From positions 62,001-126,000 of the forward strand of contig JAKABW010000001.1 of the NCBI GenBank assembly GCA_021796535.1: a stretch of 64,000 bases of DNA, in the 5' to 3' direction. Shown here in pieces: positions 1-64,000 of the stretch. Position 1 is the first letter of the stretch. Every line of letters begins with the position of its first letter. The DNA comes from Actinomycetes bacterium (GTDB lineage Bacteria > Actinomycetota > Acidimicrobiia > Acidimicrobiales > Bog-793). A program made the translations under genes and the position numbers. Under the pieces are notes generated by a model. The model did no database searches. It was not told the DNA's origin and saw nothing but the letters and a program-made list of their open reading frames with translations.

Positions 1-37
1 AATCGCCCCGGGAATTGTATCGTTCTACTGAGGGCAT
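1..37 (-). CDS. Possible 5' end of a gene truncated by the left window edge (reads MPSVERYNSRGD...)
   Basis: On the minus strand an ATG at 37-35 is preceded by GGAGGT (complement of 42-47) at Shine-Dalgarno spacing, and the frame stays open to the edge. Only 12 codons are visible. Confidence 0.35.
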   Translation of the reverse strand, partial: MPSVERYNSRGD

Positions 38-530
38 GCCTACCTCCGTTTCTCTAGATTTCGAAAGAAAATTCCGTGCCCTTACCTCATCAAGTTCATA
101 TGTCTACGTTTTTCGGGAGCATTCCAAATTATTGTGACGCATCAAACTTACAGTGGTGATGTACTGGGGAAAGATGTCAGAAGTGTCGTAAAATAGCATA
201 AGCCTGTGATTTCAACTCACCTTGTCTGCCATATCACTTAATATGTTCCGTGTTATAAACTGCTATTTTATACTTGCGCTTGTGCATTTATTTTTTAAAT
301 ATATAATGATAATCACCGGCAACTTAAATAAAATACTTGCAAAGTCTAAAGAAAAAACTTCTGATATATATAGAACATTAGATTTATTAGTATGCCAATA
401 AATAAGTGTCTTACCAAAAAAACATTCTGCAGATATGGGTCAAGCCAAATATCGTAGCTGTGTGATACGATATCAGTGAGTGCAACGGTACTTAATGCCA
501 TGACATTTTCCGGGTAAATCGGATCAGGCG

Positions 531-1568
531 GTGCTGTATACTGACGAGATGGCCGGACAGTTTGCAAATTCGGAAAAGCATCCCCCGTATAATGCCGTAG
601 AGGTCTTGGAGCTGAAAAAGAATTACGGCGAGGTGGCTGCCGTAAAAGGCATAAACATCTCTGTTGCTCCGGGCGAAACCTTCGGCTTTCTTGGCCCGAA
701 CGGAGCGGGTAAGTCAACCACCATCAAAACTCTTTGTACCCTTGTAACTCCTTCTTCCGGCACGGCAAGAGTGGCGGGTTTTGACGTTGTCAAAGACCGT
801 ATAGAAGTACGCCGCAGAATAGGCTTGGTATTTCAGGACACCACACTGGATAATTACCTCACGGCAGAAGAAAACCTGCGATTTCACGCCGATCTATACG
901 GAGTACCCCGGCAGAATTTATCCCTCAGGTTGGAACATGTTATGCAAATGGTCAATCTCTGGGAGCGCCGTAAAAGCGAGGTCAAGACTTTCTCGGGAGG
1001 CATGAAGCGCCGCCTGGAAATAGCGAGGGGACTCCTTCACTCCCCCAAAGTATTATTTTTGGATGAGCCCACCGTGGGACTGGATCCGCAAACACGGAGC
1101 CACATCTGGGACTACATACACAATTTGCGGAAGCAGGAAGATATAACAATATTTCTTACCACCCACTATATGGACGAAGCCGAAAACTGTGACCGTATAG
1201 CGATAATCGATAACGGAACTGTTGTTGCCCTGGACACGCCGGAAGCCCTCAAAAAATCGATAGGCAAAGACAGGGTTGAGATTATGACGGACAGCAACCA
1301 AAACGCCATTTCTGTTTTGAAAGAACGCTTCGGTATAGACGCTTCGGAAAGCGAGACCTCGGTAGTATTTTATGTGCCAAACGGCGAGAGTTTCATTCCC
1401 AGGCTGTTTTCCGAGTTATCTTTGCCGATAAGATCCGTCAGAGTCGCCAGGCCGACCTTAGACGACGTATTTATGAACTATACGGGACGCACCATTCGTG
1501 ACGCGGAAGCATCCGGAACAGAAAAAATGGCGACCAACCCATGGATGCGAGCGAGAAGCAACAGGTGA
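531..1568 (+). CDS. ABC transporter ATP-binding protein, DrrA-like (alternative start ATG 549)
   Basis: Walker A GPNGAGKST, signature FSGGMKRRLEIARGL, Walker B VLFLDEPTVGLDP; followed by an overlapping permease gene. Confidence 0.93.
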   Translation: MLYTDEMAGQFANSEKHPPYNAVEVLELKKNYGEVAAVKGINISVAPGETFGFLGPNGAGKSTTIKTLCTLVTPSSGTARVAGFDVVKDRIEVRRRIGLVFQDTTLDNYLTAEENLRFHADLYGVPRQNLSLRLEHVMQMVNLWERRKSEVKTFSGGMKRRLEIARGLLHSPKVLFLDEPTVGLDPQTRSHIWDYIHNLRKQEDITIFLTTHYMDEAENCDRIAIIDNGTVVALDTPEALKKSIGKDRVEIMTDSNQNAISVLKERFGIDASESETSVVFYVPNGESFIPRLFSELSLPIRSVRVARPTLDDVFMNYTGRTIRDAEASGTEKMATNPWMRARSNR

Positions 1569-2440
1569 CCGATATGTACTCCGATCAACGCTTTGTCATA
1601 CCGGAAACCCGCGTGGCCGGCGGAAGATTTCGCGACGATCTGCGAGCGATCGGCGTGGTGTGGCGGAGGGAGTTGATAAGGTTTCTCCGTAACAGGATTC
1701 GGATTGTCACCGCTTTGGTGCAGCCCATTCTTTTTCTGTTTGTCCTCGGTACCGGACTTTCGCCTGTCGTCAAGACCGGCTCACACGGATTTGATTTTAA
1801 AACATTCCTTTTCCCCGGTATTTTGGGGATGACGGTTCTCTTCACGGCCATGTTTTCCGCTGTTTCGATTGTGTGGGACCGGGAATTTGGTTTTATGAGA
1901 GAAATGCTGGTGGCCCCGGTACGCCGTTCATCTCTGGTGATCGGCAAATGTGCCGGCGGTGCCACTGTTGCCACCATTCAGGGAGCCATTATTATTGTAT
2001 TGGCCGGACTGGTGGGTGTGCCTTACTCGCCGGTTTTGATCATGACACTTCTCGCTGAAATGGCCCTTACCGCCTTTGGAGTGACGGCACTGGGGGTAAC
2101 GGTGGCGGCCAGAATCAGTCAAGTCGAATCATTTCAATTTATAATGCAGCTTTTGGTATTGCCGATGTTCTTTTTGTCGGGAGCAGTTTTCCCGCTTGGA
2201 GATCTGCCGAAATGGCTGGAGGTATTGAACAGAATAGACCCTTTGACTTATGCCATCGCCCCCATGCGCAAAGCAGTCTTTGAACATATCAACATCTCCC
2301 CCTCTCTACTCAAGACGCTTACGCCGCCTATCACCTGGAACGGATGGCAAGTACCGCTAGGACTCGAGCTCGGGTTGATAGCCGGTGGAGCAGCGATATT
2401 GCTGCTTATAGCCGTCATACAGTTTTCCCGTCCGGAGTAA
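1541..2440 (+). CDS. ABC-2 type transporter permease, DrrB-like
   Basis: Multi-TM ABC-2 permease sequence (LVQPILFLFVLGTGLSP, FLFPGILGMTVLF); overlaps the 3' end of the ATPase gene. Confidence 0.9.
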   Translation: MDASEKQQVTDMYSDQRFVIPETRVAGGRFRDDLRAIGVVWRRELIRFLRNRIRIVTALVQPILFLFVLGTGLSPVVKTGSHGFDFKTFLFPGILGMTVLFTAMFSAVSIVWDREFGFMREMLVAPVRRSSLVIGKCAGGATVATIQGAIIIVLAGLVGVPYSPVLIMTLLAEMALTAFGVTALGVTVAARISQVESFQFIMQLLVLPMFFLSGAVFPLGDLPKWLEVLNRIDPLTYAIAPMRKAVFEHINISPSLLKTLTPPITWNGWQVPLGLELGLIAGGAAILLLIAVIQFSRPE

Positions 2441-3327
2441 AGACACAGAGATTATCGAATCGGCAGTCATTACCGGTTATCGCCAAAAGTACATGCCGGT
2501 CTTTTTATTTTTATACGACCCGGGAAACCGGTTTTTTGTGTGCCCTTTTTTCTCTGAATATGGCGGAAAAATCGCCGTTGAAGAAAAAGCCGCCGATACC
2601 GTTGAAATTGGCAGTCAAAGAGCCACCGGCAGCCGAGTTTGTCGGGTGCCGCGCAGCAACGGCGCCCAACAGCGTCAGCATTCCAGTTAATGCGTTGCGG
2701 TGTTGACGTCAGACAACCCATGCGATTCGTCGCCACGGCAGCGGTTTGAGGTCCGCTTACGGAGCCCCGTCGCGAAGGGAAAGACAGCGCCTAGACTTTC
2801 TGTCCGCGCAAGTAGGAGAGGGTGATCTCTTCCAAGACGACGGAGTGCATCTCCCACTCCCACGGTACGGAGGTGTCATCGGTTTTGAAGCGAACAAGCA
2901 GGTATGTCTGCGTCGCGGAGCGGTTTGTCCGGACTGCGGTGAACGCCGCGCAACCCGATCTGCCTCTGAGTCGAACCCAAAAGCAACCGTCGGCCGACAA
3001 TCAGTTCGTTGACTTCGCCTGCTATAGGACGTTTCCTTTTGGGGCAAACACAAGGGACTCCGTGACCCGCTCCGGTTCCGTCAGCACCTGTGACGACAAA
3101 CGGCCGAGACTCCATCTTCAACGACTGCGTCCACCACCGTCGCCATGAAGTCATGGCGCCCATTTTTGTTTGCCCGCCCTGGATTACCCGGGTATAATGC
3201 CTACATGCATATCCGGAGGTTGCCAAGATTGTCACCGGGGTGGGAGCTCGGATGCTTGGGGGTGACCTATGCTGGTCCGTCAGCGGCATACCGCCGTCGG
3301 ACACCAGCGGCGTTGGAGCACTAGCCG

Positions 3328-3897
3328 ATGCGCAACGAACGGCGTCTACACAGCAAAACGCCTGAATCCAGAGCTTTTGCCGAGCGCGTGCAGATTGTCA
3401 TGAGTTTGACCGCGCGCCTTAACCTGCTACCCTTCGATAACCTTAGCGCAAGGAAGGCGTTATTCAGTGAAATTTTCGGTCAGCCCATTCCCGACTCGTT
3501 GTCGATCCTGCCGCCCTTCTACTGCGATTACGGTCTCGGGGCCACCTTCGGCGATCGGGTATTCATCAACCAGGGTTGCTTTTTTCTTGACTTTGGCGGC
3601 ATCACGATCGGCGATCGGGTTCTGATTGGTCCCCGCGTAACGCTCAGTACCGCCGGACACCCCGTCGAGCTCGATGAGCGCTATGACTTTATCACTTATG
3701 CCCCGATCGTGATTGAAGACGAAGTCTGGATCGGCGCCGCCGCCACGATCACACCCGGAGTGACCATCGGGCGCGGTTCAGTTGTCGGGGCGGGTGCCAC
3801 AGTCGCAAAAGACGTACCGCCGATGAGTGTTGTCACGGGGACGAGCGTGGTGGAACGGAGACGCCTGAAGCCGGCTTCCGGCAAAGGTGCGGACTGA
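3328..3897 (+). CDS. Maltose/galactoside O-acetyltransferase-like protein (left-handed beta-helix hexapeptide family)
   Basis: Hexapeptide repeats (GDRVFINQGCFFLDFGGITIGDRVLIGPRVTLSTAGHP...VWIGAAATITPGVTIGRGSVVGAGATVAKDVP). Confidence 0.88.
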   Translation: MRNERRLHSKTPESRAFAERVQIVMSLTARLNLLPFDNLSARKALFSEIFGQPIPDSLSILPPFYCDYGLGATFGDRVFINQGCFFLDFGGITIGDRVLIGPRVTLSTAGHPVELDERYDFITYAPIVIEDEVWIGAAATITPGVTIGRGSVVGAGATVAKDVPPMSVVTGTSVVERRRLKPASGKGAD

Positions 3898-4156
3898 GTC
3901 GCATCGGGGAATGGGTGGGCCCGACATTCAGAGCGTAATCCGTCGACACGGAAGGATCAATGCGAGGGATGACAATATTGTTCGCTAACCAGTATCGAAT
4001 CCGTGATGTCGAAGGGGAGAAAAAAACAGGGCTCTGTGCCAATCGGCGCACTTGACAAGGCGATGGAGACCCACGCTTCTGTATTCCCAGAAGGGCAAAG
4101 GTGCCCCGTCTTGCCCCATATGTACGGTGCCCGTGGTTAGGGTAAGATTTGTGGAG

Positions 4157-4230
4157 TGGAGCTGACGGGATTCGAACCCGTGACCTCTTGGTTGCAAACC
4201 AAGCGCTCTAACCAGCTGAGCTACAGCCCC
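4157..4230 (-). tRNA. tRNA-Ala (anticodon TGC)
   Basis: Minus strand GGGGCTGTAGCTCAGCTGGTTAGAGCGCTTGGTTTGCAACCAAGAGGTCACGGGTTCGAATCCCGTCAGCTCCA folds as a cloverleaf; loop TTTGCAA; CCA not encoded. Confidence 0.96.
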
Positions 4231-4281
4231 ATGAATGGGCCTTCTTCTATAACGTCAAAATTTATCATGACTTCAGCGGAT

Positions 4282-4335
4282 CTTACCTGGTTTAAGTGAT
4301 TAATTCAGAAATAGTTTTCACTTAAACCAGGTAAG
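4282..4335. repeat. Perfect 18-bp inverted repeat (CTTACCTGGTTTAAGTGA / TCACTTAAACCAGGTAAG) with 18-nt spacer
   Basis: Arms 4282-4299 and 4318-4335 are exact reverse complements; lies 3' of hpnH and upstream of the tRNA-Ala 5' end. Confidence 0.9.
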
Positions 4336-4368
4336 AATAGCCGGGAATACCATTGAGACGCCGGATTG

Positions 4369-5376
4369 TCAGTGCGTACCCAAAGCTGCTCTCATTGATT
4401 CTTTCAAAGACTTTGCCGTTGCCAATACGGCCGTGGGTTCATATCCACAGTGAGCCATGCAGTTACTGCATCTCGGATCTTTGCCCCGCCCGTACTTACT
4501 CCATTCGGTTGTTTCCAACAGTTCTTTGTACGTTTTTACGTACCCGTCCGACAAAAGATAGCAAGGCTTTTGCCAGCCGAATACGGAGTAACTGGGTATT
4601 CCCCAAGCTGTGCATTCGTAATTTTGTTTTCCTTCCAAAAAGTCGAGGAAAAGAGGAGTGTGGTTAAGACGCCACTTTTTCCTGTGACCTTCGGAGAATG
4701 CTTCTTTGAATAATTCTTGCGCCTGTTGTACACCCAAAAAGTGTTCCTGATCCGGAGCTTTTACGTAAGCATACGCCGGAGAGATCATCATGGCGTCAAC
4801 TTTCATGTCGTCATTTAAGAAATTAAGCACATCCCTGATCGTTTTCGGTGAGTCTGTATTGAAGAAAGTGGAGTTTGTCGTGACGCGGAACCCCTTACTT
4901 TTGGCATCTTTGATGGCTTCGATGGCTTCGTCAAAGACACCCTTGCGGTTTACCGCTTCGTCGTGCCGTTCCTTCAAACCATCCAAGTGAATTACCCAGG
5001 AAAAGTAAGGACTTGGCTTAAAGTTGTCGATCTTTCTCCTGAGCAAAACGGCATTTGTGCACAGGTAAACAACTTTTTTGCGCTTGATCAATCCTTCGAC
5101 AATTTCTTTAATTTGAGGGTGCAGCAAAGGCTCCCCGCCGGCAATGGAAACCATGGGAGCTCCCGATTCCTCTATGGCAGCAAAGGCTTCTTCGGGAGTA
5201 AGTCTTTGCCTCAGTATCTCCGTTGGGTACTGAATTTTACCGCATCCCGGACAAGCCAGGTTGCAGGCAAATAAGGGCTCTAACTCGACAATGAGGGGAT
5301 ATTTTTCAACTTTTTTAAATTTATTTTTTGCCAGATAAGCAGCTACCCGTAAGTTTTGGCGAAGTGGTATGGACAT
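4369..5376 (-). CDS. hpnH: Hopanoid biosynthesis radical SAM protein HpnH
   Basis: Radical SAM motif CNLACPGC; strong overall resemblance to HpnH; located in a hopanoid operon. Confidence 0.93.
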   Translation of the reverse strand: MSIPLRQNLRVAAYLAKNKFKKVEKYPLIVELEPLFACNLACPGCGKIQYPTEILRQRLTPEEAFAAIEESGAPMVSIAGGEPLLHPQIKEIVEGLIKRKKVVYLCTNAVLLRRKIDNFKPSPYFSWVIHLDGLKERHDEAVNRKGVFDEAIEAIKDAKSKGFRVTTNSTFFNTDSPKTIRDVLNFLNDDMKVDAMMISPAYAYVKAPDQEHFLGVQQAQELFKEAFSEGHRKKWRLNHTPLFLDFLEGKQNYECTAWGIPSYSVFGWQKPCYLLSDGYVKTYKELLETTEWSKYGRGKDPRCSNCMAHCGYEPTAVLATAKSLKESMRAALGTH

Positions 5377-5391
5377 GTCGTCGACCTCCTG

Positions 5392-6168
5392 TTATGCGGA
5401 GAATATCCCCGGTATTTGATGTGAATTTTTTATTGATTTTATAAGTTGTGCCATGTTTTTCATTTGGCGAAAAGCGGTTCTAAAGTTTGTCAAAGTTGAG
5501 AAAGAAAAAATTTCATTGCTCGGCGTATCAAGTATTATACGAACTACCTGCAATGTTTTTACATGACTCATAAGGATATCTGCCAGCCAAAATGATTCCA
5601 TTTCTACCGCATATATCTGATCCGAGTCTGCATTTTTTCTTGCCTCACCGGCAATAATTATTTCCGAACAGCCTATGGGTGAGTTATGTAATCTATATGG
5701 TGCAGGCATTTGCTGCTTTTCTTTCAGGTAGAAATTTTGCAACAAACAATAGAATACATTGCTCTTCGGAATCGTAAGTTGATTTTCTATGGAGTCATCT
5801 ATATGTCCGTTTTCTTTTATTTTGAATATTTTGTTGGCTACTACTACGTCTCCCGGGCGCAAACGGCTGCTGCAAGCACCGGCAATTCCAATTACGACAA
5901 GGTTGGTATTTTTGGATACGGTTTTGGAATAGGCTTTGGCAAAAGAGGCGGCTTTACTTTTTCCCATCCCCGTTTTTCTGACGGGCAACCCTGCTTTTTT
6001 TGCAGCCATGGCTTCTATTGACAGCGGGGTAAGAAATTCCAACTCTTCCGATTGCATCGCAGCGAGGTAAGATGCCAATTCGGATTCGGTGGGAATGGCA
6101 TCGTTGCCTGCTGCCATTTGATCGTTATCTTTTTTTATCAGCCGGTCGTCTCTCATGTCTTTTTTCAC
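5392..6168 (-). CDS. hpnG: Phosphorylase-family protein, probable adenosylhopane nucleosidase HpnG
   Basis: Nucleoside phosphorylase-like fold signatures (VVIGIAGACSSRLRPGDVVVA, YAVEMESFWLADIL); lies between shc and hpnH. Confidence 0.8.
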   Translation of the reverse strand: MKKDMRDDRLIKKDNDQMAAGNDAIPTESELASYLAAMQSEELEFLTPLSIEAMAAKKAGLPVRKTGMGKSKAASFAKAYSKTVSKNTNLVVIGIAGACSSRLRPGDVVVANKIFKIKENGHIDDSIENQLTIPKSNVFYCLLQNFYLKEKQQMPAPYRLHNSPIGCSEIIIAGEARKNADSDQIYAVEMESFWLADILMSHVKTLQVVRIILDTPSNEIFSFSTLTNFRTAFRQMKNMAQLIKSIKNSHQIPGIFSA

Positions 6169-8264
6169 CCGGTGACGGAGTCTTTCTCTGGGAGCCCCTT
6201 GCCTGTTGCGTCGGGACTGTTGTTCTGAGGGCGGTTATGACGACTGTTTGCCGTCGCTCCATCTGTCAGGGGAGGGGTGATATCTGCAGAGTCACACCAC
6301 CTACCCAATGCCGACACAGGGAAGATAAGTCTGTATAAGTGGTAATTGATATAAAAATCTCCCGGAAAACCGGTTCCCGTATAATACGGTTCGTCCCATG
6401 TGCCGTTTTCCAGTTGCGTGTCCTTAAGATACTGTATGCCGTGTTTTGCCGCTTCGCTGAAATGTTCTCCGGCGGCTATTAAAGCTATTAAAGCCCAGGC
6501 AGTTTGGGAGGGCGTGGAGTGGCCTCTGCCGGAAAAAGTCTTATCGGCGTAAGACCTGATGTCTTCACCCCAGCCGCCGTCGTCATTTTGGTGCTCTTTG
6601 AGATAGGCAACGGCTTTTTGTATGGGTTCTTCCTTCGGTGACATCCCCGATTCCACCAGAGCCAGAATCGCGGCGTTGACGCCGTAAATATAGTTGACCC
6701 CCCATCTGCCGTAGAAAGACCCGTCTGCTTCCTGGTTGGCGATAATCCAGTTGACGCCGCGCTGTATGGAGGTAATGTCGGCGGTTTTTTCGTTGGAAAG
6801 CATCTCCACCATATGTGCCGTCACATCGACGGACGGCGGATCGATGACGGCTCCGAAATCGCAAAAAGGCAGTTGATACAAAATATCCTTTTGATTGTCG
6901 GCATCAAAGGCTCCCCAAGCTCCGTCTTCCGAGCATAGGCCGTGTGACCAGGCAATGCCTCTCTTGACGGCGTTTTCCAAACGGGTCTGTTCTGTGGCCG
7001 TGGGCATCATGACTCTGCGCAAGGAAATTATAACCTCTGCCGTATCGTCAACATCAGGGTAGTTATCGTTTTCAAATTCGAATGCCCAGCCTCCGGGAGG
7101 GATATGCCCCCTTCTGACAGACCAGTCTCCTCTGGTCGTGACCTCGTGTTGCAAGAGCCAGGAAGCGGCTTTTTGAAGTTGCGGATGCTCTCCCGCCACC
7201 CCGGCATCGGTCAAAGCAATGATGCTGAGAGCCGTATCCCATATGGGAGACTGGCAGGCTTCCATACGTCGGAAATCGCCGTCGTGGATGGTAAATCCGT
7301 CCAAACCCGTAAAAGCCTTGGAAATAATCGGGTGATTCAGGGGATAGCCTCTGAGCTTTAGAGCCATCACGGAATAAACCCAAGGAGGCTGAATGCCTCC
7401 CCAGCCACCGTCGGCTTCCTGCCTCCGAATGATCCAGCGCTCGGCTTTTCTCAGAGCGAATTCCCTGACGGTTTTGCGCCATAAAGGTTTGCGCGTATGC
7501 TTTTCCAGACGCCTTAGCATCACATCCAACAGTGCAAAACGCTCCGTCCATGTTTTCAGTCCCGTTTTTGGGCCGGGCGGCATTATGTGCGTCCGTATTT
7601 CTTCTATGTCAATTCCTATGGGCTTTAGCGGGCGGTAGGCGCTTACTACCGATAAGGCCACTATTGTCTGTCTGGCCCAGCACCCGAAATCGTATATGCT
7701 GAGCGGCATAAAAGAAGGTATGAGCATGATTTCCACCGGCAAAGTGGGAAGGTCGTCCCAGCTCCATAAGCCAAACAAAGAGAGCCATATTTGTGTGAAG
7801 ACTCGGGCATTTTCCAACCCGCCTTGTTCGGTAATCCACTCGGCGGCTTTTTGCATGTGGGGTTCTTCTATGGTGTCGCCGGCGATCTTCAAAGCAACAT
7901 AGGCCTCTACCGTGGTGGAAAGATCACCGGGTCCACCGTAATAATTGGCCCAAGTGCCGTCTTCTCTTTGCATTTTCCGGATCCATAATGCCGTGGCGGC
8001 CAAGTCATCTCGGTTTATCATGTCGAGGTAGGTGCGCAGAAAAATATCTTCGGCCTCTATGGTGACGTTTGTTTCCAATTCTCCTTTCCAATATCCGGTG
8101 GGAGATTGCAAAGACATCAAGTGTTGCCGGGCTTTTATCAGAGTGTCTTGGATTTCCAGAAGTTCTTTTTGTGAAAACAGGGCGTCCACTTCCGAGCCTT
8201 TACCGACGGTGTCGTAAGACTCGAAATTGTCTATAACTTTTTTTTCAGTCATTGTGTTTCCCAT
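6165..8264 (-). CDS. shc: Squalene-hopene cyclase
   Basis: Class II terpene cyclase motif DVDDTA and multiple QW repeats (QEADGGWGGIQ, QNDDGGWGED, LENGTWDEPYYTGTGFPGDFYINYHLYR). Confidence 0.97.
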   Translation of the reverse strand: MGNTMTEKKVIDNFESYDTVGKGSEVDALFSQKELLEIQDTLIKARQHLMSLQSPTGYWKGELETNVTIEAEDIFLRTYLDMINRDDLAATALWIRKMQREDGTWANYYGGPGDLSTTVEAYVALKIAGDTIEEPHMQKAAEWITEQGGLENARVFTQIWLSLFGLWSWDDLPTLPVEIMLIPSFMPLSIYDFGCWARQTIVALSVVSAYRPLKPIGIDIEEIRTHIMPPGPKTGLKTWTERFALLDVMLRRLEKHTRKPLWRKTVREFALRKAERWIIRRQEADGGWGGIQPPWVYSVMALKLRGYPLNHPIISKAFTGLDGFTIHDGDFRRMEACQSPIWDTALSIIALTDAGVAGEHPQLQKAASWLLQHEVTTRGDWSVRRGHIPPGGWAFEFENDNYPDVDDTAEVIISLRRVMMPTATEQTRLENAVKRGIAWSHGLCSEDGAWGAFDADNQKDILYQLPFCDFGAVIDPPSVDVTAHMVEMLSNEKTADITSIQRGVNWIIANQEADGSFYGRWGVNYIYGVNAAILALVESGMSPKEEPIQKAVAYLKEHQNDDGGWGEDIRSYADKTFSGRGHSTPSQTAWALIALIAAGEHFSEAAKHGIQYLKDTQLENGTWDEPYYTGTGFPGDFYINYHLYRLIFPVSALGRWCDSADITPPLTDGATANSRHNRPQNNSPDATGKGLPEKDSVTG

Positions 8265-8297
8265 ATAGCCTTCTTTGCATCATGAGCTGAAACGTTT

Positions 8298-9347
8298 TTA
8301 AAATTTTCTGTCAATAACAAAGTGGGCCAAATCGACCAGTTCATCTTTCGCTTTCGGTTCGAAGCCGACTTTTTCCAAAACTCCGAGTGAGGTTTCGAAG
8401 CGTTTTTTTGCTTCCGCTTGTGCCATTGTCTTGCCTCCGCATTCTTCGATGAGAGCGGCCGCTCTCTCGATGTCAAATTCATTTATTTCTTCCGCAATAA
8501 GCAATTTTGCCAATTCGTTTACGTGCTTATTCTGACTTGCCAGTGCTATGGCAATGGGCAGAGTCTTTTTGTGCTGGCGCAGGTCAGAAAAAGTTTGCTT
8601 ACCGGTGGCGGCGGGATCTCCCCAGATGCCCAAAATGTCGTCTATCGCTTGGAATGCCATGCCGAGTTCCACGCCGTAGCGCTCCAATGCGGTGATTTGG
8701 GCTTCGTTGCCGCCGGCCAATATTGCCCCTATGGAAGCGGCACACCCCAAAAGTGCCCCGGTTTTGCCGGCTTCCATGGCCAGACAGCTGGCGGCGTTTA
8801 TGTCAGAGATGCGTTCAAAGGCCATGTCGAGCGCCTGCCCGGAAATCATGGCTGAGGTTGCATCCGCCAAACATTTTGCCGCAGCCAGAAGTTTGGGTGT
8901 GTCCTCTTCCTTGAATGTTCGGATGCCTATAAGTTTTGGATCCAAAATAATTCTCTGAGCCAGGGAGTTTAAGGAGTCTCCGAGGATAATAGCCTGACCG
9001 ATGCCGAAAAGAGCCCATACGGTGGAACGGTGACGTCTTTTGGTGTCGTTGTCAATCACGTCGTCATGGATAAGGGAGAAGTCATGTACGAGTTCTATGG
9101 CAATGGCACCGGCTATTCCTGTCTCTGCCGGCCTTCCTACGGCCTCGGCCGATAAAATAGCCAGGGCAGGACGTATTCCCTTGCCTTGATCCCCGCCGAT
9201 TTCTTGTCCGTTTTCATCGATCCACCCCAAGTGGTAACTGGCCAAAGGACGCAATTCCATTGAAAGTGAATCGACGGCTCTGTGCAATCCCGGTTCGATC
9301 AATTTCCGGGTTCGGGAAAGTATTTCGGGAACTGTGGTTGTATCCAT
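8298..9347 (-). CDS. Polyprenyl (farnesyl/geranylgeranyl-type) diphosphate synthase
   Basis: Aspartate-rich motifs HDFSLIHDDVID and FQAIDDILG; abuts hpnE. Confidence 0.92.
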   Translation of the reverse strand: MDTTTVPEILSRTRKLIEPGLHRAVDSLSMELRPLASYHLGWIDENGQEIGGDQGKGIRPALAILSAEAVGRPAETGIAGAIAIELVHDFSLIHDDVIDNDTKRRHRSTVWALFGIGQAIILGDSLNSLAQRIILDPKLIGIRTFKEEDTPKLLAAAKCLADATSAMISGQALDMAFERISDINAASCLAMEAGKTGALLGCAASIGAILAGGNEAQITALERYGVELGMAFQAIDDILGIWGDPAATGKQTFSDLRQHKKTLPIAIALASQNKHVNELAKLLIAEEINEFDIERAAALIEECGGKTMAQAEAKKRFETSLGVLEKVGFEPKAKDELVDLAHFVIDRKF

Positions 9348-10811
9348 TTAAATAAGTACTCCTTCGCCAATTTGCTCTGAACTTTTTTTAAAACCTAAGT
9401 GCTTTAAAGCCAATTTGGAAGCTTTCAATCCGCTCAAAACGGCACTTTCCATTGTGATGGGCCAGCCCGTGTCGGTCCAGGCCCCGGCTAAAAATAAGTT
9501 TTGATATCCGGTGACGGCCGATGGCCTCAGGGCATTTGTTTCGGCCGTTACTTTCATGGTGGCTTTTACCTCTCTGGAAACAACGGCATCCGTAAGTTTG
9601 GCACTTTTAGCCTTGGGAAACAGTTTTTCCACTTCGCTCTGATATAAATCAATGAGATCTTTGGAGGGCCAACCCACATGGCTGTCTGCCGCAGAAACCG
9701 ATACCGCCAGACACTGTCCCGTTTTGGGGTTGAGGCCGGAAGAAGAGGTGGTGTCAAAAACAAACTGCGCCGGGGAATTGACGGCGGCGGCTATTTCGAA
9801 GGGCATTACCTTTGTATCGAATACCAAATGAATATTGATGATGGGGGAATACTGCAATTTTTGAAGCGAATCTATGTTAACCTCGGTGTCTTTTGGCAAC
9901 AGTTCCGCTGCGTCCATATGGTCGGTGGCCACAATCACGGCGTCTGCTCTAATATCCGATCCGTCGGCACTGACACCAAAAACGGTTTTTGCCGGGTAGT
10001 CTGGGTGAGAGCGGGACGGGTCCCCGGGATTTTTTTCTGACGTGCTTTCTGTATTTCCGATTATGCCCATTACTCTGGCCCGTTTGATAATGGTTGCCCC
10101 GGAATGCGACAGAAGTTCCAGTGCCGGTTTGGAGTGCAAGTCATTCAATGGGACAAGAGACCATCCTATGTCGCCGGCCCCTTTTTCGGTAAGGAGTGTT
10201 TTGAATACTTTGGCGGCCACAGCCAGTGAGACCTCTTCTGCTCTGACGTTGGTCGTGGCCAGATTGATGATTTCCCAAAAGTTGGCAATGGCGGCATCGC
10301 TTTGCTTATGCCGCCTTAAAAATTCGGCGAGTGTCTGCTTGTCCAATTTTTTGTCATTCAGATCCATCCTCATCAGGGGCAGTGCCCCAAAAACCAGTTT
10401 TGCTTTGTCGGCTGCCGTGATATGGGAATATTTAAGCACGGAGTCAGCCAGATGCAAAGGGGCTTTAAGATCTCTTCTTCTCAGAAAAGATATTTTGCCC
10501 GAGACGGCGGCATCCAGAACGGGCAAGTTTAATTTGCCGCGCAACGGAGCCAAATGTGAAGCTCCGATTCTGTCCAAAAACCATTGGTAGCCTGTGCAGC
10601 AAGCCAGGTAGACGTGTTGCCCGCTATCAAAAAATAGACTATTACGGTCGAATGACCATGTGGCTCCGCCAAAACGCGGTCTTTTTTCCATGACGGTGAC
10701 CCTTGCTCCGGCATCAATGGAACTGATGGCCGCCGACAAACCGGCCAGACCTCCGCCGATAACGACAATATGGGGCTTTTGGGCATCGGAGTTGCGATTG
10801 TAAGAGGTCAT
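9348..10811 (-). CDS. hpnE: Squalene-associated FAD-dependent desaturase/oxidoreductase HpnE
   Basis: FAD-binding VVIGGGLAGLSAAISSIDAGARVTVMEKRPRFGGATWSF; C-terminal LFLAGAWTDTGWPITMESAVLSG; hopanoid operon context. Confidence 0.93.
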   Translation of the reverse strand: MTSYNRNSDAQKPHIVVIGGGLAGLSAAISSIDAGARVTVMEKRPRFGGATWSFDRNSLFFDSGQHVYLACCTGYQWFLDRIGASHLAPLRGKLNLPVLDAAVSGKISFLRRRDLKAPLHLADSVLKYSHITAADKAKLVFGALPLMRMDLNDKKLDKQTLAEFLRRHKQSDAAIANFWEIINLATTNVRAEEVSLAVAAKVFKTLLTEKGAGDIGWSLVPLNDLHSKPALELLSHSGATIIKRARVMGIIGNTESTSEKNPGDPSRSHPDYPAKTVFGVSADGSDIRADAVIVATDHMDAAELLPKDTEVNIDSLQKLQYSPIINIHLVFDTKVMPFEIAAAVNSPAQFVFDTTSSSGLNPKTGQCLAVSVSAADSHVGWPSKDLIDLYQSEVEKLFPKAKSAKLTDAVVSREVKATMKVTAETNALRPSAVTGYQNLFLAGAWTDTGWPITMESAVLSGLKASKLALKHLGFKKSSEQIGEGVLI

Positions 10812-10812
10812 G

Positions 10813-11676
10813 TTATGGCCTCACCCCCATCAGACTTTTGGCGGCAACCAATACTTTTTCCGAAGTACTGAGCGAAGTGCGCTTTGCGAAAACGGAAAGA
10901 GGATCTCTGTCAATTTTGTTTAATATTTTCAGATAAATGCCGGCCATTGAGCGTACGCACGCACCGGATCTGAAGTCCAGATGATCGAGCAACAAAAACC
11001 CGACGGCGTAATACTCTCTGGCCCTGTTGACCTCAAATCTTACCAGTTCGGCCAATTTGTCAAGCGGGCCCGTCACATCGCTTTTGATGCCGAATCGGTC
11101 CAAGTCCTCTTTCGGGATGTAGATGCGGTTCATTTGATCGCGGTCTTCTACGATATCGCGCAATATATTGGTCAGTTGGAGGGCAATTCCCAAAGTGTTG
11201 GCCAGTTCAAAAGCTTTTTCGCTCGGGTTGGGCGAAAATACGGCCAGCGATAACCGGCCCACGGAACCCGCAACATACTGGCAGTACTTGCTGAGTTCGG
11301 CAATGGTGTCATACTCTGTTTTGTTGCAATCCTGCTCACAGCCTGCGATGATTTCCGTAAGGGCTCCGGTCGGTATGCTAAATTTTTTGACGGCATCGTT
11401 CAGCGCCAACAGCACTAAGTCATCTTGGGAGACAGAGTCGTTTTCGATGGTCTCTACTTGTGACCTGAGAGACTTTAATTGAATAAGTTTATTTTCGTTG
11501 GACTCTTTGCTGTCTCCCACGTCATCCACGCGCCTTGCAAAAGCATATAAGGCCGACATCGCATTGCGCTTATCGGGTGTGAGCAGGCGGATACCGTAGT
11601 AAAAGTTTCTCGCCTGTTCCCTCGTATTGGTTTCGCAGTATTGGTATGCGTTTGCCAAGTCTGTCATCTCAGCCAC
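10813..11676 (-). CDS. hpnD: Presqualene diphosphate synthase HpnD
   Basis: Squalene/phytoene synthase motifs YAFARRVDDVGD and LQLTNILRDIVEDRDQMNRIYIPKEDL. Confidence 0.92.
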   Translation of the reverse strand: MAEMTDLANAYQYCETNTREQARNFYYGIRLLTPDKRNAMSALYAFARRVDDVGDSKESNENKLIQLKSLRSQVETIENDSVSQDDLVLLALNDAVKKFSIPTGALTEIIAGCEQDCNKTEYDTIAELSKYCQYVAGSVGRLSLAVFSPNPSEKAFELANTLGIALQLTNILRDIVEDRDQMNRIYIPKEDLDRFGIKSDVTGPLDKLAELVRFEVNRAREYYAVGFLLLDHLDFRSGACVRSMAGIYLKILNKIDRDPLSVFAKRTSLSTSEKVLVAAKSLMGVRP

Positions 11677-12845
11677 CTAGCTATGGACGATTTTGGGCGA
11701 AATTCCAATTGTGAGGTATAATTTTTTTCGGCTCCACCCGTATCCGGTGTTTTGGGCAAATAGCTTTTGAAAAGCACCTTAATACTGCAGATGGCTATGG
11801 CCGCTTTTGAGGCCTTCACTTCGCTATTTATTACGTCGTAATTGTGCTTTTCGACAGCGTTCAATTGCGCCAAACCTCCGCCTATGAATCCGGCTACTGC
11901 AACTTTGGCAAAAAAGCCCGGCAACAGCCTTACCAGAGGAGAACCCTCCAGTATCAATGAGCGTGCCCGGCCGCATTCAAAAGACAAGAGTCTTTTTAAT
12001 TCATTTTTTATGGCAGGCGAAGTATTTTTTTTGTAACCGAGATTGAAAAGTTTTGCAGATGAACCGCTGGTCTTGGCTTGACCGGCCAACATCTCTTCTG
12101 CGACACGGAAGTTTTTTAAATCTTCTTGTGGCATATATACGCGCCCAGCCGAATAATCTTCCGCTATATCCTGTATGTGCTCTACAATCTGGAGGGCCGT
12201 GCATACCTTGTCGGAATATTCCGCGGTTTTGTCGTTGTGGGCCCCAAATACGGACAAAACCAGTCTGCCTACAGGATCGGCGGAAAGTTTGCAGTAGCCA
12301 CACAGCTCCTCGAAAGTAGCGTATCTTGATATTTGCTGGTCCTGGATGTTGGCTTTGATCAGATTAAAAAGATTCTCTTCGTCGGCGTTCGTTTTTTTCA
12401 GCGTGCGGACGGCATCGTCAATGATCTTATTACTTCCCTTACCCTCAAGCGACTGCTTTACCGCTGCTTCGGCTTGATGAAGATTTTCCAAGCGGTCTCC
12501 GTCGGATAAATCCCCCAGGTCGTCGATGTAGCGGCAGTATTTGTAGACGCTAATGAGGTGCTCTCTGATACTTTCCGGCAATATTTTTATGGCAACATTA
12601 AAATTTTCTTTTCCGGCTTTTAGCGTGAACAAGTCTTCGCCTGCACGACTCTCTGCTTCATTTTGGCTTTCTCCGGAAGTACTTTGGCCAAATTGCCGCA
12701 ATTGCTGACCCCGACCCGCCATTTCGGTTTTTTGCTGCCGAGAGAAAAGTAAGTCTTTTGCGCGCAAAAGCAATTGCCGTGACAAGGCGGGCGGCATGTT
12801 TTCGTTGCTGGTGTTATAGGCAATTTTATATGGCACTTTAGTCAA
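11664..12845 (-). CDS. hpnC: Squalene synthase HpnC (hydroxysqualene synthase type), TTG start, N-terminally extended
   Basis: Motifs YRYIDDLGDLSDG and VEHIQDIAEDYSAGRVYMPQEDL; TTG start overlaps the dxs stop. Confidence 0.9.
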   Translation of the reverse strand: MTKVPYKIAYNTSNENMPPALSRQLLLRAKDLLFSRQQKTEMAGRGQQLRQFGQSTSGESQNEAESRAGEDLFTLKAGKENFNVAIKILPESIREHLISVYKYCRYIDDLGDLSDGDRLENLHQAEAAVKQSLEGKGSNKIIDDAVRTLKKTNADEENLFNLIKANIQDQQISRYATFEELCGYCKLSADPVGRLVLSVFGAHNDKTAEYSDKVCTALQIVEHIQDIAEDYSAGRVYMPQEDLKNFRVAEEMLAGQAKTSGSSAKLFNLGYKKNTSPAIKNELKRLLSFECGRARSLILEGSPLVRLLPGFFAKVAVAGFIGGGLAQLNAVEKHNYDVINSEVKASKAAIAICSIKVLFKSYLPKTPDTGGAEKNYTSQLEFRPKSSIARWLR

Positions 12846-14980
12846 GCCTTTATATAAGAATCCTTAAACGGGTACTCTTTGTTGTCTTCGGAAATATCGC
12901 TGTCTGTAAATAATTTGTTTGTTTTTTCCCATAGCAAAGCCGTCGACGCCGCTATGCCTTCACCGTTGAGTCCCAGGTTTGCCAAAATGTTGTCTGGTTT
13001 ATCGTGGGATATATAAGCCGTGGGGATGCCGAGGTTTACGCAAAGCGGGACCTTTCTTTCGTCGTCCAACGCTTTTTCGTTGATCAGCCTCGATAAATAG
13101 TCACCCGCTCCGCCGTGTATAAATCCGTCTTCGGCGGTTATGACCAGCCGAGCCCGTGAGGCTTTCTCTATCATGGCCGGGTCGGCCGGCCTGATAACTC
13201 TGGCGTCAAAAACAGTAGGCCGCAAATCCGATTCGGCCAAAATATTGCCTGCGTCAAAAACAGCCGATGTCATTTTACCTATACCGATCAGAACCACATC
13301 CCCGTCTCCGTATTCCAAGCATCTGCTTTCCAGGCCGTTTGTTTTCACGCTTTCAAAGGAGACAAGGGAGGGTGTTTTTGGCCATCTGATGAGTGACGGA
13401 GTGCTTAAGCCGAGGGCTGCCGTGAGCATAGGTTTAATTTCTGCCGGCTCGCTTGGGGCAAAAATAGTCAGATTGGGTATGGAAAGACCCAAAACCATGT
13501 CCAGCAGTCCATGGTGGCTGGGTCCGTCGTCGCCGGTTATTCCCGCCCGGTCGGCACAGATGACGACAGGCAAGTTATGCAGTCCGACGTCCAAGTTTTC
13601 CTGGTCGAAGCAGCGTGACAGGAAAGTCGAGTATATACAGACGATCGGGCGAAGACCGGCCATTGCCATACCCGCCGCGGCGGTCATGGCATGCTGCTCC
13701 GCAATTCCCACATCGATGACGCGATTTGGATATTTGGTTTGGAGAGGCAGCAAACCGGTCGGACCGGGCATTGCTGCGGTAATCGCCACGATTTTATCAG
13801 ACTTTTCGGATATTTCGAGAAGTGTCTGCGAAAATGCCTCTGTATAACTGGTGGAAGGCGGAACCGGTTTGGCGTTCAACGCCCCCGAGTCGGTTGCCGA
13901 CCCCGGTGCCCCAAGGGCATGGGAAGAGGCTACTTTTAAGTCGTGCAGACACTGTATGTCGTCCTGTTCGGCGGGGGCATACCCCTTGCCTTTTTTGGTG
14001 AGTATATGCAGCACCATCGGTCCGTTCCACGCGGCGGCCTTCCTGAGGGCCTGTTCCAGCGCTCCTATGTCGTGCCCGTCTATGGGTCCGGCATAACGGA
14101 TCCCCAGTGCTTCAAAGAAGACATGCGGCTCGACGGCTTCTCTTAAAGCTGTGGTCAAAGCCCTGATAGTGGATTCGGCTACGTGACCCATCAAGGGCAG
14201 GTCCTCAAGGATTTTTGTGATTCTGTTTTTGATTGTGGAGAATGAAGGATTCAGCCTCAGTTGTGTGAGCGACTCCGAAAGTTTGGATACCGTGGGGGCA
14301 TAGCTGCGCCCGTTGTCATTCAGTACTATCAGCACGTTGGAATTGCTGTGACCCAAGTTGTTCAGCGCTTCGTAGGCCATGCCGCCGGTCAGGGCGCCGT
14401 CCCCTATGAAAGCCACAATTTTACCCTTTTCTTTTTGCGGGTTATTCTTGAGTCCTATGGCAAGACCGTGGGAATAACTGAGCGCAGTGGAGGCGTGCGA
14501 ATTTTCGATAAAGTCATGCTCGGATTCTTTTCTGTTCGGGTATCCTGACAAGCCGTTTACTTGGCGTAAGCAGTCAAAAGAATCCCTTCTTCCGGTAATA
14601 ATTTTATGTACGTATCCTTGGTGGCCGGTATCAAAAAGCAAGATATCTTTCGGCGAATTGAATACTCTGTGCAAAGCTATAGTGGCTTCGACTACCCCCA
14701 GATTAGACCCCAGATGGCCGCCGGTTTGACTGATTTTTTCGACGATAAATTCGCGAATTTCTTCCGCCAGCCGGTTGCACTGTGTCAAAGTGAGCTGTTT
14801 GAGCTCCAGCGGAGAGTTAATTTTATATAGCAATTGGTACTTTACAGAGGCTTTATCGGTTTCGGGTTCTTTGGGGGAGGCAAAAGACTTGGCTGGGGAA
14901 GAATGGTTGCCGTCGGTCGAGTCGGGAGCGTTGCCCGAGTAAGTCACTTTGAACCGACTTTTATCCACTTCAAAACCCAT
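12842..14980 (-). CDS. dxs: 1-deoxy-D-xylulose-5-phosphate synthase
   Basis: TPP enzyme motifs: GHQGYVHKIITGR, AFIGDGALTGGMAYEALNNLG, RVIDVGIAEQHAMTAAAGMA. Confidence 0.97.
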   Translation of the reverse strand: MGFEVDKSRFKVTYSGNAPDSTDGNHSSPAKSFASPKEPETDKASVKYQLLYKINSPLELKQLTLTQCNRLAEEIREFIVEKISQTGGHLGSNLGVVEATIALHRVFNSPKDILLFDTGHQGYVHKIITGRRDSFDCLRQVNGLSGYPNRKESEHDFIENSHASTALSYSHGLAIGLKNNPQKEKGKIVAFIGDGALTGGMAYEALNNLGHSNSNVLIVLNDNGRSYAPTVSKLSESLTQLRLNPSFSTIKNRITKILEDLPLMGHVAESTIRALTTALREAVEPHVFFEALGIRYAGPIDGHDIGALEQALRKAAAWNGPMVLHILTKKGKGYAPAEQDDIQCLHDLKVASSHALGAPGSATDSGALNAKPVPPSTSYTEAFSQTLLEISEKSDKIVAITAAMPGPTGLLPLQTKYPNRVIDVGIAEQHAMTAAAGMAMAGLRPIVCIYSTFLSRCFDQENLDVGLHNLPVVICADRAGITGDDGPSHHGLLDMVLGLSIPNLTIFAPSEPAEIKPMLTAALGLSTPSLIRWPKTPSLVSFESVKTNGLESRCLEYGDGDVVLIGIGKMTSAVFDAGNILAESDLRPTVFDARVIRPADPAMIEKASRARLVITAEDGFIHGGAGDYLSRLINEKALDDERKVPLCVNLGIPTAYISHDKPDNILANLGLNGEGIAASTALLWEKTNKLFTDSDISEDNKEYPFKDSYIKA

Positions 14981-15028
14981 ATCGCGTACTCCAGTCTTGT
15001 TGTCCGCTGCTACTCATGCCTAACTTAT

Positions 15029-15076
15029 TATTGTACATAGTTTGATGACTTGAAAGTCATCAAACTATGTACAATA
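15029..15076. repeat. Perfect 22-bp inverted repeat with 4-nt loop (TATTGTACATAGTTTGATGACT-TGAA-AGTCATCAAACTATGTACAATA)
   Basis: Arms 15029-15050 and 15055-15076 are exact reverse complements; lies between the dxs start and the 3' end of the MerR-TetR gene. Confidence 0.95.
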
Positions 15077-15100
15077 TTTTTACAGAATCATAACCTTCGG

Positions 15101-15967
15101 TCAATCGGTCTTTTCGTAGATGGCCGTAAAGACAGCCGAAAGGAATATTTTTCTTTGTTCAGCGTAATAATCCGGTACAACTTCTTGGATCAGGGATACG
15201 AGAACAGGTTTGAATAAGAGCTTTCGCCTCATGCTGAGCGAGAGAAGATCTAAAATTATTTGCATATAGGGTACTGACGCAAAAGTCAGCTCCAAAATAA
15301 AAGAGGACAAAAGGGCGTCGTCCGGAGCACCGTCTTTTGCCGCAAAGATGTTCGTCTGCAGCAAACCGGTGTCTTCAATCCGCTGTTTTCCGTCCGTGAG
15401 ATTTTGCTGTGGTAAAGACTGCCGCAACTTTGCTTTAAGGTCGTCTTTTACGACTGTCACGACGGCGATAAAAAAATCTTCTTTGGAGGTAAAATAGTTA
15501 TAAAAGGTACCTTTGGCAACCTCGGCTTTGCGACAAATATCGTCTATGGTCAGGTCATCAAAGCCGATTTGTTCTGCCTGTTCCAATCCAGCCTGGATTA
15601 AACGCTGCTTTAGTGTGTCAGATCCGGATCTGGTGTCAGAAAAGTCTAAAACCGTTTTCCACATTTCCGGGCGAAACGTTCCCTTGTCTTTCCGGCCGTG
15701 TAAGTCGGGGAGAAGTTCGGAGATCAATCTCCTGATGGATTCGATCGGCAACTGTTTTCTTTCGCGGAGCAAACGGACCAATAAAACAGCTTCGACGTGT
15801 CTTTCGTCGTATAAAAACCTGTTGGGTGCTGTCTTGATGGGTGACGGCAGCAAACCCTCCAGCAAGTAGTAGCGGATGGTGGCGGCACTGGTACCCGTGC
15901 GTTCCACCAATTCCGCCATGGAGAATTCCTCGCTATTTGAATGGGTTAGGGAATTTCGCAATGTCAT
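15101..15967 (-). CDS. Hybrid transcriptional regulator: N-terminal MerR-type HTH plus C-terminal TetR-type HTH
   Basis: MerR-like FSMAELVERTGTSAATIRYYLLEGLLPSPIKTAPNRFLYDERHVEAVLLVRLL; TetR-like QRLIQAGLEQAEQIGFDDLTIDDICRKAEVAKGTFYNYFTSKEDFF. Confidence 0.88.
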   Translation of the reverse strand: MTLRNSLTHSNSEEFSMAELVERTGTSAATIRYYLLEGLLPSPIKTAPNRFLYDERHVEAVLLVRLLRERKQLPIESIRRLISELLPDLHGRKDKGTFRPEMWKTVLDFSDTRSGSDTLKQRLIQAGLEQAEQIGFDDLTIDDICRKAEVAKGTFYNYFTSKEDFFIAVVTVVKDDLKAKLRQSLPQQNLTDGKQRIEDTGLLQTNIFAAKDGAPDDALLSSFILELTFASVPYMQIILDLLSLSMRRKLLFKPVLVSLIQEVVPDYYAEQRKIFLSAVFTAIYEKTD

Positions 15968-15976
15968 AGTGATGCT

Positions 15977-16816
15977 TTGGGGGTAATGTTAAAAATTATG
16001 AACAGGGTCACAATCATATCTGATTCTAGCACATGTTTACCTGCCCACTTGGTTCGGGATTTTGCCATAACTATTCTGCCGATTAATGCAAAATTGGATG
16101 ATGTGGCTTATAACGATACCGACTTTGCCGATCAAAGTTTGCTTGACGAATACGCGGAACAGCTGGAACTGTCGGGAGCCAATCACCCTTTTGTAACCGA
16201 ATATTTATCGGCTATCGAATTATCCGACACTGAGAGTGCCGTTATCGTGACTCCGGCTTATGAGTTTGCGGCCATGCACCGCAATGCCACGCTTGCCGCT
16301 TCTTTGTCCGAGAAAGAGGCCTTTGTTATAGACTCCAGAACCGCCGCAGCCGGACAGGCTCTGGTGGTTTTGCAGGGGGCAAAAGCTGCCACGGCAGGGG
16401 CAAGTGCCAGAGATACTTTGGACGTTATCAACGAAGCTTCCAGGGATGTAATTTTAGTGGCCGCTCTTGGTGATATGGAACATATCGCCAGGGCCTCGGT
16501 GTTGCCTCCCGATGGGCTGATATCTCCTTCGGATGGCTACAGGAGTATTTTTTCTATGAAGGACGGTAAAATACAGTCGTTGGGGGAAGCCCGATCGGCG
16601 GAAGAAGCTTTGCGCATAATAAGGGATGTTTTCTATGAAACCTCTCAAGGCATCGCCGAACAGGTGGTCATTTTCCATGCCGGAGCCCGTGAATTGGCCG
16701 ATAAGCTCAGTTCAATGTATGAAAAAGTCGACTTCATAACAGGCTTTAGCATAGCCATGCAAGTACACACCGGTCCCGGCGTGATCGGAGCCGCGTGGTT
16801 GCCAAAAGTTTATTAA
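15977..16816 (+). CDS. DegV family (fatty acid-binding) protein
   Basis: ISDSSTCLPAHLV N-terminus and DegV-like overall layout. Confidence 0.85.
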   Translation: MGVMLKIMNRVTIISDSSTCLPAHLVRDFAITILPINAKLDDVAYNDTDFADQSLLDEYAEQLELSGANHPFVTEYLSAIELSDTESAVIVTPAYEFAAMHRNATLAASLSEKEAFVIDSRTAAAGQALVVLQGAKAATAGASARDTLDVINEASRDVILVAALGDMEHIARASVLPPDGLISPSDGYRSIFSMKDGKIQSLGEARSAEEALRIIRDVFYETSQGIAEQVVIFHAGARELADKLSSMYEKVDFITGFSIAMQVHTGPGVIGAAWLPKVY

Positions 16817-16964
16817 AACTTAGATATCGGCAGGCCGTGAAGGGGAACGGTGAGCGGGAGTAAAAATATGGTGGCGGTTGCTATTTGAGATATAAAGATG
16901 AAAAGAAATTAAGATTATTAGGCTACTATAGGTTTGTAATAACATTTTCCAATTATATTTTGTC

Positions 16965-17684
16965 ATGGAGTTTTTTAAGGAGGCAAGTACCGCTGTGGCG
17001 ATAAAAAACGCCGGTACTCAGGGATCGGGTAATGCCGGAAGTAAGGGAAGGTTAAAAAAAGGCAAAGATTTCGAACTAGCCGTTACAGCCGAAATTCCCC
17101 AGGTTAATCCCCAAGAAATGTACTCACTTCAGCTTCCTTTGTCACCGGGAGCCCGCAAACATCAAAAGCGTAAACCGGCTCCTTTCGCTCTAAGGGCATT
17201 GGTGTGGATTTTTGTATTTTTTCTGCTTTTGGGGATGGGCGGTATTTGGGCCGAACACGTTCATCCGAGCTGGTTTGTGTCGCTGCGCGATGCCGTATCA
17301 AGCGGCGGGAGCGGTTCCAAAAGCCATTCGACCGGAACCGGCAAGAGCAACACCGGGCAGCAGAAAAAAATAGCGTACGGTACCGTAGTCTATGGCAATA
17401 ACAAAGAAACGATTGCCGTTCCGCTGTCGGGATATGACATTAACATACTTGTGGATAAGCCGTGCTGGGTAAAAATATACTCTCCGGCCAATTCGTCAAA
17501 TATTTTATTTGAGCAGGTTTTGCCCGCTTCTCAGGGGGTAAAGACGTTACAAATTACCGGCAGTTCAAGGGTTACTTTTGGAGCCGTTCCCGTTTCGTTC
17601 TCAATAACAAGCGGCAAAACTACGGTTTTCCAATTAAAAAGTCCCAAAATACTGCCTTTTCAATATGTTTTCTCAACCAAGTAA
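16965..17684 (+). CDS. Single-pass membrane protein with RodZ C-terminal-like (DUF4115-like) domain
   Basis: Basic N-terminus, one TM (ALVWIFVFFLLLGMGGIWA), linker, then a domain resembling the RodZ periplasmic domain (NILVDKPCWVKIYSPANSS...GAVPVSFSITSGK). Confidence 0.6.
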   Translation: MEFFKEASTAVAIKNAGTQGSGNAGSKGRLKKGKDFELAVTAEIPQVNPQEMYSLQLPLSPGARKHQKRKPAPFALRALVWIFVFFLLLGMGGIWAEHVHPSWFVSLRDAVSSGGSGSKSHSTGTGKSNTGQQKKIAYGTVVYGNNKETIAVPLSGYDINILVDKPCWVKIYSPANSSNILFEQVLPASQGVKTLQITGSSRVTFGAVPVSFSITSGKTTVFQLKSPKILPFQYVFSTK

Positions 17685-17693
17685 GGTATATAA

Positions 17694-18401
17694 ATGCAAG
17701 AAAAAACCGCTAATATCCTCAGGCAGGAACGCTTTTGGGGAACAAGAGCCAGATCGTGGGACCATGGCGCTGAGAATAACCCGGGATTGGTAAAAGTCGT
17801 AGACAAGGTAATTTCTTCTTCCAAGCTGGAGGAAGACTCTACGGTACTTGATTTGGGATGCGGTTCGGGGCAGCTTGCAATTAAAATTGCCCCGTTTGTC
17901 GGTAAAGTCATCGCTGTTGACATCAGCCAAAATATGATCAACCTCCTAAAAGAAAATGCAGCTTCAAAAGGCATAGACAACATTGAGACGGTGGTAGTGC
18001 CGATCGAGCATCTTGTCCTGCCGGAAGGTTCCGTTGATTTGGTGGTATCCAATTATGCTTTGCATCATTTGAAGGATAACGATAAAGCCATGATCGTACA
18101 AAAGTCTTTTTTATGGCTCAAGGCAGGCGGGCAGATCACGATAGGTGACATGATGTTTGGAAGAGGCAAAGATCCGCGAGACAGACAGATCATAGGTTCC
18201 AAGTTGGCTTTGATGCTGAAGCGCGGACCGGGAGGTTGGTGGCGGATCTGTAAAAATGCCTTTAGATATCTGTTTCGCTTGCACGAACGCCCCGTCTCCG
18301 CTGTTGCTTGGCAGTCTATGTTGCAAAAGGCCGGATTTTCCGGCATTGATGCGTCGGAAGTGGTAAATGAGGCTGCCGTGGTTTTGGGATTTAAGGAATA
18401 A
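17694..18401 (+). CDS. Class I SAM-dependent methyltransferase
   Basis: Motif I VLDLGCGSGQLAIKIAPFVGKVIAVDIS; motif VDLVVSNYALHHL. Confidence 0.92.
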   Translation: MQEKTANILRQERFWGTRARSWDHGAENNPGLVKVVDKVISSSKLEEDSTVLDLGCGSGQLAIKIAPFVGKVIAVDISQNMINLLKENAASKGIDNIETVVVPIEHLVLPEGSVDLVVSNYALHHLKDNDKAMIVQKSFLWLKAGGQITIGDMMFGRGKDPRDRQIIGSKLALMLKRGPGGWWRICKNAFRYLFRLHERPVSAVAWQSMLQKAGFSGIDASEVVNEAAVVLGFKE

Positions 18402-18427
18402 TAATTATCGATAGGAAGCAGTTTATA

Positions 18428-19813
18428 TTGTCGTCAGCCGGGAAATATGCTACATCGCTTGTAAGTAAATTTGATTTAGGGAGTAAAGAAAAAAACAAGA
18501 ATTTCAGCATACTTCTTCTGGCAAGGGTCTTTATGAGCGGGGCCAGGGCGCTGTCCGGAGTAATAGCGGCGATTTACTTATCGATTATAGGGTTTAATGC
18601 TTTTGAAATCGGCATGGTGTTTCTGGCCATAGGGATTTTTTCCGCCATCCTGTCTTCCGTCATCGGTTTGATATCCGATCAGTTCGGCACCAAACCTTTT
18701 CTGGTGGTTATTCCCCTATTTGCCTGTCTGGCAGGTGCCGTATTTGCTTTTTCAACCAACCATCTTTTGTTGATTTTGGCGGCAACGTTGGGCACTTTTG
18801 GGAGAGGTGCCGGTGCCGGTGCCGGTGCGGTCGGTCCTTACCAGCCGGCGGAATCGTCTTTGTTGCTGCAAATTTCCGGTCACAAGAAAAGAAACAAAGC
18901 CTTCAGCATGATGGCAAGCGCCTCTGCTTTCGGAGCCGTGGTGGGGGGCCTTTTGTCGGCCACTATGACCCCGAGTACGCATACGGTGCACTTTGCGCTT
19001 GCGTCTTACAGGGATGCATTTTTGGCCACGGCATTTTTGGCGGGATTGGCCGGCATAGTTGCCACGGCACTGACCGCAGAGTCTCCCGAAGCAGAATCAG
19101 AGAATTCCGATGCTTCCGATGCGCTTATCATTGACGCCGAACAAGCGGATTTGAACGGGGCCGAAACGGCCGGCGGTGCAAAAATTAAACGCAGCATAAA
19201 ATTTCCGCACAAGAGCAAGCCTCTTTTGTACCGGCTTTGGCTGACCAACGGGATCAACGGTCTCGGTGTCGGGTTTTTTGGTCCTTTTGTCTCCTACTGG
19301 TTTTACAAGAGATTCAATTTATCGACTGCCGAAATAGGGTATCTGTTCGTTGTGTTGAATGCCGTTACGATGTTCTCCACCTTATCTGCTTCCCGTGTGG
19401 CCAAGTATTTCGGAATTGTCAAAGCCACAGTGTACTTACGTCTCGCACAGGGAATTTTATTGATTCCGCTGGCACTGTCCCCAAATGTATATATAGCCGG
19501 AGTTATTTTTCTTATCAGGAGTTTGGTGCAAAGGATGAGCGTTCCTTTGCGGCAATCGTACGTTTTGGCTATGGCCGACGAAAAAGAGCGGGCAAGCGTT
19601 GCGGCTTTATCGAATTTGCCGTCACAGATTGCCATGTCGGCCAGCCCTGTCTTGGCCGGGTATATCTACGATGAAATCAGTCTGGCCATGCCTTTTGAAA
19701 TAGCGGGTGTACTGCAACTCGTCAATTCGATCTTATATTGGGGATTTTTTAAGAATACCCCCCCGGAAGACGAAATTAAAAAATCCGTTCAGACAGCAGT
19801 GCCCGGAGTTTGA
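18428..19813 (+). CDS. MFS transporter (TTG start)
   Basis: About 12 hydrophobic segments in MFS arrangement. Confidence 0.85.
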   Translation: MSSAGKYATSLVSKFDLGSKEKNKNFSILLLARVFMSGARALSGVIAAIYLSIIGFNAFEIGMVFLAIGIFSAILSSVIGLISDQFGTKPFLVVIPLFACLAGAVFAFSTNHLLLILAATLGTFGRGAGAGAGAVGPYQPAESSLLLQISGHKKRNKAFSMMASASAFGAVVGGLLSATMTPSTHTVHFALASYRDAFLATAFLAGLAGIVATALTAESPEAESENSDASDALIIDAEQADLNGAETAGGAKIKRSIKFPHKSKPLLYRLWLTNGINGLGVGFFGPFVSYWFYKRFNLSTAEIGYLFVVLNAVTMFSTLSASRVAKYFGIVKATVYLRLAQGILLIPLALSPNVYIAGVIFLIRSLVQRMSVPLRQSYVLAMADEKERASVAALSNLPSQIAMSASPVLAGYIYDEISLAMPFEIAGVLQLVNSILYWGFFKNTPPEDEIKKSVQTAVPGV

Positions 19814-19820
19814 CAAAAAC

Positions 19821-20588
19821 TTATTTACTGCCCTTTGGCAGTTCCAACTTATAACCGAGACCTCTGATCGTCGTTATGAAATGGGGATTGGAAGGGTCCT
19901 CTTCTATACGCGAGCGAAGCCGCTTGACATGTACGTCCAGTGTTTTTGTGTCACCTACGTAGTCGAATCCCCAAATCCGTTCTATCAGGACTTCTCTCAT
20001 GACAACCTTACCGGCATGTAGCATGAGTTGTTCCAAAAGTTCAAATTCTTTACGGGGCAGCATGACCTCTGATCCGCGGACTATACACTCGTGGCGATCG
20101 GGATCCAAAGTTATTTCGCCTATTTGAAGTATATTTTCATTTGTGGTTTTTATCTCATCCCCCGTGCTTTTGGGGGATTGCGCTCTTTCTGCGTCTTTTT
20201 GCTCCTGGGTGGAACGCCTTATTACAGCCCGCATCCGTGAGATCAGTTCATGTATCCTAAAGGGTTTTGTCACGTAATCGTCGGCACCGATTTCAAGTCC
20301 GACAACGGTATCGATTTCCGTCGACTTTGCGGTGAGCATGATGATAGGGACTCCGGAAAACATTCTGATCTGTCTGCAGACGTCCAGTCCGCTCATTTTG
20401 GGCAACATAATATCCAAAAGTACAATGTCGGCGGGCCTGCTTTTGAAGCTCTCCAATGCCTCCATACCGTCTCTGGCAATTCTTACCACAAAGCCTTCAC
20501 GGCTTAAATTAAGTTCCAGGGCTTCTATGAAGGATTCCTCGTCTTCTGCTATCAGTACTTCTGTTTGCTTTTCAGTTGATGTTGGCAA
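19821..20588 (-). CDS. OmpR-family response regulator (RegX3/PhoP-like)
   Basis: Receiver domain (VLIAEDEESF, VLLDIMLPKMSGLDV, LTAKS) plus winged-helix output domain (VGDTKTLDVHVKRLRSRIEEDPSNPHFITTIRGLGYKL). Confidence 0.95.
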   Translation of the reverse strand: MPTSTEKQTEVLIAEDEESFIEALELNLSREGFVVRIARDGMEALESFKSRPADIVLLDIMLPKMSGLDVCRQIRMFSGVPIIMLTAKSTEIDTVVGLEIGADDYVTKPFRIHELISRMRAVIRRSTQEQKDAERAQSPKSTGDEIKTTNENILQIGEITLDPDRHECIVRGSEVMLPRKEFELLEQLMLHAGKVVMREVLIERIWGFDYVGDTKTLDVHVKRLRSRIEEDPSNPHFITTIRGLGYKLELPKGSK

Positions 20589-20640
20589 GGTATTTTATCC
20601 TTTTTGCCGACACTACAGTAATAGAGTGCCGCCGCGACAA

Positions 20641-21984
20641 CTAGTTGCTTCCGTTTTTAATAGTAGTGAATAAATTTTTATCTGCCACTCCGTGTAGCGG
20701 AATTCTGACGGTGAAAGTAGACCCCTCACCTTCTCTAGAATCCACTTCTATCATACCCCCGTGATTTTGCGTGACGTGCCTTACTATGGCAAGGCCGAGA
20801 CCCGTTCCGCCTGTCTGTCTGCTTCTTCCGTGGTCTACGCGATAAAATCTTTCGAAAATTCGCGTGAGGTCTCTGGCCGGAATGCCGATTCCGCTGTCTT
20901 GTACAGAAATGAATACCTCATCGTCGTCAACTTTACCTTGGCAAGTAACGGTTCCTCCTTCGTAGGAGAACTTAACGGCATTTTCCAAAAGGTTATAAAT
21001 GGCAGAGGTCAGTTGCCGTCTGTCGCCGAGCACGCTCACGGGAGGAGAGGGCTCGTTTAGCTGAATGCTGACTTTTCTTTGTTCGGCGGAAGACCATACG
21101 CGTTCCGCCGCTTCCGCCATGCATAGGTTGACCAGCACTGGTTCTCTGGGAGGCGATTCTTCGCTTTCGATTCTGGTGAGGTCGAGCAAATCGTCGATAA
21201 CTCTGCTGATGCGGAAAGCTTCCATATGGATTCTTTCTGCCAGACGCTTTTGAATATCGGGTTCGGTTTCCGTCAGCAAAGTTTCCGCCAGTAATCCCAA
21301 AGCTCCCATGGGGGTCTTTAATTCGTGACTGACGTTGGCAACAAAGTCCCTGCGTATTTCTTCCAAGCGTTTCTTTTCCGAAATATCTTCTATCACGGCC
21401 ATGACACCGAGAGCCCGTTGCCCGTTGTCCAGCGCTTTTGTTTTTACGCTCAATGTCCTTCTGGGAGGACCGTACAGTTCAAGAATCCGTTCCTCCTCAC
21501 CCCCGATGGCGGTTTCTTTGATCAAGTCGTCAACAGCCTGTGTCGTGATGGGGTCACCGGAAGAGTCTTTGACAATTTCGATGGCTCTTGTATTGTAAAA
21601 CACCGGTTCACCGTGTTCGTCGCATACGATAACGGCTTGGGGAAGAGAATCAAGGGATTTTCTGAGCCGTATGGCTTCCGAACTGGCTTCCGTGACGGCT
21701 TCGGTGGCAAGGTCAGTGGCTCTTTCCACGAGCGTGATCGAGTCATCCAGTGATTTTGGGTCTTGCTCAATATGGCCGATGCCGAGTCTGGTGGCCAGAG
21801 AGGTCAGTCTCAGGTTAAGGGAATTGCTCAGCTTTTTCTTGGTAATCAAAGAGGTCAGCAAAATTGCCACGATTATAACCAGTGCGTCAACGCCTGCGGC
21901 CGTGCCCAGCTTGGCAGGGTCTATATTTATATTTGCCAACATTAAGTAACTCCCTACCTCTAGGATTAAGGCAGCCAATACCAT
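20641..21984 (-). CDS. Sensor histidine kinase (SenX3-like)
   Basis: H-box FVANVSHELKTPMGAL, N-box YNLLENAVKFS, G-boxes DSGIGIP and GTGLGLAIV. Confidence 0.95.
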   Translation of the reverse strand: MVLAALILEVGSYLMLANINIDPAKLGTAAGVDALVIIVAILLTSLITKKKLSNSLNLRLTSLATRLGIGHIEQDPKSLDDSITLVERATDLATEAVTEASSEAIRLRKSLDSLPQAVIVCDEHGEPVFYNTRAIEIVKDSSGDPITTQAVDDLIKETAIGGEEERILELYGPPRRTLSVKTKALDNGQRALGVMAVIEDISEKKRLEEIRRDFVANVSHELKTPMGALGLLAETLLTETEPDIQKRLAERIHMEAFRISRVIDDLLDLTRIESEESPPREPVLVNLCMAEAAERVWSSAEQRKVSIQLNEPSPPVSVLGDRRQLTSAIYNLLENAVKFSYEGGTVTCQGKVDDDEVFISVQDSGIGIPARDLTRIFERFYRVDHGRSRQTGGTGLGLAIVRHVTQNHGGMIEVDSREGEGSTFTVRIPLHGVADKNLFTTIKNGSN

Positions 21985-22345
21985 TTCATATAGTTATGAT
22001 AGTTGATTTATCTGGTTGAACATAACTCCGACCGGATAATGTTATAAATTACCCAGTCCAACGGCAGCCATACCGCGGCATTCTAACTTTCGGATTATAA
22101 ATACACATAGAGTGAATATTTATGATCCGTTTTTTCCGGTCGGCAAATGGGATGCTTTGTCGGCTGAGCGGTTTTTGATTTCAGAATTTATTTTTAAAAA
22201 ACCGGCGGCTCTCATATCGGTAAGGATGTGGTATTCCCTGATGATAGACAGAGAACGGTACCAATTGTTTTTTGTGCACGGCATGAAATATGTTCATTTT
22301 GGTATCCCTAAAAATAAAACTTGAAGCATGTGAAAAGGAGTATAT

Positions 22346-22642
22346 ATGTTGTCTTTACGGATATTGCAAGGTGTTGTGAACTTAAATCCCACGCAATCAG
22401 GGTTGCCGGGGACCTCTCAATTGCAAAGCCTCATCAACGGAGTCGCATTTTGGGGACTTCTGGCTGCTTTGGCGGGGCTTATCATAGGAGCCGGCACCTG
22501 GGCACTGGGAGCACATTCAAATAATTACCAGCATTCCGCCACCGGGAGAAGAGCCGTTTTGGTTTCCATAGCGGCAGTTTTAATAATAGGTGCTGCTCCG
22601 GCCATATTGAATTTCTTTTTTAAAACCGGAGAAGGCTTTTAA
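22346..22642 (+). CDS. Small two-TM protein, VirB2/TrbC-like position in an actinobacterial transfer cluster
   Basis: RBS AAAGGAG before the ATG; two hydrophobic helices; directly upstream of a TrbL/VirB6-like gene. Confidence 0.65.
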   Translation: MLSLRILQGVVNLNPTQSGLPGTSQLQSLINGVAFWGLLAALAGLIIGAGTWALGAHSNNYQHSATGRRAVLVSIAAVLIIGAAPAILNFFFKTGEGF

Positions 22643-22645
22643 AAA

Positions 22646-23965
22646 ATGTCGCCCGGTCTGGGGATTATAGCCCACATTGTCAATTCCGTTTTTGGTCTGA
22701 TGGTCGGCTGGGTCGGACGCGGAGCGGCTGCTGTGGTCACGGAAGTGGGAAAAGCCATGTCGGCTACCACCAGCCCCGTTCTCAATGCCGGCTTTTTGAC
22801 GGAGTATAAGGCCATGGCTGCCATAGGGGCAGTTATGTGTTGTCCTATAGTAATTTTTGCGGTGATACAGGCGGTCGTCCATCAGGACTTGGGAAGTCTG
22901 GGGAGAATTGTTTTAATCCGCCTTCCCGCCTCAGTCCTTTTGACTGCGGCCGCAGTGAGCATTGTCCAACTCGCTCTGAGCTCGACTGACGGACTTTGCA
23001 ATTATATTTTGCAGGCGACACAAAACCAGAGCAATTCTGTTTTCGGTGTCGTGACCACACTGTTGTTGGGAATCAGCGGGGTCGGCAAACCGCTGCTGCC
23101 TTTTACGGGTTTTGCAGCGTTGATGCTTGCCATCCTTGCGGGAATTTTTGCCATCCTGCTATGGCTGGAATTGGCCCTAAGATCGGCTGCCGTGGCGATT
23201 ACTACACTTTTTTTGCCTCTGGCCCTTGCCGGCTATACGTGGAGCGTGACATCTCATTGGGCTAAGCGTCTTGGAGAAACAATATTTGCATTGATAATAT
23301 CAAAATTGGTCATTGTGGCGATTTTGGATTTAGCAGTCGTTACTTTGGCCAGCACCTCCGCGGACGGAGTTTCCGCGGGGGTAACGGGAATGGCGATTTT
23401 GTTTTTGGCTGCCTTAGCCCCTTATGTGGTTTTGAAACTTATCCCGATGTTTGAGCAAGGAGCGGTTTCCCATCTCGAAGGAGTCTCCAGACGTCCACTG
23501 CATCTGCTTGATACACAAAGCTTTACACGCAGGATGGCCGGGGAAGGGACAGATTTTTTCAACCGATGGGGAGGAGACGGCGACAATGACAATCCGGCAG
23601 ACTTCTTGGGCAACGTAGATCCAAGCGGCGGTTCAGGCGACGGAGGCGGACTGATGCCAATTTACATGGCGGCAAACGAAGAATCGGCAAATGATCTGGA
23701 AAAAGGAAAGGCACGCAATATGCAGCAATATGAAGTTGGCGAAAACAATATTTTCAACGGTCAAGAAATGACCCCGGAACAGCAAGTTCTATCAGAAAAA
23801 ATTTATAACGAATTGAACCGCTACGGGAATTTACATAACTTTGACATCGAAGCAGAAGCAGCTAAATTGCGAAACGGCAGCTCCGCTATGCCGACTGAAG
23901 AAGATTTGGGAAAAAGTAACGGCAAAACTTATTTTGCTGAAACAGATGATATTCAATCAGAATGA
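22646..23965 (+). CDS. TrbL/VirB6-like polytopic membrane protein
   Basis: Multiple TMs followed by a hydrophilic C-terminal tail; T4SS cluster context. Confidence 0.7.
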   Translation: MSPGLGIIAHIVNSVFGLMVGWVGRGAAAVVTEVGKAMSATTSPVLNAGFLTEYKAMAAIGAVMCCPIVIFAVIQAVVHQDLGSLGRIVLIRLPASVLLTAAAVSIVQLALSSTDGLCNYILQATQNQSNSVFGVVTTLLLGISGVGKPLLPFTGFAALMLAILAGIFAILLWLELALRSAAVAITTLFLPLALAGYTWSVTSHWAKRLGETIFALIISKLVIVAILDLAVVTLASTSADGVSAGVTGMAILFLAALAPYVVLKLIPMFEQGAVSHLEGVSRRPLHLLDTQSFTRRMAGEGTDFFNRWGGDGDNDNPADFLGNVDPSGGSGDGGGLMPIYMAANEESANDLEKGKARNMQQYEVGENNIFNGQEMTPEQQVLSEKIYNELNRYGNLHNFDIEAEAAKLRNGSSAMPTEEDLGKSNGKTYFAETDDIQSE

Positions 23966-24008
23966 AGTCTTATTAATTGCGAATTGTCAGACAAAGGGGT
24001 GTTGTTTT

Positions 24009-25415
24009 ATGACAGACCTACAGGGAACAGGAAATAAATATAAGTTTGGTCCAAGAGATAAAAGAGGACTGATTCTGGGCGTTTCTGTTTCGCAGGCAAT
24101 ACTGCTCTCCTTGTTTTTGTTGGGAGCCGTCCTCCTAATCAGGGCGAATGCCAGCTTGTATCAAGTGATCGCAGGTGCAGCGATGTTTTTGGCCGCCACC
24201 GCTGTCGTATTTATTGACGTAAAAGGAAAGCCGGTTCAATCTTGGATACCGGTAATGGCAGAGTCGCTAAAGCAAAAAGTCCTTTACGCCTTTTATCATA
24301 AAAACTTTAAATTAGTCGTTCGCGGCAATAAAACTTTACCGAAAGCGTTGGCAGGCCTAAAAGTTATCCCGGTCAATTCCGAAAAGCTTTCTTTCGGACT
24401 TATCAGAGACCGCAAGAGGTCAACCGTAAGCGTACTGATAGGGATGGGCTCTCTGCCCTTTGCGCTTCTCGGCGATAAAGAGCGTGACCGTCATATCAGG
24501 GCTTGGTCCCAGATACTGTCAGCTGTGGCATACGAAACTACCAGCATCAAAAGGATTCAATGGGTTGAAAGAACCCTCTCGGATCAGGGAGAATACCTGG
24601 CTGGCCATGACAGGCTGGCATCATTTGACGATCGCTCTCCGGAGCATGAGGATTACGGGGCGGACCTCTCTTACAGACGTTTGCTGGCGGAGCAGACAAA
24701 CGCCGTTTATAAACACGACGTCATTTTGTCTTGTACTTTTAATTCAAAAATTGAGCAAAGCGCCATAGAGACAGAAATTGCCAACCTGCTTTTGAGATGT
24801 AAAGAAATAGGTTTTGAAGGAGCCGCCGTTCTTTCTTTGGAGGATGTCAACAGCTACCTCAGGCAAGTATTTGATATCAGTTCGCGCTCACAAATCGTCG
24901 GCTGGCCTTGGCCCCAGAGCATAAAAGAGAATTGGTCTTATTTACAGACAGACGGACTGTACGTGGCCGGCTACAGCATTATCGAATGGCCGAGAATGGA
25001 AGTGAAAGCCGGGTTTTTTCTTCCCTTGCTGATCGGATCCAATGTCAGAAGAACTATTTCGTTGGTGATGCGGCCCGTTACTACGGGACGGGCCGTAAAA
25101 CAAGTAGAACAAGCCAGAACTGAGCATGCCGCGGATACCGCCATTAAAAACCGTTATGGGTTTTCACTGACGGCTCGGGCCAAAAAAGAAGCGGAAGCCA
25201 TAGAGCGCCGGGAACAGGAATTGGCGGCCGGCTTTGCCGACTACAGATTTGCCGGCTATATCACGGTGTTTGCCCAGAGTCAATCAGCTTTGACCAGTGC
25301 ATGCAAACAAATAGAGCAGCTGGCTTCTCTTTCGCTGCTGGATATCAGGAGGGTATATGGGGAACAAAAAGAAGCTTTTCTGTGTACATTGCCCATCGGG
25401 AGGGGATGTGACTGA
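24009..25415 (+). CDS. SCO6880-family (PrgI-like plus VirB4 N-terminal-like) transfer protein
   Basis: Two N-terminal TMs then a long soluble domain resembling Streptomyces SCO6880 proteins; ATG 24009 after AAAGGGG. The track start at 23841 overlaps the preceding gene. Confidence 0.75.
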   Translation: MTDLQGTGNKYKFGPRDKRGLILGVSVSQAILLSLFLLGAVLLIRANASLYQVIAGAAMFLAATAVVFIDVKGKPVQSWIPVMAESLKQKVLYAFYHKNFKLVVRGNKTLPKALAGLKVIPVNSEKLSFGLIRDRKRSTVSVLIGMGSLPFALLGDKERDRHIRAWSQILSAVAYETTSIKRIQWVERTLSDQGEYLAGHDRLASFDDRSPEHEDYGADLSYRRLLAEQTNAVYKHDVILSCTFNSKIEQSAIETEIANLLLRCKEIGFEGAAVLSLEDVNSYLRQVFDISSRSQIVGWPWPQSIKENWSYLQTDGLYVAGYSIIEWPRMEVKAGFFLPLLIGSNVRRTISLVMRPVTTGRAVKQVEQARTEHAADTAIKNRYGFSLTARAKKEAEAIERREQELAAGFADYRFAGYITVFAQSQSALTSACKQIEQLASLSLLDIRRVYGEQKEAFLCTLPIGRGCD

Positions 25416-25453
25416 ATCATCTTTTGTAGATCGCCGCAAGCTTGGGAGATGTC

Positions 25454-26722
25454 GTGAATCAATACATACATGAAGCAACCACTATTCAGATAGGATCGGT
25501 ATTTCCTTTTGTGGCCAGCAAACCGCTGGGGATAGATAAAATTTTAATAGGAAGAGATTTATTGGGCGGCCTCTTTTTGCACGATCCCTTTGAACTCTAT
25601 AAGGCGGGCATCATAACAAGTCCCAATATGGTATTGATCGGACAAATTGGGAGAGGCAAAAGCTCTCTTGTGAAGACCTACCTTTACAGAGAGGCGGCTT
25701 TCGGGAGGCAGATAGTTGTTTTGGACCCAAAAGGGGAATACGGTGCTTTGGCAAATGCACTTGGTGCAGAACCGATTTATTTATATCCGGGCGGTCCGTA
25801 CAGATTGAACCCATTGGACATGACATCCGTCGGGAGCGCCGATGGGCAGGATCCGGATCGCCATAACCCGAACAAAGAAGCCCACTTATTTAAAAAGAGA
25901 TTAGAATTGATGATAGCCATCTGCTCGGCCTGCGTTCAGAGGACTCTTAAGCCCATTGAATATACGGCATTGGAGTATGCTCTGGCGTCGTCTTCCGGCA
26001 GACATACAACCGTATTGCTCCCGCACATTATCGACGAGCTTTTATATCCTTTGTCCGACGCTTATACCCAAATTGGGATAAAACAAGAAGAATTGGTTAT
26101 CGGAGCGCGGGACATAGCCCTGGAGTTACGGCGCCTTGTCTACGGGGAGCTCGCCGGTATGTTTGACGGTATCACAAGTCCAGCCTTAAAACTTAACAGA
26201 AATATTTTTGTTTTGGATCTTTCCGCTCTTTATGCCTCGCCGGCTTTGGGAATTATGATGGCATGTGCCGCTGCATTTATACAGTCAATTTATGCGGATT
26301 CTACAAAAAAGAAAACTCTTTTGGTGGTGGATGAAGCTTGGGCGGTACTTCAAAATGTGGGAGTGGCCAGATTTTTGCAAGCATCATGGAAACTGGCACG
26401 CAGCAGGGGGATAGCCAATATTGCGGTACTCCACAGGATAAGCGATCTTGAAACTTCCGGAGAAAACCAAAGTGTGCAAAGTAAGATCAGTACCGGACTT
26501 TTAAGTGATTCCGAAACCGTAATTTGCTACGCACAACCTCATCAGGAAGTAAGTCTGGCGGCAAAAAGTTTGGGAATTACAAGCGAAGAAGCGGCGCTGT
26601 TACCCAATTTGCGGAAAGGCGTAGGGCTATGGAAGGTGGGTTCAAGGACATACCTTGTCGAGCACAAACTTACCTTTAGAGAAAAAGAAATTATCAATAC
26701 GGATCAGTCACTCACAAACTAA
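25454..26722 (+). CDS. VirB4/TraC-like ATPase
   Basis: Walker A IGQIGRGKSSLVKT, VLDPKGEYGAL, Walker B TLLVVDEAWAVL; GTG start at 25454 after GGGAG. Confidence 0.88.
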   Translation: MNQYIHEATTIQIGSVFPFVASKPLGIDKILIGRDLLGGLFLHDPFELYKAGIITSPNMVLIGQIGRGKSSLVKTYLYREAAFGRQIVVLDPKGEYGALANALGAEPIYLYPGGPYRLNPLDMTSVGSADGQDPDRHNPNKEAHLFKKRLELMIAICSACVQRTLKPIEYTALEYALASSSGRHTTVLLPHIIDELLYPLSDAYTQIGIKQEELVIGARDIALELRRLVYGELAGMFDGITSPALKLNRNIFVLDLSALYASPALGIMMACAAAFIQSIYADSTKKKTLLVVDEAWAVLQNVGVARFLQASWKLARSRGIANIAVLHRISDLETSGENQSVQSKISTGLLSDSETVICYAQPHQEVSLAAKSLGITSEEAALLPNLRKGVGLWKVGSRTYLVEHKLTFREKEIINTDQSLTN

Positions 26723-26758
26723 AAATTACATTTTCAATGTAAAAGATTACGGGTAAAT

Positions 26759-28465
26759 GTGAATCCTCAATTACAAAGCAAAAATGACTCTTTATTACTA
26801 ATAATTATCTCGGTATTTGCGCTTATTGCGCTGTCGGTTTGGCTTGCCGGTGGTCTGGCCATGGTTGTCGCTGGGCACGGCTGGCATGAGGTCGGCATAG
26901 ATGAGACGTTGTGGCTTGTGATTGGGATGGCAAAGCATCCCAAAAATATCATTCTTGCATGGCCAAAAGATAAGCGCGCTTTGCTGGGGCCGAAACCCAT
27001 AATCTATTTTGCGATCTTTTTTGTTTTTTTATTAATGTTGGCAGTATTCGTATTGTTGAGGTCAGTGCACACCAAAAAAAGATCCAAGGCAACCGGAGGC
27101 GGCAGGATAAAAAGCGTTTCATATCGCGCTCAACCGGTGCTCAATTCCGGAGCCAGCTGGGCATCAAAACAGGATATGAAAATTCTTCTTGCAAAAAAAG
27201 ATACTTCTCAGAGACTTGTTGTGGGCAGATTTCATTCGAGACTGTTATCCGTGGAGGCCAACCACTCCGTCTTGCTGGTCGGCCCTTCGCAATCCGGCAA
27301 AACAAGCGGCTTGGCTATTCCTGCTATTTTGGAGTGGGAGGGTCCGATAATAGCCACCAGCGTGAAGACTGATTTGATCAGGGATACCCATGCCCTACGG
27401 GCCAAAAAGGGCAAAACATTTGTGTATGACCCCACGGGGATCAGCGGCTTAAAACGTTCGTCCTGGTCTCCTCTGCTTTTTTCCCGCACTTGGGAAGGAG
27501 CCCTTTCTACGGCAGCAAGTTTTTGCCAACAGGCAAAAACCGGCGGCGGGGGCATGGAAGACGCCGGTTTTTGGTACGCCACGGCTGAAAAGCTGATCGC
27601 CCCCTTGCTTTATGCGGCAGCCAACGGAGGATGTTCCATGGACGACGTAATTACCTGGATTGATACAGCGGAAGCGGAAGAGCCTTTCAAAATTTTGGAG
27701 TCTTTGGGGAACAACGCGGCCCTCCGTGCTGCCGCGGCGAGTTTTTCCCGCGAAGACAAACAGAAAAGCTCCGTCTATACGACAGCCGAAACAGTTTTGG
27801 CGGCTTTTGCCGATCCTATCGTGGCAAGTGTTTCCGGATCCAACGACTTCACGCCCGCCGATTTTACTTCCGGTCGGTCCAATACTTTATATTTGGTGTC
27901 GCCGGGACATTTTCAGCAACGCTTGCAGTCCGTTTTTACGGCGATAATCAAAACCATCCTCAATCACGCTTTGGAAGAGTCTTGCGCCAGAGGCAAAGTT
28001 TTGGATCCCGCTTTGTTGGTTGTACTGGATGAAGCCGCCAATATAGCTCCTCTGGACAATCTGGATACCCTGGCTTCAATTGCGGCGGGGCACGGTGTCC
28101 AGCTGCTGACTGTTTTTCAGGATGTCTCACAAATCGAAGCGCGTTACGGAACCCGTTGGGCGACGGTAGTGAATAACCACCGCGCCAAAGTATTGTGCTC
28201 TTCAATAGCGGACCCAAAGACACTGGAACATTTTTCGAGCGTCATGGGAGATGAGGACAAGGACGTATCGTCTCACTCTTATGACAAGGCGGGGAATTGG
28301 ACACAAAGTATTTCTTCCCAACCGAAGCGGCTTGCACCGGTGGATTATCTCAGAAGAATTCGGCCGGAGCATGCCGTTTTGCTTTACGGGCATCTGCCGC
28401 CGGTGCTTATGGAGCTGAGACCTTTTTACAAAGACAAGCAGTTGCGGGCTTTACTGCAACAGTAA
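26759..28465 (+). CDS. VirD4/TraG-type coupling protein ATPase
   Basis: N-terminal TMs; Walker A VGPSQSGKTSGLAIPA; Walker B LLVVLDEAANIAPLDNL. Confidence 0.9.
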   Translation: MNPQLQSKNDSLLLIIISVFALIALSVWLAGGLAMVVAGHGWHEVGIDETLWLVIGMAKHPKNIILAWPKDKRALLGPKPIIYFAIFFVFLLMLAVFVLLRSVHTKKRSKATGGGRIKSVSYRAQPVLNSGASWASKQDMKILLAKKDTSQRLVVGRFHSRLLSVEANHSVLLVGPSQSGKTSGLAIPAILEWEGPIIATSVKTDLIRDTHALRAKKGKTFVYDPTGISGLKRSSWSPLLFSRTWEGALSTAASFCQQAKTGGGGMEDAGFWYATAEKLIAPLLYAAANGGCSMDDVITWIDTAEAEEPFKILESLGNNAALRAAAASFSREDKQKSSVYTTAETVLAAFADPIVASVSGSNDFTPADFTSGRSNTLYLVSPGHFQQRLQSVFTAIIKTILNHALEESCARGKVLDPALLVVLDEAANIAPLDNLDTLASIAAGHGVQLLTVFQDVSQIEARYGTRWATVVNNHRAKVLCSSIADPKTLEHFSSVMGDEDKDVSSHSYDKAGNWTQSISSQPKRLAPVDYLRRIRPEHAVLLYGHLPPVLMELRPFYKDKQLRALLQQ

Positions 28466-28502
28466 GGGTCTTAAAGTCGCATGAAAATTTTTCTTGTGAC
28501 TC

Positions 28503-29006
28503 TCAGTCGGCCACGGCAAGATAGATGCCCAAAGCGCAGGCCGATACGGTCGATGCCAAAACTCCGTAAGCGTATGGCTTGGGAAGTTTTTTGAAGTCAA
28601 TTATGGTGGCCACGGTATCGCCCAAATCGGCCACGGCTCCGGCCAACAACCACCTCTGAGAGTCCTTGTCTTGCGTGAGGGAGTAGAGGTGCCCCAATCC
28701 CAGTGCCAAATCTCTTGCCCCGAGAGTTCTGGCGAACAGACGGACAGAGTGTCTGGAGCTTTCCTCTTTGCCGACCCAAGGGATGCTCGGCACGGTGGGT
28801 GCCAGATAGGCAACGGCACCCAACGATGCCCTGGCAACCGCAAGGCCGTAGGAAAGGTATGAATTCCACGGGAAAGGTGGTTTTTTGGCATCGGAATCTT
28901 GCAGGAGGGGTCGTGTCGGGATGAGAGCAAAAAGAATCCCCCGTCCGCCCAAAGATCGCAAACGGTCTTTTTTTATTTTGCCAAACAGAGCTTTTTGTCC
29001 AGACAT
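28503..29006 (-). CDS. Putative membrane protein (DUF4267-like)
   Basis: Hydrophobic segments and the pattern RLFARTLGARDLALGLGHLY...AGAVADLGDTVATI. Confidence 0.55.
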   Translation of the reverse strand: MSGQKALFGKIKKDRLRSLGGRGILFALIPTRPLLQDSDAKKPPFPWNSYLSYGLAVARASLGAVAYLAPTVPSIPWVGKEESSRHSVRLFARTLGARDLALGLGHLYSLTQDKDSQRWLLAGAVADLGDTVATIIDFKKLPKPYAYGVLASTVSACALGIYLAVAD

Positions 29007-29295
29007 ATGATTATCCTACCTTTTAGTAGTGCGATACCCGTTTTGTACAACAATAAGGCTACATCCAAAATCAGACCAGACAATACTTCTTATCTCAAAA
29101 AGACCCGCCTTTTTCTGCCGAAAAGCCAGGGTTTTTACGGAACACCCTGCGGCAATTTTTAAAGTGCAAGCAGTGAATAAAAGGTGAATGATGATAAATG
29201 AGTGACCGTTAGTGGCACTATGATAGATAATATAAAAAGCCAAGCGCATGACTGCCGGTGTATCGGTATCGGTAAGTTAAATAAGGAGGCGCGTT

Positions 29296-29505
29296 ATGCT
29301 CGGGGTCATATTTGCAGACATTTTCGGACTTGACGGTATTATTGTTTTAGTTGTTGTAGTGCTGGTTCTGTTCTTTGGTGCGGATAAGTTGCCTAAACTT
29401 GCCAGAGGACTGGGTACCGCTTCCCATGAGTTTAAAAAAGGCGTGAACGAGGGCGATGCCAAAAACCAGGAACAATCCGCCGAAGGAAATAAAGACAAAA
29501 ATTAA
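29296..29505 (+). CDS. tatA: Sec-independent translocase TatA
   Basis: 69 aa; single TM then amphipathic FFGADKLPKLARGLGTASHEFKKGV. Confidence 0.92.
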   Translation: MLGVIFADIFGLDGIIVLVVVVLVLFFGADKLPKLARGLGTASHEFKKGVNEGDAKNQEQSAEGNKDKN

Positions 29506-29621
29506 GGGAAAACTCCGGTTTTAAGATAAAAGCGAGTACTTTTTCAAAAAATATATTAATTTTTTTGAAATTTGGCAATTACGATTGGATGACCTTTGAC
29601 TCTACCTGTAATCTCTAGCAA

Positions 29622-30422
29622 GTGATAAAATCATCGAAATCTATTAAAGCAATAATAGGGCTCTTGGGCGGGGCCGTTGTCCTTGGCGGTTGTAACGCGC
29701 CTACTTTTGGAGCTTTCAGGGGAGCCACGACACAGGGTCATGACGAATTCAAACTTTGGGTGGGTTTTGTCATAGCCGGAATAGCCGTTGCGGCCATCGT
29801 TTGGGGGCTTATCTTCTGGGCGGTGGCACGTTACCGGCGCAAGGGAGACGAAATCCCGCGCCAATTCCACGAAAACGTTCCTCTGGAGATTATCTACACG
29901 ACTCTTCCCATTATCATCATCGGAGTGCTGTTTTACTTTACCGTCGTGACGGAAAATCAGGTAGATGCGGTTGCCAGCCATCCGAGCGAGATAGTCCACG
30001 TGCTGGCCTACCGGTGGGGGTGGCGTTTCAGTTACTATAACCAAAACAATACGTCACAGGGAGTCGCGATCCAAACGGCGGCTGAGCCCAAATTGCTCGC
30101 CCAGCCGGCCACCTCCAGTCAGTATCCGCAGTTGGTTATTCCCAAAGGTGAAACGGTAAGAATTGTCCTGAATTCAGCCGATGTTGTACACGGTTTCTAT
30201 GTGCCTGCCTTCAATTTTAGTCGCTATGCTTTACCTGGTGTAACAAATGTTTTTGACTTTACTCCCACGCAAATAGGTATATTTAGAGGCCAGTGCAGCC
30301 AATACTGCGGTTTGTATCACTCGGAAATGTTATTCAGCGTAAAAGTGGTATCACCCGCCGCGTTTACGAAGTGGGTCAGCGGCAAGCAAATGGCCCAGAA
30401 CCAGTCAGGAGGATCCAAATGA
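29622..30422 (+). CDS. ctaC: Cytochrome c oxidase subunit II
   Basis: Lipoprotein-like N-terminus (GGCNAP), two TMs and CuA motif [16 protein letters not shown]. Confidence 0.95.
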
Positions 30423-32152
30423 CTTTGATCGCAGGAAGACCGGCGATCGCAGAAGCCGGTGCCCATGCGGAAGCAGAGCACGGGCCCAGTGGTTTGTTGA
30501 AATGGATAACCTCGACCGACCACAAGGTCATAGGAAAAAGTTACCTGATAACGTCGTTTTTGTTCTTTTGCGCAGCCGGTCTGATGGCTGTTATCATACG
30601 GACCCAGCTGGCCTCGCCTGACGCAACGGTGGTATCCCAGCACGCTTACAACGAGCTCTTTACAATGCACGGAAGCCTGATGCTGTATCTCTTTGCCGGG
30701 CCGTTTGCTTTCGGCGGTTTGGCAAACTATATAGTTCCCTTGCAAGTTGGTGCCCCGGATATGGCATTTCCCAGGTTGAATGCCCTGAGCTACTGGCTCT
30801 ATCTGAGCGGCGGGCTCATTATGATCGGGGGTTTTTTGACTGTGGGAGGAGCGGCCGACTTTGGTTGGGTGGCTTACGCCCCTCTGTCGAATGCCGTCAA
30901 TTCGCCGGGTGCAGGTCCGGATATGTGGATAGTGGCTCTGGCACTGACGGGTTTTTCGGCGATATTTACCGGTGTAAACCTGGTGACAACGATATTTTAC
31001 CTGCGTGCGCCCGGTCTTACCATGTTCAGACTTCCCATTTTTACTTGGAATATGCTGGTTACGGCTCTGCTGATCCTGATCGCCTTCCCGGTTTTGACGG
31101 CCGCACTCGTTATGTTGTGGGCTGACAGGCATTTGGGAACACACATCTTTGAGGTTTCGGGCGGCGGGGTGCCCGTGCTGTGGCAAAACCTGTTTTGGTT
31201 TTTTGGACACCCGGAAGTCTATATTTTGGCTTTGCCTTACTTCGGTGTGGTCACAGAGATCATACCGGTTTTTTCCAGGAAGCCAATTTTCGGTTACAGA
31301 GGCATGATATTTGCCACGATTTCCATAGGGGCTCTTTCGACAAGCGTGTGGGCGCACCACATGTTTACGACGGGCGTCGTTTTGTTGCCGTTCTTCAGCC
31401 TGATGTCTTACCTGATAGCCGTGCCTACAGGCATCAAATTTTTCAATTGGATAGGAACCATGTGGCGCGGTTCCGTACGTTACGACACGCCGATGCTGTT
31501 TTCCACCGGCTTTTTGATAGTCTTTCTGCTCGGAGGAGTGACCGGCATTTTCTTGGCCTCGCCACCCATCGACTTTGCCACGCACGACACTTATTTTGTC
31601 GTGGCACACTTCCACGAAGTTCTCTTCGGATCCGCCGTTTTTGCGGGTTTTGCGGGCATCTATTACTGGTATCCAAAAATTACGGGCAGGATGTTAAACG
31701 AAAAACTCGGCAAAACAAGTTTTTGGCTGATGTTTATAGGATTTTGGGTGACTTTTATGCCCCAGTACTTATTGGGACTGCACGGCATGCCGAGAAGAAT
31801 AGCCGAATACTCGGCCAGCACCGGTTGGACCACATTAAACAGAATTTCAACGGGAGGGGCTTATATGCTCTTTCTGTCTGTGGCCGTGATGTTGGTTAAC
31901 TTCTGGGTGGCATGGCGAAAACCGGTTCCTGCCGTCGGCAACCCTTGGGACGGCCATACCTTGGAGTGGGCTACCACCTCCCCGCCTCCTTCCCATAATT
32001 TTTACGCTCTGCCCCCCGTCAGATCCGAGCGCCCCGTGTGGGATCTGAACCATCCAAACCATCCCACGATATCTCATGAAGATCACAAAAGCAGTCCGGA
32101 AAAAGAGCCGGCGGGAGCTGTCGGCAAAGTTGCGGATGGAGAACAGCGGTGA
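30419..32152 (+). CDS. ctaD: Cytochrome c oxidase subunit I
   Basis: Heme-copper oxidase motifs [14 protein letters not shown] and [19 protein letters not shown] overlaps the ctaC stop. Track start 30293 is too early. Confidence 0.97.
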
Positions 32153-32541
32153 AAGTAGAAGGTAAATTATTACTGGTCATAGCGGTATTCTGTGCCGGCA
32201 TAGCTGCCATCTATTGGTTTACGGGCTACGAAGACGGCGGAACGGTAATGCTGATAGGGACTTCTTTGCTGGGTCTGTTGCCGGCCAGTTATTACCTGTG
32301 GTGGGCAAAAAGAATGAAACCCAGGCCGGAAGACGACCCCAACGGCTCTCTGGAGCAGGGCAGCGGTGTGATAGGGGCCTTCCCCCACTCCAGTATCTGG
32401 CCTTTTGTATTCGGGTTGGGTGCGGCTATGGTCGGTCTGGCACTTGTGTTCGGTGTTTGGACGGCTATTTTCGGAATAGTGCTCGCCATAACAGCCGTGC
32501 TTGGTATTATTTCTGAAAGCAGACGGGGCGGAAGTATCTGA
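32149..32541 (+). CDS. ctaF: Cytochrome c oxidase subunit IV (actinobacterial type)
   Basis: Small polytopic protein overlapping cta[20 protein letters not shown]. Confidence 0.85.
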
Positions 32542-32617
32542 ATTTTGGCTGTTATCGAATTGTGAATTCGCGCCCTCTGGCGGCAATTGTCTGAATCGGT
32601 CATGTATCATATTGAAT

Positions 32618-33136
32618 GTGGGAAGATCCGGTACCTCATTGATCTCTAAAATTAAAAATATCGCAAAGACTGATGTTTTCGGCAAAATATGGAAGTACGC
32701 AAGCGTATCCGTATTTTCTACTTTACTGACCCTGGCATTGGTGACTTTCTTTATGGGTCTGCTGAAGTTCAGCCCCATCGTTTCCACGGTAATGGCAAAC
32801 GTTATTTCTACGGTTCCCGCCTATTTTCTGACAAGGAATTGGGCTTGGGGCAAATCGGGCCGATCGCATTTTTGGCACGAAGTGGCACCTTTTTGGATCA
32901 TAGCCGGCGTGAGCACGGTATTGGCCGCCATTGCCTCGGATGCGGCAGACTCCGTCGCCAAACACTTTACCCACTCGCACTTTTTGCAGACAATTTGTGT
33001 GGCGGGGGCAAATCTTCTCACCTACGGCATTATTTGGCTGGTGAAATTCTTTCTCTTCAATAACGTCCTGTTTGCCGGAAACAAAACCGGTGCCGGGGAA
33101 AGCAAAGAAGATTTGCCGGAAACAGCCGAAGTCTGA
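32618..33136 (+). CDS. GtrA family membrane protein (start uncertain)
   Basis: GtrA-like pattern: FSTLLTLALVTF...ISTVPAYFLTRNWAWG...YGIIWLVKFFLFNNVLF. Confidence 0.75.
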   Translation: MGRSGTSLISKIKNIAKTDVFGKIWKYASVSVFSTLLTLALVTFFMGLLKFSPIVSTVMANVISTVPAYFLTRNWAWGKSGRSHFWHEVAPFWIIAGVSTVLAAIASDAADSVAKHFTHSHFLQTICVAGANLLTYGIIWLVKFFLFNNVLFAGNKTGAGESKEDLPETAEV

Positions 33137-33182
33137 TTTTGCGGAAAGCACGGGAGAGTTTCCGTGCCGATCCCGGATTTTC

Positions 33183-34208
33183 CTAGGTGGCTATATCCCT
33201 CAGCGAAGACAGTTGATCCTTATTGCCGATAACCACCAGGACATCTCCCGCCGCAATCGCGGCCTCGGGAGGGGGATTGGTGATGAATTCTCCTCCCTCA
33301 TGGCGAAGTCCCAAAACCAGGGTGCCCGTCAAAGCGTGAATTCTGGCGCTTCTGAGACTTTCTCCTATTAAATTTGAGCTCGGCGGGATATCAATTTGCT
33401 CCAAACGGAACTCCAAACTGCCGTCGTGCATCACAAAATCGAGAAATTCGGCGACTTGCGGCTGCAAAGCCAGAGAGGCCATTTTGATACCCCCGAGGTT
33501 TTGGGGGTTTACTATGCGGTCGGCGCCGGCTTGGCGCAGTTTTGACACGGCGTTTTCGTTTCCCGTGCGTGAAACTATAAAAACATCAGGTCTGAGGGAA
33601 CGCGCGGTCAGTGTGACGTATAAGTTTTCGGCATCGCCGTGCAGGGCGGTTATCAGTACTTTTGCGCGCATGATCCCGGCCCTCAAGAGGACATCTTCCT
33701 CCGTGGCATCCCCGCATATGGCGGGGGATTTGCATGTCGCAATTCGCTCGGGGGAAGTGTCTATTACCACGAATCCGATTCCGTTTTGTATGAGGTAATT
33801 GGCAATAGAGTTGCCGACTCTGCCCCATCCGCATAAGATTACGTGATTGTCCATGTCTCTGATCTGGCGTTCCATTTTTCTCTTTCCCAATTGTTTGGTG
33901 AGGTATCCCTCAAACAGTGTTTCGATCAATATGCTGAACGTGTAAGCAGCCGTGCCCACCCCGGCAAAAATAAGAAATATTGTGAATATTTTTTCACCGG
34001 ATGTAAAAGAATGGACCTCGCCGAAGCCCACCGTGGAAATGGTTATGACGGTTTGAAAAAGGGCATCGAGAGGTGTGTAACCAAATTCCACATATCCCAA
34101 TTCCCCGGCCACAATGACAATCAGCAAACTGAGCAAAGCAAAAATAAGTCTTTTGACAAAGCGCGGTATCGGGAACGGCCGCAAGTCAACGCCGTGTCGT
34201 ATTCTCAT
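33183..34208 (-). CDS. Potassium channel with RCK (TrkA-N/TrkA-C) domains
   Basis: Pore motif TISTVGFGE; Rossmann NHVILCGWGRVGNSIANYL; TrkA-C-like C-terminus. Confidence 0.92.
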   Translation of the reverse strand: MRIRHGVDLRPFPIPRFVKRLIFALLSLLIVIVAGELGYVEFGYTPLDALFQTVITISTVGFGEVHSFTSGEKIFTIFLIFAGVGTAAYTFSILIETLFEGYLTKQLGKRKMERQIRDMDNHVILCGWGRVGNSIANYLIQNGIGFVVIDTSPERIATCKSPAICGDATEEDVLLRAGIMRAKVLITALHGDAENLYVTLTARSLRPDVFIVSRTGNENAVSKLRQAGADRIVNPQNLGGIKMASLALQPQVAEFLDFVMHDGSLEFRLEQIDIPPSSNLIGESLRSARIHALTGTLVLGLRHEGGEFITNPPPEAAIAAGDVLVVIGNKDQLSSLRDIAT

Positions 34209-34436
34209 GATCTCAGCTCGCTTTACGGATTAGGCCGGGACAGCCCGAAAAGGCGAATCTCTGGCATCAATATAGATACTAAACGGATATCAAGATATTA
34301 ATCTTGATACGGAAGAAATAAGAAAACACCAACCGGAACTTTAAAAAGGTTGTTGAAATATTTATTAGCCACAATAAATAAAAATTATGATTTTTGAAGA
34401 TCACTTTGCAATGACTGTCCCCGGAATGTATGGGAG

Positions 34437-35966
34437 TTATAAAGCAGAGCGGTTACTTTTGTAAGCGAGCAGGAAAGAGAAAATTACTATCAGGATTGCA
34501 ATTATTATTACCGGGGCGCTGCCGCAGAGGTCATAAAAAGTACTCCCGTTTCTGTAGGCAAGCCGGGTATAAACAATATCCGATTTGCCCAATGGACTCA
34601 ATCCGGTCACCGAACCGCGCGGGGTAATCGCCGCTGAATAACCCGTGGTGGCCGCCTGGAGCAGGGAACGTCCCTCGGATACCGCCTGTATTTTGGATGC
34701 GGCAAGCTCCTGGGAGGGAACCTGGGAAGACGCATAAGACGCCGTGTTGGTGGCGACTAGGAGCACTCCCCCTCCGGCTCTCACTCCGGATCTCCCGCGC
34801 TGCGTAAAAAATGTTTCGTAGGAGATCAGCAGTGCCAAGTTGCCCGCGGGTGTTTTTAGCATCCCGCTGCCGTGGCCGCTTATGGCATCTTTGGGCACGG
34901 CAGAAAGATTGGCAAATTTTGAGAAGAAGCTCCTGTCGGGCACATACTCACCGAAAGGGACCAGATGTACCTTTTCGAATTCCCCTATGATCTGCTTTTT
35001 CTGTGAAAAAGCCACCAATTTATTATAAAAATGTTTGGCACCGTCCGGAACGACAAATCCGGCAATCAGCACGGCGCGGAGCCGGTGTGCCTGGTTTGCC
35101 ACCGGGGTCGTCAGCGAAGAGTTTTTGATGTCGGAGTTTACGGACACGGTATCTTCCGGCCACAGAACCAGCCGTGTGGCGGAGGATACCGGTATTTTTT
35201 TCGTTTCCGCCAAAGTGGCGGCGAAAACACGTTTTTTGGCGATGTAGGTCGGTTCGTAACCGAGACCCCTTCGGCCTCCCCCTTGAACGGCGGCGGCTTT
35301 TATGTAATATTTCGGTCCTCCGCCGTCCGGGGCAACAACGGAAAACGAGAGCAGTCCGGCAAGAAAGACCAACTTCACAGCGGTGCGGAGCAACGGCTTT
35401 ATTTTTGCTCCGGCATTTTTCCGGCCTTCTGTGAGCAGGCGGACCAAAAAGGCGACACACGACGCAAAAAGATACAGGTAAAATACAATTAAGATCGGTC
35501 CTCCCAGCCGCGCCAAATTGATGAGCGGGCTGTCGGTCTGTCCGAGTGCCAGAGAACCTATCGGCAAACCGCCGAAAGGCCAGTTGTCCCTGGCGTATTC
35601 GGCAAGGCAAAACAAGGCCGGAAGGGCGAGCATCCGAGACTTGCCGGTTGCGGCCGCGACAAAGCCGGCAAGTCCGAAAAATAAAGATTCTATTGCCACC
35701 AAAAGCAAATAGCCGACGGCCGTAAAGTAGTCGGCCCAAAGCAGCCCCAGGATGAATTGGCCGACGGCAAAGGAAAATCCTATGGCAAAAGCCCGCTTTT
35801 TGTTTACGGCGGATGTGTCAGACAGTATATAAAACAAGATCGCAATTGCCGGGAAAGGCATAATCCATAAGTTGACGGGAGGCAAAGAAAGAGAAGCCAG
35901 CAGTCCGCATATGAGCGCAATAAAACAGAACAAAACAGACTTTTTTATGGGTATTCTTTCTTTCAA
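34437..35966 (-). CDS. lnt: Apolipoprotein N-acyltransferase
   Basis: N-terminal polytopic region plus nitrilase-like domain (LVLWPEDTV, KVHLVPFGEYVPDRSFF). Confidence 0.92.
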   Translation of the reverse strand: MKERIPIKKSVLFCFIALICGLLASLSLPPVNLWIMPFPAIAILFYILSDTSAVNKKRAFAIGFSFAVGQFILGLLWADYFTAVGYLLLVAIESLFFGLAGFVAAATGKSRMLALPALFCLAEYARDNWPFGGLPIGSLALGQTDSPLINLARLGGPILIVFYLYLFASCVAFLVRLLTEGRKNAGAKIKPLLRTAVKLVFLAGLLSFSVVAPDGGGPKYYIKAAAVQGGGRRGLGYEPTYIAKKRVFAATLAETKKIPVSSATRLVLWPEDTVSVNSDIKNSSLTTPVANQAHRLRAVLIAGFVVPDGAKHFYNKLVAFSQKKQIIGEFEKVHLVPFGEYVPDRSFFSKFANLSAVPKDAISGHGSGMLKTPAGNLALLISYETFFTQRGRSGVRAGGGVLLVATNTASYASSQVPSQELAASKIQAVSEGRSLLQAATTGYSAAITPRGSVTGLSPLGKSDIVYTRLAYRNGSTFYDLCGSAPVIIIAILIVIFSFLLAYKSNRSAL

Positions 35967-37459
35967 TTGAGTAAGTCTTTTAATTTATCGGCGGCTTTGC
36001 ACGCATCGCTTATACAGGCAGGGATGCCTATACCATGATAAGATGCCCCGGCAATGGCCAACGAAGGTATGGCGGCCGTCAGGGCATCAATTTGCAAGAT
36101 GCGCTCAATATGGCCCGTATTGTACTGCGGAAAAGCATTTTCCCAGCGGCACAAAAAACTCTCGATGGGATTGCCGGTCATGCCGAGTACGGTCTTGGTG
36201 TCTTCAATCATCCCGGCGGTAAGTTCTTCGTCGCCCAGGGATATGGCACGGTGATCCAGGTAGTGTCCGGCCGATATTTTTAGCCAGACTTCATTCTTAT
36301 GCGACAGATGCGCCCATTTGGAGCTCAGGGCTGTTACTCCGGTAATCAGTTTTTTGGGTTTGCGTGCAACCAAAAACCCGGTACCGTAAATCGGGGGTAC
36401 CTCGTCTGCTTTCCATGCCGTCACCAAAGTAGCCACACTGGAAAAAGGTATTTTGTTGCAAAGTGCGGCTATGTCCGGGAGAGATGCTTCCAGGAGATTT
36501 GCCGTCTCAGAGGATGGGACTGCCAGCAGGAGAGCATCAAAGTCTGCGTTGATTGTCGGCATGTTTTTTTGCAGGATTGATGCCGCCCAATGCCTTTTGC
36601 CGTGGGGGGTCATCTTGATGTCGGCTGCTTTTGTGTTCAGATATATTTTGACGCCGGCATTTACGAGGTTTTGACGGAGTGCTTCCGTCAAAGTTGACAG
36701 TGATGTGTCAAAGCCCAAAAAGGGAGTCGGGCGGGGCGTTTGCGGGCTGCCGGCGGATTTGACGGCAGTGGGCTTTCTGTATTCTCTGAGGGATAACACA
36801 ACACTTCTTTTCTTTGAAACGGCCCGTGCCAGCTCCGGCGTGGTTGCCGCGAAAGACAAGCAGTTGATGTCTCCGGCGTTGATTCCGGCGATCAAGGGTG
36901 CTATCAGGCGTTCGACGGTTGCCCTTCCGAGCCTTTGGTTGAGAAGTTGTCCTATGCTCGGGTCAGGATATTTTCCGAAAGTGGGTTGCGGGGGTTTTTT
37001 ATCTGCCGAATCGAGCAGCGCCGTAAAATCCGGCAGGCGCTTCGGCCAGAAAAAATCCGCGGCGGACCTGACGGCAGACAGCGGGGAAACAATTTGTGAG
37101 GAAAGTACGGAAATAAGATTGGTCGGGATGCCGAGGGCCAAGTCTATCGGCAGTTTGCGCAGCTGCTTTCTTGAGTACAGGGAAGCTCCCTGGCTGACGG
37201 GGGCAACCAAGTGCTCAGACAAGTCCAGCTCTGAACTCAGTTGAACAGCCGAAGCATTTCTTGTCAAAAAAGAATCCGGGCCCACATCCACCGGCTTATC
37301 CCTGAAGGAAACGGAATGCAGCTTACCCCCGATTCTGTCCGAAGCTTCAAGCAGGGTTACGTTGAAATCGTTACGCAATTTATACGCCGCAGTGAGTCCC
37401 GTGATGCCGGCCCCGATCACCAATACTTCTTTTTTGTTTGGGTCTGTTGGCATAGGCAT
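35963..37459 (-). CDS. hemY: Protoporphyrinogen/coproporphyrinogen oxidase
   Basis: FAD motif VLVIGAGITGLTAAYKL, GPDSFLTR, C-terminal GIGIPACISDA; adjacent to hemH/hemE. Confidence 0.92.
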   Translation of the reverse strand: MPMPTDPNKKEVLVIGAGITGLTAAYKLRNDFNVTLLEASDRIGGKLHSVSFRDKPVDVGPDSFLTRNASAVQLSSELDLSEHLVAPVSQGASLYSRKQLRKLPIDLALGIPTNLISVLSSQIVSPLSAVRSAADFFWPKRLPDFTALLDSADKKPPQPTFGKYPDPSIGQLLNQRLGRATVERLIAPLIAGINAGDINCLSFAATTPELARAVSKKRSVVLSLREYRKPTAVKSAGSPQTPRPTPFLGFDTSLSTLTEALRQNLVNAGVKIYLNTKAADIKMTPHGKRHWAASILQKNMPTINADFDALLLAVPSSETANLLEASLPDIAALCNKIPFSSVATLVTAWKADEVPPIYGTGFLVARKPKKLITGVTALSSKWAHLSHKNEVWLKISAGHYLDHRAISLGDEELTAGMIEDTKTVLGMTGNPIESFLCRWENAFPQYNTGHIERILQIDALTAAIPSLAIAGASYHGIGIPACISDACKAADKLKDLLN

Positions 37460-37583
37460 ATATTCTCCGCTGGGACAATAAGTTTTCCAGTTATTTTAGT
37501 GGCAGTTATCTTTTTGGCACCGATTTATTTTCAGAAATAAGCAATAATGCCCGCCGTTTATCTGCCGCAACCGATCTACGGTG

Positions 37584-38669
37584 TCAGTGTCCGGTTTCAT
37601 AAATCAATTGAGCAAGCGAGTCCATGACCGCGGTATTGTCGTTGACGGACTGCGTTCTGGAGAGGGATACAAAGAGTTCGGCGGCGAGGTTTTGGGCGGC
37701 TATGTCTATGTCGTAAAGGATTTCAAGGTGATCCGACATAAAACCGGCGGGGCAGACAATAATATTTTTTATGCCCCGTTCTCCCGTCTCACGGATAACT
37801 TCCAATATATCCGGACCCAGCCATGTCTGCGAAGTCCTTCCCGCACTTTGCCAGGCCGTCTGCCATCCTACTTCTATGTCCGTCCTGTCTTTATACTCGT
37901 AAAATTGCTGAGAAAGGGTTCCGATGTTTACCTCCCGGTTTTCTGCCATCTCCCGCAGCGGGGTGAAGGAAAACTCCGCCCCCAGACCCAAGGTGCCGGC
38001 GATCGCTCTGGCGGTTGATCTCAGCTCTTCCACATAGACGTCACCCATTGCCAGGACGTCAGTCGGAAGACTGTGGGCGGTTATGAGTACGGCTAGCCGG
38101 TTTGGACTCTGTTGTCCCGGCGAAGCGGCTCCGCCGTTTTCCGGCCGTTTCATCTCAGCTGCCCGCATGATTATTTGGGAAAGTATCTGTCCGGAAAGAA
38201 AACCGATCAGTGCTTTGTCGACGGCGAATGACTTAATAAATCGGCACTCTATTCCGTAACACGAGGCAGCTTTTTCAACCCTTTCCATATATTGACCCAC
38301 GCTGAGTTTTGAATAATGGGGTGCGAAAACCATCCCTATGACAGAGGAGATGCCTTCTTCGGCAAAATCTTTTACGGCCTCCTCTATTGTGGGCTTTGAG
38401 TGTTTTGTCGCGTAACGGACCCGATATTTTCCCGGGTTTAGGCGATTCAAGCGGTCGGTAATTTGTTTTACCTGGGCCAACGTTCTTTTTGTCAAGGGCG
38501 ACAGTCCCCCTATGAGTGCGTATCTGTCGGAGAGCTCCGCCAATTGCTCTGGTGTCGGAGGTCTTCCGCGTCTCACGTCTGTGTAAAAAGGCAGGATGTC
38601 TTTTTGGGATTGGGGAGTGCCGTATGACATCAACAAGACGCCTATGCGTTGATTTTTGGCCATGGTCAA
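37584..38669 (-). CDS. hemH: Ferrochelatase (probably coproporphyrin ferrochelatase)
   Basis: GVLLMSYGTP, TAHSLP and CPAGFMSDHLEILYDID motifs. Confidence 0.94.
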   Translation of the reverse strand: MTMAKNQRIGVLLMSYGTPQSQKDILPFYTDVRRGRPPTPEQLAELSDRYALIGGLSPLTKRTLAQVKQITDRLNRLNPGKYRVRYATKHSKPTIEEAVKDFAEEGISSVIGMVFAPHYSKLSVGQYMERVEKAASCYGIECRFIKSFAVDKALIGFLSGQILSQIIMRAAEMKRPENGGAASPGQQSPNRLAVLITAHSLPTDVLAMGDVYVEELRSTARAIAGTLGLGAEFSFTPLREMAENREVNIGTLSQQFYEYKDRTDIEVGWQTAWQSAGRTSQTWLGPDILEVIRETGERGIKNIIVCPAGFMSDHLEILYDIDIAAQNLAAELFVSLSRTQSVNDNTAVMDSLAQLIYETGH

Positions 38670-38718
38670 ACCTTCTGTGTCAGCTTATCGGAATCGCATT
38701 TTTCATTTTAACCGGATT

Positions 38719-39813
38719 TCATATCGCAGGCGGATTGTGGTCTCTGACAAACCCCACGAGTCTTGTCAATATATCCGGGTCGGTTTCCGGCAAGACGCCG
38801 TGCCCCAGATTAAAAATATGACCGGACGGAAAAGACCGCGTAGGGTTGTCGCTCCCTTTGCGCCCGGAGTTGGCGCGTTTTGCGTCGGCAAGAATTTTTC
38901 CGGCCTCTTTGGCGACGGCTTCAAAAGGAGCCAGGCAGAGAGCCGGATCCAAATTGCCCTGAACTGCCTGTTCCGGTCCGAGCAGAGGAAAGACTTTGTC
39001 CAACGGCATCCGCCAGTCAACGGAGAGCACGTCCGGACCGGCTGAGGCCATCAGATCCAAAATGGCGCCGGTGCCGACCCCAAAGTGAATTTTCGGTACG
39101 GAATTGCCGAAAGTTTTTGAGAGTGTGTCAAAGATTTTTTTTGAAAACGGCCATACGTATGTCTCGTAATCATACCTGGAGAGGTAACCGGCCCAAGAGT
39201 CGAACAATTGTATGGCGTCTGCTCCCGCTGTAATTTGTGCCGTCAGGCTGGACAGAATGAGGTCGGAGAGTTTGTCCATCATTTGTGACCAGAAACCGGG
39301 GTCGGTGTGCATGAGAGTCTTGGTCTTGGTGAAAGTTCTTGTGGGTCTGCCCTCCACCAGGTAAGAAGCTATCGTGAAAGGTGCTCCGGCAAACCCTATC
39401 AGCGGCACGTCACAGTTCTTTTTGACCAAAGCTATTGTTTCTTGGACATAAGGGGCATCTGCTTCCGGCTCGTAGCTTCTGATGCGTTTGAGGTGGGAAA
39501 CGTCAGTAAATGGGTCTGCTATCACCGGTCCCACGTTGGGCAAAATATCCAATTCTATGCCGATTGCTTTAAGCGGCACCATGATATCGGAAAAGAGGAC
39601 TGCGGCGTCCACGTCGTATCGCTTGACCGGCTGAAGTGTGAGTTCTGCCGACAACTCCGGATTTTTGACAGTTTCTAAAATCGAAAGGTCTTTGCGCTTC
39701 AGGCGGTATTCCGGTAACGACCTCCCGGCTTGGCGCATGAACCAAACGGGAGTGCAATCCACGGGCTGATTGCGGCAGGCTTTGATAAAACGTGATGTAT
39801 CTGATGCATTCAT
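38719..39813 (-). CDS. hemE: Uroporphyrinogen decarboxylase
   Basis: PVWFMRQAGRSLPEYR, LIGFAGAPFTIASYLVEG, GHGVLPETDP. Confidence 0.97.
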   Translation of the reverse strand: MNASDTSRFIKACRNQPVDCTPVWFMRQAGRSLPEYRLKRKDLSILETVKNPELSAELTLQPVKRYDVDAAVLFSDIMVPLKAIGIELDILPNVGPVIADPFTDVSHLKRIRSYEPEADAPYVQETIALVKKNCDVPLIGFAGAPFTIASYLVEGRPTRTFTKTKTLMHTDPGFWSQMMDKLSDLILSSLTAQITAGADAIQLFDSWAGYLSRYDYETYVWPFSKKIFDTLSKTFGNSVPKIHFGVGTGAILDLMASAGPDVLSVDWRMPLDKVFPLLGPEQAVQGNLDPALCLAPFEAVAKEAGKILADAKRANSGRKGSDNPTRSFPSGHIFNLGHGVLPETDPDILTRLVGFVRDHNPPAI

Positions 39814-40106
39814 TGGACTATCCTTATTTTAGAGCAGTAGAACCTTAAAACACACTGCAAAGTCGGGCTTTCTAAACCGCAACCTGTCCGCGTGCAACAT
39901 ATAGGCCGGTTGGCTTTGGCCGCAATTAATTAATGTTTAAGTAAAATTTTATCGAATTGTTTCCAATTGTTTTGTCTTAGTTTGCACAAGTGACATAAAT
40001 CAGGCTACTCTTTTTGGATATTGCCCATTAGTTCATCATGGTACAAAATCACGGCGGATATAATGGCAAATAAGTAAGAATTAAAAATTTAGAAAGAGAA
40101 ACAGTT

Positions 40107-40718
40107 GTGACAGACATAGTTGTGCCTGGTCAGGGACAACCTGCTTCGGCCCCTGCGGTGACGCACGTCAAGCAGGAAAGACCCCAGTTGTTGGCGGTGG
40201 GTGTAATTATATGGCTTGGCTCGGAATTTATGTTTTTTAGCGGTCTTTTTGCAGCGTTTTTTACCATAAGAGCCCACGCTACGGTTTGGCCGCCGCCGGG
40301 AACAAAACTCGATACCTATCAGGCACTGGCCTTTACCTTTGTTTTGCTGGCCTCTTCCCCGACTATGCAATTGGGTGTTTGGGCTCAAGAACGCGGGGAG
40401 CGGGCCAAGGCGCGTGCCTGGATCGTAGTAAGTTTTCTGCTCGGTGCGGCATTTGTTGCCAACCAGGCTTACGAATGGAAGACGTTGCCTTTCAGACCGC
40501 ACACAAACGCTTACGGATCGCTTTTTTACATAATGAGCGGTTTGCACGGTTTGCACGTAATTTTGGGTCTCGTGGCAATGATCTTTTTGCTGATAAGGCT
40601 GTCCGGTCCCAAGGGTGATCCAGGAGAAACTCCGGTATTTCAGGCAGTCAGCTACTATTGGCACTTTGTGGACATAGTCTGGATAGCACTTTTCAGCTGC
40701 CTGTTTTTATTGTCTTGA
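40107..40718 (+). CDS. ctaE: Cytochrome c oxidase subunit III
   Basis: COX3 pattern LGSEFMFFSGLFAAFF...SGLHGLHVILGL...YYWHFVDIVWIALF. Confidence 0.94.
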   Translation: MTDIVVPGQGQPASAPAVTHVKQERPQLLAVGVIIWLGSEFMFFSGLFAAFFTIRAHATVWPPPGTKLDTYQALAFTFVLLASSPTMQLGVWAQERGERAKARAWIVVSFLLGAAFVANQAYEWKTLPFRPHTNAYGSLFYIMSGLHGLHVILGLVAMIFLLIRLSGPKGDPGETPVFQAVSYYWHFVDIVWIALFSCLFLLS

Positions 40719-40817
40719 CCGCCGGCGGGATTTTGTCGTAAAGGGTCGTTGGGATGTTTCTGCCTTACGGGGAAAACATTTCTGGAATATTTGTTGGTGT
40801 AGGAGATTGGAGTTGCG

Positions 40818-41753
40818 TTGATTGAGGCCGTGAAGCAAAGGATAAAAATCCATTTCAAGGCTTTGTTGAAATATGATAAGGCCGCCAGACTGGTTATTTT
40901 TGCCCTGGCTCCTATTTTTTTAGTGCAATTGTTTGTTGAATTGCCGGCAGCGGCCTCCGTCGGAGCCCATCTCGGTCGGCATCATTCTCAGACAACCGGA
41001 CAGATTACCCAAACCGCCGCGGCGGGCGGAGCAAGAACCCCTCAATTGCAGGAAGGTCGCACTCTTTTCGACGAAAACTGCTCCAGTTGTCACGGAATCA
41101 ATGCGGCCGGTTCCAAATTGGCACCAGGCCTGCGGGGTTTGGGGGCCGGAGTAATAAATCTTTGGGTATCTTCCGGCTGGATGCCGCTTGCCAATCCGGG
41201 AGCCGAACCGGCGAGGAAACCGGCCCTTTTCAATTCGCAGCAAACCAACGCCATCAGCGAGTACGTGGCAAGCCTTTCCAAAGGCGGTATTCCCATACTG
41301 TATCCCGATCTGAAAGGTGCCAGCGTAGAAGAAGGTTTTTCTATTTTTGCCTTAAACTGCGCTCCGTGTCACACCATTACGGGTGCCGGCGACGCTCTTT
41401 CCAACGGTCTGTACGCCCCGCCTTTGCACGGTTTGACATCGACCCAGGTGGCCGAAGCCGTCAGATCCGGGCCCAACAACATGCCGGTTTTTTCTACCGG
41501 CGTAATATCAAAAAGCCAATTAAAAGATCTTGTTGCATACGTCACCAAATACATAGAGCACCCCGACAATCCCGGCGGACTCGGTTTGGGCGGCGTGGGT
41601 CCGGTTGCGGAAGGTTTCATAGGTCTTTTTATCGGAGTCGGTCTCTGTCTCCTCGTGGCTTTTTGGATAGGCGACAGAACGGAAAAAGAAGAAAAAGAAG
41701 ACAGCCACTCAAAAGGCAATAAGAAGTCAGAAACAGGAGTAAAGCATGCCTGA
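40818..41753 (+). CDS. qcrC: Diheme cytochrome c subunit of the bc1 complex
   Basis: Two heme motifs CSSCH and CAPCH; C-terminal TM; upstream of qcrA and qcrB. Confidence 0.93.
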   Translation: MIEAVKQRIKIHFKALLKYDKAARLVIFALAPIFLVQLFVELPAAASVGAHLGRHHSQTTGQITQTAAAGGARTPQLQEGRTLFDENCSSCHGINAAGSKLAPGLRGLGAGVINLWVSSGWMPLANPGAEPARKPALFNSQQTNAISEYVASLSKGGIPILYPDLKGASVEEGFSIFALNCAPCHTITGAGDALSNGLYAPPLHGLTSTQVAEAVRSGPNNMPVFSTGVISKSQLKDLVAYVTKYIEHPDNPGGLGLGGVGPVAEGFIGLFIGVGLCLLVAFWIGDRTEKEEKEDSHSKGNKKSETGVKHA

Positions 41754-42678
41754 TGCAACTGAAGAGTATCCCAATCTGGAATCGGTTCCTCTTGATGCCC
41801 CTCAATTCGAGGTTGCGGCAAAAAACGTCAAGAGAACGGAATACGTTACGTTTGCGGCGTTTGTTTTGGGATTTATCGGATTTGCCGCTTTCGGAGCCGC
41901 ATATACGCAAAACGCGCCGACCTACCTCCTTGGTCTTACCATAGGACTGGGCTTGTTTTTCTTTGGATTCGGACTGGTCAGTTGGGGCAAATACCTGATG
42001 CCCCAGGGGCCTTTTTCGGAGCCGCGACCTTTAATGGAAACAACCCGGCAGGAAAAAGAGCTGCTTAAGGCTGACTTTACTTCCAGAGGAAAAGTCGCCA
42101 TCAAGAGGCGCAGTTTTCTGGTCAAAGCGATGGCGGCAGCCGGCGGGGTTTTTGGTATCGTGGCGGCCTTTCCTCTCATCAGATCGCTCGGTCCCCTGCC
42201 GAAAAATTCCCTGATGACGACCAAATGGCGCAAAGGCTCCTATCTCACCACCATTTACGGAGACAGGGTAAAACCGTCCGACGTGGCGGTGGGAGGCATA
42301 GTGACGGTATTTCCCGAAGACGACTTGGGCTCGGCCATTTCGCAGACCATCTTGCTGAGGGTGAAAGAAAGCGGACCGATCGTAACGATGCCGGGCAGAG
42401 AAGACTGGGCACCGGACGGATTTGTGGCATATTCAAAAGTCTGTACCCATGCCGGCTGTCCCGTGGGTCTGTATGAACACTTGGAGCAGCTGTTGGTCTG
42501 TCCGTGTCACCAATCCATGTTTAATGTCAAAGACGGTGCGATGCCGGTTTTCGGTCCGGCCCCCCGACCTTTGCCGCAGCTGCCCATTTACATCGATTCG
42601 GACGGGTACTTCAGGGCAAGGGCGGGTTATGACGAACCGATAGGACCCGGTTTTTGGACACGAGGCGGAACGGCATGA
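41746..42678 (+). CDS. qcrA: Rieske iron-sulfur subunit
   Basis: Rieske motifs CTHAGCPVG and CPCHQSMF; multiple N-terminal TMs as in actinobacterial QcrA. Confidence 0.95.
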   Translation: MPDATEEYPNLESVPLDAPQFEVAAKNVKRTEYVTFAAFVLGFIGFAAFGAAYTQNAPTYLLGLTIGLGLFFFGFGLVSWGKYLMPQGPFSEPRPLMETTRQEKELLKADFTSRGKVAIKRRSFLVKAMAAAGGVFGIVAAFPLIRSLGPLPKNSLMTTKWRKGSYLTTIYGDRVKPSDVAVGGIVTVFPEDDLGSAISQTILLRVKESGPIVTMPGREDWAPDGFVAYSKVCTHAGCPVGLYEHLEQLLVCPCHQSMFNVKDGAMPVFGPAPRPLPQLPIYIDSDGYFRARAGYDEPIGPGFWTRGGTA

Positions 42679-44177
42679 TTGACGCGATATACAACTGGAT
42701 AGACGACCGTCTGGCTCTTTCAAAATCCGGCAGACACCTGTTAAATAAGATTTTTCCCGATCACTGGTCGTTCATGATAGGTGAAATAGCACTGTATTCG
42801 TTTATAGTGCTGCTTATTTCCGGTGTCTTTCTGACGCTTTATTTCGTGCCTTCCGGGGCCACCGTCATATATCACGGCGCCTATAAGCCCTTGGACGGAA
42901 CGCGCGTATCGGATGCCTATGCTTCCACGATCAACATCACTTTTGCCGTCAGGGGCGGGCTGTTTATGAGGCAGCTGCACCACTGGGCGGCCAACATATT
43001 TGTGGGTTCGATAGTGGTGCACATGCTCAGAGTTTTCTTTACCGGCGCTTTCCGCCGCCCGAGGGAAGCAAACTGGATGATAGGCGCCACGCTTCTGATT
43101 TTGGCTATCTTCAACGGATTTTTGGGCTATTCGATTCCGGACGACCTTGTTTCCGGTACCGGCATAAGAATCGCTTTTTCCATTTTGGAATCCATACCTT
43201 TTGTCGGCACCAATTTGGCCTTCTTCCTTTTCGGAGGAAATTATCCGGGGAAAGACATTATTCCCAGGTTCTTTATTTTGCACGTTCTTGTGCTTCCCCT
43301 GATCATATTGGCACTTTTGGGGGCCCACTTGGGAATGCTCGTCAAACACAAGCATTCCCAATTCAAAGGACGCGGGGCGCGCAACGACAACGTTGTGGGA
43401 TCTCCGCTGTGGCCGAATTACGCAGCCAAAGCCGGAGGCTTTTTCTTCCTTACCACAGGGGTAACGGCCATACTGGCGGCGCTAATCCAAATTAATCCCA
43501 TCTGGCAATACGGTCCGTATGTGCCCTATAAAGTCAGTTACGCCGTGCAGCCGGACTGGTATATGGGTTGGTTGGACGGCGCCTTGCGTGTCATGCCTTC
43601 CTGGGAAATCCACCTGCCCGGTCATATGATACCGAACGTCTTTTTCCCCGGTATTTTGCTGCCCGGCGTTACTTTTACCTTGATTTACCTGTGGCCTTTT
43701 ATCGAGTCCAAATTCATAACTCACGACTATGCCGAGCATCACCTCTTGGACAGACCGCGTGACAATCCGATGCGAACGGCCATAGGATCGGCGGTATTCG
43801 CTTTCTATTTCGTGCTGTTCGGCGCAAGCTCGACTGACGTATTGGCAAATTACTTGCAGGTATCACTGAACGTCGTACTCTGGATTTTCAGAATCTCCTG
43901 CATAGTAGTGCCGATTATAGTCTTCCCCATAGCGTACAAGATTTGTTTGGAGCTCCAGCAAGTACCCGAGGCGGGCAAGAGAAAACGACATATGATTATT
44001 GTCCGCGACGACCAGGGCGCGTATCATTCGGTGGATTCGGAAGAGTATCCCGGGTACATTGCACCTGAGTTGGCACCCGTCAAGATAGAAGACGTGGACT
44101 TAGCCCCCGAAATAGAGGCCCTCAACACTTCCGCCGACAGGCCGGATGAAGGGATATATCAGATCCCCAGGGAATAA
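42675..44177 (+). CDS. qcrB: Cytochrome b subunit of the bc1 complex
   Basis: Cyt b pattern LHHWAANIFVGSIVVHMLRVFFTGAFRRPREANWMIG; ATG overlaps the qcrA stop. Confidence 0.95.
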   Translation: MIDAIYNWIDDRLALSKSGRHLLNKIFPDHWSFMIGEIALYSFIVLLISGVFLTLYFVPSGATVIYHGAYKPLDGTRVSDAYASTINITFAVRGGLFMRQLHHWAANIFVGSIVVHMLRVFFTGAFRRPREANWMIGATLLILAIFNGFLGYSIPDDLVSGTGIRIAFSILESIPFVGTNLAFFLFGGNYPGKDIIPRFFILHVLVLPLIILALLGAHLGMLVKHKHSQFKGRGARNDNVVGSPLWPNYAAKAGGFFFLTTGVTAILAALIQINPIWQYGPYVPYKVSYAVQPDWYMGWLDGALRVMPSWEIHLPGHMIPNVFFPGILLPGVTFTLIYLWPFIESKFITHDYAEHHLLDRPRDNPMRTAIGSAVFAFYFVLFGASSTDVLANYLQVSLNVVLWIFRISCIVVPIIVFPIAYKICLELQQVPEAGKRKRHMIIVRDDQGAYHSVDSEEYPGYIAPELAPVKIEDVDLAPEIEALNTSADRPDEGIYQIPRE

Positions 44178-44219
44178 TACGGCTGCTTATTTATAATATC
44201 GTGTAATGAAAGTGTTTTG

Positions 44220-44252
44220 GTGAAAGGGTCTTTTGGCCCTTTCACTTTTTTT
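44220..44252 (+). terminator. Intrinsic terminator after qcrB
   Basis: GTGAAAGGG ... CCCTTTCAC hairpin followed by TTTTTTT. Confidence 0.85.
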
Positions 44253-44274
44253 AACCCATATGTACGATAGGGCA

Positions 44275-44568
44275 ATGTGCTTAGGTATTCCCGGTCAGGT
44301 TACAGATATTTTGGATGAGCATTACGCGACCGTCGACGTCGGCGGGGCACGGCGCAAAATCAATACGGATCTGCTTGCGGGGAGATCTCTCGGGAACGGC
44401 GACTGGGTGCTGATCCATGTCGGTTTTGCTTTGGCCGTTATAGACGAAGAGGAAGCCCGGACAACCCTGGCCCTTCTCGTTGAGATGGAAGAGGTATATC
44501 TGCAGGAATTACAGGCGCTTGCAGAATCAAAAGCCCACCGGATGCCGACCGCAAAGGATCAATTATGA
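44275..44568 (+). CDS. hypC: Hydrogenase maturation factor HypC
   Basis: Canonical MCLGIPGQV N-terminus starting at ATG 44275; the track start at 44233 is unlikely because Cys2 is essential in HypC. Confidence 0.95.
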   Translation: MCLGIPGQVTDILDEHYATVDVGGARRKINTDLLAGRSLGNGDWVLIHVGFALAVIDEEEARTTLALLVEMEEVYLQELQALAESKAHRMPTAKDQL

Positions 44569-45701
44569 AGTATGTCGACGAATACAGAGAGCAGAAAAAA
44601 GCGGCCGTCCTATCCGAAAAGATCAAAGAATTGTGTCCCCCGGGCTCTCACTATAAGATAATGGAAATTTGCGGCGGACATACTCACGTCATTTACAAAT
44701 ACGGCATTCAAAATTACCTTCCCGGAAACATAGAACTTGTTCACGGTCCGGGCTGTCCGGTTTGCGTTATTCCGCTCGGCAGGGTGGATGATGCCATCTC
44801 GATAAGTCTTCAGGATACCATTTTTACCTGCTTTGGCGATATGTTGAGAGTGCCTGGGAACAAACGCTCGCTCGGCGATGCCAAAGCACAGGGAGCGGAT
44901 GTCCGCATAGTATATTCCCCTCTTGATACCCTTCAGATGGCAAAGCAAAACACAGACAGGCAAGTGGTATTTCTGGCCATCGGATTTGAAACGACCGCCC
45001 CCTCTACGGCGATAGCTCTCAAACAGGCAAAAGCACTCGGTATATCCAATTTTTCAGTTTTTTGCAATCACGTCACGATCATACCCCCCCTTGAGGCCAT
45101 ATTGAATAATGACGATGTCGAAATAGATGCCTTTATAGGTCCGGGGCATGTGGCAGCCGTTACGGGCTGTAAAATATTTGAACAAATAACCGGTGTGTAC
45201 GGTACCCCGGTGGTGGTTTCCGGTTTTGAACCTCTCGACGTGCTGCAATCCGTTTTTATGCTTGTCAGACAATTTCGTGATGGGGTAAGGAAAGTGGAAA
45301 ACCAATACAGCAGAGTCGTCGGTTACAACGGGAATGAGGCAGCCTTGGGGGTCATGGACGAAACTATGGAAGTGCGCCCCTACTTTGAATGGAGAGGGCT
45401 TGGCACCATTGAACATTCCGGACTCAAAATAAACGATTCTTATGCCGACTTTGATGCCGAGAACAGGTTTGAGATTCCGGGTATTCAAGTTAAAGAACCG
45501 CGGGCATGCCAATGTGGTCAGGTTCTGCAAGGAAAAATTAAACCAAATGAATGCAAAGTTTTTGCCAAAGCCTGTACACCTGAAAAACCCATAGGGACAT
45601 GCATGGTTTCTGCCGAAGGTGCCTGTGCGGCTTATTATAACTACGGAAGATTTATGGATATCAACGCAAAACCCAACCCCGCCAAAGCGGCAAACAAGTG
45701 A
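44565..45701 (+). CDS. hypD: Hydrogenase maturation protein HypD
   Basis: EICGGHTH, GPGCPVCV, GFETTAP motifs. Confidence 0.97.
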   Translation: MKYVDEYREQKKAAVLSEKIKELCPPGSHYKIMEICGGHTHVIYKYGIQNYLPGNIELVHGPGCPVCVIPLGRVDDAISISLQDTIFTCFGDMLRVPGNKRSLGDAKAQGADVRIVYSPLDTLQMAKQNTDRQVVFLAIGFETTAPSTAIALKQAKALGISNFSVFCNHVTIIPPLEAILNNDDVEIDAFIGPGHVAAVTGCKIFEQITGVYGTPVVVSGFEPLDVLQSVFMLVRQFRDGVRKVENQYSRVVGYNGNEAALGVMDETMEVRPYFEWRGLGTIEHSGLKINDSYADFDAENRFEIPGIQVKEPRACQCGQVLQGKIKPNECKVFAKACTPEKPIGTCMVSAEGACAAYYNYGRFMDINAKPNPAKAANK

Positions 45702-46759
45702 AAGGCATTCAAATGACTGCCGGCAATATAAAAAGCGGTAACGGTGAAGTGAAATTGATTACGATGCCCGTGGGCTCAGGTGGAAAAGCAACAAAGGCGC
45801 TCATCAATTCGTTGCTATTGCCCAGGTTTGGAAATTCAAAACTTAACGATTTGGGCGACGGTGCTTTGTTGGATTTGGGGCAAGAAAAAATTGCTTTTAC
45901 GACGGATTCCTTTGTGGTGTCGCCGCTGTTTTTTCCGGGGGGCAGTATAGGGGACCTGGCTGTGAACGGAACGGTCAATGATTTGGCTGCCTGCGGCGCA
46001 TCACCCGTTGCCTTGTCCTTGTCATTAATTTTGGAAGAAGGCTTTCCTTTCGGGGTTTTGGAAGGCATTTTGGACTCGGTTGAGAGATCTTTGGCAAAGG
46101 CCGGGGTTGAGATAGTGACGGGCGACACCAAAGTGGTGGAGAGAGGCAAAGCCGACGGGTGCTACATCAATACTTCCGGGATAGGAATCATCCATGAAAA
46201 CGCCCGGAATCTGGCGCCAAAAAATATAAAGGCGGGAGACGAAATTATTATTACCGGTCCGATCGGAGATCATGGGACGGCGATTATGTTGGAGCGCGGC
46301 GGTCTGGGTATTGAAGCCGCCGTGGCATCGGATACGGCGGCTTTGTCCGGGCCCATAGGTGCTTTGATGGCTCAATACGGATTGTCCGTCCATGCGATGC
46401 GTGACCCCACCAGAGGGGGACTGGCCACGGTTTTGAACGAAATGGCCGAAAGCTCAAATGTGGGAATTGAAGTCGAAGAAGCCGCTATACCGGTGCGCAA
46501 CGAAGTGCGCGCCGTGGCTGAGTTGCTGGGGATAGATCCGCTTTACATAGCCTCGGAAGGCCGTATGGTAATTTTTGCAGACTCCGACGAGACCGACGGT
46601 ATTCTAAAAACCCTGAGAGCTTACCCGGAATGCGGGGATACGGCGGCAATAGGGAGAGCGGTGGCGGATCACCCCGGGTTTGTCCTTCAAAATACTTCTT
46701 TTGGCGGACAGCGCATAATAGATTTACTGACAGGCGACCCTTTGCCGAGAATCTGTTAA
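45698..46759 (+). CDS. hypE: Hydrogenase maturation protein HypE
   Basis: AIR synthase-like protein with C-terminal PRIC. Confidence 0.97.
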   Translation: MKGIQMTAGNIKSGNGEVKLITMPVGSGGKATKALINSLLLPRFGNSKLNDLGDGALLDLGQEKIAFTTDSFVVSPLFFPGGSIGDLAVNGTVNDLAACGASPVALSLSLILEEGFPFGVLEGILDSVERSLAKAGVEIVTGDTKVVERGKADGCYINTSGIGIIHENARNLAPKNIKAGDEIIITGPIGDHGTAIMLERGGLGIEAAVASDTAALSGPIGALMAQYGLSVHAMRDPTRGGLATVLNEMAESSNVGIEVEEAAIPVRNEVRAVAELLGIDPLYIASEGRMVIFADSDETDGILKTLRAYPECGDTAAIGRAVADHPGFVLQNTSFGGQRIIDLLTGDPLPRIC

Positions 46760-46826
46760 GAAGATCACCATGGATAACTTTGCAAAGCCGGTTGATATTG
46801 AAGGCATCAAAACTTACGGGTAAGCG

Positions 46827-49208
46827 ATGGATAAAGCCATAAAGCGCATCCAAATCCGGATCACGGGGATAGTCCAAGGAGTGGGGTTCCGGCCTTTTGT
46901 ATACAATACCGCCGCGGCGCATGGCGTAAACGGCTGGGTGATGAACGATTCCAGCGGAGTAGTGATACAAGCAGAAGGAACCGAAGATGCCATAGGACTG
47001 CTTCTGAAAGCCGTAAAAAGTAATCCTCCCCCGCTTGCCCACATCGACAACATCCATATCGAGACGTTGGCAGCTTTGGGGGAAAAGGGATTCGGCATTA
47101 AAGATACCGGGTATACCCCGAACAAGGATACTTTAATAAGTCCTGACGTGGCGACTTGCAAGGATTGTGTAGAAGAACTTTTTGATCCAGGAAACAGAAG
47201 GTACCGGTACCCTTTTATAAACTGCATTAATTGCGGCCCAAGATTTTCGATCACCACCGACATCCCGTATGACAGAGTAAATACCACCATGGCCGAATTT
47301 GAAATGTGTGATGAGTGCAGGCAAGAGTACGAAGATAAAAGCAACCGGCGTTTCCATGCACAACCCATCGCCTGTTCCAAATGTGGTCCTTCGCTGGTAC
47401 TCTATGATCTTGCGGCAGAGCGGGAATTGGAAACGGGAGACATATATGCGGCGACGGCAAAGGCACTGTACCAAGATAAAATCGTAGCCATCAAGGGTAT
47501 TGGCGGTTATCATCTGTGCCTGTCCGCCGTAAGCGAAAAGGCCTGTGCGGAACTGAGAAAAAGAAAGCACCGCTACGCCAAACCTCTTGCCATGATGGTA
47601 AAAAGTATCGAAGAAGTGAGGAAAATATGCGATTTTTCTGAGGAAGAAGAGGCCGCGCTTTTGCTTCCGGAACGTCCGATAATACTGCTCAGAAAAAAAG
47701 AAAACTCTGCGGTTCAAATAGCTGCGGGGGTAGCCTATGGCAGTAAGTATTTGGGTGTCATGCTTCCGTATACCCCGATACATCACCTTTTGTTTGCAGA
47801 AATTGATATTCCTCTGGTGATGACCAGCGGCAATCTCTCCGATGAGCCCATAGCCTATAAAGACGATGACGCAATGAAGCGTCTGGCCTCCATAGCCGAT
47901 ATCGCTCTGACGCACGACAGAGCGATAGCAATTCGCATCGATGACTCCGTCGCTCATATTGTCGGCAATAAACCTTATTTTATAAGGCGTTCCCGCGGTT
48001 TTGCTCCGAGACCGATTACCCTGCCTTTCCAAGTTCCAAAAGACATGCTTGCTTGCGGTGCCGAACTGAAGAATACTTTTTGCCTGGCAAAAGGTGAGTA
48101 TGCATTTCTGTCACACCATATAGGCGATTTAGAAAATTATAAAACTTATGTCAATTTTACCGAGTCAATAGAATACTATGAATATATTTTTGACGTAAGA
48201 CCTAAAGTTATTGTCCATGATCTGCATCCGGAGTATCTCTCGACGAAGTATGCTTACGACAGAGCAGGATTCTATCCGGATGTTTTTCGTCCTTTTCCGG
48301 ATGGGATTAAAGAGTATAGCTATATGCAAGAAATAACCCCAGAAAAGAAAGGTGATTTTCTTTTTGGTGTACAGCACCATCACAGTCATGTTGCTTCTTG
48401 CATGTTGGATAACGGTCACCTTGGCAGAACAATAGGTATTGCATTTGACGGGTCCGGCTACGGAGAGGATGGAACTCTCTGGGGTTCCGAAGTCATCACT
48501 GCCGATTTAAAAAGTTTTCAGAGGGTCGCTTCCCTGAGGCCTATTCCGCTTTTGGGAGGTGTTCAGGCGATTAAGGAGCCTTGGAGGATTGCGGCTTATT
48601 ACATATATAATATTTTTGGCAAAAATAATGCATCTTATAATGTAAGTAATTTAGAAGTATATATAAATAATCAAAAAGATTGGCATAATGTACTCTCTTT
48701 AGTAGATAATCATTATAAAAATATTATGACAACAAGTATGGGAAGACTGTTTGACGCAGTCGGAGCTCTTCTGTGCCAAGTATACAGAATTGGCTATGAA
48801 GGCCAGGCGGCAGTGGAGTTGGAATCCTTGATTGATCTCGCAGAAGAAGGTTCTTATTCGCTGCCTGATATTTCTGATCTCCCCATTATTCTTGACGGTT
48901 CTTCCCTGTTTGAGTGCGTATTGGGGGATGTTTTCTTAAAGTGTGATCCACACAAAATAGCGACCAGATTCCATAATACGATACAGGAATTTATCTTGAA
49001 TGTATGTGTTTATATACGGGAGCAATACGGTTTGGGAACCGTTGCCCTATCCGGAGGAGTATTCCAAAATAGATATCTTTTGGATCATACAATAAGTGAA
49101 TTAAATAAAAACGATTTTAAGGTACTTATTAACCGCAATATACCGACAAATGACGCCGGTATCTCATTTGGACAAATAGCTATTGCCGCCCAGTCACTTG
49201 CTTTGTGA
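46827..49208 (+). CDS. hypF: Carbamoyltransferase HypF
   Basis: Acylphosphatase domain GIVQGVGFRPFVYN, zinc motifs CKDCxxE/CINCGPRFSI/CxxC, C-terminal LSGGVFQNRYLL. Confidence 0.97.
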   Translation: MDKAIKRIQIRITGIVQGVGFRPFVYNTAAAHGVNGWVMNDSSGVVIQAEGTEDAIGLLLKAVKSNPPPLAHIDNIHIETLAALGEKGFGIKDTGYTPNKDTLISPDVATCKDCVEELFDPGNRRYRYPFINCINCGPRFSITTDIPYDRVNTTMAEFEMCDECRQEYEDKSNRRFHAQPIACSKCGPSLVLYDLAAERELETGDIYAATAKALYQDKIVAIKGIGGYHLCLSAVSEKACAELRKRKHRYAKPLAMMVKSIEEVRKICDFSEEEEAALLLPERPIILLRKKENSAVQIAAGVAYGSKYLGVMLPYTPIHHLLFAEIDIPLVMTSGNLSDEPIAYKDDDAMKRLASIADIALTHDRAIAIRIDDSVAHIVGNKPYFIRRSRGFAPRPITLPFQVPKDMLACGAELKNTFCLAKGEYAFLSHHIGDLENYKTYVNFTESIEYYEYIFDVRPKVIVHDLHPEYLSTKYAYDRAGFYPDVFRPFPDGIKEYSYMQEITPEKKGDFLFGVQHHHSHVASCMLDNGHLGRTIGIAFDGSGYGEDGTLWGSEVITADLKSFQRVASLRPIPLLGGVQAIKEPWRIAAYYIYNIFGKNNASYNVSNLEVYINNQKDWHNVLSLVDNHYKNIMTTSMGRLFDAVGALLCQVYRIGYEGQAAVELESLIDLAEEGSYSLPDISDLPIILDGSSLFECVLGDVFLKCDPHKIATRFHNTIQEFILNVCVYIREQYGLGTVALSGGVFQNRYLLDHTISELNKNDFKVLINRNIPTNDAGISFGQIAIAAQSLAL

Positions 49209-49336
49209 CCGGCGCCGCCGCTCTGATCCAATTTAGTAATTATTCAATAAAACCTTGGAATAAGTAAAAAACTTTTTAGTTTAAAGGTGACATTATACCC
49301 TATAAAATTCTTTCCTCTTTGTAATAAAATGCTGCC

Positions 49337-50461
49337 ATGCAAAATATGTTAGCGGGCATAGCAGATACACAAGGGATCGACGATCTTATAAAACTTCTGC
49401 TCGGCGAGGGATATGTGGTAATGGGTCCCGGTGTCGAAAGGAACGTAATACAAAAAAAAGAGATTACTTCTGTCGGCGATCTACCGAAAGGTTATACCGA
49501 CACACAAACCCCCGGGAGCTACAGACTGGAGAGGGATTTATCCTCTCCCGAGTTGTTTTCTTGGGCCGTCGGCCCGGCGTCATTTAAGAACAGTTTGTTT
49601 CCGGCTAAACAAACTCTCTTCGAAGGTAAGATTTCCAAAGGCAAGGCGAGCATAACCCAAAAAGAGGTGCCTTCCCATAAGACCTGTTTCTTTGGCATAA
49701 GACCCTGTGAAGTTGCCGGAATGGCAGTGCTTGCCAAGGTCATGACTGACGGAGCATACCCTGATCCTCAGGCGGTATCCGTGCGCAAGAATTCTTTGGT
49801 CGTGGCAGTGGAATGCGGACGGCCGGCAGAGAATTGTTTCTGTACGTCGTTTAATACGGGTCCGATGGCCGACGATGGATGCGATATTATCATCACTGAA
49901 ATTACCGAAGGCAATCACAGATTTTTAATAAGATCCGGAAGCGATGCGGGTTATGCAATTTTAAGCAGGCTGGCCTACAAGCCGGCTTTGCCCGAAGACG
50001 TATCGGCCAGAGATAAAGTGATCGCAAAGTCGATATCGGCAATTTCCAAATCGATAGATCAAGAAAACACCCCTGCGCTGCTGGCAAGAAATATCGGGAG
50101 CACCATATGGGCAAATATTGCCAACAGGTGTTTATCTTGTGGCAATTGCACGATGGTTTGTCCGACATGTTTCTGTGCCTCATTTGAGCACTCTAACGGG
50201 TTGGAAGAAGACTTTTCTGCCGTCAGGAGATGGGACTCTTGTTTTGACAGTGCTCACTCTTATATACACGGCGGTTCCGTCAGGACCTCTGTGGCATCCA
50301 AGTATAGGCAATGGATGACGCACAAGCTTTCAACATGGGTTGATCAATTCGGTGAAATCGGGTGTGTGGGTTGCGGACGTTGTATCACCTGGTGTCCGGT
50401 GGGGATTGACATCACCGAAGAGACGGCGAAAATTGCAGAGGGTGAGTCATTGCATAAATAA
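49337..50461 (+). CDS. 4Fe-4S subunit of group 3b-type NiFe hydrogenase (beta / HyhB-like)
   Basis: Two ferredoxin-type clusters: [14 protein letters not shown] and [14 protein letters not shown]; operon context. Confidence 0.9.
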
Positions 50462-50506
50462 TTGTTAGCTCTGAGTCTAAAAATATAAAGCCAGTAAAGG
50501 AGAATT

Positions 50507-50986
50507 ATGTCAGATATAAAAGATATTTTAGCAAAAGTACCGCTTTTCAGGCAACTTCCCGAACAAGCGATTGCCTTGCTTTCTGAATGCGCAGAGGAAG
50601 TATCCTTTGAACCGGAAACACAAATACTTACCGAAGGTGCAATGGCTTCTACTTTTTATATCATAAAATCAGGAGAAGTATCTTTACAGGTGCAACAACC
50701 TCAATCTATTCCTTTGATCATACAGACAATAAATGCCAATTCACTGCTCGGCCTTTCTTGGATTACTCCGCCTTATCAGTGGTCATTTGACGCCATTACA
50801 TTGGAAAAAGTAGAGGCCGTTGAATTCCATGCCGCATGCGTCAGGGAGAAATTATCTCTGTATCCCGAATACGGATTTTTAATTATGCAGTCAATCCTCG
50901 AAGTTTTTTTGGAGCGTTTGCAGGCCACAAGGACAAGAATGCTTGATATTTACGGGGTCACTAAAGAGGTAATACCAGGTGACTAG
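50507..50986 (+). CDS. Stand-alone cyclic nucleotide-binding domain protein, no HTH
   Basis: cNBD pattern [53 protein letters not shown]; ends after the C-helix with no winged helix. Confidence 0.88.
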
Positions 50987-51857
50987 TGCAAATCAGACTT
51001 CGGAAATTGAATACGGCAATGCAGGCGAGACAGAAGAGTCCCCCTTTGTTCCTTTGCCTTACAAAATCGTAAGTAAGCACAAAGATACTCAGGATATCGC
51101 CACAATTGCCATTGAGCCCGTTGAGGGTTCAATAAAGCCTTATAAAAGCGGACAATTTAATATGCTTACAGCGTACCGGGTCGGAGAAGTTGCCATTTCG
51201 ATCAGTTCGGAACCCACTTCGGCAAAAAGAATTGTACACACTATACGCGATGTGGGGGCGGTAAGTCATGCCCTTATCAATTCGGAAATAGGGGATATGA
51301 TAGGCGTAAGGGGGCCGTTTGGAACCGACTGGCAGACAAGCGATCCGGGTGATGCGGATTATGTGGTTGTTGCGGGAGGAATAGGCTTGGCGCCTTTGCG
51401 GGGAGCAATTTTTGAACTGGCAAACCAAATAGGAAAAAAGCGGAAAGTCAACCTCCTCGTGGGGGCCAGGTCGCCGGATCAAATCATCTATGTCGCCGAC
51501 ATGAGGCGTTTGGAACAGTTGGGTGTCAAAGTTTATGAAACGGTGGATATAGCCGATTCGAATTGGCGTGGTTCCGTGGGTCTGGTCACGGAGCTTATTG
51601 ACAAAGCTGTCTTTGATCCGAGTAATACAAAAGCCCTGCTGTGTGGGCCTGAAATTATGATCCGCTTTACCGCCAGAAAACTTATAGAATCCGGCATCGA
51701 CCCTCAGTCCATATTGGTTTCTTTGGAAAGAAATATGCAGTGCGGCATAGGGTTATGCGGGCACTGTCAGCTGGGCCCCTACTTGATCTGCAGGGACGGA
51801 CCCGTATTTACTTGGGCCCCGCTTGTCAAAGATTTATTATCACAAAAGGAGAGATAA
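50979..51857 (+). CDS. FAD/NAD(P)-binding hydrogenase subunit (gamma / HyhG-like)
   Basis: Ferredoxin reductase-like domain ([12 protein letters not shown]) and C-terminal [23 protein letters not shown]. Confidence 0.92.
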
Positions 51858-52618
51858 TGGGGAAAGCCAAATTAGCGGTTTGGAAATTTGCCTCATGTGA
51901 CGGGTGTCAATTGTCAATTTTGGATTGTGAAGATGAGCTTTTGTCCATAGCGGAAGCCGTTGAGATAGCCAACTTTACCGAAATGACCAGAAAGGTGACG
52001 GACGGGCCATACGATATATCCTTGGTTGAGGGCTCCGTCACGACGGCAAATGACGCTCAGCGTATAGTCGAGATAAGGAAAAGTTCTCAAACGGTTGTCG
52101 CCATAGGCGCTTGCGCAACGGCGGGAGGAATACAAGCCCTCAGAAATTATGCGGACATAGATGAGTATTTAGGCGCTGTTTATGCCCATCCCGAATACAT
52201 ATCCACACTGACCACCAGCAAACCCATAAGTGATTTTATTAAAGTCGATTTGGAATTGCGCGGATGTCCCGTAAATAAAGAACATCTTATTGAGTTAGTG
52301 GCGTCTGCTTTGGCCGGCAGGAAACCGCGCATACCCCATTTTAGTGTTTGTGAAGAATGCAAAATGAAAGGAAATGTGTGCGTTCTCGTGGGACAAAAGA
52401 TGCCCTGTCTGGGCCCCGTCACCAGTGCGGGATGCGGTGCACTTTGCCCCGCCGTGGGGCGCGGTTGCTATGGCTGCTTCGGCCCGGTGAAAAACGCAAA
52501 CACTGCATCACTTGCCACCCGTCTTAAGGCAAACGGCACTGATCCGGATAAGATTCGCAGGATGTTTAAGACGTTTAACGCAAATACAAAAGCATTCGAA
52601 AGGGAGTTCTCGTCATAA
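51857..52618 (+). CDS. NiFe hydrogenase small subunit (HyhS-like)
   Basis: [34 protein letters not shown] and further Cys motifs; ATG 51857 after an AAAGGAGA SD. Track start 51740 overlaps the previous gene. Confidence 0.94.
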
Positions 52619-53922
52619 TGGAAAAGGAAAAGGCAACTTCTTCATGCGACATAGACGTTCACGGCATTGCCAGAGTGGAAGGGGAGGGCGCCCTCCATGT
52701 TCATATCGACAACGGCGAACTAAAGAACGTAGAGTTGGAAATTTTTGAACCGCCTAGATTCTTTGAGGCTTTTCTACGCGGGCGGGGATTTGAAGAGCCT
52801 CCCGACATTACGGCGCGTATCTGCGGCATCTGTCCCGTCGCATATCAGATGTCAGCGTGTCTGGCAATTGAGGACGCCTGTTCTGCAAAAGTCAGCGATG
52901 AAATACAGACCTTGCGGAGGCTTCTCTATTGTGGCGAGTGGATCCAGAGTCATGTACTGCATGTTTTCTTGCTGCACGCCCCAGACTTTTTCGGTTTGGA
53001 GGATGCGGTTGAACTGGCAAAAATAAATAGAAACGCCGTAGAGCGGGGTCTGTTTATGAAAAAAATAGGCAATAAACTCATGGAGGTGGTGGGCGGTCGT
53101 GCCATTCATCCGGTCAATGTCAAAGTCGGCGGCTTTTACACTGCACCCACAAAGCAGGATCTGGAAGCCCTTGTCGATGATTTAAAACAAGCCCTGGAAT
53201 ATGCGGTCTGGGCAACGGCATGGGTATCGACATTTGAGTTTCCCGATATCGTGACCTCATATCCTCTGGTGTCTTTGGTGCACGATACTTTATACCCGAT
53301 AGATTGCGGAACAGTCGCTTCCACCGAAGGTTTCAACGTTTCCCCGAAAGATTTTCTGGACCGCATCGTGGAGGAACACGTTGCCAGGTCCAGTGCTCTG
53401 CACGCCAAACTGAACGGCGAAACCCCTTATTTGACGGGCCCCATGGCCAGGTTTAACTTAAATTATGACCGCCTGACGCCCATTGCCCGGGAGTGTGCCG
53501 AGGCAAGCGGAATAGAGAAAGGTTGCCGCAATCCCTTTAAGACAATTATTATGAGGTCTCTGGAAACGGTCGTGGCTCTTGAGGAGGCTTTACGCATTAT
53601 AGAAAATTACGTGAAACCCGACCCGAGTTTTGTGGAGATCACGGCCAAAGCAGCTACCGGTTACGGTGCCACAGAAGCCCCGAGAGGCATTATTGTGCAC
53701 AGGTATGTATTGGGCAGTGACGGCCTTATCAAAGAGGCCCAGATCGTGCCCCCCACTTCACAAAATCAGGCGGCGATAGAAGAAGACCTCAAAAATGTCA
53801 TAGCCAACAATATGGATTTGGATCGGGAACAGCTGACCAATTACTGTGAAACGGCGGTCAGAAATCACGACCCATGCATATCCTGTTCGGCTCACTTCCT
53901 GAATGTGGATATTAAGCGGTAG
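52618..53922 (+). CDS. NiFe hydrogenase large subunit (HyhL-like, group 3b type)
   Basis: L1 motif ARICGICPVAYQMSA and L2 motif NHDPCISCSAHFLN. Confidence 0.95.
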   Translation: MEKEKATSSCDIDVHGIARVEGEGALHVHIDNGELKNVELEIFEPPRFFEAFLRGRGFEEPPDITARICGICPVAYQMSACLAIEDACSAKVSDEIQTLRRLLYCGEWIQSHVLHVFLLHAPDFFGLEDAVELAKINRNAVERGLFMKKIGNKLMEVVGGRAIHPVNVKVGGFYTAPTKQDLEALVDDLKQALEYAVWATAWVSTFEFPDIVTSYPLVSLVHDTLYPIDCGTVASTEGFNVSPKDFLDRIVEEHVARSSALHAKLNGETPYLTGPMARFNLNYDRLTPIARECAEASGIEKGCRNPFKTIIMRSLETVVALEEALRIIENYVKPDPSFVEITAKAATGYGATEAPRGIIVHRYVLGSDGLIKEAQIVPPTSQNQAAIEEDLKNVIANNMDLDREQLTNYCETAVRNHDPCISCSAHFLNVDIKR

Positions 53923-53935
53923 TCGGCGGAGTCAC

Positions 53936-54397
53936 ATGAGCGTTCAGAAAAACAGCAAGACGGTGATAGCAGGTATAGGAAATTACTATCGCTGTGACGA
54001 CGGAGCGGGTCCTCAAATTGCCGACGAAGTGGCCGACATTACCAATACGGAAAATATAGGCCCAATATCGGAACCCCTGGATTTGATAGAGCAATTTGAA
54101 GGAGTGGGGCTGGCAATTCTGGTCGATGCCATGAACTCCGGAGAGCCTCCCGGCACGATCAGGATCTTTGAGGCAGACATGTTGTCAGAAAAACGGCAGT
54201 TGACAAGCACACACGGTATAGGGTTGGAAAGAACTCTGCAATTGGCAGTCGCATTGGGAAAGAATCCGGAAAAAGTGATAGTAGTCGGCATAGAGGGCAA
54301 GGTTTTTGAGGATGGCACGGCTCTTTCCCCGGAGGTCGCAAGGGCCGTGCCGGATGCGGTAAAAATTATCAATCAGATCATCTTGTCCGAATACTAA
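53936..54397 (+). CDS. Hydrogenase maturation protease (HycI/HybD family)
   Basis: VIAGIGNYYRCDDGAGPQIADEV, THGIGLERTL; follows the large subunit gene. Confidence 0.92.
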   Translation: MSVQKNSKTVIAGIGNYYRCDDGAGPQIADEVADITNTENIGPISEPLDLIEQFEGVGLAILVDAMNSGEPPGTIRIFEADMLSEKRQLTSTHGIGLERTLQLAVALGKNPEKVIVVGIEGKVFEDGTALSPEVARAVPDAVKIINQIILSEY

Positions 54398-54548
54398 AAG
54401 CCTTTCCGCACCCAAACAGCTTTGGGAGAAAAACTTCACGGGTTTCCCGGCGGCTGTGGGGAAATGTCAAGAACAAAGTCTTAATCGATTCACTCAACTG
54501 ATAAGTGGCTGCAAAGCCTGCGGCGCATAGCGATAAGTCAATGCATGA

Positions 54549-54580
54549 CGCCGACAAAAGAAGGCCGACTTTTGTTGGCG
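54549..54580 (+). terminator. Probable intrinsic terminator downstream of the hydrogenase operon
   Basis: CGCCGACAAAAG / CTTTTGTTGGCG hairpin (one G-T pair), with a T-rich segment (TTATTTTTCC) a few nt later. Confidence 0.5.
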
Positions 54581-54657
54581 ATAAAGTTATTTTTCCGGTT
54601 TTGATATTTTATAATATGTCATAATACACTAAATCAATAGCTGCAAGCTAGGGATCT

Positions 54658-54730
54658 GCCGGTGTGGCGCAGTTGGTAGCGCAGGCGATTTGTAATCGTC
54701 AGGTCGTGGGTTCGAGTCCCTCCACCGGCT
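54658..54730 (+). tRNA. tRNA-Thr (anticodon TGT)
   Basis: Cloverleaf with 7-bp acceptor GCCGGTG/CACCGGC, anticodon loop TTTGTAA, T-arm GGGTTCGAGTCCC. Confidence 0.95.
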
Positions 54731-54950
54731 CCGGTACAGTTGTGAGTTACCTGTTGAAATTATTATGAGTTTGTTACAATTCCTAATATGAAATCGCTTT
54801 ACCACAAGTGATTTTGCTATTGTTGTACTGCTTACGGCGCAGCCTGTGGACTGCCGCTAAAGTACGATAAATTTTATATGAACGAATTATGTGCGCTATA
54901 GTTAGAACCTAGGCATTGATCACATATTTCAAGACGAAAACAAAAAGTAA

Positions 54951-56150
<1,200 letters not shown>

Positions 56151-56177
56151 CCCACTTCAACTTATTAGCCCGGGCTT

Positions 56178-57467
56178 ATGCTTAAACTACGCAAAAAAAA
56201 TACCGGAAGAAAGTTATCTGGAACCACTAAAAAGCAGTCAGTAAGAAAAATATTACTGCTGTTTTTAGTGGTTCTTGTTTTGGCTCTTTTAATCGGTGAA
56301 ATCACCAACGATACTCTTCACTCATCCGATTCTTATTACAAGATCAACGTAAAAAGCTACTTTGATGCCTCTGTCCCCATCTTGGAAGATTCCAACGTCT
56401 TGGGACAGGAAGTGACTGACTTACGATCCGGTAATTTGAGGCAGACTTCTTTGACCGTGTTGTCGGCAGAACTTGCAAGTCTCAAAAGCCAGGCTATGAC
56501 AGATATTTCCGAATTGAATAATCTTGGCATTGCTTCTCCGGATGCAAAAGTTGCCTCTCTCCTTTCGTCCGTTTTGGAGCTTCGCTACGGTGCCCTTTTG
56601 CATATGTCGAAGGCTTTGGCAACCTTATCCGTTTCCGGAGGCCCAGTTTCTTCTTCGGCGGTTGTCGGCTTCGTGGAAGCCGGCAAGGAAATAAGAAGCG
56701 CCAACCGTCTCTTTCAGGATCTGGGTAAATATACGAAAAAAAAGCGTCTGTACAAGTACGCTCTTCCCGCTACAGCCTGGGGAGCACCTCTTGGGACGTG
56801 GGATGCATCTCCCGTCAGAAATTGGCTGCACGGTCTGTCATATACTTTTTCCGGCAACAGCGGTCTCGTGATATCGGATATCTCCACTTCTCCCCTCGCT
56901 GTTAAGATCATAGGCCTTCCACAACCAGCCACGACAACGTCTTCCACGACGACAACGTCTTCCACGACGACAACGCTTGCCGGCTCCCGCTCTTCGACGG
57001 GATCTTCGACGACGACTTCTGCCGCGGGTAAGGCCAAAAGCAAGACAACGCACAAGAAGCAGAAGAAAAGCAAAGGTCGCGGCAAAGTGACGACAACTTT
57101 TATTGCCATAACTTCTTCAACTCTGCAAATCCCGCCTTCGCAGTCGACTTCTGTTTTGGCCCCCACCTCTTCGCTGGTCGTCAAAGTGGTTGTGACAAAC
57201 GAAAGCGTAAGGGAGGCCACAAATTCGGTGTTGTCGGTGACCATTCGGGGACAGAGTCCCGGCAAAAACAGCAAAGCTCCTCCGGTAACCCTGAATACCA
57301 CGCAAACCGTGCACTTGTCGCCGATTTCTCCTTCGGGAAGCCGGTATATCAGTCGGCGTTTCAAACACCTGCATTTGGGGGGCCTGTACAGGCTGAGTGT
57401 TCAATTGTCCGCCCCCGGTTTTCGGAGTTCTTCGGGACAGGTTAGATTGCAAGTGGCTTCCTCTTAG
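56178..57467 (+). CDS. Membrane-anchored extracytoplasmic protein with Thr/Ser-rich linker, unknown function
   Basis: Basic N-terminus plus one TM (ILLLFLVVLVLALLIG), TTTSSTTTTSSTTTT linker, KSKTTHKKQKKSKGRGK segment, beta-rich C-terminal domain. Confidence 0.75.
   Translation: MLKLRKKNTGRKLSGTTKKQSVRKILLLFLVVLVLALLIGEITNDTLHSSDSYYKINVKSYFDASVPILEDSNVLGQEVTDLRSGNLRQTSLTVLSAELASLKSQAMTDISELNNLGIASPDAKVASLLSSVLELRYGALLHMSKALATLSVSGGPVSSSAVVGFVEAGKEIRSANRLFQDLGKYTKKKRLYKYALPATAWGAPLGTWDASPVRNWLHGLSYTFSGNSGLVISDISTSPLAVKIIGLPQPATTTSSTTTTSSTTTTLAGSRSSTGSSTTTSAAGKAKSKTTHKKQKKSKGRGKVTTTFIAITSSTLQIPPSQSTSVLAPTSSLVVKVVVTNESVREATNSVLSVTIRGQSPGKNSKAPPVTLNTTQTVHLSPISPSGSRYISRRFKHLHLGGLYRLSVQLSAPGFRSSSGQVRLQVASS
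56931..56975 (+). repeat. 18-nt tandem repeat (2.5 copies of ACGACAACGTCTTCCACG)
   Basis: Two identical 18-nt units plus ACGACAACG; encodes the TTTSST linker. Confidence 0.9.
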
Positions 57468-57487
57468 GGGAAGAAAGCGGGTCGGTA

Positions 57488-58762
57488 TTAAATCTGAGGC
57501 CTGTTATGCCAAGCGGATTCTGCCAAGCGGATTATTTCTTGGGGCGGTTTCCTGAGTTGTCGCGATACGGTTTTAACGTCGTCGTATTCGACTTTAATTC
57601 TGTTTCGCGAACTCTTTACCCTGATTTCGTAGCCGCTTACCGACACTGTTTCAAAGTGACGGCTCAGTTCATAACGGCCGACCTCTCTCACTCTTATGCC
57701 AAAAGTGCCCGTAATATCGAAAAGCAATTCCAGCAGAACTTCCAGACTGTCTTTTTTTATGAGGCAACAGAAAACATTGCCAGGCCGGCCCTTTTTCATT
57801 ACGGCGGGAGTGATCCAGGCATCCAATGCGCCGTTTTCCAGACAGCTTTGCAGGCAAAAAGATAGATTTTCACCCGTGATATCGTCCAAATTGGTTTCCA
57901 ACACAAACATTTGTGAGTAAATGCTTCCGCCGCCGGTGGTTTGGTCAGGGCCGGGCTTGCCGATGACTACCTGTGCCAGGTTGGGTATTTTGGGGATGAT
58001 TTTGGATCCGGCCCCGTAGCCTACCCGTTTTAGAGACATTTCTGGCATGGGACCGAATGCTTTTGCCAGGGTGGCAAGTAAGACCGCTCCGGTGGGGGTA
58101 ATCAATTCCTCTTCGATGTCGGTGCCTTGTATCGGTATATCTTTCAGTATTTCCAAAACGGCAGGCCCCGGGTTTGTAATGACTCCGTGGTCTGTATTTA
58201 TCGTTCCGTATCCCGTTCGGACGGGACTTGAGTAGACGTCTTTAATTTCTAAAATTTCCAAGGCTGCAACGGTGCCGACTATGTCAACTATTGTGTCCTG
58301 TCCGCCGAGTTCGTGAAAGTGAACGTCAAACTTGTCTTTGTTGTGTATTTTGCCTTCCGCTTCGGCGAGTTTGTGAAAAGCAAAGGCCGCTTTGTCCGCG
58401 ATGCTTGTCGGCAGTTTCGCCTCTTCCAAGAGCAAGAGGATGTCTTTTAATTTTCTTGCGGCTTGATCTTTTTCATAGCCGACATTTATCTTGGTGGCTT
58501 TTACCGAATTGCGTTCAACTTGTTCCGCATCCAAAGACCATCGGCCGATTTTCAGGCCCGACAAAATGTCCTTTAGTTCTTTGAGGTCGGCACCGGCATC
58601 TATGAGACATCCGAGTGCCATATCCCCGGAAAAACCGGAAAAGCAATTAAACCAAGCCGTGAGGGAATTGTCGCTTTTCGAAAGCTCCTTTTTTGGCGTT
58701 GTATTGCTTGAAGAACACATGCGTATCGGTGCCTCGCCTGGGTTAAAGTCGGTCAGCGTCAA
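57488..58762 (-). CDS. larC: Nickel-pincer cofactor biosynthesis protein LarC (single uninterrupted ORF)
   Basis: WFNCFSGFSGDMALGCLIDAG, HFHELGGQDTIVDIVGTVAALE, ITPTGAVLLATLA, LETNLDDITGE. Confidence 0.92.
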   Translation of the reverse strand: MTLTDFNPGEAPIRMCSSSNTTPKKELSKSDNSLTAWFNCFSGFSGDMALGCLIDAGADLKELKDILSGLKIGRWSLDAEQVERNSVKATKINVGYEKDQAARKLKDILLLLEEAKLPTSIADKAAFAFHKLAEAEGKIHNKDKFDVHFHELGGQDTIVDIVGTVAALEILEIKDVYSSPVRTGYGTINTDHGVITNPGPAVLEILKDIPIQGTDIEEELITPTGAVLLATLAKAFGPMPEMSLKRVGYGAGSKIIPKIPNLAQVVIGKPGPDQTTGGGSIYSQMFVLETNLDDITGENLSFCLQSCLENGALDAWITPAVMKKGRPGNVFCCLIKKDSLEVLLELLFDITGTFGIRVREVGRYELSRHFETVSVSGYEIRVKSSRNRIKVEYDDVKTVSRQLRKPPQEIIRLAESAWHNRPQI

Positions 58763-58771
58763 CCGTCAAAA

Positions 58772-59554
58772 TCAATCCGTCTTGTTGTAGGAGATACCCT
58801 GCAGGATCCTCATTGTAGCATATGCCGCACCAAAGCCGTTATCTATACCCATGACAGTGATCCCCGCAGCACAAGAAGACGTCATGGCAAGAAGAGCCGT
58901 AATTCCTTCGAATCCGGAACCGTATCCCGTACTGGTGGGAACGGCTATAATCGGTACGGCCACCAGTCCTCCCACGACGGATGAAAGTGCTCCTTCCATG
59001 CCGGCCACCACTATGACAATGTCTGCTTCCAACAGCTCATCCAAATGGGAAAAGAGTCTGTGGATGCCGGCGACCCCGCAGTCGCGCAGGTAAGAGGGTT
59101 CCGTTCCGTAGGCGCGGAGGACGGCACCGCATTCGTCCGCCACGGGCTGGTCGGAAGTTCCGGCGGTGACGATCAGTACTTTATGACTTTGTTGCGGATT
59201 GTGCTTCCAAGAGATTAAATAAAGTGTCTGGCGGGAATGTCTGATTGGCGTGACAACGCCGTCGGGGCAACTCTTCAGCACTTCCTCCGTTTGGTCTTCC
59301 CTTGCCCTTGTCAGTAAAACCGGAGAGGAGGATTTTTCCAGTAAATTGCCGACGATCAAAGCGCATTGCTCGCTGGTCTTGCCCGGGGCGTATACGGCTT
59401 CGGGCAATCCTTGTCTGAGCAATCTGTGGTGATCTACTTTGGCAAAGTCCAGATCGTCAAAGGGCATCAGCCGCAATTGTCTCAGAAGCTCATCGGGCGT
59501 AATTTCCTGTCTGCTGAGTTGGTGCAGTAATTCCAGAGTGGTTTTTTTATCCAT
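58772..59554 (-). CDS. larB: Nickel-pincer cofactor biosynthesis protein LarB
   Basis: PurE-like C-terminal domain (VTAGTSDQPVADECGAVLRAYG, VVAGMEGALSSVVGGLVAVPIIAVPTSTGYG). Confidence 0.92.
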   Translation of the reverse strand: MDKKTTLELLHQLSRQEITPDELLRQLRLMPFDDLDFAKVDHHRLLRQGLPEAVYAPGKTSEQCALIVGNLLEKSSSPVLLTRAREDQTEEVLKSCPDGVVTPIRHSRQTLYLISWKHNPQQSHKVLIVTAGTSDQPVADECGAVLRAYGTEPSYLRDCGVAGIHRLFSHLDELLEADIVIVVAGMEGALSSVVGGLVAVPIIAVPTSTGYGSGFEGITALLAMTSSCAAGITVMGIDNGFGAAYATMRILQGISYNKTD

Positions 59555-59855
59555 AATAAACAGTCGCCAATGTCATATACCGGAACATCGTGTCCAAGTC
59601 ATGCCTCACTTCTCCGATATGTATGTATATTTGCGTATATTTAAAATCAAATTCTATAGTAAGTGAGGGCACCAGTGGATGGTTAGGGAAAAATAGCAAA
59701 AATAATGTAGACCGAAAACCCGGACCCGGCTTTTGGCAAGCATAAGGTTTTGGGTAAGCACAGATGCTACCATACTCATATAGGTTATGAACTGAGGCGT
59801 TGTTTAAACCGGTATAAAGAAAAACCGGAACTGTTTTCGGGGGTCAAGAGGTGCT

Positions 59856-60824
59856 TTGATGGCGCAACTGCATAAGGATAAAAAAACCGTCTCCGCGGAC
59901 AAAAAACTGAAGGTGGCCTACTTGGGCCCCTCCGGTTCTTTCAGCGAAGAAGCTTTACTTGCCGCATCATTCCGGAGTATTGAACCACTGGCGGCGGACA
60001 CGATACCCGACGCCATCAAGATGGCGGACGCATCGGAAGTCGACGCGGCATTTGTGCCTTTGGAAAATTCCACCGAGGGTTCCGTTAATGTAACTTTGGA
60101 TGAGTTAATTTTTACCTCTGATTTGTTTATTACCGCCGAAGTGGTATTCAATGTTCACCTTCAGCTTTTGACCAAAGAAAAGATTGGATTGAAAGATATT
60201 TCTGAGGTCATTTCTTATCCGGTGGCTGCCGCGCAATGCCGTGATTTTTTATACTCAAAACTGCCCCAAGCCGAGTTGATTGCGGCATCTTCCACTTCCG
60301 AGGCGGCACGGACGGTAAGCCAAAGCAAGGAAAGAGGTATGGCTGCCATAGCCCCGAAGTTGTCTGCGGAGCTCTATAATTTACAGGTAATCCAGCAAAA
60401 TATCGAAGACTACCACGGCAACCAGACCAGGTTTGTTCTTGTGCAAAAAAGAAAAATACCGGCGAGAAGCGAGTCTGATAAGACAACGATAGTATGTTTT
60501 CAAAAAAAAGACAGACCAGGCAGCCTTTATTCAATTGTCGGCCAATTTGCGGCGCGCAACATTAATTTGGCGCGGATTGAATCAAGACCGACAAAAAAAG
60601 CTTTGGGGGAGTACTGCTTTGTCATCGACCTGGAAGGTCACATCAGCGACGAAGTGGTAAGCGACTGCCTTGCCGAATTGTATGCCGAACTCGGCCATAT
60701 AAAATTCTTGGGCTCCTATCCCGCTCACGCCAAATCTAACAAACATTTAACGGAAATAAAAGAAGCAAGGCGTCAGGCCTCACAGTGGCTAAAAGATCTG
60801 GAAAACTGCTTACCCAAAAGTTAG
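59856..60824 (+). CDS. pheA: Prephenate dehydratase with ACT domain
   Basis: VAYLGPSGSFSEEA, PLENSTEGSVNVTLD, TRFVLV, ACT region DRPGSLYSIVGQFAARNINLARIESRPTK. Confidence 0.95.
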   Translation: MMAQLHKDKKTVSADKKLKVAYLGPSGSFSEEALLAASFRSIEPLAADTIPDAIKMADASEVDAAFVPLENSTEGSVNVTLDELIFTSDLFITAEVVFNVHLQLLTKEKIGLKDISEVISYPVAAAQCRDFLYSKLPQAELIAASSTSEAARTVSQSKERGMAAIAPKLSAELYNLQVIQQNIEDYHGNQTRFVLVQKRKIPARSESDKTTIVCFQKKDRPGSLYSIVGQFAARNINLARIESRPTKKALGEYCFVIDLEGHISDEVVSDCLAELYAELGHIKFLGSYPAHAKSNKHLTEIKEARRQASQWLKDLENCLPKS

Positions 60825-60827
60825 CGA

Positions 60828-60858
60828 CGGATGAGGGTAATTTTTTTACCCTCATCCG
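60828..60858. terminator. Hairpin after pheA: 13-bp perfect stem with TTTTT loop
   Basis: CGGATGAGGGTAA-TTTTT-TTACCCTCATCCG; stem perfect, but the T run is in the loop rather than after the stem. Confidence 0.55.
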
Positions 60859-60935
60859 AATGCAAAACGCAATAAATTTTTTACTTTGCCAAATGTTTGA
60901 ATATTTCCTTTAAAAATTCATATATTGTAGATTCC

Positions 60936-61022
60936 GGAGGGATGGCAGAGCGGACGAATGCGACGGTCTTGAAAACCGTTGGGTGATGAGCCCCGGGGGT
61001 TCGAATCCCCCTCCCTCCGCCA
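60936..61022 (+). tRNA. tRNA-Ser (anticodon TGA), CCA encoded
   Basis: GGAGGGA/TCCCTCC acceptor, loop CTTGAAA, long variable arm, T-arm GGGGTTCGAATCCCC, encoded CCA at 61020-61022. Confidence 0.96.
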
Positions 61023-61137
61023 TATATTCTTTGACAAAAAAGCGATGCCTTTCCTATTCGGGGATGCTTTTTGGATTTTTTGTTGTTTGTTTTGGGGCCG
61101 GGTGCCGGTATTCGAATTTAAAATCTGAGGTAAAACT

Positions 61138-62364
61138 ATGTATGCGACAAATACTTTATGGGTTTTGTTGGGAGCTGCCCTTGTCCTGTTTATGACCCCG
61201 GGACTGGCCTTATTTTATGGCGGCATGTTGCGTGCCAAGAACGTCCTGTCTGTGATGATGCAAAATTTTTACGCCATGGGAATTGTCACCGTAATTTGGG
61301 CTCTGTTTGCTTTCAGTCTTGTCTATGGTCCCAGCGTCGCCGGCGGCATAATAGGAAACTTTAAGTATGTCGGTTTGGCTAAAATGGCCAATGGATTGGC
61401 CGGGTTTGCGCACTTAAATGTCTCCCCTTCGGCCGTCATGATTTTTCAATTGATGTTCGCCATCATAACTTTGGCTCTTATTTCGGGCGGTGTAGCGGAG
61501 CGCATGAAATTCAGCTCCTTTGTCGTTTTCGGTATTCTCTGGCTTTTGCTGGTTTATGTACCCATTGCACACTGGGTATTCAGTCCTGAGGGCTGGCTGG
61601 CTAAAAGAGGGGTTTTGGATTTTGCCGGAGGGACCGTGGTGGAAATGAATTCCGGTTTTTCCACGCTGGCAATCGTTTTGGTTTTGGGGAAAAGGCGCGG
61701 CTGGCCTCATGAACCGATGAGGCCGCATTCGATACCCATGAGCATACTGGGAGGCGGGATCCTCTGGTTCGGGTGGTTTGGCTTTAACGCCGGCTCCGCG
61801 TTGGGAGTCAACTCTGTGGCCGTGCACGCCTTTGTCAATACGCAGTTAGCTGCCGCAGCCGGTCTGATCGCCTGGATGACGTATGAGAATTTCAAAGAAA
61901 AAGTCGTTACACCCCTGGGTGCCGTTTCTGGTGCCGTGGCCGGTATGGTGGCCATTACCCCGGCGGCCGGTTTTGTTTCGCCCATGTCATCTATTCTGAT
62001 AGGCTTGGCGGCCGGAGTAATATGTGCCTTGGCCGTCAGTGTCAAATACGCTTTGAAGTATGACGATTCTTTGGACGTCGTGGCCGTTCACGGCGTGGGT
62101 GGATTTTTGGGGATGCTGTTGCTGGGATGTTTGGCGGAGAAAGTCGCAGATCCGGCCGGGGCAAACGGATTGTTCTTTGGAGGAACACATTTTTTCCTGG
62201 TTGAGCTCATGGCCATTGGGGTGACTCTCGTTTACTCTTTCGGCATGACTTACCTGATTTCGAAAGTGCTTGACAAGACCATGGGTCTGAGGGTGAAGCA
62301 AACCGACGAGGATCGCGGCTTGGATGTGTCTTTGCACGGCGAAAGCGCTTATACCACGAATTAG
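61138..62364 (+). CDS. amtB: Ammonium transporter
   Basis: FMTPGLALFYGGMLRAKNVLSVMMQNFYAMG, WFGFNAGSALGVN, DVVAVHGVGGFLGMLLLG. Confidence 0.97.
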   Translation: MYATNTLWVLLGAALVLFMTPGLALFYGGMLRAKNVLSVMMQNFYAMGIVTVIWALFAFSLVYGPSVAGGIIGNFKYVGLAKMANGLAGFAHLNVSPSAVMIFQLMFAIITLALISGGVAERMKFSSFVVFGILWLLLVYVPIAHWVFSPEGWLAKRGVLDFAGGTVVEMNSGFSTLAIVLVLGKRRGWPHEPMRPHSIPMSILGGGILWFGWFGFNAGSALGVNSVAVHAFVNTQLAAAAGLIAWMTYENFKEKVVTPLGAVSGAVAGMVAITPAAGFVSPMSSILIGLAAGVICALAVSVKYALKYDDSLDVVAVHGVGGFLGMLLLGCLAEKVADPAGANGLFFGGTHFFLVELMAIGVTLVYSFGMTYLISKVLDKTMGLRVKQTDEDRGLDVSLHGESAYTTN

Positions 62365-62414
62365 GTTGTCTTCAACAGATGCCGACGTCAGATGGCTCTT
62401 TTGTTTGATAAAAG

Positions 62415-62486
62415 AGCCCGAGGTGGGACTCGAACCCACGACCTGCGCATTACGAGGGCGCTGCTCTACCTCTGAGCTACCCGGGC
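62415..62486 (-). tRNA. tRNA-Thr (anticodon CGT)
   Basis: Minus strand GCCCGGGTAGCTCAGAGGTAGAGCAGCGCCCTCGTAATGCGCAGGTCGTGGGTTCGAGTCCCACCTCGGGCT; loop CTCGTAA. Confidence 0.9.
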
Positions 62487-62844
62487 GTGTATTTTTTCCG
62501 TACGGCTAATAATACACAAAGGATATCGGCGATTTGACAAAAATAATCGGATGACTTTATTGATTTTGGCTGAAATATTGCAGCATCTCTGCGGTTGGCC
62601 TAAAATAGGCCGTCAACTCCGTGCCGACATTTCCGATGTAAAGGCACTTATTCTTTTGAGAGCCTGCACACAATTGCCGCGGGCGGCGGTCGTGCGTGGT
62701 GATGCGGGGGAGAAGTTTCGTCTTTGGTAAAAAAAGTTGAGAGTTGCTTACATACGGATTCCTTATCTTCGGCGTCTGGCTGCCGTGCATCATAATCGGT
62801 AAAAAATTTTTACAGGAAATTTTGATGACATCCGGCGGCGGGCA

Positions 62845-63270
62845 CTATCCCAGGAAAAAGGATGCTATCAGTACTCCAAGCACGAAGGTGGTGACGATAG
62901 CCATGGGCGGGTCTTTTTCATAGATAAAACTCAATACCCCTACGGCCACCCTGAGCACCGGCGTAAGGATAAGAATAATAAGTCCCAGGCCGATCAGTCC
63001 TCTGCCTTTGCCGTGTGAGAGATCCGAAAATAATTGAGAAATGGTATGGGGAAATGAGTAAGAGGTCGAGGTAACGCTGTGGTAAGAGACGTTAGACGAA
63101 AAATGCAGGTAAGAGTTATGGTGGGCAAAAGTGAGGCCCAAGCCGGCCGATACCAACAATACGGAAAGCACGACTCCGGTGCGAAGCAGGTAAGAGATGG
63201 CAATTTCCGTCTGCCGGACTTTCCCCTCGTCTATTTCTCTTCTTGGCTTTGCCGCGTTATTTTTTCCCAT
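62845..63270 (-). CDS. DUF1634-like membrane protein
   Basis: Three TM segments; RQTEIAISYLLRTGVVLSVLLVSAGLG; adjacent to a TauE gene, a common pairing. Confidence 0.8.
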   Translation of the reverse strand: MGKNNAAKPRREIDEGKVRQTEIAISYLLRTGVVLSVLLVSAGLGLTFAHHNSYLHFSSNVSYHSVTSTSYSFPHTISQLFSDLSHGKGRGLIGLGLIILILTPVLRVAVGVLSFIYEKDPPMAIVTTFVLGVLIASFFLG

Positions 63271-64000
63271 CAGGAAAAACCTCTCTGCAACATTTCAACC
63301 GCTATTACAATCAACACCAAAACAAAAATAATTCTTATCGAGGCATTTGTAACTTTACCGAGTACTCTGGCGCCTATCATTGCTCCGGCCAAAACACCCG
63401 CCGCCACCGGAGCGGCTATTATGGGGTCTATCTGGCCTCTGGCAAAGTAAAAACCGGCACTTGCCGCCGCGGTGACCCCTATCATGAAGTTGCTTGTGGC
63501 TGTGGAAACCTTCATCGGCAAATGCATGGCCAAGTCCATGGCCGGCACTTTTAGGGCGCCGGAGCCTATGCCAAGCAGAGCGGACACCATTCCGGCTATG
63601 TACATCATGAATAGCCCAAGTTTTGTGCCGGTTACTTTGTAATCGACCTCTTGCCCTTCGGCCTCGTCGTAGTAGCTGCCATGCAATTGAAAGTAGTTTG
63701 CAATTTTATCGTTGGAGGCAGTTAAAATGGCAGCGTTGTGTCTTTTATGGTAAACAGCGAAAGCGGAGTAAGCAAGTACGACGCCAAAGAGTATAAAAAG
63801 AAATTTTGGAGATAAAACGGTAGTGAGATAGGCACCCGATATGGCACCCGTCGTCGTCGCAATTTCCAAAAACATGCCTGCCCGCAGATTCGTCATTTTT
63901 TCTTTCACATAGGTGGCCGCCGCCCCGCTCGATGTGGCTATTACGGAAACAATGGAAGCGCCTATGGCCAGCCTGATGTTGACGTGGAATAAAATTGTAA
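63270..64000 (-). CDS. TauE/SafE family sulfite/anion exporter, truncated by the right window edge
   Basis: The reading frame continues upstream of the track start at 63908 to the edge: ILFHVNIRLAIGASIVSVIATSSGAAATYVKEKMTNLRAGMFLEIATTTGAISG. Confidence 0.9.
   Translation of the reverse strand, partial: TILFHVNIRLAIGASIVSVIATSSGAAATYVKEKMTNLRAGMFLEIATTTGAISGAYLTTVLSPKFLFILFGVVLAYSAFAVYHKRHNAAILTASNDKIANYFQLHGSYYDEAEGQEVDYKVTGTKLGLFMMYIAGMVSALLGIGSGALKVPAMDLAMHLPMKVSTATSNFMIGVTAAASAGFYFARGQIDPIIAAPVAAGVLAGAMIGARVLGKVTNASIRIIFVLVLIVIAVEMLQRGFS

Follow-up and report, generated by a model that had tools for sequence, protein, structure and literature searches.

A five-gene type IV secretion cluster and a separate relaxase locus as a candidate domesticated DNA-transfer system in Acidimicrobiales

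In archaea, domesticated conjugation machinery moves cellular DNA: the Ced and Ted systems lie on the chromosome and are reported to transport cellular DNA, Ced is an import system, and the components named for it (CedA, CedA1, CedA2 and CedB) include no relaxase (PMC9905601). In the gonococcal genetic island, a relaxase and a type IV secretion system (T4SS), both chromosomal, secrete chromosomal single-stranded DNA (ssDNA); the island is F-like, occurs in a subset of strains and has a linked oriT (PMC12857230). The cmd operon of Streptomyces affects sporulation and chromosome segregation, and does not affect plasmid transfer (PMC2782261). Chromosomal T4SSs of the monoderm MPF_FATA type are widespread in Patescibacteria, where they have been interpreted as co-opted and where most clusters have no relaxase (PMC12102498).

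In the present study, we analysed a five-gene T4SS cluster (locus A) in an Acidimicrobiales genome; the window denotes the whole stretch of DNA that was analysed, 64,000 nucleotides in length. The cluster is probably the membrane half of a domesticated, two-locus conjugation or DNA-transfer system on the core chromosome of the order Acidimicrobiales, whose members are actinobacteria of acid soil and mine water. This system has the look of tamed conjugation machinery, not of a relic or mobile element. Like Ced and Ted, it is conjugation machinery on the chromosome; unlike Ced, it is a bacterial T4SS with pilin, VirB6, VirB4 and VirD4 components and an HUH relaxase, split over two loci. It shares with the gonococcal genetic island a chromosomal relaxase and T4SS, but its T4SS belongs to the actinobacterial SCO6880 type, is core across the order and stands apart from its relaxase. 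The Streptomyces genes SCO4126-4131 (the Cmd operon) and SCO6871-6884 include SCO6881-, SCO6880- and VirB4-like genes in the same order as here, also on the chromosome (PMC2782261), whereas Cmd is very divergent in the VirB4 tree, has no SenX3/RegX3 pair adjacent to it in the stretches read, has no core TrwC and has a developmental null phenotype. Orthology with Streptomyces cmdA-F was not supported, the presumed cmd clusters being placed on a long branch far from the Acidimicrobiales clade in the VirB4 tree, which is a quick tree with long branches. The T4SSs of Patescibacteria are likewise chromosomal and widespread, but most are without the relaxase that is retained here in trans. Finally, R388 TrwC is homologous to the N-domain of the relaxase described below and the R388 TrwK/VirB4 fold is matched by SCO6880, while the features found here are the absence of a helicase Walker A motif, the loss of the second tyrosine pair in most genera and a VirB4 made of two polypeptides. 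Our searches of the open-licence literature turned up no account of a relaxase-bearing conjugation system that is core to Acidimicrobiales.

Composition and setting of the five-gene cluster

The five open reading frames at 22346-28465 of the window, all on the plus strand, were confirmed in position and strand, and their domain matches and TM segments bear out the T4SS identities listed in the earlier note (Table 1). The first product matched DUF6112 (E 4e-10) and, more weakly, T4SS_pilin (5e-4) in the domain search, and shares 50-95% identity with the counterparts at the same place in relatives; its gene is under the strongest constraint of the set, with a dN/dS of 0.018 versus the congener. 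The second product has approximately seven hydrophobic segments and matched the SCO6881 family (E 4e-13) with a score of 49, which is below the curated cut-off of 325. The third product matched the SCO6880 family above the NCBIfam cut-off (E 6e-60; 203 versus 60 bits), and all 14 best PDB fold matches of its AlphaFold model (mean pLDDT 86) were T4SS entries of R388 TrwK/VirB4 (E 1e-9 to 3e-8). Because of these fold matches and the N-terminal position of its two TM helices, this protein is best read as a VirB3-like part joined to the N-terminal half of VirB4, while the gene after it would encode the ATPase half; on this model, VirB4 is split over two genes. The predicted ATPase half gave VirB4-type matches (E 1e-21 to 1e-9), it has a PDB relative in the VirB4 entry 4ag5 (E 6e-28), and its Walker A motif (GQIGRGKS) and the region of its Walker B motif (VVDEAW) are invariant across 20 relatives. 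The last product matched T4SS-DNA_transf (E 1e-40) and TraG-D_C. Homologues of SCO6880, SCO6881, VirB4 and VirD4 are present in one operon, as in SCO6880-type actinobacterial T4SSs.

Table 1. Features of locus A and its surroundings, in window coordinates
Feature	Position	Strand	Basis or remark
RegX3/PhoB-like response regulator, conserved neighbour, possible regulator	19821..20588	-	domain match; synteny
SenX3/PhoR-like histidine kinase, conserved neighbour, possible regulator	20641..21984	-	domain match; synteny
Divergent intergenic region, kinase/pilin	21985..22345	.	only one repeat unit recognisable in the window, 22282-22288
Pilin-like protein, DUF6112 / T4SS pilin	22346..22642	+	98 aa; two TM helices; domain match and relatives
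SCO6881/VirB6-like polytopic membrane protein	22646..23965	+	439 aa; conserved synteny
SCO6880 protein, probable VirB3-like two TM helices and VirB4 N-terminal half	24006..25415	+	NCBIfam; AlphaFold fold match
C-terminal ATPase half of VirB4 with conserved Walker A and B	25442..26722	+	domain match; alignment; PDB relative
VirD4-type coupling ATPase (T4CP), membrane-anchored	26759..28465	+	domain matches; two N-terminal TM segments
DUF4267-like flanking gene	28503..29006	-	weak match, E 0.0099, below cut-off

The search for VirB8 suggested in the earlier note came back empty, as PF12642 gave no VirB8/TcpC match in any of the 35 family genomes by Pfam, and no VirB1-like hydrolase was observed within the T4SS locus. 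Judged from its genes, locus A appears to miss both of these features of monoderm conjugative T4SSs (MPF_FATA), and this counts against the reading as a DNA-transfer system.

The flanks are as previously described, i.e. a two-component system on one side and, on the other, a DUF4267-like gene (the match being weak) followed by a tatA-like gene and then coxBA genes. The SenX3/RegX3-like pair are putative regulators and might control the T4SS; the DUF4267-like gene adjoins VirD4 in a few genera and gives no clear sign of belonging to the machine. The congener (G001) is collinear with the window across the cluster and on both sides of it. The five genes diverge from the same SenX3/RegX3-like kinase in the window and in 18/18 fetched family loci, some of which end before VirD4. 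Scanning public genomes with a VirB4 alignment yielded 80 loci, nearly all from Acidimicrobiaceae/Acidimicrobiales or unclassified actinobacterial MAGs, and the kinase diverges from the pilin gene in 42 of the 50 having at least 6.5 kb upstream. The same arrangement was observed in three other Acidimicrobiales families (f23, f27 and f29), including genomes of 1.7-2.2 Mb. The comparison across relatives proposed earlier has shown locus A fixed beside the kinase in the family and in these three other families, with no ICE-like variable presence in the relatives examined.

These observations bear directly on the possibility that the cluster belongs to an ICE or to its decaying remnant. Elsewhere in the phylum there are elements that carry SCO6880-type T4SSs and TrwC together; in one genome (G060), a few kb separate TrwC from the T4SS. 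However, every family locus examined has the cluster at the same place, as do other families, the flanks on both sides are syntenic with the congener, and no tRNA was found within approximately 18 kb of the cluster; moreover, the relaxase is encoded apart from the T4SS, at a conserved locus among housekeeping genes on a different contig. The dN/dS versus the congener ranges from 0.02 to 0.11 (dS being near saturation), values being low and stops absent at both loci, SCO6880, VirB4 and TrwC are each single copy in the own genome, and the cluster is kept in the small genomes mentioned above. The ICE or remnant explanation is therefore largely refuted and in our view very improbable: the earlier suggestion of a remnant is disfavoured by purifying selection and by this retention, while the earlier impression of a domesticated locus that is not an ICE has held. 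The genes are chromosomal, vertically inherited conjugation genes under selection, as a domesticated system would have. The gaps in the presence of the cluster are no larger than incomplete MAGs can explain, with the related genomes being non-independent observations. Four genomes (G002, G014, G024 and G029) have TrwC and no VirB4 match, G014 having a partial SCO6880 match; incomplete MAGs account for most of these cases, perhaps not all, and they count against a two-locus system.

The relaxase locus

The earlier statement that no relaxase is in sight is correct for the window but not for the genome. A MOBF/TrwC relaxase (PF08751) was found in 34/35 family genomes, the sole miss being a 68%-complete MAG, and in the window's genome it lies on another contig (G000:C2:2258-5302, minus strand). 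The search for MOB relaxases that had been recommended gave nothing for PF03432 in the own genome or in the 35 family genomes; MOBF, with its TrwC of intact catalytic motifs, was the informative family. Calls of a T4SS without relaxase that are made from a single locus can err when the relaxase is encoded elsewhere. The gene order of this second locus (locus B) is conserved, namely typA, a PafC/WYL-type gene or pair (pafBC), trwC, a convergent second T4CP and hup, and was confirmed by Pfam in the own genome. The second coupling protein (T4CP2) is a VirD4-type ATPase with no TM segments. The relaxase-T4CP pair is common to families f1 and f23, with f23 retaining locus B together with T4CP2.

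The residues of the relaxase were then compared with those of known enzymes. The N-domain of the own TrwC aligns with R388 TrwC structures (E 4e-22), and the first tyrosine pair and the three-histidine (HUH) motif are kept in 18/18 core relaxases examined, so that the TrwC domain, the motif I tyrosine and the three-histidine motif of the MOBF family are all present. Walker A is absent from the same 18/18, several of which end at contig ends, and the own TrwC has no helicase domain match, i.e. it shows no C-terminal SF1 helicase of the MOBF type; a helicase vestige is seen in one copy (L172). The mobile-type TrwC proteins L203, L153 and L201 have full helicases with Walker A, and Walker A is also intact in L173, a fetched family copy that lies away from the core site and looks mobile. 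The second tyrosine pair is present in the own genus (L169-L171) and absent from all other core copies examined. In f23, the relaxase is short (335-403 aa) and its motif I is altered; because of these two features the enzyme of this family may differ from that of the others, which also weighs against the two-locus transfer reading.

Efficient MOBF plasmid transfer needs two tyrosines and a helicase, according to a review that holds both necessary (PMC12857230), and this requirement stands against the two-locus transfer reading. Since the helicase and the second tyrosine are lost and the nicking residues are kept, the residue pattern suggests that the core TrwC may still cut and need not unwind or re-circularise a plasmid. 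The main alternative is that the relaxase has drifted towards another DNA task, which the same losses also fit.

Linkage of the two loci and a proposed mechanism

Several results connect the two loci. First, in the sister clade without the kinase neighbour, trwC lies on the minus strand directly upstream of, and divergent from, the pilin gene in 7/8 remaining public loci. In the isolate Acidiferrimicrobium, the trwC-T4SS locus stands beside murT/gatD and nicotinate phosphoribosyltransferase genes, and these neighbours place it on the chromosome. Second, pairwise protein distances in genera other than the window's were correlated between SCO6880 and TrwC (r = 0.95) and between VirB4 and TrwC (0.92), compared with 0.85 for SCO6880 and the kinase and 0.79 for SCO6880 and TypA; the distances of both loci follow those of TypA and the kinase, which is the pattern of vertical descent, and such correlated distances indicate shared descent, physical partnership being a separate matter. 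Third, SCO6880 and TrwC occur together in 27 of 297 phylum genomes, compared with 42 and 39 singly, which gives an odds ratio of 36 (Fisher p 1e-18; uncorrected for relatedness or plasmids). From the sister-clade adjacency, the distance correlation, the co-occurrence and, as a suggestive point, the shared repeat described below, we infer that loci A and B form one system and work together in the window's family.

Herein, we propose a mechanism that builds on what was computed, i.e. gene content, the split VirB4 fold, the conserved gene order at both loci, their co-inheritance, the residues kept and lost, and sister-clade linkage. Locus A would provide the pilin, the VirB6-like channel protein, the VirB3-VirB4N fusion (SCO6880), VirB4C and VirD4, and locus B (G000:C2, between pafBC/typA and hup) would provide the MOBF/TrwC relaxase together with another VirD4-type ATPase, which is soluble. 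TrwC would nick chromosomal DNA at a putative site and stay on the 5' end via its first tyrosine, the coupling ATPases would pass the relaxase and the single strand to the VirB4/VirB6/pilin channel, and the strand would exit the cell to a neighbour or to the medium. With no plasmid to re-circularise, the relaxase could have shed its helicase ATPase and, outside the own genus, its second tyrosine pair. The substrate, direction and recipient of this transport are those that we infer from the genes.

A bolder version, which we put forward tentatively and place somewhat below an even chance, is that Acidimicrobiales own a vertically inherited sexual apparatus, i.e. a core, non-mobile machine whose relaxase starts the transfer of the own chromosome; this enzyme would have given up two features that a self-transmissible plasmid needs, namely the helicase and, for most genera, the second tyrosine. 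Conjugation is usually a property of mobile elements, and an order-wide, core, relaxase-bearing system with a directional loss of plasmid-specific parts would be the bacterial equivalent of Ced in archaea. If this were true, cells without ComEC would have in the T4SS a main path for exchanging chromosomal DNA, and the question whether some bacteria maintain mating machinery to their own advantage would become testable in cultured relatives.

The absence of ComEC also bears on two other explanations. ComEC, which forms the inner-membrane channel in the known transformation systems, was absent in 35/35 family genomes in a search in which 10/14 control genomes were positive, and ComEC-based transformation would thus be unavailable and ComB-like uptake by the T4SS unlikely. 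A ComB-type DNA uptake apparatus would agree with a chromosomal T4SS bearing a pilin; however, uptake of this type works with ComEC, and the presence of VirD4, T4CP2 and a nicking relaxase is indicative of export. DNA uptake, which had been listed earlier among the possible functions, is disfavoured by the relaxase, the coupling proteins and the missing ComEC, and we assign it a very small chance. DprA was found in only 20/35 family genomes, a distribution that is uninformative. Contact-independent ssDNA secretion of the gonococcal-genetic-island type, in which chromosomal ssDNA would enter the medium and serve biofilms or nutrition with no mating, fits the same absence, as uptake of the released DNA by the ComEC route would be impossible; it also fits the chromosomal position of relaxase, T4CP and T4SS and has a precedent (PMC12857230). 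Despite these points, the constraint on the pilin (dN/dS 0.018) argues for a surface appendage, which the gonococcal secretion does not need, and we consider this explanation unlikely.

A protein-export or cell-biology machine similar to Streptomyces Cmd, with an envelope, segregation or effector role, would leave TrwC to act on unrelated DNA. Cmd, with VirB4-, SCO6880- and SCO6881-like genes, affects sporulation and segregation and leaves plasmid transfer unaffected (PMC2782261), and a relaxase without helicase and second tyrosine is in line with such a role. In contrast, Cmd is distant in the VirB4 tree, and among eight sampled large genomes with a cmd-like operon and SCO6880 matches only three have TrwC, on other contigs, whereas in the present family TrwC and T4CP are near-universal and the sister-clade TrwC adjoins the T4SS. 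The protein-exporting machine envisaged in the earlier note is no longer the simplest reading, and we give the Cmd-like alternative a low probability. Finally, the apparatus might be retained as a helper that acts in trans to mobilise plasmids or other elements residing in the cell, as several family genomes have extra TrwC copies, some of them mobile-looking. The core T4SS nevertheless evolves in step with the core TrwC (the correlation of 0.95 given above), and vertical retention in small genomes is hard to square with service to plasmids; this explanation seems quite improbable.

Upstream repeats and the oriT search

In relatives, 3-4 tandem 10-bp repeats, TTTCAWGNNN on the minus strand, precede the pilin gene, and their period is exact (37 pairs at spacing 10 versus 0.2 in shuffles, and none on the other strand); the window's genus has at most one unit at this promoter. 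The element is also present at the kinase-less loci L098, L106 and L085, and just upstream of trwC in L184 and L189 in the same orientation (z ~7). A weak match stands at this position in L174, and the remaining 22 regions upstream of trwC lack the element. As a sign of one system, a repeat common to the pilin promoter and the region upstream of trwC is suggestive only, and its presence at trwC in only 2-3 genomes counts against the two-locus reading. The oriT search points the same way, with no conserved candidate found and nothing in the window; in L013, a 12-bp imperfect inverted repeat that precedes the pilin gene was barely above shuffles. Two further candidates were set aside, a conserved block upstream of T4CP2, which looks like the hup promoter, and an over-represented CCAGCATG word in the intergenic set, which was taken as the kinase start-codon region.

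A link to phosphate starvation was considered, but the Pho-box reading of the 10-bp repeats was dropped, because no match was found at pst/phoU promoters and the repeats also occur in loci without the kinase. The kinase is SenX3-like in appearance, pst/phoU genes lie downstream of the T4SS in 14/48 public loci, and in four large genomes, presumed to be Streptomyces, a cmd-like cluster lies approximately 14 kb from pstSCAB.

Upstream region of the pilin gene

A conserved intergenic element containing three to four direct TTTCAWGNNN repeats was observed upstream of the T4SS pilin gene, and the repeat period of 10 bp corresponds to one helical turn. In the pilin upstream region of L013, a locus from a relative, an imperfect 12-bp inverted repeat (TACCAAATGCAA/TTGCAATTGGTA) is followed by a CTGTCTA string. 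This inverted repeat scores barely above shuffles and, together with the CTGTCTA string, is a possible, as yet unsupported, candidate for an oriT-like feature.

Genes within and beside the T4SS and relaxase loci

Two one-locus systems, L096 and L106, carry an insertion of ~4.5 kb of additional genes that separates virB4 from virD4. In one other genome (G031), a 480-aa ORF occupies this position, possibly encoding an accessory component or a substrate. ComEC (PF03772) was matched in none of the 35 family genomes (G000, the window's own, and 34 others). The relaxase/T4CP pair is adjoined, in a position conserved across genera, by a gene for an HU-type DNA-binding protein whose C-terminal tail is rich in Ala and Lys.

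Phosphate transport genes near T4SS clusters

The pstSCAB genes lie ~14 kb from the cmd-like T4SS operon in four large presumed Streptomyces genomes, and phoU/pst genes often adjoin T4SS clusters in Acidimicrobiales too. This proximity in both groups may be coincidental or may reflect an old linkage.

Locations of the features
Feature	Location	Remark
TTTCAWGNNN repeat element	window 21985-22345; L063, L083, L072, L034, others	upstream of T4SS pilin gene
Inverted repeat and CTGTCTA	L013, about 7590-7630	
480-aa ORF	L024 11984-13426	
Own HU	L169 3-515	cut by contig end
Locus pairs with cmd-like operon near pstSCAB	L163/L143; L164/L144; L165/L146; L166/L147	four presumed Streptomyces genomes
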